A DNA stretch of 64,000 nucleotides. It comes from Magnetospirillum sp. ME-1 (lineage in GTDB: Bacteria > Pseudomonadota > Alphaproteobacteria > Rhodospirillales > Magnetospirillaceae). Position numbers and translations under genes: made by a program. Where the stretch lies: contig NZ_CP015848.1 of NCBI RefSeq assembly GCF_002105535.1, positions 3,762,926 to 3,826,925 of the forward strand. The letters are read 5' to 3'. Positions 1 to 64,000 of the stretch are shown one piece after another; the first letter of the stretch is position 1; the number at the start of each line of letters is the position of its first letter. Under the pieces are notes generated by a model. It saw nothing but the letters and a program-made list of their open reading frames with translations. It made no database searches and was not told where the DNA came from.

Positions 1-2
1 AG

Positions 3-851
3 GCCCTGGACGATCTGGGCCGCGAGATGGCCGCCCTGGCCGAGAAGCTCAACCTGCAGACCAAGGCCAACGCCGCCCTGCAGCTGGAGTTGGAAAGCAG
101 CCGGGCGGACAAGGCCAAGATGGAGGCCTGGGCGGCGGGGGTTCACCAGGACATGGCGGCGCTGCTGGCCTTGAAGGACGAGAAGGAGGCCGAACTGGCC
201 GCCGAGAAGAAGATCTCGGACGAGGGCCGCGCCCAGCTGGCCCTGCTCAACCAGCAGATGGCGGCGCTGAAGGACGAACTGGCCCGCCTCACCGCCGCGC
301 TGGAAGCCTCGGAAGCCCGCGACAAGGAACAGAAGGCCCAGATCTCGGATTTGGGCAAGCGGCTCAACGTGGCGCTGGCCGGCAAGGTGGAGGAACTGCA
401 GAAGTTCCGCTCGGAATTCTTCGGCCGCCTGCGCAAGGTGCTGGGCGACCATCCCGGCATCCGCATCGAGGGCGACCGCTTCGTCTTCCAGTCGGAATTG
501 CTGTTCGAGACCGGCTCGGCCGATCTCGGCCCCGAGGGGCGCGAGCAGGTGAGCAAGCTGGCCGCCACCGTGCGCGAGATCAGCGCCGGCATGCCCAAGG
601 GCCTCAACTGGGTGCTGCGCGTCGACGGCCATACCGACAAACGCCCCATCACTTCGGGCAAGTTCCCCTCCAACTGGGAACTGTCCACGGCGCGCGCCAT
701 CACGGTGCTGCGGGCGCTCGCCGCCGACGGCGTGCCCAAGGATCGCCTCGCCGCGGCCGGATTCGGCGAGTTCCAGCCGGTGGACAACGGCAAGACCGAG
801 GCCGCCTACGCAAAGAACCGCCGGATCGAGATCAGGTTCGATCAGCGGTAG
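3..851 (+). CDS. OmpA-domain peptidoglycan-associated protein with coiled coil (5' partial)
   Basis: The frame is open from the window edge, so the true start lies upstream. The first ~130 visible residues are a long Ala/Glu/Lys-rich coiled coil. The C-terminal ~125 residues form an OmpA/MotB-type peptidoglycan-binding domain, with the usual VDGHTD segment, an NWELSTARA helix and an NRRIEIRF end. This arrangement resembles the membrane-anchored, MotB-like cell-envelope proteins found in alphaproteobacteria. Any N-terminal membrane segment is outside the window. The role is probably envelope or division related, but a specific function is inference. Confidence 0.85.
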   Translation, partial: ALDDLGREMAALAEKLNLQTKANAALQLELESSRADKAKMEAWAAGVHQDMAALLALKDEKEAELAAEKKISDEGRAQLALLNQQMAALKDELARLTAALEASEARDKEQKAQISDLGKRLNVALAGKVEELQKFRSEFFGRLRKVLGDHPGIRIEGDRFVFQSELLFETGSADLGPEGREQVSKLAATVREISAGMPKGLNWVLRVDGHTDKRPITSGKFPSNWELSTARAITVLRALAADGVPKDRLAAAGFGEFQPVDNGKTEAAYAKNRRIEIRFDQR

Positions 852-865
852 GCTTGGCAGCGTTA

Positions 866-917
866 GGGCCGGGACGACCCGCGCCCCTTATCCCTCATCG
901 TCCGGGACGGCCCGGGT
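866..917 (+). promoter_or_regulatory. Guanidine-II (mini-ykkC) type riboswitch
   Basis: Two GC hairpins with the diagnostic ACGR tetraloops stand before sugE. Hairpin 1 has CGGG (870-873), loop ACGA (874-877) and CCCG (878-881). Hairpin 2 has CCGGG (902-906), loop ACGG (907-910) and CCCGG (911-915). They are ~20 nt apart and ~20 nt upstream of the ATG. Paired stem-loops with ACGR loops define the guanidine-II class, which typically controls SugE/Gdx guanidinium exporters; the next gene is exactly that family. The GGAG ribosome site (923-926) lies just after hairpin 2, consistent with translational control. Confidence 0.85.
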
Positions 918-935
918 CATGCGGAGCATTGCGAG

Positions 936-1250
936 ATGCCGTGGATTCTTCTTCTGCAGGCCGGATTGCTGGAAATCGGCTGGGCCGTGGGGCTGAAATA
1001 CGTGGACGGGCTGTCTCGGCCCATCCCCCTGGTGCTGACCGGGGCCGCCATGGTGGGCAGCGTGGTGCTGCTGGGCATGGCCATGCGCTCCCTTCCGCTG
1101 GGGACCGCCTATGCGGTGTGGACCGGCATCGGCAGCGTGGGAACGGTGATCGCCGGCATCATCTTGTTCGCCGAGCCCGCCGATGCCCTGCGCCTGGCCT
1201 GCATCGCCATGATCGTGGCGGGGATCATGGGCCTTAAATTGGCAGCGTGA
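936..1250 (+). CDS. sugE: SMR-family guanidinium exporter (SugE/Gdx)
   Basis: A 104-residue, four-helix protein of the small multidrug resistance family, the usual length. The first helix carries the central Glu13 within LLEIGWAVGLKY, the signature of the Gdx/SugE subgroup rather than EmrE. Gdx proteins work as dual-topology dimers in the inner membrane and exchange guanidinium for protons. GGAG lies nine bases before the ATG. The guanidine-II-like double hairpin just upstream supports guanidinium rather than drug export. The gene faces the next one convergently across a palindromic repeat. Confidence 0.92.
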   Translation: MPWILLLQAGLLEIGWAVGLKYVDGLSRPIPLVLTGAAMVGSVVLLGMAMRSLPLGTAYAVWTGIGSVGTVIAGIILFAEPADALRLACIAMIVAGIMGLKLAA

Positions 1251-1280
1251 TCACGCCGCCGGCCTTTGCCCGACGCCTGA

Positions 1281-1386
1281 TGTCATCCCGAGCGAAGCCG
1301 AGGGATCTCCGCCTGCACCGGCGGTACCGGTTCCGAAAATCCGTGCCGGGACGAGATCCCTCCACCCTCCGGGCGTCGGGATGACA
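1281..1386. repeat. Dispersed palindromic element, copy 1 (class A)
   Basis: About 106 bp beginning TGTCATCCCGAGCGAAGCCG and ending GTCGGGATGACA. Inside, AGGGATCTC is mirrored by GAGATCCCT, so the whole element can fold as one long imperfect hairpin. Related copies lie at 20116, 35289 and 50130, and a second class at 16085 and 48870. It sits between convergent genes. Confidence 0.8.
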
Positions 1387-1395
1387 GGTCGGTGA

Positions 1396-2130
1396 TTACT
1401 CGTCCTCGACCGTGAAGGCGTCCAGGATGTCCTCGAAGCCGCCGTCGATGTTGTCCGGCGCGATCTGGGCGAACAGGTCGAGGATGATCACCGCGTTCAA
1501 CAGGGCGTCGCGGCTGACCGAGTTGCGCATGCGCTCGGCCAGGTGCGAGTTCATCACCGACAGGTCCTGGTAGTGCTGCTTCAGCCCGTCCAGGGTCACC
1601 GGGCCGTCGGTGCCGGTCATGCGCTGCTGCACGATGGCCGACAACAGCCAGGACGAGAACGAGCGGAACAGGGTCTCCTGCTCGTCGGCGAACGGCAGGT
1701 GGAAGCGGGCCATGGGGCGCAGGAAACGGGTCAGCGGGCAGCCCGAGGTGGCGCAGACCAGCCCGATCAGCGAGCCCAGCCCCGCCTGCAGGGTGGTCTT
1801 GCTGACGATGGTGCGGTTTTCGGTATCGACCTCGACCACCGCCTTGGTGTGCGAGACACTGTCCTTGAAGGTGGGCAGGAACATGGCGATGCCCAGAGCC
1901 GCCGGGCAATAGGCGCAATCGTCGGACAGCGTGCAGTTGGGGCAGCGGTGATGGTCCAGCCGGGCCCAGTCGGGCTTGGGCGCGGTGGGGGGGATGTCCA
2001 GACGGAAGGTCTTGCGGTCGAAGAACAGATCGGCCTTCAGCGGCGCCTGCGCCCCGGTGAAGAAGCGGTAGCTGATCTGCTTGCAGCTGATCTTCGAAGT
2101 CTGATCCATGGTGCAATCCAGGGGGGCCAT
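1396..2130 (-). CDS. Unknown protein with CxxC-x5-CxxC cysteine cluster
   Basis: A 244-residue soluble protein I do not recognise. Residues ~65-85 carry CPNC-TLSDD-CAYC, a spacing that could bind zinc or an Fe-S cluster, and a further Cys pair occurs near the middle (CATSGC). The C-terminal half looks helical and acidic and ends EDILDAFTVEDE. I chose the ATG at 2130 because GGAG lies six bases upstream; a TTG at 2142 is also in frame. No signal peptide or membrane segment is visible. It stands alone, convergent with sugE. Confidence 0.8.
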   Translation of the reverse strand: MAPLDCTMDQTSKISCKQISYRFFTGAQAPLKADLFFDRKTFRLDIPPTAPKPDWARLDHHRCPNCTLSDDCAYCPAALGIAMFLPTFKDSVSHTKAVVEVDTENRTIVSKTTLQAGLGSLIGLVCATSGCPLTRFLRPMARFHLPFADEQETLFRSFSSWLLSAIVQQRMTGTDGPVTLDGLKQHYQDLSVMNSHLAERMRNSVSRDALLNAVIILDLFAQIAPDNIDGGFEDILDAFTVEDE

Positions 2131-2389
2131 GGCCGTCTCCAATCGCCGGTGAATCCCAAATGCGATGATTGGAGTCTAGGCTTGTTGCCGCCTGCTCAAC
2201 AATCAGGCAGCCCCCTTAATCCGTTCGGAATCCAGCCTATGCGAAGGTATTCATCGCCGCATGCCCTGAGAGCTCCGCCGATTCGGCATGTGAGGGCAAG
2301 TGATTGAAATAACCGGAATAAAAAGCGTATCCACCCTGTAATCGGATGATGTAAACAGGTTGTGACGTGATTGACGAATTCTGGAAATT

Positions 2390-3325
2390 TTATCCGGCCG
2401 CTGTCGGTCCGTTGATCAAGGTGCCGGCCAGCAGCACCAGGCCCAGCCCGGTGATGGACAAGGCCCCGGCCAGGGCCAGGGCGAAACGGATGCGTCCGCC
2501 CAGGCTGGATTCGCCAAATCCCCGTTCCACCAGCCGGTTGAGGCCCAGCGCCCCCAGCCCGATGGCGGCCACGGTGACCGCCACGCCGACGCCCATGGCC
2601 AGCGTCGCCAGCACGCCGATCAGGATCATGCCGTTGGCGAAGCAGAACAGCAGAACCAGGATGGCGCCCGAGCAGGGGCGGAAGCCCACCGCCGCCGCCA
2701 TGGCGAACAGGGCGTTGCGCTCGGTCTTCCCGTCCTGGTGATGATGATGGTGGCCGCAGCAGGCGCCGTCGTGGTGATGGTGGGCGTGTCCGTGATCATG
2801 GCCGCAGCCCTTGCCGGTGAGCGTCCGCCAGGTCATCAGGGCGCCGATGGCGGCGATCATGGCGAAGGACCCCGCCTCCAGCCAGGCCGCTCCGGCCGAT
2901 ACGGTGCGCGGCGCAAGGCTGAGGATGCCGGCCAGCACGCCCACGGCGAGGATGGCCGAACCGGCCTGGACCATGGCGGCGATCAGGCTGGCGGCGAGGC
3001 CGTGGACGACGCGGGCGCGCCGTGTGGCGAACCAGCCGCCGATCACCACCTTGCCGTGGCCCGGCCCCACCGCATGGAACACGCCGTAGAGGAAGGCGGC
3101 GAGGATGATGGTGGCGGCCGGCTCCCACGATCCGGTCTCCTTCATCACCGCCAGCTGCTCGCGCAATTGTCCGGTCAGCTGCCGCTGCAGGGCGAAGCCC
3201 CAGGCGGCGATGGAACGCAGCGGCTCGGGCAGGTCGGAGCCGGGGGCGGGCGCTTGCGCGCCCGGCACCAGGGCGGCCCAGGCAGCGGCGGGCACCAGCG
3301 ACAGGACAAGGACGATCAGCCGCAT
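2390..3325 (-). CDS. NicO-family nickel/cobalt transporter
   Basis: A 311-residue polytopic membrane protein with an N-terminal signal-like segment. HAVGPGHGK (~90) fits the HX4-D/H-type metal motif of the NicO/RcnA group. A long His-rich loop (~175-200, with HHHHDG and HHHHHQDG) probably binds Ni or Co. Its start overlaps the end of the DUF1007 gene by ten bases, so the two are translationally coupled. DUF1007 plus NicO is a recurring pair linked to nickel or cobalt movement. Whether it imports or exports cannot be told from sequence. Confidence 0.88.
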   Translation of the reverse strand: MRLIVLVLSLVPAAAWAALVPGAQAPAPGSDLPEPLRSIAAWGFALQRQLTGQLREQLAVMKETGSWEPAATIILAAFLYGVFHAVGPGHGKVVIGGWFATRRARVVHGLAASLIAAMVQAGSAILAVGVLAGILSLAPRTVSAGAAWLEAGSFAMIAAIGALMTWRTLTGKGCGHDHGHAHHHHDGACCGHHHHHQDGKTERNALFAMAAAVGFRPCSGAILVLLFCFANGMILIGVLATLAMGVGVAVTVAAIGLGALGLNRLVERGFGESSLGGRIRFALALAGALSITGLGLVLLAGTLINGPTAAG

Positions 3326-3894
3326 GTCACCGTGGCCCGCTTGGGTGTCACCGCGCCGCCGAAGATGGTGTTGCCGTGGTCGGGCGCGATGGTCGCCTTG
3401 CAGCCGGCCGATCCCTCGCCGTTCAGGGTGACCGCGTTGTCGGTGGGAAAGTCCATGTCGATGTAGAAGGTCTCTTCATAGGTGGTGAAGCTGAAGGATT
3501 CCCGGCGCGGGTCCACCGGACGGGGGAGCGGCAGGCGGAACGCGTACATCAGGCTGTCCTTGACCGCGATCACCTTGAAGTCGGTGGCGTCCGGCCAGAC
3601 GACCGGGTCGGCTCCGATGCGGGCATAGGTGAAATGGCTTTGCGGCTTGGTGTCGCGGAAGGCCTCGCGCTCTAGATCCTTCATCTCGTCGGGGTCCAGG
3701 CGGTTGTTCTTGTTCTTGTCGAAATCCTTGAGCAGCGAGGCGCTGAACACCGCGTCGAACTTCCAGCCCATGAACAGGCTGACGATCTTGCCGTCCTTGA
3801 ATTCCACCAGGGCGTGGACGTCCACCAGCACATGGGGATGGGCCAGCGCCGGTCCGGGCAGGGCCAGGAGAAGCAGGATCAGGAGGCGGCGCAT
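3316..3894 (-). CDS. DUF1007 periplasmic protein
   Basis: A 192-residue protein with a clean Sec signal peptide (MRRLLILLLLALPGPALA) followed by HPHVLVD, the start typical of DUF1007 proteins. An acidic, EF-hand-like DKNKNNRLDPDE segment near residue 65 suggests metal binding. The family is exported and is often encoded beside NicO/HupE metal transporters, as here, so it may deliver metal to the partner. The start overlaps the end of metC by 16 bases and the stop overlaps the NicO gene by ten. The longer upstream frame only reads through metC and was ignored. Confidence 0.85.
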   Translation of the reverse strand: MRRLLILLLLALPGPALAHPHVLVDVHALVEFKDGKIVSLFMGWKFDAVFSASLLKDFDKNKNNRLDPDEMKDLEREAFRDTKPQSHFTYARIGADPVVWPDATDFKVIAVKDSLMYAFRLPLPRPVDPRRESFSFTTYEETFYIDMDFPTDNAVTLNGEGSAGCKATIAPDHGNTIFGGAVTPKRATVTCG

Positions 3895-5051
3895 GCCAGC
3901 CGCCCGAAACCGCGCTCCAGATCCTCCAGCAGGTCGTCGGCATCCTCCAGCCCGGCGTGGAAGCGCAAGCTGGGCCCGGCGGGGGACCAGTCGGTGGCGG
4001 TGCGGATGATGGAATGCCCCGAGGTGGGGATCACCAGGCTTTCGAACCCACCCCAGGAGAAGCCCAGCTTGAAGTGGGAATAGCCGTCCAGCATGGCATC
4101 CACCGCCGCCTTGGAGGCGGGCTTCAGGATCACCCCGAACAGGCCGCAGCCGCCGGTGAAGTCCCGCCGCCACAAGTCGTGGCCGGGATCGGAGGGCAGC
4201 GGCGGATAGAGCACCCTGTCCACCTCGGGCCGCGCCGCCAGCCACCGGGTGAGGCGGAGCGCGGTTTCCGAATGCTGGCGCAGGCGGACGGGCAGGGTCC
4301 TGAGGCCGCGCAGGCCCAGATACATCTCCTCGGTGCCCGGCGAATGGCCGAAGGCGGCCAGCGACGTCTTGACCTGCAGCCACAGCTCGGGCGTGGCGGC
4401 GGTGATGGTGCCCAGCATGGCGTCGGCATGGCCGACGATGTACTTGGTGGCCGCCTGGATGGAAATGTCGACGCCCTTGGTGAAGGGCTGGAAGTGCAGC
4501 ACGCCCCAGGTGTTGTCCATCATGACGATGGCGCCGGCCGCATGGGCCGCCTGGGCGATGGCCGGGATGTCCTGGACCTCGAAGGTCAGCGAGCCGGGGC
4601 TTTCGGTGAACACCACCCTTGTGTTGGGGCGCAGCAGCGCCTGGATGCCGGCGCCGACCCGCGGGTCGTAATAGGTGGTCTCGACGCCCAGTCCGGTGAG
4701 GACGGTGTCGCAGAACTTCCGCGTGGGGAAATAGGCGGTATCGACCATCAGCAGGTGGTCGCCGGCCTTCAAGAAGGCCAGCAGCGCCCCCGTGATGGCC
4801 GCCAGCCCCGACGAGGTGGCGACGGTGCGGTGCCCGCCCTCCAACTCCGCCACCGCCTCTTCCAGCGCGAAGGTGGTGGGCGTGCCGAAACGGCCGTAGC
4901 GCACGCCCTCGAACGGCGTCCTGCCGCTCTTCTCCATGGCTTCCACCGAGGGGTGGAGGATGGTGGAGGCGTGATAGACGGGGGGATTGACGGCGCCGTG
5001 GAAGGCTTCCGGCTTGCGGCCGGCGTGCAGGATGCGGGTGGATTTCTTCAT
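3879..5051 (-). CDS. metC: Cystathionine beta-lyase
   Basis: A 390-residue PLP enzyme of the Cys/Met metabolism family. Family landmarks include the RYGRFGTPT segment, a TSSGLAAI phosphate-binding loop, MDNTWG, and the PLP lysine in AATKYIVGH. Family members cleave cystathionine to homocysteine, pyruvate and ammonia in methionine synthesis. Length matches bacterial MetC; a closely related C-S lyase activity cannot be excluded. It is the first gene of an overlapping string with DUF1007 and NicO, an unusual partnership for a methionine gene. Confidence 0.9.
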   Translation of the reverse strand: MKKSTRILHAGRKPEAFHGAVNPPVYHASTILHPSVEAMEKSGRTPFEGVRYGRFGTPTTFALEEAVAELEGGHRTVATSSGLAAITGALLAFLKAGDHLLMVDTAYFPTRKFCDTVLTGLGVETTYYDPRVGAGIQALLRPNTRVVFTESPGSLTFEVQDIPAIAQAAHAAGAIVMMDNTWGVLHFQPFTKGVDISIQAATKYIVGHADAMLGTITAATPELWLQVKTSLAAFGHSPGTEEMYLGLRGLRTLPVRLRQHSETALRLTRWLAARPEVDRVLYPPLPSDPGHDLWRRDFTGGCGLFGVILKPASKAAVDAMLDGYSHFKLGFSWGGFESLVIPTSGHSIIRTATDWSPAGPSLRFHAGLEDADDLLEDLERGFGRLACAAS

Positions 5052-5124
5052 GTCATTCCGGCCGAGCGAACTGGGGCGGGCATGGTGCCGTGCCGAAGCC
5101 CCTCAAGCCAAGGAATTTCGCGCG

Positions 5125-5241
5125 TCAGCCCGCCAGGGACAGGGCGGCGGCGGCCAGCAGCGCCAGGGCGGCGAAGGCGGCCAACACAAGATGGGAGTTG
5201 TCCTGCGTGGCAACGCGGGCACGGGCCTTCCGGTTACGCAT
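5125..5241 (-). CDS. 38-residue single-pass membrane peptide
   Basis: A short frame encoding 38 residues: a basic N-terminus (MRNRKARARV), then a single Ala/Leu-rich transmembrane helix ending LSLAG. A strong ribosome site, GAGGAG, lies seven bases before the ATG, which is the main reason to accept it as a gene. It lies upstream of metC on the same strand, divergent from the secreted protein at 5428. Function unknown; small Ala/Leu helices like this often associate with larger membrane proteins. Confidence 0.55.
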   Translation of the reverse strand: MRNRKARARVATQDNSHLVLAAFAALALLAAAALSLAG

Positions 5242-5339
5242 GGGACATCTCCTCTACTTTCCGTCCTTTCAAATATGGACGCGATTCGGCCGGGCATCAA
5301 GTTGTCATGAACATTCTTTCGAGGCGGCGGCGTGCTCCC

Positions 5340-5392
5340 CCTATACCGGTGTATAGGCGGGTTGAAATAGGGCGTCGCATGACATAAGTCAT
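5340..5392. promoter_or_regulatory. Two inverted repeats in a divergent promoter region
   Basis: CCTATAC-CGGT-GTATAGG (5340-5357) is a perfect 7-bp inverted repeat. ATGAC-ATAA-GTCAT (5379-5392) is a second one of 5 bp. Both lie between the 38-residue peptide gene and the secreted protein at 5428 and look like operator half-sites. No regulator can be assigned from sequence. Confidence 0.45.
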
Positions 5393-5427
5393 AAAATGGT
5401 TGGGGGTATTTCTGGGGAGATTGGGCC

Positions 5428-5829
5428 ATGAACCGCATGTGCGTCGTGCCGGCCATCGTGATGGTGGCCGGGCTAACCGTGTTTTCCGCCGTTCCCGCTC
5501 TGGCGGGCGATTCCAAGGCTCAGGTGGCCACCGCCGCCGCCCATGCGGGCATGGCCGCCGCCGCCGCCGAGCCTAAGATGGTGAAGGGGCATCTCCAGCA
5601 TGTGATCAATTGCCTGGTCGGCCCGGCCGGCGAAGGATACGACGCCGCCCAAGCCAATCCGTGCAAGGACCAGGGCTTCGGGGCCATTCCCGATGCCCCC
5701 ATGGACAAGATGCCGGCGCTGCAGGCGGTGCTGAAGATTGCCAGGGACGGTGTCGCCGAACCCGATCCGGCCAAGGCGCGGGAGAAGGCCGCCGCGACCC
5801 AGACCGCGCTGGACAAGATAAGGATGTGA
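5428..5829 (+). CDS. Secreted protein of unknown function
   Basis: A 133-residue protein with a Sec signal peptide cleaved near VPALAG (residue ~26). The mature part is Ala-rich, with a conserved-looking HLQHVINCLVGPAGEGYD core, a second Cys in NPCKDQGFG, and a helical C-terminus. The two cysteines could form a periplasmic disulfide, and the histidines near them could bind metal or heme, but no CxxCH is present. GGGGAG precedes the ATG at 5428. A strong terminator follows at 5896. I do not recognise the family. Confidence 0.75.
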   Translation: MNRMCVVPAIVMVAGLTVFSAVPALAGDSKAQVATAAAHAGMAAAAAEPKMVKGHLQHVINCLVGPAGEGYDAAQANPCKDQGFGAIPDAPMDKMPALQAVLKIARDGVAEPDPAKAREKAAATQTALDKIRM

Positions 5830-5895
5830 CCGTCCGAACCATTGGCCAGGGCGCGGTTTCGGGTCCGGTTGTGGGCTGAAGGTGGTGTCGCGAAG

Positions 5896-5933
5896 ACCCT
5901 GAGGGGAGAAATCCCCTTAGGGTTTGTTTTTTT
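5896..5933 (+). terminator. Rho-independent terminator
   Basis: An 11-bp stem (ACCCTGAGGGG / CCCCTTAGGGT, one G-U pair) with a 6-nt loop, followed by TTGTTTTTTT. It ends the transcript of the secreted protein gene. Confidence 0.9.
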
Positions 5934-6156
5934 GGAGTACTAAATCCATTGGTTTAAGCATAGGTAATACAACGTATATGGCTCTCTGAGTGGAGGGAAG
6001 GTGAAAAATCATTCCAAAACAATAAGGTGTTTGGCGCTGCCCAACTTGCGTTATACATTATAGGTCAAGCATATTGCCTTTTGATAGGGGGGGTGGGAGG
6101 TCAGAAAGGGCTTAACTTCCATCACTTGGTGTGTATTCTGCGGCACTTCAAAGAAG
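5934..6156 (+). promoter_or_regulatory. AT-rich leader of the diguanylate cyclase gene
   Basis: About 220 bases without a credible gene. It is clearly AT-richer than its surroundings and holds TATA-like stretches (TTATACATTATA near 6050) that could serve as a -10 region. It presumably carries the promoter of the cyclase gene. I see no clear riboswitch or operator. Confidence 0.35.
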
Positions 6157-7884
6157 ATGCATTCCGGGAGCATCTCAGTGATCGTCAATTTGCGCATCGG
6201 CGCCCGTCTGTCCCTGATCGTCGTCATTCTTCTGGCGGCGCTGGGCGGGGTGTCGCTGTATGCGCTGCACGAGATCCGCGACCGCCTGATGGCCGAGCGC
6301 CAAAGCCAAAGCCGCATCATGGTGCAAGGGGCGCTGACCCAGATCGCCCGCTTTTACGCCATGGAGAAGGACGGCATCCTTCCCTCCGACGCGGCGCAGA
6401 AGATGGCGCTTCGGGCGGTGGACACGCTCCGCTACGGCCCTGACGAGTATGTGTGGGTCAACGATTCCCGCCCCGTCGTGCTGTCCCATCCCATCGAGAG
6501 CATGGTGGGGCGCAACGTGGACGACATCCGCGACATGGACGGCCGTCCACTGTTTCGCGAGTTCAACCGCATCAGCGCCGGCAGCGGCCGCGGAATCCTG
6601 GCCTACAAATGGCCCAAGCCCAACGACGACGTGCCCCAGTTGAAGGTCTCCTATGTGGAGGGCTTCGCCCCCTGGGGCTGGACGGTGGGATCGGGCATCT
6701 ACGTGGACGACATCGACGCCGCCTATTCCGAGGTCGCCCGGCGCTTCGGCTGGTTCGCCCTGCTGGCTGCCGTGATCAGTTCGGCGGTGGCCTGGCTGGT
6801 GGCATCGACCATCACCCGGCCGCTTTCGGCCATCACCCATCACATGACCCGGCTGGCGTCGGGGCAGAACGTGACGGTGAACGAGACCGGCCGCGCCGAC
6901 GAGGTGGGCGAACTGATCCGCGCCATGGCCGCCTTCAAGCGCCATCTGGCCGAGAAGGAGCAGTTCCGCGAGGCCCACGATTCCGTCCTGCGCGAGGCCG
7001 GCACCGTCTTCAACCTGATCAACGACGCGGTGATGGTCACCGACGCCCGCAATCACATCAAGCTGGTCAATCCCGCCTTCATCCACATCACCGGCTATGG
7101 TCCGGACGAGGTGATCGGGCGGTCTCCTTCCATTCTGGCCTCGGGCCGGCATGACGAGGCGTTCTACGCCGCCATGTGGACGCAGCTGGCCGCCACCGGC
7201 GCCTGGAGCGGCGAGATCTGGAACCGCTCGAAGAGCGGGGAGATCTATCCCGAATGGCTGTCGATCACCGCCATCCGGGATCGCGAGGGCCGGGCCACGG
7301 GATACGTCGCCACCTTCAGCAATATCAGCGAACGCAAGCGCCGCGAGACCCGCATGCGCTGGCAGGCCGAGCATGACGCCCTGACGGGGCTGGCCAACCG
7401 CTCCCATTTCGAGGCCTCGCTGGCCATGACCCTGGCCGAGGCCCGCGAGAACCGGGACCAGGTCGCCCTGCTCTATGTGGATCTGGACGGGTTCAAGCAG
7501 GTCAACGACACCATGGGGCATGCCGCCGGCGATACGGTGCTGGCTTCCGTGGCCAAGCGCCTGCACGAGGTGGTCCGCGCCGACGATCTGGTGGCGCGGC
7601 TGGGCGGTGATGAATTCGCGGTGGTGATTTCCTGCCTGCATCGCGAATCCGATGCCCAGGCCATCGCCGAGAAGATCGTCGCCCGGATGTCGGATCCCTT
7701 CGTGGTGGGCAACGCCACCGCTCATATCGGGGCCAGCGTCGGCATCGCGCTTTATCCCGCCCATGGCGACACGTCCGAGGACCTGATCCTTGCCGCCGAC
7801 GCGGCCATGTACCGGCGCAAGCAGGCGGGGCGCAACGGCGTCACCCTGGCCACTCCCATGACCGACGGCGCCCTGGCGTCGTAA
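6157..7884 (+). CDS. Membrane diguanylate cyclase: Cache-HAMP-PAS-GGDEF
   Basis: 575 residues. TM1 (~18-36) and TM2 (~199-217) flank a periplasmic single Cache domain containing DEYVWVND and PWGWTVGSGIY. HAMP (~218-270), PAS (~285-390) and GGDEF (~400-565) follow. The active site is intact GGDEF (483-487), and RADD (474-477) sits five residues before it, matching the inhibitory I-site RxxD. It should make c-di-GMP in response to a periplasmic ligand and feed back on product. There is no EAL domain. A GTG at 6178 with GGGAG upstream is an alternative start. Confidence 0.92.
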   Translation: MHSGSISVIVNLRIGARLSLIVVILLAALGGVSLYALHEIRDRLMAERQSQSRIMVQGALTQIARFYAMEKDGILPSDAAQKMALRAVDTLRYGPDEYVWVNDSRPVVLSHPIESMVGRNVDDIRDMDGRPLFREFNRISAGSGRGILAYKWPKPNDDVPQLKVSYVEGFAPWGWTVGSGIYVDDIDAAYSEVARRFGWFALLAAVISSAVAWLVASTITRPLSAITHHMTRLASGQNVTVNETGRADEVGELIRAMAAFKRHLAEKEQFREAHDSVLREAGTVFNLINDAVMVTDARNHIKLVNPAFIHITGYGPDEVIGRSPSILASGRHDEAFYAAMWTQLAATGAWSGEIWNRSKSGEIYPEWLSITAIRDREGRATGYVATFSNISERKRRETRMRWQAEHDALTGLANRSHFEASLAMTLAEARENRDQVALLYVDLDGFKQVNDTMGHAAGDTVLASVAKRLHEVVRADDLVARLGGDEFAVVISCLHRESDAQAIAEKIVARMSDPFVVGNATAHIGASVGIALYPAHGDTSEDLILAADAAMYRRKQAGRNGVTLATPMTDGALAS

Positions 7885-7890
7885 CGAAAA

Positions 7891-7936
7891 AGCCCCCGCC
7901 GGGAGGCGGGGGCTTTCATCGGCCGACCGGTCGGCC
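7891..7936. terminator. Bidirectional terminator plus 16-bp palindrome
   Basis: AGCCCCCGCC-GGGA-GGCGGGGGCT (7891-7914) has A-rich DNA on the left and TTTC on the right, serving both the cyclase and sseA. Next to it GGCCGACCGGTCGGCC (7921-7936) is a perfect palindrome. Confidence 0.8.
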
Positions 7937-7944
7937 GGGAAACC

Positions 7945-8799
7945 CTATTTCTCGATGGGGGTGTCGTCGCGGTTGCCCCATTCGGCCCAGGAGCCGTCAT
8001 AGACCGCCACGTCCTTGTGACCCAGCAGGTCGAGCGCCAGCGCCACGGTACAGGCGGTGACGCCCGAGCCGCAGGTGATGGTCAGCGGCTGCTTGGGATC
8101 GATGCCGGCGGCGTCGAAGCGGGCCTTCAACTGGTCGGCGGGCAGCATGCAACGGGTCTTCTCGTCGATCAGGTCGGCGAAGGGGACGTTGACCGAGCCG
8201 GGGATATGGCCCTGGTGCTTGGTGGGGCGCGGCTCGGCCGCCTCGCCCTTGAAGCGGGCGGGCGCGCGGGCGTCGATCACCAGCTCGCGCCTGTTCTCCA
8301 GATTGGCCTTCATGTGGTCCAGGTCGCGGACCAGCAGGTGGTTGTAGTGGCTGATGAAGTGGCGGGTGCGGGGAACGGGGGGCAGATCCTCCACGGGCAG
8401 GCCCTCGCGCAGCCACTTGGGGAAGCCGCCGTCCAGCACCGAGACGTCGCGGTGGCCGAAGGTGCGGAACATCCACCAGGCGCGCGCCGCGGCGCTGGTG
8501 AAGCCCGAGCCGTCATAGATCACGATCTTGTTGCCGTTGCCCAGGCCCAGCTTGCGCACCTTGGAGGAGAACTTCTCCGGCGCGGGCAGCATGTGCGGCA
8601 GGGTCGAATCCGTGTCGGCGATCTCGTCGATGTCGAAGAACACGGCGCCGGGGATGTGCTCGGCGTCATATTCCTCGCGCGCGTTGCGGTTCTGGGCCGG
8701 CGTGTACCAGCTGGCGTCCACGACGCGGACGTCGGGCGCGGAGAGGTGCGAGGCCAGCCATTCGGTGCTGACGAGGGCGTCCGGATTGGGATAGCTCAT
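7945..8799 (-). CDS. sseA: 3-mercaptopyruvate sulfurtransferase (tandem rhodanese)
   Basis: 284 residues with two rhodanese domains, the usual length. The second domain holds the catalytic loop CGSGVTA, the form typical of mercaptopyruvate sulfurtransferases rather than thiosulfate rhodaneses. The enzyme moves sulfur from 3-mercaptopyruvate to thiol or cyanide acceptors in the cytoplasm. It lies 45 bases after the cysteine synthase gene on the same strand and ends at a bidirectional terminator, so it is probably the last gene of the string that begins at 12582. Confidence 0.92.
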   Translation of the reverse strand: MSYPNPDALVSTEWLASHLSAPDVRVVDASWYTPAQNRNAREEYDAEHIPGAVFFDIDEIADTDSTLPHMLPAPEKFSSKVRKLGLGNGNKIVIYDGSGFTSAAARAWWMFRTFGHRDVSVLDGGFPKWLREGLPVEDLPPVPRTRHFISHYNHLLVRDLDHMKANLENRRELVIDARAPARFKGEAAEPRPTKHQGHIPGSVNVPFADLIDEKTRCMLPADQLKARFDAAGIDPKQPLTITCGSGVTACTVALALDLLGHKDVAVYDGSWAEWGNRDDTPIEK

Positions 8800-8844
8800 G
8801 CTCTTATGTCCCCCCTTGCGGGTTTGCTCTTGTTTCGTCGCCGC

Positions 8845-9867
8845 TCAGTCCAGCCAATCGGGCACCGGCAGATCGCGCTCGCGCAGGAAGGCCGGATTGA
8901 ACAGCTTGCTTTGATAGCGGGTACCATAATCGCAGAGCACTGTCACCACTGTGTGTCCGGGTCCTAATATGCGCGCCACCTTGATGGCGGCCATCACGTT
9001 GATTCCGCTCGATCCTCCCAAAACCAATCCTTCGCCCTTGACCAGGTCGAAGATCAGCGGCAGCGCCTCGTGGTCGGTGACCTGCACCTGATCGTCGATG
9101 GGAGCACCCTCCAGATTCCGGGTGATGCGGCCCTGGCCGATGCCTTCGGTGATGGAGGTACCCTCGGCCTTCAGCTCGCCATGGGCATAGTGGTTGAAGA
9201 GCGCCGAGCCCATGGGGTCGGCCAGAACTATCCTGATGTCCCTGTTGTGCTCCTTCAGCGCCATGCCGGTGCCGGCCAGGGTGCCGCCGGTGCCCACCGC
9301 GCAGGTGAAGGCATCCATCTTGCCGTCGGTCTGGCGCCAGATCTCCTGGCCGGTGGTGTTGAAATGGCCCATGCGGTTGGCGGTGTTGTCGAACTGGTTG
9401 GCCCACAGCACGCCGTTGGGTTCGGTCCTGGCCAGTTCATTGGCCAGGGTCTCGGAATAGCGGACGTAATTGCCGGGATTGGCGTAGGGCACCGCCGGGA
9501 CCAGACGCAGGTCGGCGCCCACCAGCCGCAGCATGTCCTTCTTTTCCTGGCTCTGGGTCTCGGGCATGACGATGACCGTCTTGTAGCCCAGCGCATTGGC
9601 CACCAGGGCCAGCCCGATGCCGGTATTGCCCGCCGTGCCCTCGACGATCACGCCGCCCGGCTTCAACAGGCCCTTGGCCTCGGCGTCGCGGATGATGGCC
9701 AGCGCGGCGCGGTCCTTGACCGAGCCGCCGGGATTGAGGAATTCCGCCTTGCCCAGGATCTCGCACCCGGTTTCCTCGGATGCGCGCTTCAGGCGGATCA
9801 GCGGGGTGTTGCCGATGGTGTCGAGAAATCCGTCGCGAATGTCCGTCATGGCCTGTGTAGTTTCCAT
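8845..9867 (-). CDS. cysK: Cysteine synthase A-type PLP enzyme
   Basis: 340 residues of the PLP fold-type II family. The PLP lysine is in NPGGSVKDRAA, the substrate loop is EGTAGNTGIG, and the phosphate cup is VGTGGTLAG, followed by GGSSGIN. Family members make cysteine from O-acetylserine and sulfide. The C-terminal extension (DYGTRYQSKLFN) matches the longer CysK-like subgroup, so cystathionine beta-synthase-like activity is possible. An ATG at 9849 is an alternative start; neither candidate has a strong ribosome site. It lies 40 bases after the molybdenum enzyme genes, with sseA next. Confidence 0.9.
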   Translation of the reverse strand: METTQAMTDIRDGFLDTIGNTPLIRLKRASEETGCEILGKAEFLNPGGSVKDRAALAIIRDAEAKGLLKPGGVIVEGTAGNTGIGLALVANALGYKTVIVMPETQSQEKKDMLRLVGADLRLVPAVPYANPGNYVRYSETLANELARTEPNGVLWANQFDNTANRMGHFNTTGQEIWRQTDGKMDAFTCAVGTGGTLAGTGMALKEHNRDIRIVLADPMGSALFNHYAHGELKAEGTSITEGIGQGRITRNLEGAPIDDQVQVTDHEALPLIFDLVKGEGLVLGGSSGINVMAAIKVARILGPGHTVVTVLCDYGTRYQSKLFNPAFLRERDLPVPDWLD

Positions 9868-9907
9868 CTAATTACCATTAGAACAATGTAGCTAGTCGAA
9901 TGGCGGA

Positions 9908-12085
9908 CTACAAGGGCCGTGACGCTTCCCGGACCCGCTGGGGCGTGAACGGCACGGTTCTCAGGCGCACGCCTACCGCGTCGAATACCGCGTTGGCCAG
10001 GGCGGCCGGCACCGGGGTGGCCGCCGCTTCGCCGCCGCCCATGGGAGGGAGGTCGGGACGCTCGATCAGTTCGATGGCGATGTCGGGCACGGCTGCGAAG
10101 GTCAGGATGGGGTAGGTCGACTGGTCGGTCGAGGTGACGCGCGACGCGTCGAAGGTCACTTCCTCGACCAAGGTGCGCGACAGGGTCTGCAGGATGCAGC
10201 CCTCGATCTGCATCTTGAGCGCGTCGGGATTGATCACCAGTCCGCAATCATGGGCGCAGGCCACCCTATGGATATGGATGCGGCCGGACTCGCGGTCCAC
10301 CGACACCTCCATGGCGATGGCCACGTAGGTTTCCGAATGCTTGTAGTGGACATAGGCGATGCCGCGCCCGGTGCCGTCGGCCTTGGGGTTGGGGATGGGC
10401 CTGGGCGCCCAGGCCAGCATGGAGGCCGCCTTGGAGAGAACGGTGACGCCCCGCAGGTCCCGGAGCCCGATCAGGCGGGCCACCAGCGGGTCCATGCCCA
10501 CCCCGGCGCACAGCTCGTCGAAGAAGCTTTCCACCGCGAAGGTATTGGCGATCTTGCCCGGCGCGCGGATATTGCTGGGCCGCAGTGGCGCGTCGGCCAG
10601 CCAGTGGACCTTGACCTCCAGATCGGGCACCGCATAGGGCGGATCGCCGTTCTGGCTGATCAGCCCGGTGACCAGTCCCTGCGGCTGATCGATGCCGGCG
10701 GCCTCGGGCGCCAGCAGCGGGACGTTGGGCAGACTGGCGGTGGCCTTGGGCAGCCACATCTCGGTGCTCCAGCCGGTCAGCACCCCGGCCTCGTTCATGC
10801 TTCCCCGAAGCGCCAGCAATTGCGGCGGCCCCTTGGGGTCCCAGGCCAGTTCGTCCTCGCGGCTCCAGGCGACGCGCACCGGCTTTCCCACCGCCTTGGA
10901 CAGCAGGGCGGCATCGGCGCTCGCGTCGTCATGGCCGTTCATGCCATAGCAGCCCGAACCGTCGAGATAGACGAGGCGCACCTTGTCCACCGGCAACCCC
11001 AGCAGGGCGGCGAAGGCGGGGCGGAACTTGTGGGTGGCCTGCGACGCGGTCCAGATGGTGGCGGCGCCGCCCCCGACCTGGGCGACGGCGCAGCTTGGCC
11101 CCAGCGAGGCATGGGACTGCACCGGCCAGTAATACTCCACGGCCGCCGGGGAATCGGCCAGGCGGGCGGCGGCGTCGCCCTTGGCCTTCAGCACCTCCTC
11201 GGCGGTGAAGGGACCGGCCTTCAGCCAGTCGCGCACCGCGCCATTTCCCATCAGCGGCGCGGAATCCGACCATTGCGCCTTCAGCAGGCGTGCGGCCCGC
11301 ACCGCGTCCCATTCCCGTTCGGCCACCACCGCCAGGAAGTCCTTGATCCGCACCACCCGGACGCCCTTGATCCCCTTGACGGAGGCTTCGTCCACCTTGA
11401 GCAGGCGGGCTCCCACCGACGGCGGACGGATGACCCGGCCGTGCAGCATGCCGGGCAGCTTGAAGTCGTGGACGTAGGCGTGGGTGCCGCAGACCTTGGC
11501 CGGCAGGTCGGGGCGGGGCAGGGGCCTGCCCACCACCCGGTACTCCGCCGGTTTGCGCAGCGGTGCCTTGGGGTCCAGTTTCAACTCGAAGCCCCGTTCC
11601 CCCACCAGATCGCCCATGCCGATGGAGCGTCCGCCGTCCCGGGGCGCCACCATGCCATCGCGCAAGTCCAGATCCTCGGGCGCCATCTCCAGGCGGGCGG
11701 CGGCAAGCCGGATCAGCGCCTGGCGCGCCGTGGCGGCGGCCTGCCGGATCTGCACGCCCCCCTTGGGCACGCCGGTGGAACCGGCGGTGGGTCCCTGGTC
11801 GGGGGTGAGCATGGTGTCGCCCTCGATCAGCGCGATGGACTCGACCCCCAGGCCCAGTTCCTCGGCGGCCATCTGGCGGATGGCGATGCGCAGGCCCTGG
11901 CCGAGATCGACCTTGCCGCAATGGACGGTGACCCGGCCATCGGCCCCGATGGCGAGGAAGCCGTCCACCTCGGCCGGGTCCACCGTCTTGGCCGGTGCGG
12001 CGAGCGAGGGACGCGGCAGGGCGAAGGCCACCGTCAGGGCGGCGCAAGAGCCCAGGAAGGCGCGCCGCGACAGGTCGAGGCTCAT
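9908..12085 (-). CDS. Molybdenum hydroxylase large subunit (isoquinoline 1-oxidoreductase beta type)
   Basis: 725 residues of the xanthine oxidase superfamily. The N-terminus is a Tat signal (SRRAFLG, then a hydrophobic stretch), so the enzyme should be exported folded with its molybdopterin-cytosine dinucleotide cofactor. A GGGEAA motif near the C-terminus supplies the conserved catalytic glutamate. The start at 12085 follows GGGAGGGAA and overlaps the stop of the small subunit as ATGA. There is no FAD subunit and no CxxCH heme site, so the electron acceptor must be encoded elsewhere. The true substrate is unknown. Confidence 0.88.
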   Translation of the reverse strand: MSLDLSRRAFLGSCAALTVAFALPRPSLAAPAKTVDPAEVDGFLAIGADGRVTVHCGKVDLGQGLRIAIRQMAAEELGLGVESIALIEGDTMLTPDQGPTAGSTGVPKGGVQIRQAAATARQALIRLAAARLEMAPEDLDLRDGMVAPRDGGRSIGMGDLVGERGFELKLDPKAPLRKPAEYRVVGRPLPRPDLPAKVCGTHAYVHDFKLPGMLHGRVIRPPSVGARLLKVDEASVKGIKGVRVVRIKDFLAVVAEREWDAVRAARLLKAQWSDSAPLMGNGAVRDWLKAGPFTAEEVLKAKGDAAARLADSPAAVEYYWPVQSHASLGPSCAVAQVGGGAATIWTASQATHKFRPAFAALLGLPVDKVRLVYLDGSGCYGMNGHDDASADAALLSKAVGKPVRVAWSREDELAWDPKGPPQLLALRGSMNEAGVLTGWSTEMWLPKATASLPNVPLLAPEAAGIDQPQGLVTGLISQNGDPPYAVPDLEVKVHWLADAPLRPSNIRAPGKIANTFAVESFFDELCAGVGMDPLVARLIGLRDLRGVTVLSKAASMLAWAPRPIPNPKADGTGRGIAYVHYKHSETYVAIAMEVSVDRESGRIHIHRVACAHDCGLVINPDALKMQIEGCILQTLSRTLVEEVTFDASRVTSTDQSTYPILTFAAVPDIAIELIERPDLPPMGGGEAAATPVPAALANAVFDAVGVRLRTVPFTPQRVREASRPL

Positions 12086-12582
12086 GACGGTTCCCTCCCG
12101 CCGGCGCGCAGCACGGCGCGCAGCACCCGGTGATGGCTGCCGCAGCGGCACAGATGGCCGTCCAGGGCGGCCTTGGCCTCGTCCGGGCCGGGCTGGGGAT
12201 TGCGGGCCAGCAGGGCGGCGCTTTCCACCACCATGCCGGCGGTGCACCAGCCGCATTGGGCGGCCTGCTCGGCCATGAAGGCGGCCTGGACCGGATGGGG
12301 GGATTGGGGCGTGCCCAGGCCCTCGATGGTGGTCACGTCGCGGCCCGCCGCCATGGCCAGGGTGGTCTGGCACGACCGCGCCGGCTCGCCGTCGATCAGA
12401 ACGGCGCAGGCGCCGCACTCGCCCTTGCCGCAGCCCATATGGGTGCCGGACAGGCCCAACTGGTCGCGCAGCCAGTAGATCAGCGGCATGTCGCCATCCG
12501 CCGGGGCGGCGGAGCGGGGCGTGCCGTTGACGGTGATCATAAGGCGGGCGGGGGCTTTGGAGCTTGCCGGCTTTGCGGGCAT
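12082..12582 (-). CDS. Molybdenum hydroxylase [2Fe-2S] small subunit (IorA-like)
   Basis: 166 residues with two [2Fe-2S] sites. The plant-ferredoxin-type site is CGKGECGAC plus a later Cys, and the second is CGWC with CRC near the C-terminus. This is the standard small subunit of xanthine oxidase-family enzymes. I chose the ATG at 12582 because GAGG lies just upstream; a longer frame to 12639 has no ribosome site. The stop overlaps the start of the large subunit by four bases. It has no signal of its own and would travel with the Tat-bearing partner. Confidence 0.88.
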   Translation of the reverse strand: MPAKPASSKAPARLMITVNGTPRSAAPADGDMPLIYWLRDQLGLSGTHMGCGKGECGACAVLIDGEPARSCQTTLAMAAGRDVTTIEGLGTPQSPHPVQAAFMAEQAAQCGWCTAGMVVESAALLARNPQPGPDEAKAALDGHLCRCGSHHRVLRAVLRAGGREPS

Positions 12583-12696
12583 GGAATCCTCGCGCAAGGT
12601 TGGGCGGGCAGTATAAGGCCAAATCCCCGGCTTGCCCAAGACCGCCCTGATCCGCTACACCCAACGCGCCCCCCATGCCGTCTTACAGGTGAAGCC

Positions 12697-14274
12697 GTGA
12701 ACCGCCTCCCCGTCCTTCTGGTCCTTCCGGCCCTGTTCACCGCCCTGCTGTTCGCCATGGGAGCGGCATCGCAGCCATTCTGGCAGGTCTTCAACCTGGA
12801 CCCGGATTACTATTACCTGACCAACGGCCTGATGCTGGTGGAAGGCCTGGCCCCCACCGACATGGGCCATCCCGGAACGCCCGTGCATGTGTTCATCGCC
12901 GTCATCCTTCGACTGATGCATGTGGGCGAGCCCACCGGGGCCATCGTCGATTCCGTGCTGCGCGATCCCGAGCGGCATCTGCGCATGGTCACCTGGGTGA
13001 TGTATCCGCTGATCGGCCTGTCGCTGGTGGCGCTGGGCCGCGCCTTCGTGGCGGCCACCGGACGGATGGCCCCGGCCTTGCTGGCCCAGGGCGCGCCGTT
13101 CCTGTCCATGATCATTCCCAAGTTCGGCCTGCACCCCAAGCCCGAGGGCTTCCTGATCATTGCCGTGGCCTGGGTGCTGATCGTGGCGCTGCGGATCGCC
13201 AAGTCCGAGACGCTGACCGACCGCCAGGTGGGCTGGCTGGGTCTGGCGCTCGGCTTCGGCATCGCCTGCAAGATCCAGTTTGCGGCGCTGGGACTGGTGC
13301 CGCTGTTCATCCTGGACCGCCGCCGGCTGTTCCTGGTGCTGCCGCTCTCCACGGTGGCGGGTTTCCTGATCTTCTTTTCGCCGGCCCTGCCGTCGGCGGA
13401 TATCTTCATCGGGTGGTGGGCGAAGATTCTGACCCATAGCGGCGCCTATGGCAGCGGCGAGGCCGGTGTGGTGCAGCCCGGCCGGTACTGGAAGGCGATC
13501 ATCGGCCTGTTCGGCTCCAAGATCATCTTTTCCGTGGTCATCGTCCTGTCGCTGTTCGCCCTGGCCGGCTATGTCCGTCTGCGCCGCCGGGGCCTGATTC
13601 CGGCCGACAGGATGGCGGGGCTTTTGGCTGGCATGGTGGCGGCCGAGGTGCTGACCATCCTGGCGGTGGCCAAGCAGCCCGCCGCCCATTACCTGGTGCC
13701 GGCCCTGCTGCTGACCGGTCCCAGCCTCGCCATCCTGTTCGTGCTCTCGGCCAAGGTCTTCCAGCCCCGCCCGCATCTCAAGGTATGGGGTGCGCTGGGC
13801 CTGATCCTGATCCTGATCAGCGCCCAGGCGTCCTGGAAGCAATACGCCGAACTGGCCCGCTGGACCCGCGACGCTCAGGCCTTTGACATGAGCCGGTTCA
13901 AGGCCTGCGCCAAGATCGACTACGATTCCTCCTCGAGCCTGCCCTATGCGCTCCAGCGCGGCGACATGAACTCCAAGGCCCGCTATTCGCCCAAGCTGGC
14001 CGAGTTCATGCCCAAGGACCACTACACCTGGTTCATCAACGAGCATTCGTGGTGGAGCAGCGGCTTCATGCAGTGGAACAAGCCCATGGTGGTCGCCGAG
14101 GTGGTGGCCGCCTATCCCTGCACGGTATTCCGGGGCAATCACGCCAACCTGCTGCCCAACTGGGCCATTCGCGCCTTGGGCGGCTTCAAGCCCGACGACA
14201 TGTGCGAGGTCGGCGAGGAAACCATCTTTACCCTGGGAATCCGCTGCGACGGCTCAACGCCCCTTGCAAAATGA
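12697..14274 (+). CDS. Polytopic membrane protein, glycosyltransferase (GT-C) like
   Basis: 525 residues with about ten transmembrane helices and a soluble C-terminal tail of ~120 residues. The first periplasmic loop contains NLDPDYYYLTNG, an acidic DPD motif placed like the catalytic DxD of GT-C enzymes (PMT/ArnT group), so it may transfer a sugar from a lipid carrier. The GTG at 12697 was chosen because the hydrophobic N-terminus begins there; the longer frame overlaps the molybdenum gene antisense. Substrate unknown; the family call is only moderately sure. Confidence 0.75.
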   Translation: MNRLPVLLVLPALFTALLFAMGAASQPFWQVFNLDPDYYYLTNGLMLVEGLAPTDMGHPGTPVHVFIAVILRLMHVGEPTGAIVDSVLRDPERHLRMVTWVMYPLIGLSLVALGRAFVAATGRMAPALLAQGAPFLSMIIPKFGLHPKPEGFLIIAVAWVLIVALRIAKSETLTDRQVGWLGLALGFGIACKIQFAALGLVPLFILDRRRLFLVLPLSTVAGFLIFFSPALPSADIFIGWWAKILTHSGAYGSGEAGVVQPGRYWKAIIGLFGSKIIFSVVIVLSLFALAGYVRLRRRGLIPADRMAGLLAGMVAAEVLTILAVAKQPAAHYLVPALLLTGPSLAILFVLSAKVFQPRPHLKVWGALGLILILISAQASWKQYAELARWTRDAQAFDMSRFKACAKIDYDSSSSLPYALQRGDMNSKARYSPKLAEFMPKDHYTWFINEHSWWSSGFMQWNKPMVVAEVVAAYPCTVFRGNHANLLPNWAIRALGGFKPDDMCEVGEETIFTLGIRCDGSTPLAK

Positions 14275-14322
14275 GGCCAAAGGGATAGCCTTCTCGGGTC
14301 ACGTCACGACCAGGGGGACATC

Positions 14323-14967
14323 ATGGCGGCCAAGGCCGTAACCATCGCCCAGCAGAAGGGCGGCGCCGGAAAGACCACCATCGCGGCGCAACTGGCAGTA
14401 ACCTTCGCGCGCGGCGGGTTGCGGGTCGGGCTGCTGGACATCGATCCCCAGGGCTCGTTGGCCGCCTGGTACGATATCCGCAAGGCCCTGGTCGAGGAGG
14501 AGGGCGGCGGCATCACCTTCGTGCAGGCCTCGGGCTGGCGGCTGTCCACCGAGCTGGACCGGCTGAAGCGCTCGGTCGATCTGGTGCTGATCGATTCGCC
14601 GCCCCATGCCGAGACCGAGGTGCGCATCGCCGTGCGCGCCGCCGATCTGATTCTGGTGCCCATGCAGCCCTCGCCCATGGATTTGTGGGCCACCGGCCCC
14701 ACATTGGATATGGCGCGCAAGGAGAAGTCGCCCGCCCTGATGGTGTTCAACCGCACGCCGCCGCGCGGCAAGCTGGTGGACGCCGTCCGCAAGAAGATCA
14801 AGGATGCCGAGGTTCCCGTCGCCCAGACGGTTCTCGGCAACCGGGTGGCCTTCGCCGCCTCGATGATGGAGGGCAAGGGCGTGGTGGAGAGCAATCCCCG
14901 CCACACCGCCACCAAGGAGATCAAGGCGCTGGCGGTGGAAATCGCCGGCATCCTGGGACTGGACTGA
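14323..14967 (+). CDS. ParA/MinD-family ATPase (orphan)
   Basis: 214 residues with the deviant Walker A QQKGGAGKTT (10-19), LLDIDPQGS and LVLIDSPPH, all typical of ParA-type P-loop ATPases. The length suits the small, single-domain ParA class without an N-terminal HTH. No parB or parS-like repeats are nearby, so it is probably not the chromosome segregation ParA but an orphan that positions some other cargo. It is followed five bases later by a CopD-like gene and then a Nudix gene, all on the same strand. Confidence 0.88.
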   Translation: MAAKAVTIAQQKGGAGKTTIAAQLAVTFARGGLRVGLLDIDPQGSLAAWYDIRKALVEEEGGGITFVQASGWRLSTELDRLKRSVDLVLIDSPPHAETEVRIAVRAADLILVPMQPSPMDLWATGPTLDMARKEKSPALMVFNRTPPRGKLVDAVRKKIKDAEVPVAQTVLGNRVAFAASMMEGKGVVESNPRHTATKEIKALAVEIAGILGLD

Positions 14968-14972
14968 AGGCC

Positions 14973-15458
14973 ATGGACGTAATCCTCGACAACGCCTACG
15001 CCATCGCCATGGCGCTGCACACCCTGGCGGCGGTGGTGTGGGTGGGCGGCATGTTCTTCGCCCACCTGATCCTGCGCCCGGTGCTGGTGGAGCGTCCGGC
15101 GCCCGAGCGCCTGGCCGTGTGGCGCGAGGTCTTCCCGCGCTTCTTCCTCTGGGTGTGGATCAGCATCTTCGTGCTGCTGGCCACCGGCTATTCCACCTTG
15201 CTGCTGGGCTTCAAGGCCGGCTTTACCGGCGGTCCCGGCCATGTGGACATCATGCAGCTGATCGGGCTGGTGATGATCGCCCTTTATTTCCAGCTGTTCT
15301 TCGGACCCTGGCAGGGCTTCAAGCGGGCCTTCGCCAGCGCCGATTATCCCAAATGCGCCGAGTACCAGATCCGCATCCGCCACATCGTCACCGTCAACCT
15401 GATCCTGGGCCTGATCAGCATCGTGATCGGCGTCGCCGGCTCGCTGCTGGGGGCGTAA
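14973..15458 (+). CDS. CopD-domain membrane protein
   Basis: 161 residues with four predicted transmembrane helices. The HTLAAVVWVGGMFF stretch in helix 1 matches the CopD-domain family, whose members are linked to copper uptake or resistance or to heme-containing membrane proteins. Conserved His and Trp residues sit near the membrane face. The gene starts five bases after the ParA gene ends and is followed five bases later by the Nudix gene, suggesting one transcript. Copper transport is not proven here. Confidence 0.78.
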   Translation: MDVILDNAYAIAMALHTLAAVVWVGGMFFAHLILRPVLVERPAPERLAVWREVFPRFFLWVWISIFVLLATGYSTLLLGFKAGFTGGPGHVDIMQLIGLVMIALYFQLFFGPWQGFKRAFASADYPKCAEYQIRIRHIVTVNLILGLISIVIGVAGSLLGA

Positions 15459-15463
15459 GGCGC

Positions 15464-16072
15464 ATGGACCGGGACAAGGACGTCGAAATCCTCTCCAAGG
15501 ACACGGTCTACAAGGGCTATTTCCAGGTGGACCGCTACCGCCTGCGCCACCGCACCTTCGCCGGCGGCTGGACCGATGTGATGATGCGCGAGGTGTTCGA
15601 GCGCGGCCACGCCGTGGTGGTGCTGCTCTACGATCCCGACCGCGACAAGATCGCCCTGATCGAGCAGTTCCGCCCCGGCGCCTACGCCGCCGGCTGGCAT
15701 CCCTGGCTGATCGAATGCGTGGCCGGCATCATCGAGGAGGGCGAGCATCCCGACGACGTCGCCCGGCGCGAAACCCGCGAGGAGGCTGGGTCGGACCCCA
15801 CCGACATGATCCATATCGGCGATTATCTGGTCACCGCCGGCGGATCGTCGGAAAGCTGCAAGCTCTATTGCGCCCGGGTGGATTCGTCGTCCATCGCCGG
15901 CACCCACGGTCTGGCCCACGAGGGCGAGGACATCCGGGTGTTCGTCATCGATCCCGCCGAAGCGCTGGCCATGTGCCGCGACGGGCGGATCAACAACGCC
16001 ATGGCGGTGCTGGCCATCCAGTGGCTGGCCTTGGAGAGGGACACCTTGCGGTCCAGGTGGCTGGGGGCCTGA
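15464..16072 (+). CDS. nudF: Nudix ADP-sugar pyrophosphatase
   Basis: 202 residues with a perfect Nudix box, GIIEEGEHPDDVARRETREEAG (GX5EX7REX2EEXG, written with spacer residues), around position 85. The context and length match ADP-ribose pyrophosphatases of the NudF/TrgB type, which hydrolyse ADP-ribose to AMP and ribose phosphate. The start at 15464 lies five bases after the previous stop. A palindromic repeat follows in the convergent gap. Other ADP-sugars could be the real substrate. Confidence 0.85.
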   Translation: MDRDKDVEILSKDTVYKGYFQVDRYRLRHRTFAGGWTDVMMREVFERGHAVVVLLYDPDRDKIALIEQFRPGAYAAGWHPWLIECVAGIIEEGEHPDDVARRETREEAGSDPTDMIHIGDYLVTAGGSSESCKLYCARVDSSSIAGTHGLAHEGEDIRVFVIDPAEALAMCRDGRINNAMAVLAIQWLALERDTLRSRWLGA

Positions 16073-16084
16073 TTACCGGGGTCC

Positions 16085-16166
16085 TGTCATCCTGAGTGAA
16101 GCGAAGGATCTTTCACGTGACGGACGGCTCTGGCTGAAAGATGCTTCGCTGGCGCTCAGCATGACA
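16085..16166. repeat. Dispersed palindromic element, copy 2 (class B)
   Basis: About 82 bp beginning TGTCATCCTGAGTGAAGCGA and ending GCTCAGCATGACA, with GATCTTTCA mirrored by TGAAAGATG inside. It is closely related to the copy at 48870. It lies between the convergent nudF and terC-like genes and probably folds as a bidirectional hairpin. Confidence 0.8.
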
Positions 16167-16174
16167 AGGCGTGC

Positions 16175-16783
16175 TTACCCTTGCGCCAGGACCAGCAGCG
16201 GCTGCGCCCCGTCCCAGATCATGCGCAGCGCCACGATGACGATGATCCCCAAGCCCACATAGGCGATCCAGTGCCAGCGCTTGAGGATGCGGGCGACCAC
16301 CTCCGACGCCGCGCCGGTCAGCGCCACCGACAGGGCGAGACCCAGCACCATGATCCACACGTGCTCGCGCGCCGCTCCGGCCACCGCCAGCACGTTGTCC
16401 AGCGACATGGAGACGTCGGCCAGGATGATCTGCTTGACCGCCTCGCTGAACTTCTTGGGAACAGCGGGCGTTTCCGCGCCCTCGTCGGGCATGTCGTCGT
16501 GGCCGCCGGTTCGAAGCTCGCGCCACAGCTTCCATGACACCCACAGCAGCAGCAATCCGCCGGCGAACAGCAGGCCGATGATGCCCATCAGCTGCACCGC
16601 GAAGAGCGAGAACAGGATGCGCAATCCGGCGGCCGCCGCGATGCCCCACAGGATGGCCTTGCGCCGCTGTTCCGGCGCCAGTCCGGCCGCCGCGATGCCG
16701 ATCACCACGGCGTTGTCGCCGGCCAGGGTCACGTCGATGGCGACGACGGAGGCCAGGGCGGTCAGCTCGGACGCGAAATCCAT
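16175..16783 (-). CDS. TerC-family integral membrane protein
   Basis: 202 residues with about seven helices. Two acidic signatures mark the TerC fold: TLAGDNAVVIG near residue 20 and SMSLDNVLAVAG near residue 125. TerC proteins are implicated in tellurite resistance and in metal (Mn or Ca) export. GGAGG lies before the ATG. The start touches the stop of the upstream SpmA/B-like gene as TAATG, so the two are co-transcribed. The ion moved is not deducible. Confidence 0.88.
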   Translation of the reverse strand: MDFASELTALASVVAIDVTLAGDNAVVIGIAAAGLAPEQRRKAILWGIAAAAGLRILFSLFAVQLMGIIGLLFAGGLLLLWVSWKLWRELRTGGHDDMPDEGAETPAVPKKFSEAVKQIILADVSMSLDNVLAVAGAAREHVWIMVLGLALSVALTGAASEVVARILKRWHWIAYVGLGIIVIVALRMIWDGAQPLLVLAQG

Positions 16784-18036
16784 TACAATCCTCCGAACAA
16801 CAGGCGGCAGACGATCACGGCGGCGACCAGGGCGGCCAGGTCGGCCAGCAATCCCACCGCCAGGGCGTGGCGGATGCGCCGTACCTGCACCGCGCCGAAA
16901 TAGACGGCCAGGACATAAAAAGTGGTTTCGGTCGAGCCGTAAAGGGTGGACAGCAGGGCGCCGAGATAGGAATCGGGACCGATGGCCGGGTCCTTGAGAC
17001 TGGCGGCCAGCATGCCGTAGGAGCCCGAGCCCGACAGGGTGCGCATCACGCCCATCATCAGGGCTTCGGCCGGCAGGCCCAATCCTTCGGTGAGGCGGCC
17101 CAGCGGGCGGATCAGCAGATCCATGGCGCCCGAGGAGCGCACCATGCCGATGGCCGCCAGGATGGCCACCAGATAGGGGATGATGCGCACCGCCACCTCG
17201 AAGCCTTCCCTGGCCCCTTCGATGAAGCATTCGTAGAGCCGAACCCGCCTGACCGCGCCATAGAGCAGCAGCCCCACCACCAGGGACGGCATGATCCACG
17301 GCCCCAGCGTCTTGCCCCAGACCAGCAGCGCCGCCGACAGCCCCAGCAAGGCGGCCAGGGCGAGCAGGCTGGGCCACAGCGGGCCGGGGGCTTCCCCGGC
17401 CTCGGCCGGGCCTTCGGCGGCGCGGGGCTGCCAGATGCCCTGGAGGCCGCGGGCGGCCAGCACGGCGACGATGGTGGCGACGATGGTGGCGATCAGGGTG
17501 GGCGCGACGATGGAGGCCGGCTCGGCCGAACCGGTGGCGGCCCTGAGCGCGATGACGTTGGTGGGCAGCAAGGTGATGCCCGCGGTGTTGATGGCGAGAA
17601 ACAGAACCTGGGCGTTGGTGGCGGTGCCCTTGTCGCGGTTGAGGCTTTCCAGGTGTTCCATGGCGCGGATGCCGAACGGCGTGGCGGCGTTGCCCAGGCC
17701 CAGCAGGTTGGCGGCCAGATTCATCACCATGGCGCCCATGGCCGGATGGCCGGCGGGAATTTCGGGAAACAGCCGGCGCAGCGGCGGCTCCAGCAGGCGG
17801 GCCACGGCGTTCAGCATGCCGCCGGCCTCGGCCACCTTCATCAGGCCGAGGAACAGCGCCATCACCCCCACCAGCCCGAGCGCCAGGGGCACGGCACCGG
17901 TCACCGCCTCCATCAGGCCGGCCGACAGCGCCTCCATGGCGCCCGCCCGGCCCGACAATTCGGCGATGGCGGCCACCAGGAACGAGACTGCGACCAGGAC
18001 CAGGAATACGGCGTTCAAGACAGGCTTTCCCCCCAC
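16783..18036 (-). CDS. SpmA/SpmB-type nucleoside-recognition membrane protein
   Basis: 417 residues with two Gate/nucleoside-recognition halves: MVMNLAANLLGLGNAATPFG (~105-124) in the SpmA half and a SGSGSYGMLAA / STETTFY region in the SpmB half. In Bacillus the two are separate spore-maturation proteins; here they are one chain, as in many non-sporulating Gram-negatives, where the role is unclear but probably transport. The start is uncertain: a GTG at 18036, or a TTG at 18018 that has a better GGGGGA site. Confidence 0.85.
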   Translation of the reverse strand: MGGKPVLNAVFLVLVAVSFLVAAIAELSGRAGAMEALSAGLMEAVTGAVPLALGLVGVMALFLGLMKVAEAGGMLNAVARLLEPPLRRLFPEIPAGHPAMGAMVMNLAANLLGLGNAATPFGIRAMEHLESLNRDKGTATNAQVLFLAINTAGITLLPTNVIALRAATGSAEPASIVAPTLIATIVATIVAVLAARGLQGIWQPRAAEGPAEAGEAPGPLWPSLLALAALLGLSAALLVWGKTLGPWIMPSLVVGLLLYGAVRRVRLYECFIEGAREGFEVAVRIIPYLVAILAAIGMVRSSGAMDLLIRPLGRLTEGLGLPAEALMMGVMRTLSGSGSYGMLAASLKDPAIGPDSYLGALLSTLYGSTETTFYVLAVYFGAVQVRRIRHALAVGLLADLAALVAAVIVCRLLFGGL

Positions 18037-18139
18037 ATCCTGCGAAAGCTATCAGAAGCCGGGGCGTCGCGCATCCTTGCCGCCCGTCCTGGGGCGTTGT
18101 AAATCTCAACAACGGAAGTTGCGGGAGAAATGAATCATC

Positions 18140-18721
18140 ATGCGCCGTGCCGCGCTTATCCTCGGCCTTGCGGCCTTTTGGGCCTGTCCCGCCCTGGCCG
18201 CCGACACCATTCCCGCCCGTCTCGACGCCGCGCGGGCCGCCCATGCCAAGGGCGATCTGGCCCGCGCCGCCCTGGAGCTGGAGGCGGCGGTGGCCGAGTT
18301 GCAGACCCGCCTGGGCAAGCAATTGGCGGACTTCCTGCCGCCGCCCCCCGCCGGCTGGCAGGCCGAGGCGGTGGAGACCCATTCCCTGGCCGGTACCGGC
18401 GGCGGTCTGGCGGTGACCCGGGCCTATGGCCGCGACGACGCGACGCTCAACATCTCGCTGATCATCGACAGCCCGGCGGTCTCGGCCGCGGTGGCGCAAC
18501 TGGCGGCCTCTCCCCAGCCCAACCACCGCAAGGTGAAGGTCGGCGCCGAGGAGGCGACCATGCGCTGGGATTCCCAGGGACGCAACGGCGAGGTGCTGAT
18601 GGTGCTGGGGCCGCGCGTCCTGCTGCAGATCGAGGGCGACAGCCTGGCCAACAGCGACATCCTGGCCGACGTGGCCAAGGGCTGGAATCTGGCGGGCATC
18701 CGCAAGACCCTAGCGCAGTAG
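18140..18721 (+). CDS. Secreted protein of unknown function
   Basis: 193 residues with a Sec signal peptide ending CPALAADT (~21). The mature part begins with a helical ALELEAAVAEL segment and then a mixed domain containing PPPPAGWQAE, an arrangement seen in a group of uncharacterised periplasmic proteins. It has no cysteines after the signal and no enzymatic motif I recognise. The last 12 bases overlap the end of the convergent lrgB gene, so the two transcripts collide. Confidence 0.75.
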   Translation: MRRAALILGLAAFWACPALAADTIPARLDAARAAHAKGDLARAALELEAAVAELQTRLGKQLADFLPPPPAGWQAEAVETHSLAGTGGGLAVTRAYGRDDATLNISLIIDSPAVSAAVAQLAASPQPNHRKVKVGAEEATMRWDSQGRNGEVLMVLGPRVLLQIEGDSLANSDILADVAKGWNLAGIRKTLAQ

Positions 18722-19426
18722 CCCCAGGATCAGCGGCACCATCACGGCGGTGAACAGGCCGACCAGACCGATGGCCAGCCCGCCGAAGGCGCCGGCCTTC
18801 TCGCTCATCTGCAGGGCCCGCGCGGTGCCGATGCCGTGTGCGGCGATGCCCATGGCAAGGCCGCGCGCCGCCTGATCCTTCACCCGGGCGAGGTCGAGAA
18901 TCCACGATCCGGCGATGGCGCCGAAAATGCCGGTCAGCAGCACCATCACGGCGGTCAGCGACGGGATGCCGCCGATGCGCTCGGCGATGCCCATGGCGAT
19001 GGGGGTGGTCACCGACTTGGACGACAGCGACAGCAACACCTTTTCCGACCCGCCCAGGCTCCAGGCGATCAGCACCGCGCCGCCGCCGGCGATCAGCGCG
19101 CCGGTCATCACCACGATCAGCACCACCCCCCACACCCGGCGCAGGATGGGCAACTGGCGATAGAGCGGCACCGCCAGCGCCACGGTGGCCGGCCCCAGCA
19201 GGAAGTGGACGAACTGGGCGCCATCGAAATAGGTGTGGTACTCGGTGCCGGTGGCCGTCAGGAGGGCGACGATCATCGCCACCGACACCACCATGGGGCT
19301 GAGAATGGGCGGGCGGCCGTACCGCTCGTACAGCCACACGGCGAACTGGTAGGCCACCAGGGTGGAGGTCAGACCCAGCAGCGGCGAGGTGGCGAGATAG
19401 ACCCACAGGCCGGCGAAATCGTTCAT
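18710..19426 (-). CDS. lrgB: LrgB/CidB-family membrane protein
   Basis: 238 residues with about seven helices. GIAAHGIGTARALQ near residue 180 is the family's conserved segment. LrgB works with LrgA in a holin-like or pyruvate/glycolate transport system of the inner membrane. Its start overlaps the stop of lrgA by four bases (ATGA), the standard lrgAB arrangement. The 3' end overlaps the convergent gene by 12 bases. Confidence 0.9.
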   Translation of the reverse strand: MNDFAGLWVYLATSPLLGLTSTLVAYQFAVWLYERYGRPPILSPMVVSVAMIVALLTATGTEYHTYFDGAQFVHFLLGPATVALAVPLYRQLPILRRVWGVVLIVVMTGALIAGGGAVLIAWSLGGSEKVLLSLSSKSVTTPIAMGIAERIGGIPSLTAVMVLLTGIFGAIAGSWILDLARVKDQAARGLAMGIAAHGIGTARALQMSEKAGAFGGLAIGLVGLFTAVMVPLILGLLR

Positions 19427-19776
19427 GTGTGATCCTCCCCCTTGCGGCGCATGAGGAACTGCATCAGGCGGCCAGACACCACCAGGGTCAATACGGTGCT
19501 GACCAGCACTCCGGCGGCGATGGGCAGGGCCTCGGCGGCGATCACCTTGAAATGCACCATGACGCCGACGCTGGCCGGGACGAACAGCAGGGGGAAATTG
19601 GCGAAGATGTTGCGCGTCACGTTTTCCAGCCCGTCGGGCACCCTTCCGCGGATCACCAGCCCGATGAACAGGATCACCATGCCCACCACCGGGCCGGGCA
19701 GGGGAAGGCCGGAGAGGCGGACCAGCACCTCGCCGGCAAGCTGGCAGAGCAGCAGAACCGTGATATAGGGAAGCAC
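19423..19776 (-). CDS. lrgA: LrgA/CidA-family holin-like protein
   Basis: 117 residues with four helices and the family segment LPLPGPVVGMVILF, followed by FANFPLLFVPASVGVM. CidA/LrgA proteins form oligomers in the inner membrane and have been tied to murein hydrolase export and to pyruvate uptake. The start is GTG, preceded by AAGGAGAG. Only 26 bases separate it from the divergent SemiSWEET gene, so the two promoters must overlap coding DNA or each other. Confidence 0.9.
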   Translation of the reverse strand: MLPYITVLLLCQLAGEVLVRLSGLPLPGPVVGMVILFIGLVIRGRVPDGLENVTRNIFANFPLLFVPASVGVMVHFKVIAAEALPIAAGVLVSTVLTLVVSGRLMQFLMRRKGEDHT

Positions 19777-19802
19777 GTTCGCTCTCCTTTCAGGTATCGC
19801 CC

Positions 19803-20099
19803 ATGGACTGGCTTTCTCCCATCGACCTGCTTGGCGCCGTCGCGGGCGTCCTTACGACCATCTCCTTCGTGCCGCAGGTGGTCAAGACCCTGCGCACGCG
19901 CCAGACCAGGGACATATCGCTGGCCATGTGGGTGACCTTCATCACCGGGGTGACCCTGTGGACCATTTACGGCCTGCTGCTGGGGGCGTGGCCCATCGTG
20001 GCGTCGAACGTTCCCACGCTGGCCCTGGCCGGCACCATCCTGGTGGTCAAGCTTCGCAACATGGGAAACGAAACGGGGGGCGATAAGCCCCCCGCTTGA
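19803..20099 (+). CDS. SemiSWEET sugar transporter (PQ-loop)
   Basis: 98 residues with three helices, exactly one PQ-loop repeat. The PQ motif is in FVPQVVKTLRTRQTRDISL near residue 26. SemiSWEETs work as dimers and let sugars such as sucrose or glucose pass down their gradient. It is divergent from lrgA by 26 bases and convergent with pyrE across a palindromic element. The substrate is unknown. Confidence 0.88.
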   Translation: MDWLSPIDLLGAVAGVLTTISFVPQVVKTLRTRQTRDISLAMWVTFITGVTLWTIYGLLLGAWPIVASNVPTLALAGTILVVKLRNMGNETGGDKPPA

Positions 20100-20115
20100 A
20101 TGGATATCGCAGACC

Positions 20116-20221
20116 TGTCATCCCGACGACCATCGGGAGGAGGGATCTCGTTCTGATCCGGCCTTTCCGAAAAGGTCTCGGTGTTCCAGGCGGAGATTCC
20201 TCGCTGATGCTCGGAATGACA
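20116..20221. repeat. Dispersed palindromic element, copy 3 (class A)
   Basis: About 106 bp, from TGTCATCCCGACGACCATCG to TGCTCGGAATGACA, with GGGATCTCG and CGGAGATTCC inside. It is a diverged relative of copies 1, 4 and 6. It fills the convergent gap between the SemiSWEET gene and pyrE. Confidence 0.75.
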
Positions 20222-20237
20222 GGCTGAAAAATTGGCC

Positions 20238-20930
20238 TCAGGCGCTCCGGCCGCCATGCAGGGACGACCACTGGACGGGGTCGTGGAGGAACGAGCGCAC
20301 CGCCTCGATGGCCTTCTTGTCGAACTGGCCCTCTTCCTCGACCACTTCCAGCACGTCCCACCAGTTGCACAGGTAGCCCAGGCTGACGCCGATCTCTTCC
20401 AGGCTCTTCATGGCGCCGGGGAAGACGCCGTAGAAGAACACCACGAAGGAATGGTCGACCTTGGCCCCGGCTTCACGCAGGGCGTTGACGAAATTGACCT
20501 TGGACGCGCCGTCGGAGGCCAGGTCCTCGACCAGCACGATGCGGTCGCCGTCCTTGAAGTCGCCCTCGATCTGGGCGTTGCGGCCGAAGCCCTTGGCCTT
20601 CTTGCGCACGTAGAGCATGGGCAGGCCCATGCGGTCCGACACCCAGGCGGCATAGGGAATGCCCGCGGTCTCGCCGCCGGCGACGGCCTCGGTGGATTCG
20701 TAGCCCACCTCGCGCAGGATGGCGGCGGTCATCAGGTTGCAGATGGTCGAGCGCGCCCGCGGGAAGGAAATGACCTTGCGGCAGTCCACATAGACCGGGC
20801 TGGCCCAGCCGGAGGTCAGGATATAGGGCTCTTCCGGGCGGAAGTTGATGGCCTTGATCTCCAGCAGGATGCGCGCGACGGTCAGCGCCGCCTGCTTCTG
20901 CTCGGGGGTACGCGATTGGGTGGTTGCCAT
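20238..20930 (-). CDS. pyrE: Orotate phosphoribosyltransferase
   Basis: 230 residues of the type I PRTase fold. The PRPP loop is IVLVEDLASDGASK (~135), a form of the motif used by a PyrE subgroup common in alphaproteobacteria, and SGWASPVYVDCRK is the conserved N-terminal segment. It joins orotate to PRPP in pyrimidine synthesis. The ATG at 20930 begins the homologous region; the longer frame upstream runs antisense over the neighbouring gene. It is divergent from the enoyl-CoA hydratase. Confidence 0.92.
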   Translation of the reverse strand: MATTQSRTPEQKQAALTVARILLEIKAINFRPEEPYILTSGWASPVYVDCRKVISFPRARSTICNLMTAAILREVGYESTEAVAGGETAGIPYAAWVSDRMGLPMLYVRKKAKGFGRNAQIEGDFKDGDRIVLVEDLASDGASKVNFVNALREAGAKVDHSFVVFFYGVFPGAMKSLEEIGVSLGYLCNWWDVLEVVEEEGQFDKKAIEAVRSFLHDPVQWSSLHGGRSA

Positions 20931-21026
20931 GGGGTGAGCCCTCTTGCCTTGCCGATTACCTTGCCGATATGGGGGTCTATAGGCACAATCGCGCCTTCCT
21001 GCAAGAAGACAGAATAGGGAACCTCC

Positions 21027-21806
21027 ATGTCCGACGTGATCCAGCTTGTCCGAGACGGCGCCATCGCCACCGTGACGCTGAACCGCCCCGACCGCATGAA
21101 CGCCTTGAACCTGCCCATGTGGCAGGGACTGGCCGCGGCGTTCGAAGGCATTTCCGCCGACAAGTCCATTCACGTGGTGATTTTGCGCGGTGCCGGCACC
21201 AAGGCTTTCGCGCCGGGCGCCGACATCGAGGAATTCGACACGCTGCGCGCCACTCCCGCCCAGGCCAAGGCCTATGACGCGGTGATGCGCCGGGCGCTGG
21301 ACGCGGTGCGCGCCTGCCCGCAGCCGGTGGTCGCCGCCATCTGGGGGCCCTGCGTCGGCGGCGGCCTGGAACTGGCCTGCTGCTGCGACATCCGGCTGTC
21401 GGCCAAGTCGGGCAAGTTCGGCGTGCCCATCAACAAGATCTCGGTGGTGATGGCGTATCCTGAGCTGGCCCAGATCCGCCGTGTGGCCGGTCCGGCCGCC
21501 GCGCTGGAGATTCTGCTGGAAGGCCGGATCATGGAGGCCGATGAGGCCCTGGCCAAGGGGCTGGTCAACCGGGTGCTGGAGGACGACGCCCTGGAAGCCG
21601 AACTGGCCGCCACCGCCAGGCGCATCGCGGGCGGCGCGCCGCTGGCCAACCGCTGGCACAAGGCCTTCATCGGCCGCCTGGACGATCCCAGGCCGGTGAG
21701 CGAGGCGGAACTGGACGAGTGCTACCGCTTCCTGGAGACCAAGGACTACGCCGAGGGACTGGCCGCCTTCCGCGCCAAGCGCAAGCCGGTGTTCACGGCG
21801 GAGTAA
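21027..21806 (+). CDS. Enoyl-CoA hydratase/isomerase
   Basis: 259 residues of the crotonase fold. The oxyanion-hole segments are GAGTKAFAPGADIEEF (~55) and WGPCVGGGLELACCCD (~108). The usual second catalytic glutamate region (PELAQIRRVAGP) has the PE/R pattern, but a clear pair of hydratase glutamates is not fully evident, so the reaction could be hydratase or isomerase. It probably acts in fatty-acid or branched-chain acid breakdown. It stands alone between pyrE (divergent) and an unknown gene (convergent, four bases apart). Confidence 0.88.
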   Translation: MSDVIQLVRDGAIATVTLNRPDRMNALNLPMWQGLAAAFEGISADKSIHVVILRGAGTKAFAPGADIEEFDTLRATPAQAKAYDAVMRRALDAVRACPQPVVAAIWGPCVGGGLELACCCDIRLSAKSGKFGVPINKISVVMAYPELAQIRRVAGPAAALEILLEGRIMEADEALAKGLVNRVLEDDALEAELAATARRIAGGAPLANRWHKAFIGRLDDPRPVSEAELDECYRFLETKDYAEGLAAFRAKRKPVFTAE

Positions 21807-21810
21807 AGGA

Positions 21811-22794
21811 TCAGCCCCGGAACGCCCCTTCCATCATCTGGGGCAGGAGCTTGAGGTCGGTGTGGGGGCCGACTGCTCGCTTGTCCAGGCGCTGGGCGAT
21901 GGCGGCCACCACGGCGGGCTTGCCGGGAATGCCGAACTGGGTGCGGAATCCGGCGCGGCCCAGCAGCTTGTAGGCGGTGACCATCATCACCGCCGCCTGA
22001 TTGGTGCTGATCCGAAGGCGGTTGAACAGGTCGGAATGCACCAGCTCGTTGACCTCGCCCAGGGCGGCGACCAGTTCGCGGGTCTCGGCCTCGGGGCGTT
22101 CGCCCAGGACCGTGATCACCTCGGGATCGCGCAGCGCCTTCCACCACAGCTGTTCCGGCTGCGGCAGGTCCGGGGTGGATGCCGCGCGGGGCGAATGGCT
22201 GGGGATCGGCGACGGCGCCGCCGCCGCTTCGGCGATGGAATCGAGAATCTCGGCCTCGCGGATGTCCAGCAGGCGCGGCCCCATCTCCTGCACCTTGGCC
22301 AGGGGCAAGGGCGCGTAATGGGGGACCAGCTGCACCTGCCAGTCATGGATCAGGTATTCGTTGATGGCCTTGTACATGGCCCCGGCCCGCGACTTGGGGT
22401 CGTTGGGGTCGCCGCCCAGGGTGGCCTTGAAATGGCGCTTGGCGTGGGTGCGCACGATCATGGCGATGACGTCATGGACCGAGCGGCCGCAGCGCAAGGC
22501 CACGAAATCGTCGTTGACCGGGCGGCCGCGCGCGTCCACCAGCAGATTGCGGAAGGCCTGGCGGTTGCGGCGGAAGATGGCGATGCAGCCGTGCAGCATC
22601 TCGGAATTGGCCATGACGATGTCGTAGAACTCTTCGCCCGAGGTGTTCTCGAAGGCGGGGATCAGCGAGCGGAACACCGCCGCCACCTTGCCCTTCAGCG
22701 TATCGTTGATGACGCGGACGACGTCGTTGTGGGTGTGCGGAGGCCTGGCGGCGTCGCCCGTCGACCTCTTCACACTGGCATCGTCCCTTGGCAT
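21811..22794 (-). CDS. Unknown cytoplasmic protein
   Basis: 327 residues without signal or membrane segments; I do not recognise a family. The N-terminal ~180 residues are a folded domain rich in His and Arg (VRTHAKRHFKATLGGDPND). A Pro/Ser/Ala linker (~195-215) follows, then a helical domain with ELVAALGEVNELVHSDLFNR. AGGGG stands nine bases before the ATG. It is convergent with the enoyl-CoA hydratase. The two-domain build with a linker suggests a regulatory or interaction role, but that is a guess. Confidence 0.7.
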   Translation of the reverse strand: MPRDDASVKRSTGDAARPPHTHNDVVRVINDTLKGKVAAVFRSLIPAFENTSGEEFYDIVMANSEMLHGCIAIFRRNRQAFRNLLVDARGRPVNDDFVALRCGRSVHDVIAMIVRTHAKRHFKATLGGDPNDPKSRAGAMYKAINEYLIHDWQVQLVPHYAPLPLAKVQEMGPRLLDIREAEILDSIAEAAAAPSPIPSHSPRAASTPDLPQPEQLWWKALRDPEVITVLGERPEAETRELVAALGEVNELVHSDLFNRLRISTNQAAVMMVTAYKLLGRAGFRTQFGIPGKPAVVAAIAQRLDKRAVGPHTDLKLLPQMMEGAFRG

Positions 22795-22916
22795 ATCCGA
22801 ACACCCCTGGCCGCCGCAAAGCCGGAGCCAGTGTCAGGTTATCGGGGCTTTATTCCACGGGCAACGCGCGAAATATGGCTCTTTGTGGCATTATCCCATT
22901 GAATCCAATGGGATAG

Positions 22917-25880
22917 CTATCCTTGTGTATAGTCCGGAAGCAGGTGCTCGAGGGCTTGGCGCAGATGGGGAAGCTCCACCGGCTTGGACAGATACGAGTC
23001 CATGCCGGCCTTCAGGCAGCGTTCGGCCTCGCCGGCCAGGGCGTTGGCGGTGAGCGCCAGGATGGGGGTATGGCGGCCGTCCGCCCGTTCCTCGGCCCGG
23101 ATGGCGGCGGTGAGCTGGAAGCCGTCCATGATGGGCATGTGGCAATCGGTCAGCACCAGGCAATAAGGCCTGGCGCGCCAGGCGGCCAGGGCGGCGGCGC
23201 CGTCGGGGAAGACCTCGGCGGCAAAGCCCAGCAATTGCAGCTGGCGCCGGATCACCTGCTGGTTCACCGGATGGTCCTCGGCCACCAGGATGGGGGCGCC
23301 GTCCCAGTGGCTGGGCTTCGGTTCGGGAGGAGCCGAAGGCGCGCAGGCGGGGCGGGCGGGGGCGTAGGGGCCGACCACCCTGTCCACCGCCGCCGCGATC
23401 TGGGTGCGGCTGAGGGGCCGGCTCAGGAAGCCATGGCAGGCGGGGTGCCGCTCCAGGCTGAACCGGCGGTCGGAATCCTGGCCCTCGATGAACAGAACGG
23501 GGGTGGCCTCCAGCGGGGCGAGGTCTTCACGGGTGACGGTATCGGCGGTGATCAGGGCCAGGTCGAAGGGTATCTGGGTGGTGGTGGCCTTGCGCGACGC
23601 CGCCTCGGCCTCCCTGGGGCCGGGGACGCGCACCACGGCGCCGCCGCCCTGTTCGGTCACCAGGGCGATCAGGGTCCGCTCCTCGGTGTCGGGATCCACC
23701 ACCAGGATGCGCAGGCCGATGAAGTCGGTGGTCTGCTCGGTGAGCGGCGCGGTGGTGGTGGGGGCGGGCTCGACCATGGGCAGCGGCAGGCGGCACCAGA
23801 AGGACGAGCCCTCACCAAGCCTGGATTCGAAGCCCGCGGTGCCGCCCATCAGGTCCACCAGCCGCCGGGTGATGGACAGGCCGAGGCCGGTGCCGCCGAA
23901 GCGTCTGGTGGTCGAGCTTTCGGCCTGGGTGAAGGGCTGGAACAGGCGGTCTTTCAGCGTGTCGTCGATGCCGATGCCGGTATCGACCACCCGGATGGAC
24001 AAGATGACCAGACCCTGGGCGTCGGTGCCGCCGTGGCCGACATGGATGGCGACGCGGCCTTGGGCAGTGAACTTGACGGCGTTGCCGGCAAGGTTGAAGA
24101 GGATCTGCCGCAGCCGCACGGGATCGGCCAGCACCGAGGTGGGCAGGCCGGGATCGACGAAGGCGGTGAGATTCAGCGACTTGGCCGCCGCCGCCGGGCT
24201 GACGGTCTGGACGATGCCCTCGACCAGGCGGTCGAGGTGGACGGGAACCTGCTCCAGTTCCAGCCGTCCGGCCTCGATCTTCGAGAAATCCAGCACGTCG
24301 TCGAGAATGCGCAGCAGGGCCAGGCCGGAATCCCGCGTGGTGGCCACCAGATCGCGCTGGTCGCCGTCCAGCGTGGTGTGGTCGAGGAGTTCCAGCATGC
24401 CGATCACCCCGTTCATGGGGGTGCGGATCTCGTGGCTCATGGTGGCCAGGAAGGCGGACTTGGCCTGGTTGGCGGCCTCGGCGCTTTCCTTGGCGGTGGT
24501 CAGCGCGCGGATGGCGGCGTCGCGGCCGCGATTGGCCTCGTCGAACTTGGCCAGCACCCGGTTGAAGGCGGCGGCGATCTCGGCAGCCTCGGTCTCGGGC
24601 GCGGCGGCCACCGGACGGGTGAACGAGGCGGGGTGGTCGTGGGCCTCGATCTGGGCCAGGAGATCCTGCAGCGTCCGGCGGTTGGCTTCCTCGGCGCGGC
24701 GTCCGGCCTCTTCCCGCTCGGCTTCCAGCCGCTGCTTTTCCAGGGAGTTGCGCTTGAACACCTCGACGGTGCGGGCCATGGCCGCCAGTTCGTCGTGCAG
24801 GTCGCGCCCTTCCACCTCGCGCGACCAGTCGCCGCTGGCCCCCGATTCCATGGTCTCGCGCAGGCGCTGCAGCGGCGAGCGGATGGATTGCCCGATCATC
24901 CAGCTGATCCAGGCGCCCACCAGCAGCAGGACCAGGGCGGCGCCGGCGCCCACCACGGCCAGGCGCAGCAACTGGTGGCGCGACCGGCGCTGGAGACGTT
25001 CCTCGCGGTCGCGGCCCTGGATGATCTGGCGGTCGATGGACGCCGACATGGCCGCCTGGCTGGCGTCCACCTCGTCGGTGAGAATGCGCGAGCGTTCGTC
25101 GAACCCCCGGGCGATGGCCTCGATGGCCGCCGACAGGGTGCGCGCCCGGGTGCCGATCACCGCCAGGGCGTCGCGCTGCAGATCGCTGCTGGCCAGCCGG
25201 GAGAGCGCCGGAATGGTGTCGGTGACCCGCTGCAGGCTGGCATGGGCGTTGATGGCGCCGGCGGCCACGCCGTTGAAGTAGAAGGCGTTGATGGAGATCA
25301 GGGCCTCGACGAAATTCTCGTGCGACTTGACCAGGGCCGGGCTCAAGGGATCGCCGCCGCGCGACCGGGCGGTGGAGTTGAGGATGGCGTACAGACCCGA
25401 CATCTCGCTGGTGGATTGCAGCACGTCGCTTTCGTAAAGGCGCAGGATGTCGGCGTTGATGGCCTTCAGCGTCTGGAACCCCGAGACGAAGCGCCGCGCC
25501 GCCTGATGCATGGCGTGGGCGTCGTCGGACAGCGGCTTCTGGTGGGCGGTGGCGTCGCCCATGGCCACGAACAGCTCCTCGGACCGGCGCATGGCGTCCT
25601 TCAGGAGGTCGTCGGTGGGATTGGCCAGATACTGGCGGATCATGCCCTGAAGGCGCGAGGCGCGGATGTCGATCTCGGCCAGGGCGGAGGTCCGGTGCTG
25701 GACCATGCGCAATTCGTCCAGGTCGGAATCCATCACCGAGGCGGCGTGCCAGCCCAGGCCGCCCACCGCCAGCGCCACGCAGACGTTGAGCGCCACCACC
25801 AGCGGAATGCGCCAGGCGATGGGCAGGGCCCTGATCCAACGAACGAAGCGCGCATACGCCATGGCCGGCGTCATCCCCAT
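22917..25880 (-). CDS. Hybrid sensor histidine kinase (HAMP-HisKA-HATPase-REC-REC)
   Basis: 987 residues. TM1 (~20-45) and TM2 (~310-330) flank a large helical periplasmic sensor of ~260 residues. HAMP and a coiled coil follow, then HisKA with the phospho-His in [13 protein letters not shown] (~485) and HATPase with DTGIGI and [10 protein letters not shown] first receiver-like domain lacks the normal acidic pocket and phospho-acceptor and looks degenerate. The last domain is an intact receiver ([26 protein letters not shown]). No Hpt domain is fused. Starts at 25874 or 25895 (GTG) are possible. Confidence 0.92.
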
Positions 25881-26074
25881 CCTTCGCCTCTCCACCCGCG
25901 ATGGTACAAGCGCAGACGGGGCGGGGGAAGGGCAGTGGCGGCCTTCCGGTCCCGGGCAGGAGAAAAAAGCGGCCGGACGCGGGGGACCCCTGCCTTCCGG
26001 CCGTCTTGACCAAAATCAAATATTATCGCAGCATGTTCAGCGTTCTCACAATTTTCATGTGGATATTCGCCGCC

Positions 26075-26497
26075 ATGCGCCTCACCCTGCACACCGATTA
26101 CGCGTTGCGAGTCCTCGTCCATGTGGGGCAGCACAAGGGCGATCTGGTCACCATCAACGAGATCGCCGAATGCTACGGCATCTCCAAGAACCATCTGACC
26201 AAGGTGGTGCATCAGCTGGGCCGCGCCGGCTATCTGGAGACGGTGCGGGGCAAGTACGGCGGCGTCCGTCTGCTGCGCCGGCCCGAGGACATCAAGCTGG
26301 GCCAGTTCATCCGCGAGACCGAGGACGACTTCACCCTGGTCCGCTGCATGCGCTGCGAATCGGCTGAGGAATGCCGCCTTTCGGGCAGCTGTATCGCCCG
26401 TGACGCGCTGGCTTCGGGCCTGTCGGCCTTCTTCAAGGTCCTGGACGGCTATACCCTGGCGGACATGCTGGTCGCCGAGCGCCAGGCTGCCGAATAG
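26075..26497 (+). CDS. Rrf2-family regulator, NsrR-like
   Basis: 140 residues. The N-terminus MRLTLHTDYALRVLVHVG and the winged-helix region (AECYGISKNHLTKVVHQL) match NsrR-type Rrf2 regulators. A cysteine cluster, CMRCESAEECRLSGSC (~93-108), has the three cysteines expected to bind an Fe-S cluster plus one extra. NsrR senses nitric oxide through that cluster and represses detoxification genes. No NO-detoxifying gene is adjacent, so targets must be elsewhere. The longer upstream frame has no supporting homology. IscR/RirA-like function is the alternative. Confidence 0.85.
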   Translation: MRLTLHTDYALRVLVHVGQHKGDLVTINEIAECYGISKNHLTKVVHQLGRAGYLETVRGKYGGVRLLRRPEDIKLGQFIRETEDDFTLVRCMRCESAEECRLSGSCIARDALASGLSAFFKVLDGYTLADMLVAERQAAE

Positions 26498-26571
26498 CCC
26501 TTCGTATGGATGGGTTTTCTCTGTGCCGCAAGTGGTGTATCCCTTGGCGGGCATAGTTGTTTGGGGGAAAC

Positions 26572-27354
26572 ATGGCCGCTATCGATACTGCCGACAACGA
26601 GAACGAACTTCGCGTCATCAACGAGTTTCTCGAGGAACTCCGGGACACCGCCAGCCAGCTGCAGGTTCTGATCGGCAACATGCGCTCCAAGAGCGTCGCC
26701 GCCGCCGAAGGTCTGGCGACCCTGAAGCGTGAAGCCAGCAACCTGCGCAGCCATGCCCAGGGTCTCAGCCTGCCCATGATCAAGCTGGTCACCCACCGCT
26801 TCGACGAATACGTGGGCGAGCTGAAGGAAGTCGGTCCGAGCGAACTGGACGAGATCCAGGTGTTCGTCGACAAGATCGAGAAGCTGGCCGACGGCGAGCA
26901 TGTCTCCGAGGCCGACGCCCCCGCCGTGGTGCGCGCCCTGCCGGCCAAGCGCACCGCCGACATCGATTTCGGCAAGATCGAGAAGAAGAACGTCGAGATT
27001 CTGCTGGTGGTGCCGGAAAAGGCCATGTCGCGCATCGTCGAGCGCGAGCTGGCCGCCTGCGGCTACCGCACCTCCACCATCCGCGACGGCTTCGCCGCCA
27101 TGGAGACGGTGGTGCGCACCCGCCCCGACATGGTGATCGCCTCGGTGGAACTGGGCCTGTTGTCCGGCGTCGACCTGGGCTGCGCCCTGGCCGCCATGCC
27201 GGTGACCGAATCCATCCCCTTCGCGCTGTTCACCAGCTACGAATGGGGCAACCCGAAGCTGAAGGGCCTGCCGCCGCGGGCCTCGCTGATCCGCAAGGGG
27301 CCGAAGTTCGGCGACGACCTGGCCGAGACCCTGGCGCGGTTCAGCATCACGTAA
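26572..27354 (+). CDS. Protein with coiled-coil N-terminus and receiver-like C-terminus
   Basis: 260 residues, ATG after GGGGGA. Residues 1-110 are helical and resemble a coiled coil (INEFLEELRDTASQLQVL, VDKIEKLADGE). Residues ~140-255 look like a CheY-type fold: VEILLVVPEKAMSRIVERELAACGY, then RPDMVIASVELGLLSGVDLG. The usual phospho-acceptor Asp is replaced (VIASVEL), and the acidic pocket after strand one is missing, so it is probably a pseudo-receiver. It stands alone after the NsrR-like gene. Function unknown. Confidence 0.75.
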   Translation: MAAIDTADNENELRVINEFLEELRDTASQLQVLIGNMRSKSVAAAEGLATLKREASNLRSHAQGLSLPMIKLVTHRFDEYVGELKEVGPSELDEIQVFVDKIEKLADGEHVSEADAPAVVRALPAKRTADIDFGKIEKKNVEILLVVPEKAMSRIVERELAACGYRTSTIRDGFAAMETVVRTRPDMVIASVELGLLSGVDLGCALAAMPVTESIPFALFTSYEWGNPKLKGLPPRASLIRKGPKFGDDLAETLARFSIT

Positions 27355-27376
27355 TTTGCGCAGGCACTTTCTTTTC

Positions 27377-27438
27377 CCGTCATGGCCGGGCTTGACCCGG
27401 CCGTCCATGGACCCTCGGGTCAAGCCCGAGGGTGACGG
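27377..27438. repeat. Double-hairpin palindromic element (REP-like, second family)
   Basis: 62 bp bounded by CCGTCA and TGACGG. It has two perfect hairpins: GGCCGGG-cttga-CCCGGCC (27384-27402) and CCCTCGGG-tcaag-CCCGAGGG (27412-27432). It lies between convergent genes. The pattern GTCATGGCCGGGCTTGACCC is familiar from dispersed alphaproteobacterial repeats. It differs in sequence from the TGTCAT elements. Confidence 0.75.
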
Positions 27439-27473
27439 AAGGAAAAACAGAGTCCGCTAAACCCGGACGGGCC

Positions 27474-28940
27474 CTAAATCCCGCCCATGCACAGGTACTT
27501 GACCTCGAGGAAGTCCTCGAGGCCGTACTTGGAGCCCTCGCGGCCCAGGCCGGATTCCTTGACGCCGCCGAAGGGCGCCACCTCGGTGGAGATGATGCCC
27601 TCGTTGATGCCGACGATGCCGTATTCCAGGGCGCGCGACACCCGCCAGACGCGCCCCACGTCGCGGGAGTAGAAATAGGCGGCCAGACCGAATTCCGTGT
27701 CGTTGGCCATGCGCACCGCCTCGTCCTCGGTCTTGAACCGGAACAGCGGGGCCACGGGGCCGAAGGTTTCCTCCCGCGCGGGCGCCATGTCGGTGGTGAC
27801 GTCGGCCAGGATGGTCGGCTCGAAGAAGGTGCCGCCCAGGGCATGGCGCTTGCCGCCCAGCACGATGCGCGCTCCCTTGGCCACCGCGTCGGCGATGTGG
27901 CGCTCGACCTTTTGCACCGCCTCCTCGTTGATCAGCGGGCCCTGCTGGAAGTCGCCTTCCAGGCCGGGGCCGACCTTCAAGGCCTTGACCGCCTCGGCCA
28001 GCCTGGCGGCGAAGGCATCGTAGACGCCGTCCTGGACCAGCAGGCGGTTGGCGCAGACGCAGGTCTGGCCGGTGTTGCGGTACTTGGACGCCATGGCGCC
28101 CGCCACAGCGGCGTCCAGATCGGCGTCGTCGAAGACGATGAAGGGGGCGTTGCCGCCCAGTTCCAGCGACAGCTTCTTCACCGTGGCGGCGCATTGGGCC
28201 ATCAGCAGCTTGCCCACCTCGGTGGAGCCGGTGAAGGAGAGCTTGCGCACCTTGGGGTTGGACGTCAGTTCGGCCCCCACCGCCCTGGGGTCGCCGGCGG
28301 TGACGACGTTGATCACGCCCGGCGGGAAGCCGGCGCGCCCGGCCAGTTCGGCCAGGGCCAGGGCCGACAGCGGAGTGTCCTCGGCCGGCTTGATCACCAC
28401 CGGGCAGCCGGCCGCCAGGGCCGGGGCGCATTTCCGGGTGATCATGGCGATGGGGAAGTTCCACGGCGTGATGGCGGCGACCACGCCCACCGGCTCCTTG
28501 GTGACGACGATGCGCCGTCCGGGCAGATGCTCGGGGATGGTGTCGCCATAGACCCTTTTGGCCTCCTCGGCGAACCATTCCACGAAGGAGGCGCCGTAGG
28601 CCACCTCGCCCCGGGCCTCGGCCAGGGGCTTGCCCTGCTCGGCGGTCATCAGGCGGGCCAGATCCTCCTGCGCCGCCATGATCAGCTCGTACCAGCGCTT
28701 GAGGATGATGGAGCGCTCCTTGGCGGTCTTGGCCTTCCAGGGGCCCCAGGCGCGCTCGGCGGCGTCGATGGCGGCCCGCGTCTCGGCGGCGCCCATGGCG
28801 GGCACGTGCCCCACCAGCGTGCCGTTGGCGGGGTTGGTGACGGCAAGGCGTTCACCCGATTGGGCGGCAACCCAGGTCCCGTTAACATAGGCGTGATCGC
28901 GCAGCAGGGCGGAATCGGAAAGCTTGAGCATGGCATTCAT
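27474..28940 (-). CDS. gabD: NAD(P)-dependent succinate-semialdehyde dehydrogenase
   Basis: 488 residues, the usual ALDH length. The catalytic Glu is in LSLELGGNAP and the catalytic Cys in NTGQTCVCAN; the cofactor-binding segment is FTGSTEVGK, and TPWNFP is present. The overall pattern matches GabD, which turns succinate semialdehyde into succinate, feeding 4-aminobutyrate carbon into the TCA cycle. An ATG at 28931 is an alternative start. It is divergent from the alpha/beta hydrolase and convergent with the pseudo-receiver gene across a repeat. Confidence 0.92.
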   Translation of the reverse strand: MNAMLKLSDSALLRDHAYVNGTWVAAQSGERLAVTNPANGTLVGHVPAMGAAETRAAIDAAERAWGPWKAKTAKERSIILKRWYELIMAAQEDLARLMTAEQGKPLAEARGEVAYGASFVEWFAEEAKRVYGDTIPEHLPGRRIVVTKEPVGVVAAITPWNFPIAMITRKCAPALAAGCPVVIKPAEDTPLSALALAELAGRAGFPPGVINVVTAGDPRAVGAELTSNPKVRKLSFTGSTEVGKLLMAQCAATVKKLSLELGGNAPFIVFDDADLDAAVAGAMASKYRNTGQTCVCANRLLVQDGVYDAFAARLAEAVKALKVGPGLEGDFQQGPLINEEAVQKVERHIADAVAKGARIVLGGKRHALGGTFFEPTILADVTTDMAPAREETFGPVAPLFRFKTEDEAVRMANDTEFGLAAYFYSRDVGRVWRVSRALEYGIVGINEGIISTEVAPFGGVKESGLGREGSKYGLEDFLEVKYLCMGGI

Positions 28941-28998
28941 CCAAACCGGGGAGCGGACAGGGTATACTCGAGCGCTTCACAACGCAAAGGGGGGCGCC

Positions 28999-29838
28999 AT
29001 GGACAAACCCCGGTCCCGCTACCTGTCCGTTCTGGGACGCGAGTTTCACATCACCGAATGGGGGGAAGACGCGGCGCCGGTCCTGGTCATGTGGCACGGT
29101 CTGGCCCGGACCGGGCGCGATTTCGACACCCTGGCCGAGCATTTCTCCGGCCGCTACCGGGTGATCTGCCCCGATACCCTGGGACGCGGCCTGTCGGGAT
29201 GGTCGCGGGCGCCGACCCGCGACTACACCCTGGCCGCCTATATGAAGCACGCCGAGGCCATTCTGGACGAGCTGGGAATCGGCTCCATGGACTGGATCGG
29301 CACCTCCATGGGCGGCGCGCTGGGCATGCTGCTGGCGGCGGGGCCGCTGAGGCACCGCATGAAGCGGCTGGTGATGAACGATATCGGCCCCAGCCTCAAT
29401 CCCTTCGCGGTGGAGCGTATCCGCGCCTACGTCACCCAGATTCCCCATTTTCCCACCATGGCCGCGTTCGAGGACTTCCTGCGGCTGGTCTACAAGCCCT
29501 ACGGGTTCCAGACCGACGCCGAATGGCGGCGCATGGCCGAGACCTCGGCGCGGCGCCGCGGCGACGGGCGCATCACCGTCCATTACGACCCGGCGGTGAT
29601 GCGGGTGTTCGCCGCCTCGGCCGGCGATTACGAGATCTGGACCGAGTACGAGGGGGTGAGATGCCCCACTTTGGTGCTGCGCGGCGCCGAATCCGACCTG
29701 CTGCTGCCCGAGGTCGCCGAGGAAATGACCCGGCGGGGGCCCAGGGCCCGGCTGGTGACCATTCCCGGCTGCGGCCACGCGCCCTGCCTCAACGTGCCGG
29801 ACCAGATCGCGGTGATCGAGGATTTCCTGGCGGAATGA
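28999..29838 (+). CDS. Alpha/beta hydrolase
   Basis: 279 residues. The oxyanion region is MWHGLARTGRDF (~32), the nucleophile elbow is GTSMGG (~103), and the final histidine is in GCGHAPCLN (~258). An acidic residue in the ESDLLLPE stretch completes the triad. The family includes esterases, lactonases and C-C hydrolases; the substrate is unknown. AAAGGGGGG precedes the ATG at 28999; the longer frame overlaps the divergent gabD. It ends immediately beside the convergent methyltransferase gene. Confidence 0.87.
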   Translation: MDKPRSRYLSVLGREFHITEWGEDAAPVLVMWHGLARTGRDFDTLAEHFSGRYRVICPDTLGRGLSGWSRAPTRDYTLAAYMKHAEAILDELGIGSMDWIGTSMGGALGMLLAAGPLRHRMKRLVMNDIGPSLNPFAVERIRAYVTQIPHFPTMAAFEDFLRLVYKPYGFQTDAEWRRMAETSARRRGDGRITVHYDPAVMRVFAASAGDYEIWTEYEGVRCPTLVLRGAESDLLLPEVAEEMTRRGPRARLVTIPGCGHAPCLNVPDQIAVIEDFLAE

Positions 29839-30525
29839 CTATCCCTTCGGCTGCTCCACCCTGAGGCCGGTCAGCAGGAAGATGTCGCGGGCGTTCAGCT
29901 GTCCTTCGGGATTGAAGCGTCCGCCCGCCACCGCCTCGGGCTGCGGGCGCTTGCGGATGACCATCTCGATGGCCGCCTCGCCCACCGGGGTCAGGGTCTG
30001 GTCGAAGCGCGGCAGGCGGTGGCGGTAGCTGCCCTCCAGCACCTCCATGCGGCGCAGTTCCGCCTGGATGCCCAGCGCGGTCACCGCTTCCAGCAGGTTG
30101 ACCGAGACCGGGCTCCACGATTTGGGCTTGAACGGGGTGAAGGTCCAGCGGTGCTCGGGGTTGTGGCGCGACGGCCAGTGGCCCTGCTCGTACATGTCCT
30201 CGTCGGGGACCAGCACCACCAGATGGCCGCCGGGTTTGAGCACACGCAGCCAATGGCGCAGCGCCTCCAGCGGCGAGGCCATTTTCTGCAGGATGAAGGC
30301 GGCATGCACGAAGTCGAAGGTGGAATCCGCCAGCCCGGTCAGGTGCTGCAGGTCGCCGTCGACGATGTCCCAGATCTTGCAGGCGGTCATGGCGGGGAAC
30401 TGCTCGCCATACAGCGAGAGCGGATCGTTTCCGTTGCCGATGTCCAAGCCTTGGCCCACGAAATAGCGGGTGATGAATTCGGGCTGGCGGGCCCGGCGGG
30501 CAATGGACTTGCTGGTTTCCTTCAA
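29839..30525 (-). CDS. SAM-dependent methyltransferase (class I)
   Basis: 228 residues. GLDIGNGNDPLS is an unusual motif I near the N-terminus. Then come KIWDIVDGDLQHL, FDFVHAAFILQKM and the motif VLKPGGHLVVLVPDEDMYEQG, all in the order expected for a type 11 methyltransferase. The TTG at 30525 was chosen because GGAG lies seven bases before it; it overlaps the end of the DctP gene region, so the two are coupled. Sugar or lipid methylation is possible, but the substrate is unknown. Confidence 0.8.
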   Translation of the reverse strand: MKETSKSIARRARQPEFITRYFVGQGLDIGNGNDPLSLYGEQFPAMTACKIWDIVDGDLQHLTGLADSTFDFVHAAFILQKMASPLEALRHWLRVLKPGGHLVVLVPDEDMYEQGHWPSRHNPEHRWTFTPFKPKSWSPVSVNLLEAVTALGIQAELRRMEVLEGSYRHRLPRFDQTLTPVGEAAIEMVIRKRPQPEAVAGGRFNPEGQLNARDIFLLTGLRVEQPKG

Positions 30526-30529
30526 CGCA

Positions 30530-31522
30530 TCACTCCACGGCCTGTATCTTGTCCAGAAGCTCGGCCCCGCCCGGCACGTGGTCGCGGAACGACTTCCAGG
30601 CGGTGCGCCGCGCCAGTTTGTGCCAGGATTCCATGGAATCGGCATCCAGTTTGACCACCTCGATTCCGGCGGCGATGAAATTGCCGGCCAGACGGCGCTC
30701 GAGCAGCGACAGGGAGGCGGCGAGATTGGCCTCCGCCGCCGCCGCCGCCGCGTGCAGCGCCTGGCGCTGGGTGTCGCTCAAGGACTCGTAGCGGCGCTTG
30801 GACACCATGATCGGTTCGTACAGGTACCACATGGCGCCGCCCGTGCCGGGAACGGTCAGGCAGGCGAATTTGCGCTCCATGCGCAGCGACAGCAAGGTCG
30901 CCGCCGAGGTGTTGGCGATGTCGATCAGATCGTTGCTGACCAGGGTGCCCAGGGATTCCGAGGTGGCTACGGGGACCGGCACCGCGCCGGCCCCGGCCCA
31001 GTATTCACTCATGAAGCGGCCGATGGTCCGGGCCTTCAGGCCCTTGGCGTCGGCGGGGACCTGCACGCAGCGCTGGCGGCTTGCATAGGCGCCGGGAATC
31101 CAGGAATCGGCCACGATGACCACGCCCGCCGCCTCGACCTGGCGCTTCAGGTCGCGCATGGCGGGCGAGGCCGAGACCCGCCCGGCCTGGGCGCGGCTGC
31201 GGATCATGGTCGGCAGGGACAGCACGGCCAATTGGGGAATGCGGTCCAGCAGGTAATCCACCGGCATGAACACCATGTCGATACTGCCGCCGGTCAGCGC
31301 GCTCCACTGATTGCCGGGGCGCAGCAGGGAGGCGGCGGCGTAGAGGCGGATGGTCAGGCCCTGGGGCGCCATGGCCTGCGCGATGGAGCGCATGGCGTCG
31401 TCGCGCAGGTCGCCGGGCGGAAACTGGTACGACGCGTTCCAGGTCTCGGCCCGCGCCCCGGGCATCGCCGCCAGCGCCGCCAAGGCTCCCGCCGCCAGCT
31501 TCAGTAGAATCCCTCTCAGCAC
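30530..31522 (-). CDS. DctP-type (TRAP) solute-binding protein
   Basis: 330 residues with a Sec signal peptide (GALAALAAMPGARAET). The mature protein follows the DctP pattern: GGSIDMVFMPVDYL, then ADAKGLKARTIG, then a helical DTQRQALHAAAAAAEANL. DctP proteins bind organic acids in the periplasm for TRAP carriers. No DctQ or DctM gene is nearby; instead an ABC permease and ATPase precede it on the same strand. The start is GTG (31522), preceded by GGGGGG. Confidence 0.83.
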   Translation of the reverse strand: MLRGILLKLAAGALAALAAMPGARAETWNASYQFPPGDLRDDAMRSIAQAMAPQGLTIRLYAAASLLRPGNQWSALTGGSIDMVFMPVDYLLDRIPQLAVLSLPTMIRSRAQAGRVSASPAMRDLKRQVEAAGVVIVADSWIPGAYASRQRCVQVPADAKGLKARTIGRFMSEYWAGAGAVPVPVATSESLGTLVSNDLIDIANTSAATLLSLRMERKFACLTVPGTGGAMWYLYEPIMVSKRRYESLSDTQRQALHAAAAAAEANLAASLSLLERRLAGNFIAAGIEVVKLDADSMESWHKLARRTAWKSFRDHVPGGAELLDKIQAVE

Positions 31523-31587
31523 AGCGCTATCGCTCCCCCCAGAGCATCCCCGGGGGACAGTGCAGCACGTTCGGAAGTTTCGGGCAA

Positions 31588-32946
31588 CTATTCCCGCAGG
31601 TCCATGCCCTCGCGGGCCTCTTCCTCGGCTTCCATCTCCTCGACCACTTCCTCGGGCAGCATCAGCACGCCGGCATTGTAGTCGTAGTCGAAGATCTCGG
31701 CGTAGCGGCCCCAGGTGATGGCCGTCTCCAGCACGCGCTCGGCCTCGTCGTCGGTGAGGTAGTCCTGCAATTCCTGCAAGAAGCGGTCTTCCGGGGCGCG
31801 GTGGTCCTTGCGTTCGTCCAGCACGCGGCGGATATGGGCGGCCAGCGGGATGTTCTTGACCAGGGCCTCGGCGAACAGGTCCTTGCGAAGCGCGTCCTCG
31901 GCCTCGACGAAGGCCTGGCCGGAGGGGGTGACGAAGATGTCGCCGGCGGCGATGCGCGCCAGCCCCAGGACCCGCAGGCCCTCGAACAGGTGGAACAGCT
32001 GGTCGTCTTCCAGCTCCGTCTCCTCGGCCAGCTGGGGCAGGTCGGCGCGGCCGTTGAAGGGGGCTTCGGCGACGGTCTCCAGAAGGCCGGCCATCTTGCC
32101 CGGGGTGGTGTCGGGCAGGCGGTAGCCCAGCGTCAGCTGTTCCGCCGTGCCCAGGCCGCCGCCCCTGACGTTGGCGGTCATCAGGGTGTAGACCTCGTCG
32201 ACGATCTGGCGGAAGGCGGGCGATTCGGTATCGCGCGGCCGGGGCAGGTTGACGCGGATCTCGGCCCGCACCCGCCCGGGATCGGAGGAGAACACCAGGA
32301 CGCGGTCGGCCATGGACACCGCCTCCTCGATGTTGTGGGAGACCAGCAGGATGCCCTTGGTGGGAATCTTGCGCTCGTCCCACAGTTCGAGCAGATCCTC
32401 GCGCAGGGTTTCCGAGGTCAGCACGTCCAGCGCCGAGAACGGCTCGTCCAGCAGCAGCACGTCGGGGCGCATCACCAGGGCGCGGGCGAAGCCGACGCGC
32501 TGGCGCATGCCGCCCGACAATTCCTTCGGGTAGGCGCTTTCATAGCCGCCCAGGCCGATCAGCTCGATGGCCTCGTTGGCGCGGTCCTCGCGCTCGGCCT
32601 TGGACACCCCCGCCGCCTCCAGGCCCAGTTCGACGTTTTCCTCGACCGTCAGCCAGGGGAACAGGGCGAAGGACTGGAACACCATGGAGATGCCCTTGGC
32701 CGGGCCGGTCATGGTCTGGCCCCGGTACTTGACCTCGCCGCCATTGGCCTTGATCAGGCCGGCCATGATGCGCAGCAGGGTCGACTTGCCCGAGCCCGAC
32801 TTGCCCAGAAGGGCGACGATCTCGCCTTCCTCCAGCTTGAAGTCGACGCCTTCCAGCACGGTGCGCTCGTGGCGCTCCGGGGTGCGGAAGGACTTGCGCA
32901 CGCCCCGAAGATCGAGCAGGGCGGTGGGGAGGGTGTTGTCTGCCAT
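31588..32946 (-). CDS. ABC transporter ATPase with C-terminal AAA-associated domain (NitT/TauT type)
   Basis: 452 residues. The first ~260 form an ABC ATPase with Walker A GKSGSGKST, signature LSGGMRQR and Walker B VLLLDEPFSALD. The next ~150 residues are an extra domain found in a subgroup of nitrate/sulfonate/taurine-type ATPases (AAA-associated domain), with an acidic tail. It starts 12 bases after the permease gene ends. The cargo is unknown. Confidence 0.9.
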   Translation of the reverse strand: MADNTLPTALLDLRGVRKSFRTPERHERTVLEGVDFKLEEGEIVALLGKSGSGKSTLLRIMAGLIKANGGEVKYRGQTMTGPAKGISMVFQSFALFPWLTVEENVELGLEAAGVSKAEREDRANEAIELIGLGGYESAYPKELSGGMRQRVGFARALVMRPDVLLLDEPFSALDVLTSETLREDLLELWDERKIPTKGILLVSHNIEEAVSMADRVLVFSSDPGRVRAEIRVNLPRPRDTESPAFRQIVDEVYTLMTANVRGGGLGTAEQLTLGYRLPDTTPGKMAGLLETVAEAPFNGRADLPQLAEETELEDDQLFHLFEGLRVLGLARIAAGDIFVTPSGQAFVEAEDALRKDLFAEALVKNIPLAAHIRRVLDERKDHRAPEDRFLQELQDYLTDDEAERVLETAITWGRYAEIFDYDYNAGVLMLPEEVVEEMEAEEEAREGMDLRE

Positions 32947-32958
32947 GGCCCGCTCCTT

Positions 32959-34698
32959 CTAGTCCAGACGCAGCCGCTCGGCGGCCAGCATGTAAAGCCG
33001 CCGCCACAGGAAGCGGTTGAAGCCCATCACGAACAGGCACATCACCGCGATGCCCAGCGCGATGCGGGGAAAGTCGCCGTCCGAGGTGGCCCGCGCGATG
33101 TAGGAGCCCAGCCCCACCGCCTCCAGCCGCGTGTCGCCCCAGCTGACCAGTTCCGACACGATCGAGGCGTTCCACGAGCCGCCCGAGGCGGTCACCGCCC
33201 CGGTGACGTAGGACGGGAAGATGGCGGGCAGGATGAACTTCTTCCACCTCAGCCAGCCCGACAGGCCCAGATTGCCCGCCGCGTCCTTCATGTCCTGGGG
33301 AATGGCGGCGGCACCGGCGATGACGTTGAACAGGATGTACCACTGGGTGCCCAGGATCATCAGCGGGCTGGTCCACACGTTGACGTTGGCGTCGAAATGG
33401 ACGATCAGCACCACCGCCACCGGGAACATCAGGTTGGCGGGGAAGGCGGCCAGGAACTGGGCGATCCACTGGACATTCTGGGCCACCACCGGCCGTTGGC
33501 CGATCCATACCCCCACCGGTACCCAGACCAGCGAGGCCAGGCTGATCAGGATGACGACGCGCAACGCGGTGGCGATGCCGTAAAGCAGCACCTGCCCCAC
33601 CTCCATCAGTCCGATGGAGCCGTGAATGAACAAGGCCACCTCCACCAGCGCGCCCACCGCCGCCACGATCAGCAGCCCGTCCCAGGCGCGTTCGGCCCAG
33701 GACGGCAGGGTCACCATGTGGATGGGGGCGCTGTGGAATAGCGTAACCTCTTCCCGGCGACGCAGCAGGCCGGTGAAGCGGTCCCACAGGGCGGCGGGCA
33801 GGCGGGCCAGGAAGCGCGACAGGCGGCCGCGCTGCAGCAGGGTCAGCAGCCAGGATTCCGGCTGCTGTTCGCCGGGGGCGGAATCCACCTTGAACTTGTC
33901 GGCCCAGGCCACCAGCGGGCGGAACATCAGCTGGTCGTAGATGACGATGCCGGCCAGCACCGCCAGCATGGCCCAGCCGATGGCCGCCAGATTTTCCTCG
34001 GCGATGGCCAGCGCGATGTAGGAGCCGACGCCGGGCAGGGCGATGCTCTGGCCCGCCACCGAGATGGCTTCCGACGCCACCACGAAGAACCAGCCGCCCG
34101 ACACGCTCATCATCATGTTCCAGACCAGACCGGGCATGGCCCAGGGCAGTTCCAGGCGCCAGAAGCGCTGCCACGGCGACAGGTGGAACATCTCCGAGGC
34201 TTCGATCAGGTCGTTGGGCACCGTCTTCAGCGAGGAATACAGGCTGAACGTCATGTTCCAGGCCTGCGAGGTGAAGATGGCGAAGATGGCGGCGCATTCC
34301 ACCCCCAGCAGGTTGCCGGGAAACAGGGCGATGAAGCCGGTGACCGTGATGGACAGGAACCCCAGGATCGGAATCGACTGCAGGATGTCGAGGATGGGGA
34401 TCAGGATCTTTTCCAGGGCCGGCACCTTGGCCGCCAGGGTGGCGTAGACCAGGGTGAAGGCCAGCGAGGCGGCCAGGGCGGCGGCCATGCGCAGCGCGCT
34501 GCGCAGCAGGTAATAGGGCAGGCCGGCAGGGTCCAGCGACAGGGCCAGCTTCTCTCCCACGTCATAGGGCGTGGTCATCTGCGCGCCGCCATAGGCCAGC
34601 AGGGCCAGCAGCGCGAAGATCATCGGTATGATCGCCAGATCCCAGAAATTGGGCTTGAGTTCCGGCGCCACCGCGACTGTGGGAAGGCTCCAACGCAT
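32959..34698 (-). CDS. ABC transporter permease, two fused domains (NitT/TauT type)
   Basis: 579 residues, with two BPD-type permease units joined in one chain and about 12 helices. Each half carries an EAA-like loop (ASEMFHLSPWQRFWRLELP in the first, GWLRWKKFILPAIFP in the second). A charged cytoplasmic linker of ~100 residues separates them. Fused permeases of this kind pair with the AAA-associated ATPase encoded 12 bases downstream. The 5' region upstream of 34698 (100 bases to folA) has no obvious promoter. Confidence 0.9.
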   Translation of the reverse strand: MRWSLPTVAVAPELKPNFWDLAIIPMIFALLALLAYGGAQMTTPYDVGEKLALSLDPAGLPYYLLRSALRMAAALAASLAFTLVYATLAAKVPALEKILIPILDILQSIPILGFLSITVTGFIALFPGNLLGVECAAIFAIFTSQAWNMTFSLYSSLKTVPNDLIEASEMFHLSPWQRFWRLELPWAMPGLVWNMMMSVSGGWFFVVASEAISVAGQSIALPGVGSYIALAIAEENLAAIGWAMLAVLAGIVIYDQLMFRPLVAWADKFKVDSAPGEQQPESWLLTLLQRGRLSRFLARLPAALWDRFTGLLRRREEVTLFHSAPIHMVTLPSWAERAWDGLLIVAAVGALVEVALFIHGSIGLMEVGQVLLYGIATALRVVILISLASLVWVPVGVWIGQRPVVAQNVQWIAQFLAAFPANLMFPVAVVLIVHFDANVNVWTSPLMILGTQWYILFNVIAGAAAIPQDMKDAAGNLGLSGWLRWKKFILPAIFPSYVTGAVTASGGSWNASIVSELVSWGDTRLEAVGLGSYIARATSDGDFPRIALGIAVMCLFVMGFNRFLWRRLYMLAAERLRLD

Positions 34699-34799
34699 TC
34701 CGGCCGTTCCGGTTCGGGTTGAGTGCGCCCCTCATAGCCTGCCCGGCCCGCCCTTGTCGAGAAGGGAAACCTTACAAGATCGTGACGGTCAGGCCGCCG

Positions 34800-35294
34800 T
34801 CAGCCCCGTTCCAGAATCACGAAGTCGAAGGCGGGGTCGCCGGCATTGGAACGCCGCGTGATTTCCCGCCAAAGGGAGCGGTCCAGCGGAGGGAAAACCG
34901 TGTCGCCCTCATAGGCGCGCCCGATCTCGGTCAGATACAGGCGTCCGGCCCGGGGCAGGGCCTCGGCGAACAGGGCGTTGCCGCCGATCACCATCAGTTC
35001 GGCCGCCTCGGGGGCCAGACCCGCCGCCAGGCCCAGCGCCTCGTCCAGGGAATGGGCGGTATGCGCGCCCTCGGCCCGCCAGCCGGCCTGGCGCGTCACC
35101 ACGATGTTGGGGCGCTTGGGCAGAGGGCGGCCGATGGAGTCCCAGGTCTTGCGGCCCATGATCACCGGCTTGCCCAGGGTGTTCTCCTTGAACCACTTCA
35201 GGTCCTCGGGGATGTGCCAGGGCAGCCGGTTATCCTTGCCGATCACGCCGTTGGCGGCGACCGCGACGATCAGGGCGATATTTGCAATTGTCAT
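34800..35294 (-). CDS. folA: Dihydrofolate reductase
   Basis: 164 residues, starting MTIANIALIVAVAANGVIG. It has the DHFR landmarks LPWHIPEDLKWF, VIMGRKTWDSIGRPLP and a VIGGNALFAEAL cofactor segment. It reduces dihydrofolate, the product of the ThyA reaction encoded just upstream. The ATG at 35294 is the one that fits the family N-terminus; it lies inside the end of a dispersed palindromic element, whose terminal ATGACA provides the first two codons. The longer frame to 35351 is translated repeat DNA. Confidence 0.93.
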   Translation of the reverse strand: MTIANIALIVAVAANGVIGKDNRLPWHIPEDLKWFKENTLGKPVIMGRKTWDSIGRPLPKRPNIVVTRQAGWRAEGAHTAHSLDEALGLAAGLAPEAAELMVIGGNALFAEALPRAGRLYLTEIGRAYEGDTVFPPLDRSLWREITRRSNAGDPAFDFVILERG

Positions 35295-35394
35295 TCCGAC
35301 GACCACCGGGAGGAGGAATCTCCGTCTGCTGCGGCTTGTCCAATTCGGCAAAGGCGGACCAGGAGGAGATCCCTCGGCTTCGCTCGGGATGACA
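35289..35394. repeat. Dispersed palindromic element, copy 4 (class A), overlapping folA start
   Basis: About 106 bp, from TGTCATTCCGACGACC to CGCTCGGGATGACA, with GAGGAATCTCC and GGAGATCCCT inside. It is the only class A/B copy not in a convergent gap: it lies between thyA and folA on the same strand, and its left end carries the folA start codon. Confidence 0.8.
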
Positions 35395-35409
35395 GGCTTA
35401 GCACCTTGC

Positions 35410-36204
35410 TCATACCGCCACCGGCGCGGCGATATGGGGGTGGGACTGGTAGTCCACCACCTTGATGTCGTCCATGGTGAAGGCGAACAGATCCTTCACG
35501 TCGGGATTGAGTTCCAGCCGGGGCAGCGGCAGGGGATCGCGGCCGAGTTGCAGCTCGGCCTGCTCCATGTGGTTGGAATAGAGGTGGGCGTCGCCGAAGG
35601 TGTGGACGAAGTCGCCGACTTCCAGCCCGGTCACCTGGGCCATCATGTGGGTCAGCAGGGCGTAGGAGGCGATGTTGAACGGCACCCCTAAGAACACGTC
35701 GGCCGAGCGCTGGTAAAGCTGGCAGGAGAGTTTCCCCTCGGCCACGTAGAACTGGAACAGGCAGTGGCAGGGCGGCAGCGCCATGGACTCGATGTCGGCG
35801 GGGTTCCAGGCCGAGACGATCAGCCGGCGCGAATCCGGGCTTTTCCTGATCATCTCCACCACCTGGGTGATCTGGTCGACGGTACGCCCGTCGGGGCAGG
35901 CCCAGGACCGCCATTGCTTGCCGTAGACCGGGCCGAGATCGCCGTTCTCGTCCGCCCATTCGTCCCAGATGGAGACCTTGTTGTCCTTCAGCCAGCGGAT
36001 GTTGGTGTCGCCCCGAAGGAACCACAGAAGCTCGACGAAGATGGAGCGGGTGTGGAGCTTCTTGGTGGTCACCAGGGGAAAGCCGGCGGCGAGGTCGAAG
36101 CGCATCTGGTGGCCGAACACGCTGGTGGTGCCGGTGCCGGTGCGGTCGGTCTTGGTCACGCCCTCGGCGCGGATGCGGCGCAGAAGATCCAGGTACTGCT
36201 GCAA
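35410..36204 (-). CDS. thyA: Thymidylate synthase
   Basis: 264 residues when started at the TTG at 36204, exactly the length of E. coli ThyA. GGAGG stands nine bases before that TTG, and the family N-terminus ([10 protein letters not shown]) begins right there; the longer frame to 36285 has no support. The catalytic cysteine is in [12 protein letters not shown], and [16 protein letters not shown] is the conserved folate-binding segment. It makes dTMP and dihydrofolate; the next gene folA recycles the latter. Confidence 0.95.
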
Positions 36205-36312
36205 GGGGGCGGGCCTCCGAACTGGGGTGGGCGGCACTGTATCAGCGGCGCCGCCGTCGATGCAACGCCGGTTCCCCGCCTTCATTCGACACTTGGCGTC
36301 ACGTTCCGGGTC

Positions 36313-36330
36313 GAGACATTTGAATGTCTC
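36313..36330. promoter_or_regulatory. 18-bp perfect palindrome before the GGDEF gene
   Basis: GAGACATT-TG-AATGTCTC lies 12 bases upstream of the ATG at 36342. Its perfect symmetry and position at the likely promoter or transcript start suggest an operator for a dimeric repressor, or a hairpin in the leader. The regulator is unknown. Confidence 0.5.
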
Positions 36331-36341
36331 TAGTCTAAGGT

Positions 36342-37553
36342 ATGGGAAATTTCAGGAGTGCGCCTTTGGGTTTCGATACCAAGACCCTGTGGATGACGCT
36401 GGCCATCAGCAATCTGGTGTTCGGGGCGCTGATGCTCGTGCATGTGGGCCGCGCCGCCGACCGGGCCGCCCTGAGGATCTGGGCGGCCGCCCAATTGCTC
36501 AAGGGCCTGGCCATCGGCCTGATCATCGCCAAGACGCTGATCCCCCATCCCTGGGGTTTTGCCGGCAATCTGCTGTACATCACCGGGCATTTCGTCGAAC
36601 TGGCGGCGTTTTTGTCCTATGCCGGGCTCGGGCGGCGGATGAGGGGCGCGGCCCTGGTCTTCGCCGGCCTGGTGGCGGCCTATCTCGGCGGCGTCGCCGC
36701 CGGGGCCAAGGCCGCCCACATGGCGGTGCTGTTCTCGTCCAGCCTGTTCGTCTTATACGCCCTCAGCGCCTTGGCGCTTTCCGCCTCCGGCCGCCGCCGC
36801 TCGTGGGTCCAGGTGATGCTGGTGGCCAGCAACATCGTGATCGCGCTTACCGCCCTGGTCCGTGTCGGCCTGGCGTGGTCCAGCCAGTCCTGGGACCCGC
36901 AAAGCACCGCCTTGGCCAACCAGGCCATGTTCGTGCTCGGCTATGTCTTCTCGCTGTGCGACGGCTTCTGCTTCCTGCTGCTGGTCAAGGAGGATTCGGA
37001 CCGTTCGCTGCTGCGCATGGCGACCATCGACCTGCTGACGGGAATCGCCAACCGCGCCCACTTCCTCGATCTCGCCGAGGACCGGCGGCGGCTGTGCCTG
37101 CGGTCCGGCCAGCCCATCGCCGTGATGATGATGGACGTGGATCACTTCAAGCAGGTCAACGACGTGTTCGGCCATGCGGCGGGGGACGACGTGCTGCGCC
37201 GGGTGGGGGGCGTGCTGCGCGAGCATCTGCGGGACGTGGATGTCTGCGGCCGCCTGGGCGGCGAGGAATTCGCCGTGGTCCTGCCTGGAACCTCCCTGGC
37301 GGCGGCGTTGCCGGTGGCCGAGCGGCTGCGCGCCGCCCTGGCCGAAATGGTGGTGGCGACGCCCAAGGGCGACGCCAGGATTACGGTCAGCATGGGGCTT
37401 GCGGATCTGGGCGGCGACCGGCGCCTGGAGCAGGCCATGTCCGAGGCGGATCTGCGCCTCTACCGGGCCAAGGCCGAGGGGCGCAACCGGGTGGTGGCCG
37501 CTTGCGAAACCGGTTCCGACAGGGCTGGCGCTTCGCTGCGGGCCGCTTTATAG
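36342..37553 (+). CDS. Membrane diguanylate cyclase (7TM-like sensor, GGDEF)
   Basis: 403 residues. The N-terminal ~220 contain about six or seven helices with short loops, an integral membrane sensor. The C-terminal GGDEF domain has [13 protein letters not shown], an active GGEEF site, and RDVD five residues before it as inhibitory I-site. It should make c-di-GMP. A TTG at 36366 with AGGAG seven bases upstream is a plausible start that would trim eight residues. A palindrome lies just upstream and ssrA begins right after. Confidence 0.92.
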
Positions 37554-37560
37554 TGGGGAT

Positions 37561-37845
37561 GCCGGGTAACCGGCTATGACGCTAAACGCCACACGGAATA
37601 GACGTTACGGACCCGGGGGCGGTACCCGGCGCCTCCACCAAATCTCCCGGTCCAGTGCGGGCCGGAACATCGGGGGCGAAACAGGATCGACGTGCGCAGT
37701 AAAGGTCTGGTTTGCGTTCGGCATGATACCACCGTTATCGGGTCAATCCTAACAAGTGCCAACGACAACGTTGCTCTTGCCGCTGCGGCTTAACCCGTAA
37801 GCGCGGTCCGGGGGGAACCGGGCAACAGAACTCCCCCCACTTACA
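37561..37845 (+). ncRNA. ssrA: tmRNA, permuted two-piece form
   Basis: The acceptor piece comes first and ends GCGCCTCCACCA (37629-37640), with a T-arm-like CCGGG / CCCGG hairpin before it. The coding piece begins GGGGGCG (37672), whose first bases pair with CGCCTCC of the acceptor piece. The tag frame is 37758-37793, reading ANDNVALAAAA and stopping at TAA, a typical alphaproteobacterial degradation tag. This split, permuted gene is characteristic of alphaproteobacteria; the ~30 bases between pieces are removed. A TATAGT box (37549-37554) could be the -10 element. The outer ends are approximate. Confidence 0.95.
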
Positions 37846-37881
37846 ATGCGGCATTCAGCCAGGATATGGGATTTCGGGCCG

Positions 37882-38391
37882 GTGGAAGAACTGCGTTACG
37901 ACAAGATGGTGGAAGAGGCCCTGCGCGGCGTTGTCCGCGATTCGCTGGTCTTTGCCGCCGAGCACGGCCTGCCGGGCGAGCATCATTTCTACATCACCTT
38001 CCGTCCACACCATCCCGACGTGGAGATGGCCGACCACCTGAAGGCGCGCCATCCCGACGAGATGACCATCGTGCTGCAGCACCAGTTCTGGGACCTGGAC
38101 GTCACCGAGGACGGCTTCTCGGTGACCCTGTCCTTCTCGGGCAAGCCCGAGCGGATGGTGATCCCCTTCTCGTCGGTGACCGGCTTCGCCGATCCGTCGG
38201 CCAAGTTCGGCCTGCAGTTCCAGGCCATTCCCGGCGATGACGACGATGACGACGACGTGGAAATCGACGAGTTCGATCCGCCGCCGTCGCGCGCTTCCGC
38301 CTCGCCCAAGGATTCCGAGCCCGAGCCCACGCCCCCCGCCGAGGGCGGCGACGGCAACGTGGTGGCGCTGGACAAGTTCCGCAAGAAGTGA
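37882..38391 (+). CDS. sspB: SspB-type ClpXP adaptor (alpha form)
   Basis: 169 residues from the GTG at 37882. The fold core carries HHFYITFRP, PDEMTIVLQHQFWDL and VTLSFSGKPERMVIPF, as in the Caulobacter-type SspB. An acidic, disordered linker (a run of Asp, then Pro/Ser) leads to the C-terminal ClpX-docking tail VVALDKFRKK. It delivers tmRNA-tagged proteins to ClpXP. An ATG at 37846 is in frame but lies against the ssrA 3' end and lacks a ribosome site. The gene directly follows ssrA. Confidence 0.9.
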   Translation: MEELRYDKMVEEALRGVVRDSLVFAAEHGLPGEHHFYITFRPHHPDVEMADHLKARHPDEMTIVLQHQFWDLDVTEDGFSVTLSFSGKPERMVIPFSSVTGFADPSAKFGLQFQAIPGDDDDDDDVEIDEFDPPPSRASASPKDSEPEPTPPAEGGDGNVVALDKFRKK

Positions 38392-38523
38392 CGCCGCCGG
38401 GGCGCGCGCCTGATGGCCGCCCCTTGACGTTGCCCGCAAAAAGGTGTTTGACCTGACGCAGCCGTCCAGCCCCGACGGGTGGGGCGGCGCTACCCGTTTC
38501 TTCTCAGACCGAGGTCGCCGGCC

Positions 38524-40140
<1,617 letters not shown>

Positions 40141-40146
40141 GGTTCT

Positions 40147-40186
40147 GGGCGGTGGCGCATCCGCTGACGCGGATGGGCCGCCGCCC
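40147..40186 (+). terminator. Nested GC hairpin after fumA
   Basis: GGGCGG pairs with CCGCCC around an inner CATCCGC-tgac-GCGGATG stem. There is only a short TT afterwards, so it is a weak intrinsic terminator or processing signal for the fumA transcript. Confidence 0.5.
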
Positions 40187-40242
40187 TTACCCGCCCGGAG
40201 GGATGCTCCGGACCTCCTTGCTTGAAAGAGGTGGGAGCCGCC

Positions 40243-40599
40243 ATGTCGCGCCAATTCGCCGACCACGTCTGCGACATGCTGTCCCCGCTGGGCTCCGTCA
40301 CGGCGCGGGCCATGTTCGGGGGCTTCGGCGTCTATCTTGACGGATTGATGTTCGGGCTGATCGCCTGGGACACCCTGTTCCTCAAGGCCGATGACGGCAA
40401 CCGCCCCATGTTCGAAGACGCCGGTGCCGCCCAGTTCAAGCCGTGGGACGACAAGCCCATGGTCATGCCCTATTGGGAGGTTCCGGCCGATGTCCTGGAG
40501 GACGGGGCGCAATTGTGCGTGTGGGGCCGGGCGGCCTTCGACGCGGCGCTCCGTACCCGCAAACCCAAGTCGAAAAGGACTGGAAAAGACCGCCGGTGA
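40243..40599 (+). CDS. TfoX/Sxy N-terminal domain protein
   Basis: 118 residues with the TfoX N-terminal pattern: VTARAMFGGFGVYLDGLMFG, then LFLKADDGNRPMFED and MPYWEVPADVLED. The family is linked to competence regulation in Haemophilus and Vibrio, but short single-domain versions in alphaproteobacteria are uncharacterised. GAGGTGGGA precedes the ATG at 40243. The Lys/Arg-rich tail (RKPKSKRTGKDRR) could contact nucleic acid or lipid heads. Confidence 0.87.
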   Translation: MSRQFADHVCDMLSPLGSVTARAMFGGFGVYLDGLMFGLIAWDTLFLKADDGNRPMFEDAGAAQFKPWDDKPMVMPYWEVPADVLEDGAQLCVWGRAAFDAALRTRKPKSKRTGKDRR

Positions 40600-40644
40600 G
40601 GCTCACTGTCTACAGAGTGCGTCTTATTCGCAAAGAGTTGCCGA

Positions 40645-41100
40645 ATGCCCCACCGCCTGCGCGTTCCCGTCTGCAAGCCGGCTCCGCCGCCCGCCAATCT
40701 GCCGCCGGATTCCGGGCATCGCCGTTCCATCGTCCAGTCCCTCTGGCGCGGCGTGCGGCAATTGTGTCCGCGCTGCGGCGTCGGCGGCAGCATGGAGGGC
40801 TATCTCGGCATCCGCGCCGCCTGTCCCCATTGCGGCGAGCGCCTGGGGCACATCAAGGCCGATGACGGCCCGGCCTACTTCACCATGCTGATCGCCGGGC
40901 ACATCGTGGTGCCGCTGGTCCTGGCCGCCGAGCAGGCCTGGCATCCGCCCCTGGAATTGCAGATGGCGGTGGCGGTCGGCGGGCTGGGCCTGCTGATCTG
41001 GCGTCTGCTGCCCCGGGTCAAGGGCGCGGTGCTCGGCCTGATGTGGGCGCATGGCCTGAAGGGCGACGAGGTCCAGGGCGACGTGGAGCGCCACGGGTAA
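40645..41100 (+). CDS. DUF983 zinc-ribbon membrane protein
   Basis: 151 residues. A zinc ribbon (LCPRCGVGG ... ACPHCGERL, ~40-65) is followed by two transmembrane helices (~78-95 and ~103-120), the DUF983 layout. In other alphaproteobacteria DUF983 genes sit near cytochrome oxidase genes; here the neighbours are unrelated. The ATG at 40645 has a weak ribosome site and the first ~25 residues are not typical, so the real start may be internal. Function unknown. Confidence 0.82.
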   Translation: MPHRLRVPVCKPAPPPANLPPDSGHRRSIVQSLWRGVRQLCPRCGVGGSMEGYLGIRAACPHCGERLGHIKADDGPAYFTMLIAGHIVVPLVLAAEQAWHPPLELQMAVAVGGLGLLIWRLLPRVKGAVLGLMWAHGLKGDEVQGDVERHG

Positions 41101-41130
41101 GGGGCGGCGAAGACCCCCGAATTGGAGCTT

Positions 41131-41835
41131 CTAGTTGGCCACCAGACGATAGCCGACGCCGTGCACCGTCAGGATGATGGACGGGTGGCGGGAATCCGCC
41201 TCGATCTTGCGGCGCAGGCGGCCGACCAGCACGTCGATGGTGCGGTCGATCACCGCCTCGCCGTCATGCTGGGTGAGGTCGAGCAGCTGGTCGCGGGTCA
41301 GCGCCCTTCCGGCGTTGCGGGCCAGGGCGGCCAGCACGTCGAATTCGCCACGGGTCAGGCGCACCAGTTCGCCGGTGGGCGAGGTCAGCTGGCGGGCGTC
41401 GCAATCCAGGCGCCAGCCGGCAAAATTGTGGATGCCGGTGGCCGAGCGCTCGGCGGCCATGGTGGGCGCGACGCGGCGCTGGAGATTGCGGACGCGCACC
41501 GCCAGCTCGCGGGGATTGAACGGCTTGGTGATGTAGTCGTCGGCGCCGATCTCCAGGCCGACGATGCGGTCGGTCTCGTCCTGCCGCGCGGTGACCAGGA
41601 TGATGCCCACCGACGACTTGGCGCGCAGTTCGCGCGCCAGGATCAGGCCGCTTTCATCGGGAAGATTGATGTCGAGCAGCACCACGTCGGGCACCGTACG
41701 CGACACGATGGCCTTCATGTCCTTGGCATCGGCCGCCTCGCTCACCTGAAAGCCTTCTCCGGTGAGATAAGCCGCGAGCTTGGCGCGGGTGACGGGTTCG
41801 TCCTCGACGATCAAGACGTGCGCTTTTGCCGACAC
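41131..41835 (-). CDS. OmpR/PhoB-family response regulator
   Basis: 234 residues. The receiver domain has the acidic pair at 11-12 (VEDE), phospho-acceptor Asp55 (VVLLDINLPD) and Lys104 (ITKPF). The C-terminal winged helix is of the OmpR type, with LTRGEFDVLAALARNAGR and the recognition region DRTIDVLVGRLRRKIE. The sequence resembles TorR/ArcA-like regulators. It is divergent from a histidine kinase gene across 160 bases, and the two probably form a pair. Confidence 0.93.
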   Translation of the reverse strand: MSAKAHVLIVEDEPVTRAKLAAYLTGEGFQVSEAADAKDMKAIVSRTVPDVVLLDINLPDESGLILARELRAKSSVGIILVTARQDETDRIVGLEIGADDYITKPFNPRELAVRVRNLQRRVAPTMAAERSATGIHNFAGWRLDCDARQLTSPTGELVRLTRGEFDVLAALARNAGRALTRDQLLDLTQHDGEAVIDRTIDVLVGRLRRKIEADSRHPSIILTVHGVGYRLVAN

Positions 41836-41894
41836 TGCATTCTCCGGCCGACGTTTAGTCTGGTATTCACCTCCCGTTTACAGGGTATTGGCGC

Positions 41895-41918
41895 GTAATT
41901 CAATCACTGCCGTAATTC
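41895..41918. promoter_or_regulatory. Direct repeats in the divergent regulator/kinase promoter
   Basis: GTAATTC occurs at 41895-41901 and again at 41912-41918, 17 bp apart start to start. OmpR-type regulators bind direct repeats, though usually 10-11 bp apart. The site lies between the divergent response regulator and kinase genes and may serve autoregulation. Confidence 0.35.
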
Positions 41919-41995
41919 CGTTGTGAACTTCGCTTTATAAAAGCTCCACTGGGTTTTCGCGCCGGCCATGGCCCGCGGGAAGGGGTGGAGAAACG

Positions 41996-43048
41996 ATGGT
42001 GCCTCGGCACAATCCGATCATTGGACGCTTCGACGACGGCAGCGGCTTCGGCCGTCTTTCCGTGCTGGTCGGCGCGCTTCTGGTTGCGTTGTTCTGGCTG
42101 GGGCTGGGAATCGATCCCGTCATCGAGCGTCAGTTCTCTGCCTCGGGCGTCGTGCCGTCCGCCGAGATCGGGCGGAGCGGCAACATGCTGCTCGCCACGA
42201 TCCTGGTGCTGGGCATGGGGGCCATGGTGGTACTGCTGGTCCAGGCGGTGTATTGGCAGCGGCGGACCGCCGCGCGCCTGAAGTTGCGGGAAGCCGAACT
42301 GACCGAGCAGCGCGACAGACTGCGCCGCTATGTGGCCGATCTGGAGCGCATCGCCGACGTGGCGGCCCACGATCTGCAGGAGCCCCTGCGCCGCATGGTG
42401 GCCTATTCCCAGCTTCTGGCCACCCACGACGCCGCCGGTTGCGACGACGAGGTGCGCGATTATGTCGGTCACGTCGTTGATGGCGCGCGGCGCATGCGGG
42501 CGCTGGTCAGCGGGTTGCGCGATTTCGTATCGGTGGATTCCATTCCCCGGACCGGCGAGGTGTGTTCGGCCTGGGTGGCCATGGGCATCGCCCGCCAGCG
42601 CCTGGCGGAAGTGCTGGCCGCGGCCGGGGCCACCCTGGTGGTCGATCCGCTGCCCGAGGTCGAGGCCGATCAGGCCTCGCTGATCGAGATTTTCGTTCAG
42701 TTGCTGGACAACGCGGTGCGCTACCGCGCCGCGTCGCGCCGGCCGGTGATCCATGTTTCGGTGGTTCGCGACGGCGACATGGCCCGCATCAAGGTTTGCG
42801 ACAACGGAATGGGCATCGATTCGGCCCGCATGGTCCGCATGTTCGAGATTTTCTACCGCCCCCACAGCGGCGACGAGGGCGTGGCCCCCGGCATCGGCAC
42901 CGGCTTGGCGGTGGTCCGCCGTCTGGTGGAGCGCCTGGGCGGCCAGGTCTGGGTTGAATCCGAGGGCGGAGAGGGCAGTTCCTTCGGCTTCAGTCTGCGG
43001 TTGGGGGCTCGGTTGCCCGACCGCCGGGAGGAGATGACGGCCGCCTGA
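41996..43048 (+). CDS. Membrane sensor histidine kinase
   Basis: 350 residues. Two helices (~21-39 and ~64-87) enclose only ~24 periplasmic residues, so sensing is probably within the membrane or by a partner. A coiled coil leads to the phospho-His125 in VAAHDLQEPLRRM, a box typical of phytochrome-like kinases. The HATPase has VQLLDNAVRY, VCDNGMGID and GIGTGLAVVRRL. It is divergent from an OmpR-type regulator, its likely partner. Confidence 0.91.
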   Translation: MVPRHNPIIGRFDDGSGFGRLSVLVGALLVALFWLGLGIDPVIERQFSASGVVPSAEIGRSGNMLLATILVLGMGAMVVLLVQAVYWQRRTAARLKLREAELTEQRDRLRRYVADLERIADVAAHDLQEPLRRMVAYSQLLATHDAAGCDDEVRDYVGHVVDGARRMRALVSGLRDFVSVDSIPRTGEVCSAWVAMGIARQRLAEVLAAAGATLVVDPLPEVEADQASLIEIFVQLLDNAVRYRAASRRPVIHVSVVRDGDMARIKVCDNGMGIDSARMVRMFEIFYRPHSGDEGVAPGIGTGLAVVRRLVERLGGQVWVESEGGEGSSFGFSLRLGARLPDRREEMTAA

Positions 43049-43112
43049 ACGGCGGATGAAGACGGGGGGCGTCGTCCCTTGGGCGGCGCATCCTCGGTGG
43101 CACGGTCAGCTT

Positions 43113-43179
43113 GCGGCATCCCCGAACCCCAAGCCGCGGGCAGGATCGTAAGAGGAGGGGGTGCCCCCAACGCCTCCTC
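43113..43179. repeat. Two-hairpin intergenic unit, copy A
   Basis: Hairpin 1 is GCGGC, loop ATCCCCGAACCCCAA, GCCGC (43113-43137). Hairpin 2 is GAGGAGG / CCTCCTC (43152-43158 / 43173-43179) around a loop containing GCCCCCAACG. It lies in a convergent gap of ~270 bp and has a sister copy ~100 bp further on. Confidence 0.65.
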
Positions 43180-43215
43180 CTCGTCGCCACCGCACACCAG
43201 GTGAAATGTTCCTTC

Positions 43216-43284
43216 GCGGCCATCCCCGAACCCCAAGGCCGCGAGGGGGCTTGGAGAGGGAGCGGCCCCCAAACGCTCCCTCTC
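43216..43284. repeat. Two-hairpin intergenic unit, copy B
   Basis: Hairpin 1 is GCGGCC, the same 15-nt loop ATCCCCGAACCCCAA, GGCCGC (43216-43242). Hairpin 2 is a perfect 11-bp stem GAGAGGGAGCG / CGCTCCCTCTC around GCCCCCAAA (43254-43284). Stems differ from copy A with pairing kept, while the loop of hairpin 1 is identical. Confidence 0.65.
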
Positions 43285-43322
43285 CTTCATTTCGGGGAGA
43301 GTTTCCAGGGGGGGGGAAACGC

Positions 43323-43883
43323 TCAGTTGGACGTGCCGGGAAGCTCGGTCTCGGTTGGAAGATGGTCCGCCGCGATCCGGCCGAGATGGCGTTTCAGCTT
43401 CAGCAGGGCGGCGGCCAGTTCGGTTCTCGCCTCCCGCTGTTCGGCTTCCGATGATTTCGGGTTGGGAATGGTGGTGAGGCAGACCAGGGCCTCGCGCGCC
43501 GCCAGGCGGATATTCGCCTCGCCCTGGAACGCCATTTGATTCAGCGTGGCGATCTCGCGCTCCGGATTGTCGCGGAAATCGGTGCGCAGATAGGCCTCGG
43601 TGGTGGCGTCGTCGTGCAGGATATAGGCGTGCAGCCCGGCGTCGTGGGCGCTGAGCTCATTCAGCAGGATCATGGTGAACCAGCCCAGCGTGATCTCGGT
43701 CAGGTTGATGCCGCGCCGGGTCTTTTGCAGAAAGGTCTCGACCTTTTCCATGTTGGCCAGCATTTCCTGGCGGAATTCCTCGCGTTCCTCGGCGCTCATA
43801 TGCGGTGGAGGGGGCGGCGGGGCGGCGCAGCCCATCAGTGCGGCCACCATCAGTGCGGCGATCACCCGGCGCATGGTTTCCAT
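43323..43883 (-). CDS. Lipoprotein of unknown function
   Basis: 186 residues with a lipoprotein signal (ALMVAALMGC, Cys ~19) followed by a Pro run (APPPPPPH). The mature part is helical and acidic, and ends in another helix rich in Leu and Lys. I do not recognise the family. An ATG at 43874 is an alternative start. The gene is five bases or so after the DUF2794 gene on the same strand, so the two may share a transcript. Confidence 0.75.
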   Translation of the reverse strand: METMRRVIAALMVAALMGCAAPPPPPPHMSAEEREEFRQEMLANMEKVETFLQKTRRGINLTEITLGWFTMILLNELSAHDAGLHAYILHDDATTEAYLRTDFRDNPEREIATLNQMAFQGEANIRLAAREALVCLTTIPNPKSSEAEQREARTELAAALLKLKRHLGRIAADHLPTETELPGTSN

Positions 43884-43890
43884 TCCATCT

Positions 43891-44226
43891 CTATGAGGTG
43901 ACGGGGCGAGGCGCCCGGTCCAGTGCCGCCAGGGCGCCGGCCAGGCTGGGGCAGCGCGATACGATCCGCCCCGAGCGGGCCACGCTCCAGGTGGCGCCCT
44001 TGGGGCCGGCCGCCGATTTGGTCACGGTATAAAGGGGACGCTCGAGGGCGTGGCGGTAGATGGAGAACACCGCGCCGTCGGGGCGGACGTCGATGGCGTA
44101 GTCGCGCCAATCTCCACAGGCCACCCGCGTCGCGTATAGGGTCAACAACTGGGTAATCTCGGTGCGTTCGAAATGAACGAACCCGGTATTTCCCCGGTAC
44201 TCGGACATGCGGATCAATGTCGCCAT
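43891..44226 (-). CDS. DUF2794 family protein
   Basis: 111 residues. FERTEITQLLTLYATRVACGDWRDYAID and AVFSIYRHALERPLYTV (segments given with the family's typical spacing) match DUF2794, a small family largely confined to alphaproteobacteria. No function is known. The start is uncertain: ATG at 44226, GTG at 44238 or a later ATG. It precedes the lipoprotein gene at 43883 by seven bases. Confidence 0.8.
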   Translation of the reverse strand: MATLIRMSEYRGNTGFVHFERTEITQLLTLYATRVACGDWRDYAIDVRPDGAVFSIYRHALERPLYTVTKSAAGPKGATWSVARSGRIVSRCPSLAGALAALDRAPRPVTS

Positions 44227-44307
44227 CGGCCACCCCACCGGTCTTTCCCCTGGAAATACTGTCGCCCAGGGAATGGTGTCTGTCGAGTATTTAGATGGGG
44301 GCGCCGG

Positions 44308-44700
44308 TCAGCGGATGGGAGTGGAGGCGGGAACGAAGCCGATCAGACGGTCGTTGCCTTCGTTGTAGGGCTGGGAATAGCAGGTGGGCCGCGCCAGGGT
44401 GCTGTAGCAGTAGACCTGCGGCGGCGGGGTCGGCCGGTCGGGCAGATCGATGCAATAGGCATCGCCGCGCTCGGCCCTGGGGCTCGAACAGTCCTTGCCG
44501 GTGATCCAGCCCGCCACATGGTCGCCCATGGTCTTGTGGGTGTTGATCAGGCTCAGGGCTTCCAGCTGCATGAACGTATACGTATTGGGCAGCGGCCGGG
44601 GGCCGGGATTGAGTGATCCCCGCTCGCCGATCCAGGCACAGCCGCCCACGGCCAGCATGCCAGCCACTACCCAACCATACGTAACGCTGCGCCCGATCAT
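44308..44700 (-). CDS. Small lipoprotein of unknown function
   Basis: 130 residues. The signal ends in a lipobox, MLAVGGCAW (Cys ~21). The mature part has six or so cysteines (CSSP, YCID, VYCYS, PTCYS), suggesting disulfides in the periplasm. AGGAT precedes the ATG at 44700 by eight bases; the longer frame upstream is antisense to the thioredoxin-like gene. Family not recognised. It is divergent from the thioredoxin-like gene, which fits a need for disulfide handling but proves nothing. Confidence 0.72.
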   Translation of the reverse strand: MIGRSVTYGWVVAGMLAVGGCAWIGERGSLNPGPRPLPNTYTFMQLEALSLINTHKTMGDHVAGWITGKDCSSPRAERGDAYCIDLPDRPTPPPQVYCYSTLARPTCYSQPYNEGNDRLIGFVPASTPIR

Positions 44701-44787
44701 TTCTATGATCCTGCCTGACACTTGAACTATAGTGTGGGACCACGTCAAAACGGAATCAATGGGCAGATTCTGCCGGGGGGCAGCGAG

Positions 44788-45345
44788 ATGGCGGTGACGG
44801 CACCCCTTTGCGCCGGGGATTGGGCGGCGCCGGACTTCATCCTGCCCGGCATCGACGGCCGCAACTGGAGCCTGTCCGATATCAGGGGCGAACGCGGCAC
44901 GGTGGTGGCGTTCATCTGCAACCACTGTCCCTATGTGGTCGCCATCATCGACCGGCTGGTCCGCGACGCGGAGGTGCTGCGCGCCGAAGGCATCGGCGTG
45001 GCGGCCATCAATTCCAACGATCCCGTCCAGTACCCCGAGGATTCCTTCGACAACATGCTGGTCTTCGCCCGCGCCCATGGGATCGGCTTCCCCTATCTGT
45101 TCGACGAAAGCCAGGAGGTGGCCCGGGCCTGGGGCGCGGTCTGCACCCCGGATTTCTTCGGCCTCGACCGGGACGGCCGCCTGCGCTATCGCGGGCGCCT
45201 GGACGAATCCGGCCGCCTGCCCGCCGCTCGGGACGCGCGCCGCGAGTTGCTGGACGCCATGCGGCAGGTGGCGGCCACCGGCCGCGGGCCCGAGCATCAG
45301 GTGCCCAGCATGGGCTGTTCGATCAAATGGCGCGAGGCGCCTTGA
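44788..45345 (+). CDS. Thioredoxin-fold AhpC/TSA-type protein
   Basis: 185 residues. APDFILPGIDGRNWSLSD is the peroxiredoxin-like start, and FICNHCPYVVAI gives a CxxC pair (CNHC) at the active site. PDFFGLDRDGRLRYRG follows, as in the thioredoxin-family group often annotated as thiol-disulfide isomerase. No signal peptide is visible, so it is probably cytoplasmic. GGGGGG precedes the ATG at 44788. The exact reaction, reductase or peroxidase, is not certain. Confidence 0.87.
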   Translation: MAVTAPLCAGDWAAPDFILPGIDGRNWSLSDIRGERGTVVAFICNHCPYVVAIIDRLVRDAEVLRAEGIGVAAINSNDPVQYPEDSFDNMLVFARAHGIGFPYLFDESQEVARAWGAVCTPDFFGLDRDGRLRYRGRLDESGRLPAARDARRELLDAMRQVAATGRGPEHQVPSMGCSIKWREAP

Positions 45346-45451
45346 GGGGATTCGTGACGCCGTATTTGCCAAGGGGGCCGGGGCGGACTATGTTACGGCG
45401 CGGCTCCAGGCCATAAGCCGGGGCCAGACCGCCCGCATGGAGTAGAGTTCC

Positions 45452-46135
45452 TTGACCGAGAAGCACGACGATGCCGCCGCCGACCTCCTGATCAAGGAGG
45501 TGGACGAGGATCTCCGGCAGGATGAGCTTAACAGGCTGTGGAAGAAGCACGGCGGCCTGCTGACCGTGGCCGCCGTGGCGCTGGTGCTGTCCGTGGCCGG
45601 CTGGCAGGCCTGGCAGGGCTGGGACGCCAAGCAGCGCCAGGCCGCCTCGTCGCGCTATTCCGAGACGTCCACGCTGGTCGAGCAGGGCAAGAAGGACGAG
45701 GCGTCGGAAGTGCTGGCCAAGCTGGCCGCCGAGGGACCCAAGGGCTACCGGCTGCTGGCGGAACTGCGCCGCGCCGACATGGCCCAGCAGGCGGGCGATT
45801 TCGCCGCCGCCGCCGCGCTGTACTCCAAGATTGCCGCCGATGGCGGGGTGGACAAGGTCTATCGCGACATGTCGGCCATCCGCGCCGCCTATCTGGTTCT
45901 GGACAGCAGCGACCCCGCCGCCGTCGAGAAGTCGGTGGAGCCGCTGGCGGTGGAGGCCAGTTCGTGGCGCCACTCCGCCCGCGAAATCCTGGCCCTGGCC
46001 GCCCTGAAGCGCGGCGACGCCGCCCGTGCCGCCGATCTGCTGGCCAAGATCGCCGAGGATGCCGCCGCGCCCCAGGGACTGAGGACCCGCGCCGCCGAAT
46101 TGCTTGCCGCCACCGGGCAACGCGCCAGGAGCTGA
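45452..46135 (+). CDS. YfgM-like tetratricopeptide membrane protein
   Basis: 227 residues from a TTG start with GGAG nine bases upstream. A cytoplasmic acidic N-terminus, one transmembrane helix (~36-55) and a periplasmic, helical TPR-like domain follow. This is the layout of YfgM, which associates with SecYEG and periplasmic chaperones. The order yfgM, bamB, der is conserved in many proteobacteria and supports the call. The sequence is Ala-rich and does not show a strict TPR consensus. Confidence 0.85.
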   Translation: MTEKHDDAAADLLIKEVDEDLRQDELNRLWKKHGGLLTVAAVALVLSVAGWQAWQGWDAKQRQAASSRYSETSTLVEQGKKDEASEVLAKLAAEGPKGYRLLAELRRADMAQQAGDFAAAAALYSKIAADGGVDKVYRDMSAIRAAYLVLDSSDPAAVEKSVEPLAVEASSWRHSAREILALAALKRGDAARAADLLAKIAEDAAAPQGLRTRAAELLAATGQRARS

Positions 46136-46138
46136 TTC

Positions 46139-47470
46139 ATGGGAATGACCGTCATGACGCGCAGGATCGCCGGTGTCTTGATCGCCGTGCTGGCGCTGGG
46201 AGGTTGCGACAGCTGGCTGGGCGACAACAAGGCGCCGCCGCTGCCGGGCAAGCGCATCTCGATCCTGTCGCGTGAAAAGATGGTCGAGCCCGACATGGGC
46301 GGGGCGGCCGCCAAGATCGTTCTGCCGCCGCCCGAGGAAAACGACGACTGGCCCCAGGCCGGCGGCTATTCCAACCATGCCATGCACCATATGCAGGTGG
46401 GCGATTCCCTGGTGCGCCTCTGGAAGAGCGACGCCGGCACCGCGGCCGGCAAGCGCCGCCGCCTGCTGGGCCAGCCCATCGTCGCCGAGGGCAAGATCTT
46501 CACCGTCGACGCCTCGTCCCGGGTTTCGGCTTTCGACGCCAATACCGGCAAGCGGCTGTGGCGGGCCGAGCTTACCCCCGAGGATACCTCCGAGGTCTAT
46601 ACCAGCGGCGGCCTGGCCTACGAGGACGGGCAGATCTTCGCGGCCACCGGCTTCGCCCAGGTGGTGGCGCTGGACGCCAGGAGCGGCAAGATCGACTGGC
46701 GCCAGACCGTGTCCGGGCCGTTGCGCGGCTCGCCCACCGTGCGCGGCGGCCGGGTGTTCGCGGTCACCGTCGACAACCAGACCCATGCCCTGGCGGCCGA
46801 GGATGGCTCGGTGCTGTGGACCCATACCGGCATCGCCGAATCCGCCGGCCTGCTGGCCGGCAATTCGCCGGCGGTGGACGGCAACATGGTGGTGGTGCCC
46901 TATTCCTCCGGCGAGATTTTCGCGCTGCGGGTCGAGAACGGCTCCATCATCTGGCAGGATTCGCTGGCCACGGTGCGCCGCACCGAGATCGTCGGCGCCC
47001 TGCTCGACATCCGCGGCCGTCCCGCCATCGACCGCGGCCGCGTCTACGCCATCAGCAACGCCGACATGCTGGTCTGCATGGAGCAGCGCAGCGGGCGGCG
47101 CATCTGGGAAAAGGAGATCGGCGGGGTCCAGAGTCCGTGGATCGCCGGCGACTACCTCTATGTGCTCACCAACAACAACGAGGTGTTGGCGCTGGAGGCG
47201 AAGACCGGCCGCATCGTCTGGGTGACCGAGATGCAGAACTGGGAGAACCCCAAGGACCGCGAGGGCCGCATCGTCTGGGTGGGGCCGGTCCTGGCCTCGG
47301 ACCGTCTGATCCTGGCGTCGTCCGACGGCAAGCTGGTGTCGCTGTCGCCCTATACCGGCGACATGCTGGGCTGGGAGGAGGCGCCCGCCGCCATCAGCAT
47401 CGCTCCGGTGATCGCCAACAACACCCTGTATTTCCTGACCGACGACGCCGATCTCGTCGCTTATCGCTAG
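46139..47470 (+). CDS. bamB: Outer-membrane assembly lipoprotein BamB
   Basis: 443 residues. The lipoprotein signal ends LALGGCDSW (Cys ~22). The rest is a beta-propeller of PQQ-like repeats, seen as recurring AxDxxTGKxLWR-type blades ([30 protein letters not shown]). BamB is a periplasmic lipoprotein of the BAM complex and helps feed outer-membrane proteins to BamA. AGGAG lies seven bases before the ATG. It follows the YfgM-like gene by three bases and precedes der by ten. Confidence 0.92.
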
Positions 47471-47480
47471 AGTACCCTTC

Positions 47481-48863
47481 ATGTCCTTTACCGTGGCCAT
47501 CGTCGGACGCCCCAACGTGGGCAAGTCCACCCTGTTCAACCGTCTGGTGGGCAAGCGCCTGGCCATCGTCCACGACCTGCCCGGCGTGACCCGCGACCGC
47601 CGCGAGGGCAAGGCCAGCCTGCTGGGCATGGACTTCCAGGTGGTGGACACCGCCGGCTTCGAGGACGAGGGCGGCGATTCCGTCGAGGCGCGCATGCGCC
47701 GCCAGACCGATCTGGCGGTGTCCGAGGCCGACGTGGCGCTGCTGCTGATCGATGCCCGCGCCGGCGTGACGCCGCTGGACCGCCATTTCGCCGACCATCT
47801 GCGCCGCCTGCCCACTCCCGTCATCCTGGTGGCCAACAAGTGCGAGGGCAAGGCGGGCGCGCCCGGCCTGTACGAGGCCTATGGCCTGGGCATGGGCGAG
47901 CCGGTGCCGGTTTCGGCCGAGCACGGCGAGGGCATGTACGAATTGTTCGAGGCCCTGCGCGACCACGCCATCAAGGCCGGTGCGCTCACCGAGGACGGCG
48001 ACGATCCCGAGGAACCGGAAGCCGGCGACGAGGACGACCCCACCCGCCCGCTGACCATGGCCATCGTCGGCCGTCCCAATGTGGGCAAGTCGACGCTGGG
48101 CAACCAGCTCCTGGGCCAGGACCGCCTGCTGACGGGCCCCGAGGCCGGGCTGACGCGGGACGCCATCGCGGTGGAGTGGGAGCACCGGGGGCGGCGCATG
48201 AAGCTGGTGGACACCGCCGGCCTGCGCAAGAAGGCCCAGATCTACGACGCCATCGAAAAGCTGTCGGTGGGCAACACCATCGAGACCATCCGCATGTCCG
48301 AGGTGGTGGTGCTGGTGATGGACGCCGCCGCCATCCTGGACAAGCAGGACCTGACCATCGCCCGCCTGGTGGTGGAGGAGGGCCGCGCCCTGGTGCTGGC
48401 CATCAACAAGTGGGACATGGTCGATGATCCCCAGACGGCGCTGAAGCGCCTGAAGGACCGGCTGGAAACCTCGCTGCCCCAGGCCAAGGGCGTCGCCACC
48501 GTGACCCTGTCGGCGCTGACCGGCCGGGGCATCGAGAAACTGATGGACGCGGTGCTCGACACATGGGGCCACTGGAACCGCCGCATCCCCACCGCCCAGC
48601 TCAACCGCTGGCTGGAAGACATGATCGAGCGCCATCCGCCGCCTGCCTTGCCGGGGGGGCGCCGCTACAAGATCCGCTACATGACCCAGGCCAAGGCCCG
48701 GCCGCCGACCTTCGTGCTGTTCGCGACCAGGCCCGAGGAATTGCCGGAATCCTATTCGCGCTATCTGGTCAACGGCCTGCGCGAGGCCTTCGACCTGCCC
48801 GGCGTGCCGGTTCGCCTCTATGTGCGCGGCGGCAAGAATCCCTATGCGGAAAAGGACGGCTGA
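47481..48863 (+). CDS. der: Ribosome-assembly GTPase Der (EngA)
   Basis: 460 residues with two consecutive GTPase domains, unique to Der. The first P-loop is GRPNVGKST at ~8; the second is the same motif at ~195. Each domain has a DTAG switch (VVDTAGF, LVDTAGL) and an NKxD-type motif (VANKCEG, AINKWDM). The C-terminal KH-like domain closes the protein. Der is needed for 50S ribosome assembly. It is the last gene of the yfgM-bamB-der string; a palindromic element follows. Confidence 0.96.
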
Positions 48864-48869
48864 TCTTCC

Positions 48870-48945
48870 TGTCATCCTGAGCGGAGCGAAGGTTCTTTCA
48901 CCCGATTGCGGCTGAAAGATGCTTCACCTGCGGTTCAGCATGACA
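48870..48945. repeat. Dispersed palindromic element, copy 5 (class B)
   Basis: About 76 bp, from TGTCATCCTGAGCGGAGCGA to GGTTCAGCATGACA, with GGTTCTTTCA and CTGAAAGATGC inside. It is nearly the same as copy 2. It sits between der and the convergent frameshifted gene. Confidence 0.8.
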
Positions 48946-48955
48946 GACGGCGCTC

Positions 48956-49335
48956 TTATTTGTGCCGGGAGAACAGATCCAGCGTCTTGCAGATCAGCGA
49001 GCCGATGGGGCGCGGCTTGGGGTCGGACAGGCATTGGGCCAGGTAATCGGCCACCGCCTTGTCGGGGTCGGTCTCGGCGGTCTGGCGGGCGTCGACGCCA
49101 CGGGCCTGCATGCGCTTCATGAAACCGTCGCCGGCGGAAATGGCGATCACCGTTTCGATGCCGTCCAGGGGGTGGGGCCGTCGCCCTCGTAATGGTGGAA
49201 CACCTGGGCCGGTTCCAGCTCGACCCGGGCGGCGCTCCGGCCGGCGTCCGGGTCGTAGACCAGCCAGTGCCGGGCGCGCCCGGCATGGCCGGTGACCTTG
49301 GTGAAGCGGGAATCAACGGCAACGGCGATTTTCAT
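48956..49335 (-). pseudogene. NifX/NafY-like protein, frameshifted
   Basis: The N-terminal half reads MKIAVAVDSRFTKVTGHAGRA then VFHHYEGDG, typical of the dinitrogenase iron-molybdenum cofactor family. The frame then breaks near 49168-49180, inside C/G runs. A +1 shift there restores PHPLDGIETVIAISAGDGF and continues to a natural end (FSRHK) at 48956. With one extra C the gene would code 126 residues, a normal length. It may be a real mutation or a base missed in sequencing. The family binds Fe-Mo cofactors or acts in related metal handling. Confidence 0.75.
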
Positions 49336-49377
49336 GGCGCGGCGTCCTTAATGTGAAGCATTTCATAGACATGGGCA

Positions 49378-49436
49378 GATCGCGCGATCACTAAGGCAGG
49401 TCTGGGGCGGGAATACGTATCGGGATGCGCATTCCC
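49378..49436. promoter_or_regulatory. Palindromes before the NarL-type regulator
   Basis: GATCGCGCGATC (49378-49389) is a perfect 12-bp palindrome. GGGAAT (49409-49414) is mirrored by ATTCCC (49431-49436). Both lie in the 150-bp gap before the regulator gene and may be operator sites. Confidence 0.4.
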
Positions 49437-49488
49437 TTGATGTGGGGCCTGAACTCGGCGATTATCCGGCAGGCGGAGGAGAACGACT

Positions 49489-50118
49489 GTGACGGTACGC
49501 ATTCTGATAGCCGAGGATCAACAGCTGGTTCGGCAGGGCCTGGTTGCTCTGCTGGCGGTTGACGATGTCACCATCGTCGGCGAGGCGGAGGATGGCAAGG
49601 GCGCGCTGGAAATGGCCCGGACCCTGTCGCCGGACGTGGTGCTGATGGATTTGTCCATGCCCGAGCTGGACGGCGTGGAGGCGACCCGGCGCATCAAGCA
49701 GGTGGCGCCGCAGGTCCGCGTCCTGGTGCTGACCGTCGCCAATTGCGAACGCCGGGTGGCCGAAGCCCTGGCGGCCGGTGCCGATGGCTACGCCCTGAAG
49801 AAGCTGGGTCATGCCGAGCTGATGGCCGCCATCAATGCGGTGTGCGCCGGCAAGACCTATCTGGGCCCCGGCCTGTCCGAGGATCTGGTCAAGGAATACC
49901 TGGAAGGCTCGGACATGGCCGGCGGTTCGCTCACCGCCCGCGAGCGCGAGGTGCTGCAGCTGATCGCCCGCGGCCACAAGAACCGCGAGATCGCCGACGA
50001 CCTGGGCATCGCCATCAAGACGGTGGAGACCCATCGCACCAAGATCATGCAGAAGCTCGACCTGCACAATTCCGCCGAACTGGCGGCCTATGCCATCCGG
50101 CGCGGGCTGATCGAGTAG
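49489..50118 (+). CDS. NarL/FixJ-family response regulator
   Basis: 209 residues. The receiver has acidic residues at 9-10, phospho-Asp54 (VVLMDLSMPE) and Lys104. The LuxR-type HTH (~145-205) has LTAREREVLQLIARGHKNREIA and TVETHRTKIMQKL. The start is GTG with GGAGGA eight bases upstream. No kinase gene is adjacent, so it is an orphan regulator whose partner is elsewhere. A palindromic element follows directly. Confidence 0.93.
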   Translation: MTVRILIAEDQQLVRQGLVALLAVDDVTIVGEAEDGKGALEMARTLSPDVVLMDLSMPELDGVEATRRIKQVAPQVRVLVLTVANCERRVAEALAAGADGYALKKLGHAELMAAINAVCAGKTYLGPGLSEDLVKEYLEGSDMAGGSLTAREREVLQLIARGHKNREIADDLGIAIKTVETHRTKIMQKLDLHNSAELAAYAIRRGLIE

Positions 50119-50129
50119 GAAATTTTTAT

Positions 50130-50235
50130 TGTCATCCCGAGCGAAGTCGAGGGATCTCATCCCGGCATGATGGTGCCGGTTCTGGTCCGTCCGAGCAGGA
50201 CGAGATCCCTCTTCCCGATGGTTGTCGGGATGACC
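50130..50235. repeat. Dispersed palindromic element, copy 6 (class A)
   Basis: About 106 bp, from TGTCATCCCGAGCGAAGTCG to TTGTCGGGATGACC, with GGGATCTC and GAGATCCCT inside. It is closest to copy 1. It fills the gap between the convergent regulator and membrane protein genes. Confidence 0.8.
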
Positions 50236-50242
50236 GATGGAA

Positions 50243-50755
50243 TTATTCGCCGACGGCCGCCAGTCGCGCCGCCCAGCTCCGCAGCCGGCCCATGGACCGG
50301 CGGGCGAAACGCCACAACCTCCACCCGTTCAGCCGCGCATGGGCCCAGGCCTTGGCGCCGGTGATCCAGTCGTGCAGGCGCACGAACCACGCCACGCTCA
50401 TCAGGGTCGGCTTGCACAGGGTGTAGATGCGGGCGAACAGCGCCGTGGCGGTAAGCTTCGCGGCCAGCAGCACCAGCACGCCCCACAGCACGTGGCCATG
50501 GGCCATGGCCCACAGCGCCATCAGCTTGAAGGGAAACATGGCGGCGCCCGGCGCCAGGAACAGCGCCGCCGCCGCCATGGGGGGCAGGGCCTGGATGCGG
50601 GCTTCCAGCCGGGCGACCAGGGGCAGGCGGCCCAGACGGGCCATCAGCGCCTTCAGGCCGGCCCAGACCACTTCCTCGGCCAGCATCAAGAGGACGGCGG
50701 GCGGCACCAGCAGGGCGGAAAGCAGGGGATGGCGGCGGGGCGTTCGGTCGGTCAT
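50243..50755 (-). CDS. Membrane protein of unknown function
   Basis: 170 residues from the ATG at 50755. The N-terminal half has one hydrophobic helix and an amphipathic stretch, then two more helices (ALFLAPGAAMFPFKLMALWAM and GVLVLLAAKLTATALF), and a basic Trp/Arg-rich tail (WRLWRFARRSMGRLRSW). The tail would lie in the cytoplasm. I do not recognise the family. The longer GTG-started frame to 50806 has no ribosome site. Confidence 0.7.
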   Translation of the reverse strand: MTDRTPRRHPLLSALLVPPAVLLMLAEEVVWAGLKALMARLGRLPLVARLEARIQALPPMAAAALFLAPGAAMFPFKLMALWAMAHGHVLWGVLVLLAAKLTATALFARIYTLCKPTLMSVAWFVRLHDWITGAKAWAHARLNGWRLWRFARRSMGRLRSWAARLAAVGE

Positions 50756-50862
50756 GGGCCTGATCACAGGAAAGACGGCATCAATATAGGGCGGCCTGCC
50801 TGTCACGCAAACGTCAGGATGGGGTGCTAGCCTGCGGCGCCGCTCATTGATGAAAGCCTGCC

Positions 50863-51240
50863 ATGCGCCTGCCGTCCTCGCCTCTCGGCATCTTCCTGGT
50901 CATCTGCGCCGTCCTGCTGCCCGCCGGAGCGGGGCTGACCGCCCCGGTCTGGCTGATGGTCATGGGGGTCCGCCTCGACATCGCCGCCGCCATCGGATCG
51001 CGCATCGTCGGAGTGACCGTGCTGGCTTGTGCCTGTCTGGGGCTGGTCTATCGGTTGGTGATACGGCCCCGTCTGGTGATTGCCGCCCCGGTGATGGTCG
51101 AAACAGGGCCGCTTCAGGAAAACCCGGCCCGCGACAGGATCGTCCACGCCCTGGTGTGGTGCCTGTTCCTGGTTCCCTTCGTGCTGGTGGTCATCAGCTT
51201 CATTGTGGGTCAGCTGGACAAGGCGGTGGGGGTGGATTGA
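50863..51240 (+). CDS. Small membrane protein of unknown function
   Basis: 125 residues with about three helices (~8-30, ~42-62 and ~95-115). No conserved motif is recognised. It is divergent from the membrane protein at 50755. Its last ~40 bases overlap the end of a possible opposite-strand gene (51200-51409). Function unknown. Confidence 0.65.
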   Translation: MRLPSSPLGIFLVICAVLLPAGAGLTAPVWLMVMGVRLDIAAAIGSRIVGVTVLACACLGLVYRLVIRPRLVIAAPVMVETGPLQENPARDRIVHALVWCLFLVPFVLVVISFIVGQLDKAVGVD

Positions 51241-51409
51241 CGCCCTTGCGACGGTCGTGGCGCAATTTCCGTTCGACGCCGCAATCCAGGCAGACCTGGG
51301 CGCGGGCCCGGCGGCAGCGGTCCTTGACCGGGCAGTCCTCGGGCGGTTCGGCCCGGGTGGGGCGGCCGGAGCGGGTGGTGGGGGGCTTGGGCGGGGCGGG
51401 ATCTGCCAT
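51200..51409 (-). CDS. Possible small zinc-ribbon-like protein
   Basis: 69 residues, Pro- and Arg-rich, with four cysteines in CPVKDRC ... VCLDCG, which could form a zinc site. There is no clear ribosome site and the 3' end overlaps the gene on the other strand, so this may not be expressed. The spaced cysteines are the only argument in its favour. Confidence 0.35.
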   Translation of the reverse strand: MADPAPPKPPTTRSGRPTRAEPPEDCPVKDRCRRARAQVCLDCGVERKLRHDRRKGVNPPPPPCPADPQ

Positions 51410-51429
51410 GATGGCCGAAGGAACCGGGC

Positions 51430-52299
51430 CTAGTGCCCGCCCTTCTTTTCCTTCTTGTCGTCCTTCTTCTCTTCCTTGCCGCCGCCCTTGCCCGATACCT
51501 GATCGGGACGCATGAAGGCCTGAACGGGCTTCAGCCAGTCCGAGGCGTCGTTGGTCCGCTCGGCCACGGCGGCGCGGCCGTCGGAAGAGGCGTTCAGGGT
51601 GGCGGTGACGCCTTCCAGCGCCGCCCGCTGGCTGGCCTCGTCGCCGCCCTCGGCCCGGACGGCGAAGACGGCGCGCACCGGGATGGCGGCGTCGGGGCCG
51701 CTGGGGCGCAGCGACAGCATCCAGCCGACCTTGCGGTTGGGGCCTTCGATCACCCCTTCCTTCATCATCAGGGACTGGTTGGCGGCCATGATGCCGATGG
51801 AATAGCGCAGCACCGCATCGCCCGGCGGCGCCTGGAGGGTCACGCCCACCGGAATGGGCTTGGTTCCATGCAGCACCAGTTCGCCTTCGACGGCATAGGC
51901 GATGCCGTCGGCGCGGGGAAAGCGGGCCAGTTCGTTCTTGAACGAGAAGGTGGCCTCGTTGGAGCGGGTCCAGCCGCGCGGGATTTCCTTGCGCAGCAGG
52001 AAGCGCTCCACCGTGCGGCGCAGGGTGTAGAAATGCTCGTCCTCGGTGGGGGTGAAGCTCTCGCGCTTGCGGGGCGCGGGCAGCAGGCCGGTGGCTTCGA
52101 TGGTGAAGATGCCGTAGCCGTTGGCCACCGGGGCCTTGTCCACCAGGGCGAAATTCTCCACCGCCACGGACGCCGCCACGGGCGCGCCGGGAATGCCCTT
52201 GGCCGGAGCGGTGGCCGCCTGGGATTCCGCCGCTTGGGCATGATATGCCGGGCCGGCGGTCATGGCGAAGGCAAGCATGGCCATGGACCTGAGGAGCAT
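51430..52299 (-). CDS. Secreted protein of unknown function with Lys-rich tail
   Basis: 289 residues. A Sec signal peptide (MLAFAMTAGPAYHAQA) is followed by a domain of ~230 residues with a mostly beta character. The tail is an extended charged stretch (KEEKKDDKKEKKGGH). The start at 52299 is the first ATG of the signal; ATGs at 52284 or 52278 are possible. I do not recognise the domain. The charged tail may bind another envelope component. Confidence 0.7.
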   Translation of the reverse strand: MLLRSMAMLAFAMTAGPAYHAQAAESQAATAPAKGIPGAPVAASVAVENFALVDKAPVANGYGIFTIEATGLLPAPRKRESFTPTEDEHFYTLRRTVERFLLRKEIPRGWTRSNEATFSFKNELARFPRADGIAYAVEGELVLHGTKPIPVGVTLQAPPGDAVLRYSIGIMAANQSLMMKEGVIEGPNRKVGWMLSLRPSGPDAAIPVRAVFAVRAEGGDEASQRAALEGVTATLNASSDGRAAVAERTNDASDWLKPVQAFMRPDQVSGKGGGKEEKKDDKKEKKGGH

Positions 52300-52407
52300 G
52301 GGGGAATCCGATTCTGTTGGTCCCGAACGACTGGCGGCATTGTGGTCCTTGTGAAGATGGGTTTTCAACTCCCAGATAGGGAGGGTGTGGGGCGTGGAAG
52401 GGAAAAG

Positions 52408-52962
52408 ATGATGGAAGGCCAAGCCGGACCGGTTACCGTCAGCATCGCGCGCAAGGCCGTCGCGGGCCGCGAGGCCGATTACGAGGCCTGGATCTCGCGG
52501 GTCACCGCCGAAGTCTGCCACTGGCCGGGCTACCAGGGGGTCAACGTCCTGCGGCCGGCGGCGGTCACCGACTACGCCTATGTCACCATCTACCGCTTCG
52601 CCACCTGGGAGCAGTGCCACGCCTTCGAGAAATCCGAGATGCGTGCCCGGTTCCTTGAAGAATTGCAGGGTATGGTCCAGCCGGAAGCCGAGATCAAGAA
52701 GGTCACCGGCCTGGAATTCTGGTTCGACCTGCCCGAGGTGCCGGCCCAGGCCCGGCCGTCGCCCCACAAGATGGCCCTGGTGGTCACCCTGGTGGCCTAT
52801 GGCGTGGTCATGGGCCTGAATTTCACCATCGGTCCACTGGTCGCCGCCTACCCGCTGTGGCTGAAGGCCCTGATCATGGTCTCGGCCCAGGTGTTGCTGA
52901 TGACCTACGTCTTCATGCCCCAGGCGACCCGGCTGTTGCGCCGCTGGCTGTTCGGGGGATGA
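52408..52962 (+). CDS. ABM-domain protein with two membrane helices
   Basis: 184 residues. The first ~95 form an antibiotic-biosynthesis-monooxygenase (ABM) type domain: VTVSIARKAVAGREADYEAW, then YVTIYRFATWEQCHAFEKS. Two transmembrane helices follow (~122-142 and ~150-170). Similar ABM-plus-two-helix proteins occur widely and are uncharacterised; quinone or heme handling has been proposed for soluble relatives. GGAAGGGAAAAG precedes the ATG at 52408. The longer upstream frame is antisense to the neighbour. Confidence 0.83.
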   Translation: MMEGQAGPVTVSIARKAVAGREADYEAWISRVTAEVCHWPGYQGVNVLRPAAVTDYAYVTIYRFATWEQCHAFEKSEMRARFLEELQGMVQPEAEIKKVTGLEFWFDLPEVPAQARPSPHKMALVVTLVAYGVVMGLNFTIGPLVAAYPLWLKALIMVSAQVLLMTYVFMPQATRLLRRWLFGG

Positions 52963-52971
52963 GAGGGGTGA

Positions 52972-53256
52972 TCAGCGCCTGAGCGCGCCGGGCAGGGCGT
53001 GGCGGGCCAGGGCCACCGACTGGGCGGGCAGGTCCACCGCGTCGGCGAAGGCCAGCAGAGAGGCCTCGTCGTCCAGCAGGAAATCCAGCACCGCCCCCAG
53101 CACCTCGGTCTCGCCCGCCCGTCGCCGCAAGGTCTCGGAATCGCAGCCGGTCAGCGCCAGGAAGCGCATGGCGCGGTCCTGGTCGGTGACCAGCCAGGCC
53201 AGGGCCCGAAGCGCCGTCACTTCCGCCGAGGCGGGGGAAACCATGGTGTCACGCAT
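52972..53256 (-). CDS. DUF3572 family protein
   Basis: 94 residues. ALRALAWLVTDQDRAMRFLALTG and a LGAVLDFLLDDEASLLAFADAV core match DUF3572, a small alphaproteobacterial family of unknown function. The start at 53256 follows GGGGG and overlaps the end of the small gene upstream by eight bases. All-helical and probably cytoplasmic. Confidence 0.85.
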   Translation of the reverse strand: MRDTMVSPASAEVTALRALAWLVTDQDRAMRFLALTGCDSETLRRRAGETEVLGAVLDFLLDDEASLLAFADAVDLPAQSVALARHALPGALRR

Positions 53257-53437
53257 GGCCGATCCCCCTGGCCCGGTGCATGCGCTCCACCTGCGAGAGC
53301 AGCCGCATGGCCCGGTCCGCCGCCGGCCAGTCGCCCCGCCGGGCCAGATCTTCGGCCCGCCGCGCCGCCACGAAAACCGCTTCCCGCCCGAAATAGGCGA
53401 CCATTTCGTCGGCCGCGCTGGTCCATTGTTCGTCCAT
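53249..53437 (-). CDS. Small protein of unknown function upstream of DUF3572
   Basis: 62 residues, Arg/Ala-rich and helical (MVAYFGREAVFVAARRAEDL). GGAGG lies six bases before the ATG at 53437, and its end overlaps the start of the DUF3572 gene by eight bases, so the pair is translationally coupled. The longer frame upstream has no supporting signal. Family not recognised. Confidence 0.7.
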   Translation of the reverse strand: MDEQWTSAADEMVAYFGREAVFVAARRAEDLARRGDWPAADRAMRLLSQVERMHRARGIGHA

Positions 53438-53586
53438 GCCTGCCTCCAGCAAAGAACGAAACGATAAAATAAGCGGAACAAAAAGGCAATACCCCGCTTG
53501 GGAAAGGCACATGTCAGACTTGAAGCGGCAAACTGTGCTTCCCATGTTCCATACCATGCGTATGGGGGGCGAAAGGGGAGGGCCGG

Positions 53587-54585
53587 ATGCGGTTTCGTTG
53601 GGCCTTCGTGGCGCTGGGGGGAGCTACTCTTGCCGCGGTTTTCGCACTGCTGAACTGGGGCGGGGTCTTCGAGGACCGCCGGCTGGTGATCGGTGTCCTC
53701 AATCACGCCATCGTGGCCGAGGAGGCGCTGGACGGCTTCAAGGCCGGTCTTGCCGCCCAGGGCTATCCCGAAGGCGGGCGCGTCACCTATCACTATCGCG
53801 GCCCCGTCACCGGCTCGGCCCTGGACGCGGAGGCGGAGCGGCTGGCGGGCTTGAAGCCCGACCTGTTCCTCAGCCTGTCCACCCCGGCGGCCAAGGCCGC
53901 CTTCGCCGTCGCCAAGCCCCTGGGCACGCCGCTGGTGTTCGCCCCCGCCAGCGATCCCATCGCCATCGGTCTGGCCGACACCCTGGGACGCCCCGGGCGC
54001 AACGCCACCGGGGTCACCTTCGGCATCCAGGAACCGGTGCGGCTGCAATGGCTGAAGACGCTGCTGCCCGATCTCAAGGCGGTGCTGGTGCCCTTCAATC
54101 CCGACGACGCCTCGCCCAGGGTGTCGCTGGCCAAGATCACGCCCCTGGCCGCCGAACTGGGTATCCGCATCGATCAGGCCCATGTGCGCAATCTGGCGGA
54201 ACTGGATTTAGCCCTGGCGCGGATGGCCCCCGACGTCGGCGCGGTGTTCGTGCCGGTGGATGCCTTCGTGGCGTCCCAGGTGCCCCATCTCATGCTGGCC
54301 ACCCTCGGCCGCAAGGTTCCCCTGACCACGCCGCAGCGCGGTGGCGTGGTCGAAGGCGCCTTCATGTCCTATGGTCTGGACATGCGGGCCTTGGGCGGCC
54401 AGGGGGCGCGGCTGGCCGCCCAGATCTTCGGCGGCGTTCCCGCCGGCGACCTGCCGGTGGAGACGGCGGAATTCCGTCTGGTGATCAACATGGAGACCGC
54501 CGGGCGCCTGGGGCTCGAGATTCCCGATTCCATTCTGCGCCAGGCGGAGCTGATCCGGGCCGCGAGGGGGGAAGATGGCCGCTGA
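53587..54585 (+). CDS. ABC-type substrate-binding protein (COG2984/TrpX-like)
   Basis: 332 residues with an uncleaved N-terminal helix or signal (~5-25). RRLVIGVLNHAIVAEEALDGFKAGL and the PDLFLSLSTPAAKAA segment match the ABC_sub_bind family, which has a periplasmic-binding fold. No permease or ATPase gene is near. Its end overlaps the start of a GGDEF-EAL gene by 11 bases, so it is probably a periplasmic sensor module for that protein rather than a transport component. The ligand is unknown; aromatic amino acids are bound by some relatives. Confidence 0.86.
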   Translation: MRFRWAFVALGGATLAAVFALLNWGGVFEDRRLVIGVLNHAIVAEEALDGFKAGLAAQGYPEGGRVTYHYRGPVTGSALDAEAERLAGLKPDLFLSLSTPAAKAAFAVAKPLGTPLVFAPASDPIAIGLADTLGRPGRNATGVTFGIQEPVRLQWLKTLLPDLKAVLVPFNPDDASPRVSLAKITPLAAELGIRIDQAHVRNLAELDLALARMAPDVGAVFVPVDAFVASQVPHLMLATLGRKVPLTTPQRGGVVEGAFMSYGLDMRALGGQGARLAAQIFGGVPAGDLPVETAEFRLVINMETAGRLGLEIPDSILRQAELIRAARGEDGR

Positions 54586-57325
54586 ACGCTCGCTGCACCG
54601 CAAGCTTCGCCTGGCCTTCATCGGTCTGGCCATGGGGCCGCTGCTGCTGGCGGGGCTGGTTCTGTCGGTGACCGTCTACCGCCTGCAGGACCGCCAGACC
54701 GAAGCCATCCAGCGCCAGGTCGGGCGCGCCATCGTCTCGGACTTCCGCAATTACCTGGGGACCCTGACCCTCGAGCTGGAGGAGCCCATCCGGCGCCAGA
54801 GCCTGGCCGCCATGGACGCCAGGGAGCGGCAGTCCCTGGCCGAGGGCCTGATCGCCTTCGAGCCCATGTTCATCGAGGTGGCGGTCCTCGACCCGGCGGG
54901 AAACGTCAAGGCGCGGGCCAGCCGCTACGAGCCGGTGGTGTCCCAGGGGCCGGCCGGCCTCGCCCATCTGCCCGAGGTGGCGGCCGCCATGATCGGAGGA
55001 GCCAACGCCATCGGCATCGTCCGCCAGTACGATGCCACCAACGAGCCGATGATCGGTCTGGCGATCCCTTCCATCAACCCCAGGAACGGCCAGCCGGAAG
55101 GCTTCGTTCTGGCCCAGGCCCGCTTCCGCCGGGTCTGGGACCTGACCCGGCCGCTGGCCGGGCTCGAACAGCTGAACAGCTATGTCCTCGACCATGCCGG
55201 TCAGGTGATCGCCCATCGCAATCCGTCCGTGGTGCTGGCCCGCACCATCCGGCCTCTGCCGGTAACCGACGGGATCGGCCGGGGCATGAATGGCGCATGG
55301 TCGTTCACCACCAGCGAGGCCTTCGTGATCGGCGGGCGCCGCTTCCTGGTGGTGGTGGAGCAGCCGCTGCTCAGCGCGCTCAAACTGCCGGCCGGCACGG
55401 TGCTGATCGTCGCCCTGGTCCTGCTGCTGGGCGGAGCCGGGGCCTGGGCCCTGGTACGCCACGCCCGGCGCGCCATCCTGGCCCCCATCGACGCCCTGGC
55501 CGAGGCGGTGAGGGACGTGGAGGCCGGCGACATGAGCCGGCGTGCGCCGGTCACGTCCGCCGACGAGATCGGCGCGCTGGCCTCGGCCTTCAATTCCATG
55601 ACCGGGCGGGTGGGCGAATTGCTCCGTGATCTGGGCGATTCCGAGGAAAAATTCCGGCTGGTGATGGACAGCGCCAGCGACGCCCTGGTGGTGATCGACG
55701 CCGAGGGCCGCATCGTTTCGTGGAATCGCGGTGCGACCCTCATGTTCGGCTACGAGTCGGCCGAGGTCATGGGCCAGAACGTCTCATTGCTGATGCCCGA
55801 TTACATGCGCGAGCGTCACGACGCCATTCTGGCGGGTATTCGGGACTCCGCCGATCACCAGATCGACACGATGCCGCGGGAACAGCCGGCCCAGCGCAAG
55901 GATGGAAGCCTGTTCCCGGTGGAAGTCACCCTGGCCGGCTTCTCGTTCAAGGGGCAGCGCTTCTATTCCGGCATCATGCGCGACATCTCGGCGCGCAAGG
56001 AGGCGGAATCCAACATCCGCTTCCTGGCCCGCCACGATGCCCTCACCGGCCTGGCCAACCGGGTGGTGCTGCGCGAGAAGCTGGACGAGATCCTGCCCGA
56101 GACCGGGGCGCGGCAGCTGCACTGCCTGCTGTTCATCGATCTGGACAATTTCAAGGTGGTCAACGACGTGCTGGGCCACAGCTTCGGCGACCGGCTGCTG
56201 GTGGAGGTGGCCGACCGGCTGCGGTCCATCGAGGGCGGCTACAATATCGTCTGCCGCCACGGCGGCGACGAGTTCATCCTGCTGGCCCCCGACATCCAGA
56301 CCCGCGAGAAGGCGGCGGAACTGGCCGATCGCGTCCTGGCGCTGATGGCCGATCCCTTCGCCATCGATTCCCAGGCCATCGAGGTGGGCTGCTCCATCGG
56401 CATCAGCATGGCGCCCGATGACGGCTCGGACGCCGAGACGCTGATCCGCAAGGCCGACATCGCCATGTACAAGGCCAAGGAGAAGGGGCGCCTGGGCTAT
56501 CAGTTCTTCACGTCCGCCATGGACCGCCAGATGGTCGAGCGCCGCGAACTGGAGAAGTCCCTGCGCCGGGGCCTGCGCGACGGCGAGGTGTTCATCCATC
56601 TGCAGCCCAAGGTCCGCCTGGGAGAAGGCCGCGTTACCGGCTTCGAGGCCCTGGCCCGCTGGCATAGCGCCGAGCACGGTCTGGTGCCGCCGGGCCGCTT
56701 CATTCCCCTGGCCGAGGAATGCGGCCTGGTCGCCGCCATCGGCGACACGGTGCTGCGCCGGGCGCTGGACACCATGGCCGGCTGGCAGGCGGGCGGGCGG
56801 CTGGCGCTGCCGGTGGCGGTCAACCTGTCGGCGGGGCAATTGGGCAATCCCGGCCTGGCCGGCGAGATCGACGCCTTGCTGCGCGAATACGGCGTGGCGC
56901 CGTCGCTGCTGGAACTGGAACTGACGGAAAGCATGCTGATGGGCGACGCCGATCAGGTGCGCGCAATCCTGTTCCGCCTCAAGGATCTGGGCATCAAGCT
57001 CAGCATCGACGATTTCGGCACCGGCTATTCCAGCCTCAGCTATCTGAAGCGCTTTCCGGTGGACGTGCTGAAGATCGACCGCTCCTTCGTGGCCGACCTG
57101 CCCGGCGACCCCGAGGGCGAGGCCATCTGCCTCGCCATCATCCGCATGGCCAAGGCCCTGTCCATGGACGTGGTGGCCGAAGGGGTGGAGACCGAGGCGC
57201 AAAGCCGCTTCCTGGGAGAAAACGGCTGCGACTTCGCACAGGGCTACCATTTCGCCCGCCCGCTGCCGGTGGAGCAGGCGGTGGATTACCTGCCCCTGGC
57301 TTGCACGCCGGACCAGCCGGCCTGA
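54575..57325 (+). CDS. Membrane GGDEF-EAL protein with Cache, HAMP and PAS domains
   Basis: 916 residues. TM1 (~13-33) and TM2 (~273-293) flank a periplasmic sensor of ~240 residues. HAMP, PAS (~360-475), GGDEF (motif 563-567, HGGDEF) and EAL (EALARWH at 691) follow. The EAL half has the key residues in ELTES, DDFGTGYSS, KIDRSFV and EGVETEAQ, so it should degrade c-di-GMP; the GGDEF half is also intact but lacks the RxxD I-site. It overlaps a periplasmic-binding-protein gene by 11 bases, its likely sensing partner. Confidence 0.94.
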   Translation: MAAERSLHRKLRLAFIGLAMGPLLLAGLVLSVTVYRLQDRQTEAIQRQVGRAIVSDFRNYLGTLTLELEEPIRRQSLAAMDARERQSLAEGLIAFEPMFIEVAVLDPAGNVKARASRYEPVVSQGPAGLAHLPEVAAAMIGGANAIGIVRQYDATNEPMIGLAIPSINPRNGQPEGFVLAQARFRRVWDLTRPLAGLEQLNSYVLDHAGQVIAHRNPSVVLARTIRPLPVTDGIGRGMNGAWSFTTSEAFVIGGRRFLVVVEQPLLSALKLPAGTVLIVALVLLLGGAGAWALVRHARRAILAPIDALAEAVRDVEAGDMSRRAPVTSADEIGALASAFNSMTGRVGELLRDLGDSEEKFRLVMDSASDALVVIDAEGRIVSWNRGATLMFGYESAEVMGQNVSLLMPDYMRERHDAILAGIRDSADHQIDTMPREQPAQRKDGSLFPVEVTLAGFSFKGQRFYSGIMRDISARKEAESNIRFLARHDALTGLANRVVLREKLDEILPETGARQLHCLLFIDLDNFKVVNDVLGHSFGDRLLVEVADRLRSIEGGYNIVCRHGGDEFILLAPDIQTREKAAELADRVLALMADPFAIDSQAIEVGCSIGISMAPDDGSDAETLIRKADIAMYKAKEKGRLGYQFFTSAMDRQMVERRELEKSLRRGLRDGEVFIHLQPKVRLGEGRVTGFEALARWHSAEHGLVPPGRFIPLAEECGLVAAIGDTVLRRALDTMAGWQAGGRLALPVAVNLSAGQLGNPGLAGEIDALLREYGVAPSLLELELTESMLMGDADQVRAILFRLKDLGIKLSIDDFGTGYSSLSYLKRFPVDVLKIDRSFVADLPGDPEGEAICLAIIRMAKALSMDVVAEGVETEAQSRFLGENGCDFAQGYHFARPLPVEQAVDYLPLACTPDQPA

Positions 57326-57375
57326 GGGAGGGATGACGGGAATGCGGGCGTCCTGCCCGCATGGGGGACCCTCAG
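57322..57375. terminator. Nested inverted repeat across two convergent stop codons
   Basis: Outer arms CTGAGGG (57322-57328) and CCCTCAG (57369-57375) include both stop codons. The inner hairpin is ATGCGGGC-gtcct-GCCCGCAT (57342-57362). It probably ends both convergent transcripts. Confidence 0.6.
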
Positions 57376-57791
57376 CCGCTGGACAGTTCCATCTCGGCCA
57401 GCAGCCAGTGCTCCATGTCCTGGCCCACCGGCCGGCCGCGGCTTTCCCAGATGGCGTAGGCCCGCTCGCGGATGCGGGCGATATCGTCGCCACGGGCCAG
57501 GATGTCCGAGACCTCCCGGTTGATGTCGATCATGCTATTGATGCGCTCGTCATTGCCCTTGGCGCCCAGGCCGTCGGTGGACAGGGCATAGGCCACCTGG
57601 CGTTCGTTGGGGAATTGCCAGGCGCGCGTCATGGCGATATGGGCCAGGGTCCGCCAGACCCGCTGGTTGCGTTCCAGCGCCTTGAGAAAGCTGGCGGTGT
57701 CGCTGGCCTTGTCCAGTTCCCGGGCCGCTTCGTCGAGCGCCAGGGCTCCGGTCTCGGCCAAGGTCAGCCTTTCCGAATTCAGGCTTGCCAT
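57372..57791 (-). CDS. FlaF-like protein with C-terminal DUF2934-like segment
   Basis: 139 residues. Residues ~15-100 resemble FlaF: ARELDKASDTASFLKALERN, then QRVWRTLAHI and INSMIDINREVSDILARG. FlaF regulates flagellin production or secretion in alphaproteobacteria. Residues ~107-135 (RERAYAIWESRGRP, EHWLLAE) match DUF2934, a short motif found in many unrelated proteins. GGAGGG lies before the ATG at 57791; a start at 57830 is possible. No flagellin gene is nearby. Confidence 0.72.
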   Translation of the reverse strand: MASLNSERLTLAETGALALDEAARELDKASDTASFLKALERNQRVWRTLAHIAMTRAWQFPNERQVAYALSTDGLGAKGNDERINSMIDINREVSDILARGDDIARIRERAYAIWESRGRPVGQDMEHWLLAEMELSSG

Positions 57792-57900
57792 CGGGTCCCT
57801 CCCGATTGCCGGATTGTCCATGCTTTTCATGGATAATCCTAGGGCGAACGGCAGGGGGATTCAATGCCGCTTAAGTGATGGACCGATGACACTTTCCCCA

Positions 57901-57955
57901 CTGATCCAGATCAAAGCGGCCCGGCGGCGGCCCTGCTATTCTTGACATGCATCAA
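57901..57955 (+). promoter_or_regulatory. FNR/FixK-type promoter with two boxes
   Basis: Box 1 CTGAT-CCAG-ATCAA (57901-57914) matches TTGAT-N4-ATCAA except at the first base. Box 2 TTGAC-ATGC-ATCAA (57942-57955) matches with one change. A -10-like TATTCT (57937-57942) puts the start near 57949, with box 1 at -41.5, the classical activator position; box 2 would lie on the start. Expression is therefore probably turned on by low oxygen. Confidence 0.7.
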
Positions 57956-57982
57956 GACATGTTTTCCGAGGGGGAGGACAGT

Positions 57983-58087
57983 ATGGTTATCGACGATACG
58001 GCCGTGATCGCCTTGACGTTCCTGGGATTCATCCTGGCGGTGACCGGCGGCCTTGCCTGGTTCGTGCTGAGCCGTCTGGGCAAGTAG
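57983..58087 (+). CDS. 34-residue membrane peptide under FNR-like control
   Basis: 34 residues: a short acidic N-terminus (MVIDDT), one strongly hydrophobic helix (ALTFLGFILAVTGGLAWFVL) and a basic end (SRLGK). GGGGGAGGA lies just before the ATG. It has its own promoter with two FNR-type boxes and its own terminator, so it is a monocistronic gene. Peptides of this size and build (CcoQ, CydX, CcoS types) often stabilise respiratory complexes, but I cannot assign it to one. Confidence 0.7.
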   Translation: MVIDDTAVIALTFLGFILAVTGGLAWFVLSRLGK

Positions 58088-58112
58088 CCGGGCGGGACGA
58101 GTGGGAAAGAAC

Positions 58113-58145
58113 AAGCCGCCGGGCCTTACCCGGCGGCTTTTCTCT
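58113..58145. terminator. Bidirectional rho-independent terminator
   Basis: AAGCCGCCGGG pairs perfectly with CCCGGCGGCTT around ccttа-type 5-nt loop, followed by TTTTCTC. It ends the small-peptide transcript and overlaps the stop region of the convergent ribbon-helix-helix gene. Confidence 0.85.
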
Positions 58146-58347
58146 TGAGTTCGTTCAGGACGAACACCCGGATGGCCGAGGACAGGTTGGCCTCGCGCGA
58201 GCAATCGATCTCGGCCACCATCTGGTTGATCGACAGGTTTCGCTCCTCCGACAGCTCCCGCAGGCACTCCCAGAATTCCGGCTCCAGGGTGACGCTGGTG
58301 GCGTGGCCGGCGATCTTGACCGAGCGCTTGGCCGGCAATCCGGTCAT
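58126..58347 (-). CDS. Ribbon-helix-helix protein
   Basis: 73 residues. KRSVKIAGHATSVTLEPEFWECLRELS (segment split by strand and helix) and NLSINQMVAEID match the ribbon-helix-helix domain of the RHH_4 type, known from alphaproteobacteria. Such proteins are small DNA-binding dimers and often repress their own operon. The start overlaps the stop of the NRPS-like gene (ATGA), so it is the third gene of that operon and a candidate regulator. Confidence 0.85.
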   Translation of the reverse strand: MTGLPAKRSVKIAGHATSVTLEPEFWECLRELSEERNLSINQMVAEIDCSREANLSSAIRVFVLNELKRKAAG

Positions 58348-61300
58348 GGCGCGGCGCTGACCGTCTGGGCGGGGGCGCCCTCCCATTGGGAGTGGGCGGG
58401 GATGCCTTCGCCCTTCATGACGATGGTCAGCTTGCCGATGCGGGCGAAGTCGCCCACCTCGGTGTCGTAGAGCACGGTGGAGCCCGATCCCACGGTGACG
58501 CCGGTGCCCAGCCTGACCCGGCCGACCTTCATCACCCTGTCCTCGTACAGGTGGGTCTGCAGCGCCGACAGCGAGTTGATGGCGCAGAAATCGCCCACCT
58601 CGACGCAGTCGAACTCGGTGATGTCGGTGGTGTCCATGAACACGCCGGAGCCGAAACGGCAGCCGTACAGCCACAGGAACCACGGCAGGAAGGGCGTGCC
58701 GCGCAGATGGTCCAGCAGCACCTTGCCCGCCAGGCCCCAGTACATCACCGCCACCGCCTCGGTGCGCAACGCCCACCACGACCACATGGGCTTGGCGGTG
58801 GGGCGGTAGGCGCCCATCATCAGCCACTTCACCGCCACCGACGACAGGGCCAGCGAGACCGAGATGGCCACCGACGCGGCCACGAACAGCGGCAGGACCA
58901 CGGCGTATTCGCGGGCCAGGATGCTGGGCGCCAGCAGGTCCACGGTCAGGATGCCGAAGGTGATGAACAGCGCGGTGGGCAGCGAGACGGCGAAGGCCTC
59001 GAACACGGCGCGCCACACCCGGCGCCACAAGGGCGGCGCGAAGGTCCAGTCGGCGCCCACATCGTCGAAGCGCTGGCGTACCGGCAGCTTGAAGGGGGGA
59101 TTGCCGAACCAGGTGTCGCCGGGCGACATCTGGTGGTTGGCCGGCGGGCGCGACTTGATGCCGATCAGGGCGCCGGTGGGGATCACCGCGCCGGGCGGCA
59201 CCACGGCGTCGTTGCCGACGAAGACGCGGGCCTCGGTCTTGACCGGCTCTAAGACCATCCAGCCGCGCCGCACGCATTCGTCGCCCAGCACCACCTCGTC
59301 GGCGATGAAGCAGCCCGGCCCGATCTCGGTCAGGTCGTAGCGTCCGGCCAGATTGCAGGAAATCTCGGCGTCCTTGCCGATCTTGGCCCCCATCAGCCGG
59401 TACCACAGCCGCATGTAGACGGTGGCGTAGAGCGACGACAGGGTTTCCAGCATCAGCTCGGTGGCCAGCGCCACGATCCATTTGCGGACGTAGAGGCTGC
59501 CATAGATGGAGAAGCTTCCCGCCGTCACCACCGGCAGCACCGTCCAGCGCACGATGGCGATCAGCAGCACGGTGACGGCGATCAGCGCCATGGCGGTGGG
59601 CCAGGCCAGCAGCGGCAGGATGGTGGCGTATTCGCCGCCGACGAAATAATCGCTGAGGCGTTCGAAGATGAAGAAGGCCGGGAAGATGGGCAGCAGGCTG
59701 ATGGGCGGCAGCACCACCAGCATCAGGCCGTAGAGGATGGTCAGCGCCAGCTTGCGCCCGACGGTGGCGTGGGCGGCCTGGGGCAGGGCGGCTTCGTCCA
59801 CCATGCCCACCTTGCGGCCGGGCGAGCCGTCCCAGTGCTCGTAACGGCCCACCCGCGTGTCGGGGGCGATGGAGGTGAGGTCGCCGACCTCGCCCCCCGT
59901 CTCGATCACCACGCCGTGGCTGATCATGCATGAGGTGCCGATGAAGGCGTCGTCGCCGATACGGATAGGGCCGATCACCAGTTCGTCGCCCACCGCCTCG
60001 GCATTGGCCAGCCGGGTCTTGCCGCCGATGGCCACGCCGTCGCCGATGCTCACCAGGTCGAAGGCGCCGGCCTCCATCTCGGACAGGACGCAGTCGCTGC
60101 CCACCCTGGCACCCAGCAGGCGCAGGTAGATGCTCATGATGGGCGTGCCCTGGAACCACTTGATATGGGCGACACTGACCACCCTTTGCGCCAGCCACCA
60201 GCGGAAATAATAGGTGCCCCACAGCTTGTAGCGGCCGGGCCTGGTCCGGCCGAGGATCAGCCATTTGAGCGCGATGGAGGCCGAGATGGTGCCGATGTTG
60301 ATCACCGCGTAGGTAATCATCAGGGTGACCATCTCCTTCAGCCAGCTGGCATCCTCGCCCGACAGCAGCATGTAGGAGATGAACACCCCCAGCCACGGCG
60401 CGGTGGTCAGCGCCAGAATGAAGGGCATGGCCACGCCCTGGGCCAGTCCGCACAGGAAACGGCGCTTCCAGCTCGGCGGAATGAAGGACAAATCGGCGGG
60501 TTTGGCGCCGGGGGCGGGCGCGCGGGCGGCGAGTAACGCCCCCATGGCGCGAAGGGTGCGCGCCGCGTAGATCTCGTTCAGCGTCAGGCTGGCCAGGTCC
60601 GGCGTCTCGCGCACCGCCGAGACGAATTTGGCGGCCAGCAGGGAATGGCCGCCCAGATCCAGGAAGAAATCCGCCTCGAAGGGAATGACCTGACCGGGAA
60701 ACACCCGGCGCGCCGCGTCCAGCAGGGCGGCTTCCGTCGCATTGGCGGGCTCTTCCTGCTCGGCGCCGCCCACCGACAGGTCCAGCGGCAGGTCTTTGAG
60801 CGCCTTGCGGTTCAGCTTGCCCGATGTCAGGCGCGGCAGCTCGTCCACCACCAGGTAATGGGACGGAACCATGTAGGCGGGCAGCTGGGCGCGCAGGCCT
60901 TCCCGGAGCGTGCCGGATTCGATGGTGGCGCCGGCTTCGGGCAGGATGGTGGCCACCAGCCGCTCGATGCCGTCGTCGGTGCGCAAGGAAACCGCCGCCT
61001 GATTGATGCCGGGCAGGGCCGACAGGCGGGCCTCGATCTCGCCCAGTTCGACGCGGAAGCCCCGGATCTTGACCTGATCGTCGATGCGGCCGTGGAAGAC
61101 GATGTCGCCGTTTTCGTCCATGGCCGCCGCGTCGCCCGAACGGTAGAGCACCGGGGCGGAGCCGTCGGTGTCCCAGGGATTGGGGATGAATTTCTCGGCG
61201 GTGAGTTCCGGGCGGCCGAGATAGCCGGCCGCCACGCCCGGCCCGCCGATCAGCAGTTCGCCGGTGGCGCCGGGGGGGACCGGCTGGGTGAAGTCGTCCA

Positions 61301-62321
61301 CCACGTGGCAGACGTAATTGGGAATGGGCCGGCCGATGGTCACCGGCTTGCCCGCCTCCACCTCGGCCACGGTGGCCACCACGGTGGTCTCGGTGGGGCC
61401 GTAGGAATTGAAGATGCGCCGCCCGGGGCGGCACCAGCGCTCGGCCAAAGCGGGCGGGCAGGCCTCGCCGCCCAGGATGATGACGCGCAGGCCGGGAATG
61501 TCGCCGGGCAGCAGGCTCAGCAGGGTCGGCACGGTGTCGAGCACCGTGATGCCGGCCTCGGCCAGCACGCTCGGCAGCCGGTCGGCTTCGGCCAGGGTGC
61601 GGCGCCCGGCGATCCACAGCTTCGCCCCCACCAGATAGGGGACGAAGATTTCTTCCAGCGACAGGTCGAAGGCCACCGAGGCGCCCTGGAACACCACGTC
61701 GTCGGAGCGCAGGCCGTAGATGGAATTGGCGGCGCGCAGGTAGTGGCAGATGTTGGCGTGGCTGATGACGATGGCCTTGGGCTTGCCGGTGGAGCCCGAG
61801 GTGTAGATGGCGTAGGCGGGGTCGGAAGGGCAGGCGCCCTGGGCGCGCGGGTCGGGGCTGGCGCCGTCCGGCGCGCCTTGCTCCAGCGTCGGCAGGATCA
61901 GGGTGTGGGCCGGCATGGCCCCCGTGATGGCCCCCATGGTGAAGGCGTCGACGATCAGCGCCTTGGCGGCGCAATCGTCCAGGCATTCCGCCACCCGCTC
62001 GGCCGGCGCCTCGGTGTCGAAGGGGATGTAGGCGGCGCCCGCGGCCAAGATGCCCAGCAGCGCCACGTGCAGATCCAGCGAGCGGCTCATCCACAGCCCG
62101 ACGAAATCGCCGCGTCCGATGCCCCGGGCCGCCAGGGCGCGGGCCACTTTCTGGGCGCGGGCCGACAGCTCGCCATAGCCCAGCGTCACCTCGCCGAAGG
62201 TGGCGGCGGGCGCATGGGGAAACGCCCGGACGCTGGCGGAAAAGATTTCCCACAGGGTTTCGTCGCGGATCAGCGAAGGATCGCGGAGGCCGAAGAGGGC
62301 TGAAGGCAAGGACTGTGTCAC
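58344..62321 (-). CDS. Pls/PosA-type non-ribosomal peptide synthetase (A-T-membrane domain)
   Basis: 1325 residues from the GTG at 62321 (GGGA upstream, overlapping the PPTase stop). The adenylation domain (~20-515) has YTSGSTGKPK, FNSYGPTE, LYRSGD, RIDDQVKIRGFRVE and the A10 lysine in TSGKLNRKAL. The carrier domain has the phosphopantetheine Ser560 in DLGGHSLLAAKF. The remaining ~700 residues are a Pls/PosA-type terminal domain with about six or seven membrane helices and hexapeptide-repeat stretches. Related enzymes such as poly-lysine synthetase join amino acids without condensation domains. The amino acid cannot be read safely. Confidence 0.88.
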   Translation of the reverse strand: MTQSLPSALFGLRDPSLIRDETLWEIFSASVRAFPHAPAATFGEVTLGYGELSARAQKVARALAARGIGRGDFVGLWMSRSLDLHVALLGILAAGAAYIPFDTEAPAERVAECLDDCAAKALIVDAFTMGAITGAMPAHTLILPTLEQGAPDGASPDPRAQGACPSDPAYAIYTSGSTGKPKAIVISHANICHYLRAANSIYGLRSDDVVFQGASVAFDLSLEEIFVPYLVGAKLWIAGRRTLAEADRLPSVLAEAGITVLDTVPTLLSLLPGDIPGLRVIILGGEACPPALAERWCRPGRRIFNSYGPTETTVVATVAEVEAGKPVTIGRPIPNYVCHVVDDFTQPVPPGATGELLIGGPGVAAGYLGRPELTAEKFIPNPWDTDGSAPVLYRSGDAAAMDENGDIVFHGRIDDQVKIRGFRVELGEIEARLSALPGINQAAVSLRTDDGIERLVATILPEAGATIESGTLREGLRAQLPAYMVPSHYLVVDELPRLTSGKLNRKALKDLPLDLSVGGAEQEEPANATEAALLDAARRVFPGQVIPFEADFFLDLGGHSLLAAKFVSAVRETPDLASLTLNEIYAARTLRAMGALLAARAPAPGAKPADLSFIPPSWKRRFLCGLAQGVAMPFILALTTAPWLGVFISYMLLSGEDASWLKEMVTLMITYAVINIGTISASIALKWLILGRTRPGRYKLWGTYYFRWWLAQRVVSVAHIKWFQGTPIMSIYLRLLGARVGSDCVLSEMEAGAFDLVSIGDGVAIGGKTRLANAEAVGDELVIGPIRIGDDAFIGTSCMISHGVVIETGGEVGDLTSIAPDTRVGRYEHWDGSPGRKVGMVDEAALPQAAHATVGRKLALTILYGLMLVVLPPISLLPIFPAFFIFERLSDYFVGGEYATILPLLAWPTAMALIAVTVLLIAIVRWTVLPVVTAGSFSIYGSLYVRKWIVALATELMLETLSSLYATVYMRLWYRLMGAKIGKDAEISCNLAGRYDLTEIGPGCFIADEVVLGDECVRRGWMVLEPVKTEARVFVGNDAVVPPGAVIPTGALIGIKSRPPANHQMSPGDTWFGNPPFKLPVRQRFDDVGADWTFAPPLWRRVWRAVFEAFAVSLPTALFITFGILTVDLLAPSILAREYAVVLPLFVAASVAISVSLALSSVAVKWLMMGAYRPTAKPMWSWWALRTEAVAVMYWGLAGKVLLDHLRGTPFLPWFLWLYGCRFGSGVFMDTTDITEFDCVEVGDFCAINSLSALQTHLYEDRVMKVGRVRLGTGVTVGSGSTVLYDTEVGDFARIGKLTIVMKGEGIPAHSQWEGAPAQTVSAAP

Positions 62322-62929
62322 GTTGTTCCCGGTTTTGGCGAGGTCTCGGCGCGGGCGGCGATGACCAGAACCTCGTCGATGGGGAGGGTATACCAAGTCA
62401 CGGCATAACATTCACCCCCTACATGCATCTGAATGGGCCGCCAGGGGGGCGGCGCCGACAGGTCGTCCAGATGCGCCAGGGCGGGTTCGGCCAGGCCATG
62501 GACGATGCCGGTGCCGCGCGCCTTCAAAACCGCTTCCTTGGCGGTCCACAGCCGGGCGAAGGCCAAGGCGCGGTCCGGCGGGGGCAGGGCGGTGAGCCGG
62601 GCCCGTTCGGCGGGGGCGAAGGTGGCGGATGCGTCCTCCCACACCGGGATGCAGCGCTGGACGGTCTCGATGTCGGCGCCCACCGGTCCGGTGCGCGAGC
62701 TGGCGATCAGCAGCAACCCGTCCACGGACGAGCAGTTGAACCAGTACTTGAGGTGGGGGTCGGTGAGGCGCGGCTTGCCGAACGGGTCGCGCTCGATGGC
62801 GATGTCGGCCTCGGGCCGTCCCAGTTCGGCCGCCAGATGGCCGAGCAGGGCGCGCCGCCGGGCTTCCGGGGCGGCGGCGAGGCCGGCATAAAGCCGGGTT
62901 TGGCCATCTAATCGCATCGACTCCGACAT
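62318..62929 (-). CDS. 4'-phosphopantetheinyl transferase (Sfp type)
   Basis: 203 residues. GPVGADIETVQRC supplies one magnesium ligand, and FARLWTAKEAVLKARG is the WxxKEA motif of Sfp-type transferases. ERDPFGKPRL and YWFNCSSVDG are also standard. It activates carrier domains by adding phosphopantetheine. Its stop overlaps the start of the NRPS-like gene by four bases, so it very probably activates that enzyme's Ser560. The ribosome site at 62929 is weak; an ATG at 62917 is possible. Confidence 0.92.
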   Translation of the reverse strand: MSESMRLDGQTRLYAGLAAAPEARRRALLGHLAAELGRPEADIAIERDPFGKPRLTDPHLKYWFNCSSVDGLLLIASSRTGPVGADIETVQRCIPVWEDASATFAPAERARLTALPPPDRALAFARLWTAKEAVLKARGTGIVHGLAEPALAHLDDLSAPPPWRPIQMHVGGECYAVTWYTLPIDEVLVIAARAETSPKPGTT

Positions 62930-62968
62930 TTGCTTACGGCATGCTAGTGGACTATTCACTCGGGATGG

Positions 62969-64000
62969 ATGGCCAGAATGGCGCGTGAACCTGAGATCGT
63001 CACCCGTTATCGCCGTCTGGCGCTGGAGAATGATCCGGTCGCCCAGTTCAAGCTCGGTGATCTTTACCGTCTGGGCTACCAGGTCAAGCGGGACCTGGAC
63101 GAGGCGGTGGTATGGCTGGTGCGCTCGGCCCGCCAGGGCAACGCCGAGGCCATGGCCCTGCTGAAGAAGATGGCCGCCGAAGGGGTGGACGTGCGCCGCC
63201 GGGTCGACGATCTGCCGGGCAAGGCGCCCCATGCCGAGCGCCCCGATTACGGAACGCCCCCGGCCGAGGCCGCGTCTCCTCCGCCTCCGCCCCCGCCGGA
63301 ACCCGTTTCCGCGCCCCCTCCTACCCCCGTCCAGGCCGGTCCTAAGGTCATTGCCCTGCCCGAGATCGAGGTGGAGACCGACCCGCTGCATATCGGCGAG
63401 TTCGTCGCCGACCCGGCCCGTCTGCGCGCCGCCGCCGACAAGGGCGATACGGCGGCCATGGTGGCGCTGGGCAACGCCTACCGCGAGGGCAAGGGCGTGG
63501 CGGCCGATCCGGCCGAGGCGGTGCGCCTTTACACCCTGGCGGCCAAGGCGGGCGACGCGCGGGGCCAGTACTCGCTGGGGGTCATGTACGACCAGGGCCT
63601 GGGGGTGGCGCAAAGCAACGCCCACGCTCTGAAATGGTTCCGCGAGGCGGCCAAGCAGGGCGACGCCCAGGCCCAGTACAACCTGGGCAACATGATCCAG
63701 CAGGGGCGCGGCGTCGAATCCAGCGCCGAGGTGGCGGTCAAATGGTTCCGCCAGGCCGCCGACCAGGGCGACGCCGGGGCCATCTTCGCGCTGGGCGCCC
63801 TTTACGAATCCGGCAAGGGGGTCGAGCGGGACGAGACCCAGGCGGTGGAGCTTTACCGTCAGGCCGCCGACCAGGGCCTCGCCTCCGCCCTGCACAACCT
63901 GGCCAACATGCTGCGCCAGGGACGCGGCACCGACGCCGACCCCACCGAGGCTGCCGTGATGTGCCGCCGCGCCGCCGAGCAGGGATTGCCCGAGGCCCAG
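62969..64000 (+). CDS. Sel1-repeat protein (3' partial)
   Basis: 344 residues visible, running off the window end. An N-terminal repeat (VAQFKLGDLYRLGYQV) is followed by a Pro-rich linker (~100-118). Then come at least five Sel1-like repeats of 36 residues (AAMVALGNAYREGKGV, ARGQYSLGVMYDQGLGV, AQAQYNLGNMIQQGRGV, and so on). Sel1 proteins are helical scaffolds for protein interactions. No signal peptide is seen. An ATG at 62978 is an alternative start. It is divergent from the PPTase operon. Confidence 0.87.
   Translation, partial: MARMAREPEIVTRYRRLALENDPVAQFKLGDLYRLGYQVKRDLDEAVVWLVRSARQGNAEAMALLKKMAAEGVDVRRRVDDLPGKAPHAERPDYGTPPAEAASPPPPPPPEPVSAPPPTPVQAGPKVIALPEIEVETDPLHIGEFVADPARLRAAADKGDTAAMVALGNAYREGKGVAADPAEAVRLYTLAAKAGDARGQYSLGVMYDQGLGVAQSNAHALKWFREAAKQGDAQAQYNLGNMIQQGRGVESSAEVAVKWFRQAADQGDAGAIFALGALYESGKGVERDETQAVELYRQAADQGLASALHNLANMLRQGRGTDADPTEAAVMCRRAAEQGLPEAQ

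Follow-up and report, generated by a model that had tools for sequence, protein, structure and literature searches.

A conserved 34-codon gene behind a predicted FNR class II promoter in Magnetospirillum, a candidate small subunit of the cbb3 oxidase

Introduction

What does a 34-codon open reading frame (ORF) do when it stands alone behind an apparent FNR-type promoter in Magnetospirillum sp. ME-1? The ORF lies in a 64-kb stretch of DNA (hereafter the window) of a genome assembled as a single contig of 4.55 Mb. An earlier note, made from the sequence alone, read the locus as a class II FNR promoter that drives a likely low-oxygen-induced small subunit or regulator of a respiratory complex. 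Small oxidase subunits are easily missed by annotation. The cbb3 oxidase serves these cells for respiration at very low oxygen. In M. gryphiswaldense, two studies link the cbb3 oxidase to magnetosome formation (PMC9549626; PMC7676999), and the peptide would therefore be testable in a tractable model.

Results

Architecture of the locus

The unit and its immediate neighbours, in window coordinates, comprise the following features.

57372–57830, − strand: divergent upstream gene, DUF2934, with weak similarity to FlaF (below cut-off); outside the unit
57901–57914, + strand: FNR-type box 1, CTGATCCAGATCAA, 9/10 consensus positions, centre 57907.5, at −41.5 from the predicted +1
57937–57942, + strand: −10 element TATTCT, extended form TGCTATTCT from 57934
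57942–57955, + strand: FNR-type box 2, TTGACATGCATCAA, 9/10 consensus positions, centre 57948.5, covering the predicted +1, 41 bp from box 1
57970–57978, + strand: putative ribosome-binding site GGGGGAGGA, GGAGG at 57973–57977, 5-nt spacer before the ATG
57983–58087, + strand: 34-codon ORF MVIDDTAVIALTFLGFILAVTGGLAWFVLSRLGK, ATG at 57983, TAG at 58085–58087, one predicted transmembrane helix
58113–58139, + strand: intrinsic-terminator-like hairpin with a T-rich tail; the terminator scan scores both strands
58126–58347, − strand: convergent RHH_4 ribbon-helix-helix gene, a recurrent convergent neighbour in several genera; the hairpin overlaps its 3′ end

With the predicted +1 at 57949, the centre of box 1 falls at exactly −41.5 and 6 nt remain after the −10 element, so that both predicted requirements of class II activation by FNR, a TTGATN4ATCAA-type box at −41.5 and a −10 element, are present. 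The promoter anatomy in the earlier note (box 1 at −41.5, TATTCT, box 2 over the start) held when its coordinates were rechecked, as did the ribosome site and the terminator that it assigned to the unit. A standard sigma-70 scan returns no promoter at the locus, as expected if the promoter depends on class II activation and has no −35 element. An alternative in-frame ATG at 57947 lies 5′ of the predicted +1 and would add an N-terminal stretch that is not conserved among relatives; a product of 34 residues is therefore likely.

The window holds six FNR-type sites within one mismatch of the consensus against 0.55 expected, a number reached by none of 100 shuffles. Across the whole genome, 136 palindromic sites differ from TTGATN4ATCAA at no more than one position; the reversed pattern, a rough control, gives 9. 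Other one-mismatch sites in the window lie at 25288–25301 and 26006–26019.

The surrounding DNA carries further conserved elements. A TGAC at 57887–57890, 14 nt 5′ of box 1, is aligned and invariant in 10 genus loci. Between the FNR promoter and the DUF2934 gene lies a block, ATAATCCTAGGGCGAA...GATTCAATGCCGC (57833–57880), whose conservation is strong in six of the seven closest loci and partial in L004; it is perhaps the promoter of that divergent gene. On the other side, the hairpin at 58113–58139 may serve the convergent gene too, because both strands score. The RHH_4 gene is probably a positional neighbour rather than a partner, and the orphan loci that were read share no fixed same-strand partner gene. 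Next to it, 58344–62411 (− strand) encodes a large NRPS-like adenylation/carrier protein whose C-terminal part resembles hexapeptide repeats; by eye, such a gene adjoins the RHH gene in L068 and L077 too.

Coding status and conservation of the peptide

A search with the peptide finds it in 21 of 60 related genomes at E<1e-3, its own genome (G000) included, and a profile built from 17 of those sequences reports it at E≤1e-3 in 37 of 297 order genomes, all of which belong to two families. Across a phylum-wide sample of 398 genomes, strong matches are confined to G000 and G024, followed by G668 (2.1e-6), with the remainder at 8e-4 or worse. Substitutions among the 12 genus loci (66 pairs) give a pN/pS of 0.23 in the ORF frame. 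The two remaining forward frames give 1.53 and 2.42, and the reverse frames 1.35, 0.41 and 4.92; over 19 loci (21 minus L018 and L019) the ORF frame gives 0.42. The earlier note had named a lack of conservation of the peptide as one ground for refuting its reading; this distribution and the pN/pS of 0.23 show that the peptide is conserved.

These values also bear on a non-coding reading of the locus, in which the transcript would be an FNR-controlled small RNA and the ORF incidental. A short single unit with its own predicted promoter and terminator-like hairpin would suit such an RNA. However, the low pN/pS is peculiar to the ORF frame among the forward frames (one reverse frame reaches 0.41), the ATG stands in the same place in all 34 orphan loci, and the sequence past the stop codon varies among loci, which makes this explanation very improbable. 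On these sequence grounds, the 34-residue ORF is a real, conserved gene.

The predicted structure of the 34-mer is a single helix spanning residues 5–32 (mean pLDDT 94.8), and the hydropathy of residues 7–25 is high (KD19 2.25). In a chosen set of 21 family sequences, M1, D4, A7, A10 and L24 are invariant and G23 is nearly so. The N terminus is net negative and the C terminus positive, and by the positive-inside rule this 34-residue inner-membrane protein would have its N terminus outside and its C terminus inside.

The peptide has no Pfam family up to E 10, including any CcoQ/FixQ-type match, and no NCBIfam family; a match to NCBIfam Psb35 scored 17.1 bits against a cut-off of 40 and was taken as chance. 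A search of the PDB with a peptide profile (A1) gave three weak matches, none of them CcoM, a plasmid collection gave none, and a search of one literature collection found no paper that prints the three peptide fragments searched. The gene is thus absent from the family libraries searched (Pfam and NCBIfam), and gene finders easily miss it.

In the AT-rich genome G668, two tandem short membrane ORFs (L165:5059–5501, − strand) match the profile at E 2.1e-6 and 3.6e-6 and adjoin what reads as a truncated haemoglobin gene. No FNR-like site (≥7/10) lies within 160 nt of them and no cco gene was recognised nearby; they are possible distant relatives of the peptide and were left out of the counts. 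Likewise, no cco context was recognised for a match in G302, which like G668 lies outside the two families.

Pairing of the box and the peptide across relatives

The earlier note had proposed looking in relatives for the same promoter–peptide pair, and the pair is there. Taking one orphan locus per genome (34 loci) and searching from −95 to −66 relative to the ATG, the best FNR match reaches at least 8/10 in 32 loci and at least 9/10 in 20. All 32 boxes fall between −71 and −86. Of 9300 equally sized control windows taken from other parts of these loci, 1.8% reach 8/10. Boxes are missing from L018 and L019, and from L070 (G292) and L071 (G290), which were left out of this count; including the latter two, 32 of 36 orphan loci carry a box of at least 8/10. 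The spacing from the box to a TANNNT motif is identical in 29 of the 34 loci and deviates by at most 1 nt in 31. The pairing is conserved across genera and into a second family.

Box 2 has a narrower distribution. At least 7 of 8 TTGAN6TCAA positions are matched at +41/+42 from box 1 in 12 of 32 loci (L018 and L019 left out), namely 11 of the 12 genus loci and L021. A box over the transcription start is a feature of promoters that FNR switches off. Activation at low oxygen alone leaves box 2 unexplained: when FNR occupancy is high, a box in this position would be expected to turn the gene off.

Five of six divergent paralogs adjoin ccoG

Six further copies are divergent and begin with MHLD or MYLD (L059, L060, L063, L065, L067 and L069); L067 is the only copy in G008 and is counted here. 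Five of the six adjoin a ccoG gene that exceeds its curated cut-off. In L063, L065 and L069, ccoG is next downstream on the same strand as the paralog. In L059 and L060, ccoG is divergent, a TehA/TDT-like transporter is next downstream (below the model cut-off in L059, by eye in L060), and a ccoN over cut-off lies ~2 kb away. L067 lies away from ccoG, beside a gene for a CoA-disulfide-reductase-like protein. The interval between ccoP and ccoG of the ME-1 genome was searched for a copy of the peptide, and none was found.

None of the six paralogs has an FNR box upstream. Most have, by eye, a TTGCGAATTGTCAA-like site instead, which suggests that another CRP/FNR-family regulator acts on them, and a gene for a regulator of this family lies near the copies in L059, L060, L063 and L069.

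The company kept by these copies weighs on whether the peptide belongs to a respiratory enzyme at all. It could instead act on its own, as a small membrane protein that regulates a sensor kinase, transporter or protease or as a stress peptide that damps the membrane, as its small size and its orphan position with no fixed same-strand partner at the loci read would allow. We consider this rather unlikely, given the strict conservation of the FNR box, the ccoG-adjacent paralogs and the purifying selection on the residues.

Co-occurrence with respiratory genes

Two respiratory systems of the ME-1 genome carry perfect FNR boxes, one ~145 bp before the called ccoN start and another ~2.5 kb before a nosZ-like gene, and FNR control alone therefore cannot pick cbb3 over denitrification. 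A gene for an FnrL/FixK/FNR-like regulator lies directly 3′ of the cco assembly genes (L081, C1:2544000–2560000; below curated cut-offs). The cco operon contains separate genes that read by eye as ccoQ, ccoH and ccoS, so that these known small cbb3 proteins are already accounted for.

We then compared bearers and non-bearers of the peptide among the 60 relatives, the 23 bearers being the 21 found by the peptide search plus G019 and G038, found by the profile. The following comparisons ignore kinship, and some genomes are incomplete. A ccoN match is present in 23/23 bearers and 29/37 non-bearers (p=0.019), and the eight genomes without one are all non-bearers. A nosZ-like match (TIGR04244, E≤1e-20) is present in 22/23 bearers and 18/37 non-bearers (p=0.00016), although the curated NosZ cut-off is passed in only 10/60 genomes and many of the counted matches fall below it. 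Counting G008 as a bearer changes these values to p=0.017 for ccoN and 6e-5 for nosZ-like. Within the genus, nosZ-like matches occur in 12/12 bearers against 2/5 others (p=0.015). These five (G004, G006, G008, G011 and G015) have ccoN and no orphan copy that we could find: nosZ is missing, along with the peptide, from G004, G006 and G015, while G008 and G011 have both ccoN and nosZ. The draft genome G019 may be a denitrification-negative bearer of the orphan gene with an FNR box.

No result weighs more heavily against a simple cbb3 reading than this co-occurrence, which is tighter with nosZ-like genes than with ccoN. It would fit a peptide that FNR switches on under anoxia and that helps to assemble a denitrification complex, either nitric oxide reductase or the membrane machinery of Nos/Nap, or belongs to one as a small subunit, as would the perfect FNR box before the nosZ-like gene. 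The L065 region adds to this, as it holds ccoG together with genes read as norE/norD/norQ-like, for which the only matches are subunit III-like and GvpN-like AAA, both below cut-offs. Set against these points are the few genomes that exceed the NosZ cut-off and the kinship that the counts ignore. No copy lies beside nos, nir or nap genes in the 19 loci whose contexts were read by eye, and the ccoG and ccoN neighbours indicate cbb3. Furthermore, one would expect box 2, placed over the start, to repress the gene under full anoxia. On balance, we regard a role in denitrification as credible, if unlikely.

The same comparison addresses cytochrome bd oxidase, which has a small subunit of a known kind, CydX. 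A cydA match occurs in 5/23 bearers and 11/37 non-bearers (p=0.56; kinship ignored, some genomes incomplete), and within the family it is rarer in bearers (5/22 against 9/14, p=0.018). With no cydA match in the ME-1 genome and none in 18 of the 23 bearers, a CydX-like role is largely refuted and hardly credible. To our knowledge, CydX-type genes lie in cyd operons, a further point against this role.

Discussion

We favour a reading in which the cbb3 oxidase carries the peptide as a small accessory subunit with a CcoM-like role, and judge the prospects of this reading to be about even. The partner is one that we infer, and the link to a respiratory complex drawn by the earlier note gains indirect support from the ccoG-adjacent paralogs, the two of them near ccoN, and a CcoM-like anatomy.

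In the model that we infer for the cbb3 oxidase, the gene would be transcribed alone, to make an inner-membrane protein of 34 residues with a single helix in the predicted topology. As oxygen falls, a regulator of the FNR family would bind box 1 and activate class II transcription. In the genus, once regulator occupancy is high, box 2 at the start site would weaken transcription or stop it, leaving a microoxic window of expression. The peptide would dock on the cbb3 oxidase and stabilise it. Such damping at high regulator levels would be a better match for an oxidase that works under microoxic conditions than for a denitrification enzyme needed under anoxia.

Expression data from M. gryphiswaldense bear on this model. 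In one study, ccoNOQP is up 1.6- to 2.4-fold under anoxia (PMC9549626). In another, terminal-oxidase transcription is unchanged in an Mgfnr mutant (PMC4065386), and the regulator of the predicted promoter may therefore be another protein of the FNR family.

Several points count against the cbb3 reading. Profile searches fail to connect the peptide with CcoM by sequence, nosZ-like genes co-occur with it more tightly than ccoN does, and five genus members have ccoN without an orphan copy. To these may be added the lack of an FNR box at all six paralogs, the nor-like genes in L065 and the Mgfnr mutant result.

If the reading holds, a second lineage with a CcoM-like layout and cco-linked paralogs would suggest that a detached mini-subunit under its own regulation may be a frequent part of cbb3 oxidases. 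More tentatively, and with some doubt, Magnetospirillum-type bacteria might possess their own CcoM-type cbb3 subunit, unrelated to CcoM or diverged past recognition, with the orphan FNR/class II layout seen in Pseudomonas. In the genus, box 2 would confine its expression to a microoxic pulse, and it would set the stability of cbb3 in the very oxygen window in which magnetosomes form.

Comparison with known promoters and small subunits

The 34-codon gene shares a box at −41.5 and a −10 element with FNR class II activated promoters, and differs from them in having two boxes 41 bp apart ahead of a lone 34-codon gene. CcoQ, CcoS and CcoH are also small membrane proteins of the same oxidase system; they are encoded by separate genes (by eye) in the ME-1 cco operon, whereas the peptide matches no Pfam family. 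CydX is a single-helix subunit of cytochrome bd oxidase similar in size to the peptide, and the ME-1 genome has no bd oxidase match.

The closest counterpart is CcoM (PDB 5djq, chain N), which a passage of PMC10433244 describes as a 36-aa subunit of the Pseudomonas stutzeri cbb3 oxidase. Its hallmark is that it is a subunit of the purified enzyme and needed for its stability. The literature passages found describe CcoM from Pseudomonas only, and the search of the literature collection found no paper with both Magnetospirillum and CcoM. Homologs of CcoM occur in phylum genomes outside the class of the window, probably Pseudomonas and other Gammaproteobacteria. We used 19 of 20 such loci, leaving out a partial match (L133); full-length matches in G685 and G346 lie outside the set.

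The sequence link between the two peptides is weak. Searching the 60 relatives with a CcoM profile (A3, made from the PDB chain and 12 of the 19 loci) did not recover the peptide, even with the threshold at E≤10, and searching the 19 CcoM genomes with the peptide profile (A2, made from the 21 chosen sequences) likewise did not recover CcoM at E≤10. Recurrent matches of 57–64 codons in the CcoM genomes were rejected, as the four looked at read as ORFs inside other genes. An hhalign comparison aligns columns 1–30 without gaps (P 6.8e-4), with a probability of only 27%. After trimming of the alignments the score is 16.5, a value that 0/400 full shuffles, 8/400 shuffles of columns 2–29 and 20/400 core-only shuffles reach. 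Ungapped, the two peptides are identical at M1, D4, G15, A19, G23, F27 and K34, while T13, V14 and D31 of CcoM, invariant in 13 CcoM sequences, are not shared, and CcoM belongs to another bacterial class.

In layout the two genes are alike. CcoM homologs carry a box of at least 8/10 at −78 to −84 in 16 of 19 loci (control: 1.6% of 5136 windows) and TANNNT at 28–29 nt from the box in 18 of 19. They begin with MxxD in 18 of 19 (MxxD or MxxG overall) and have one hydrophobic stretch and a basic tail. Class II spacing is common to FNR-activated genes, and the promoter match is therefore not specific to CcoM. Since the layout is CcoM-like and the sequence link weak, we describe the peptide as one that may work like CcoM rather than filing it as CcoM. 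Both are lone genes with an FNR/ANR-type box ~80 nt before the ATG at class II spacing, and both encode ~35 residues with an MxxD start, a single hydrophobic helix and a basic C terminus. Several CcoM homologs have, by eye, a hairpin or T-run 3′ of the gene, as the peptide gene does, and in both cases a cbb3 oxidase is encoded in the same genome.
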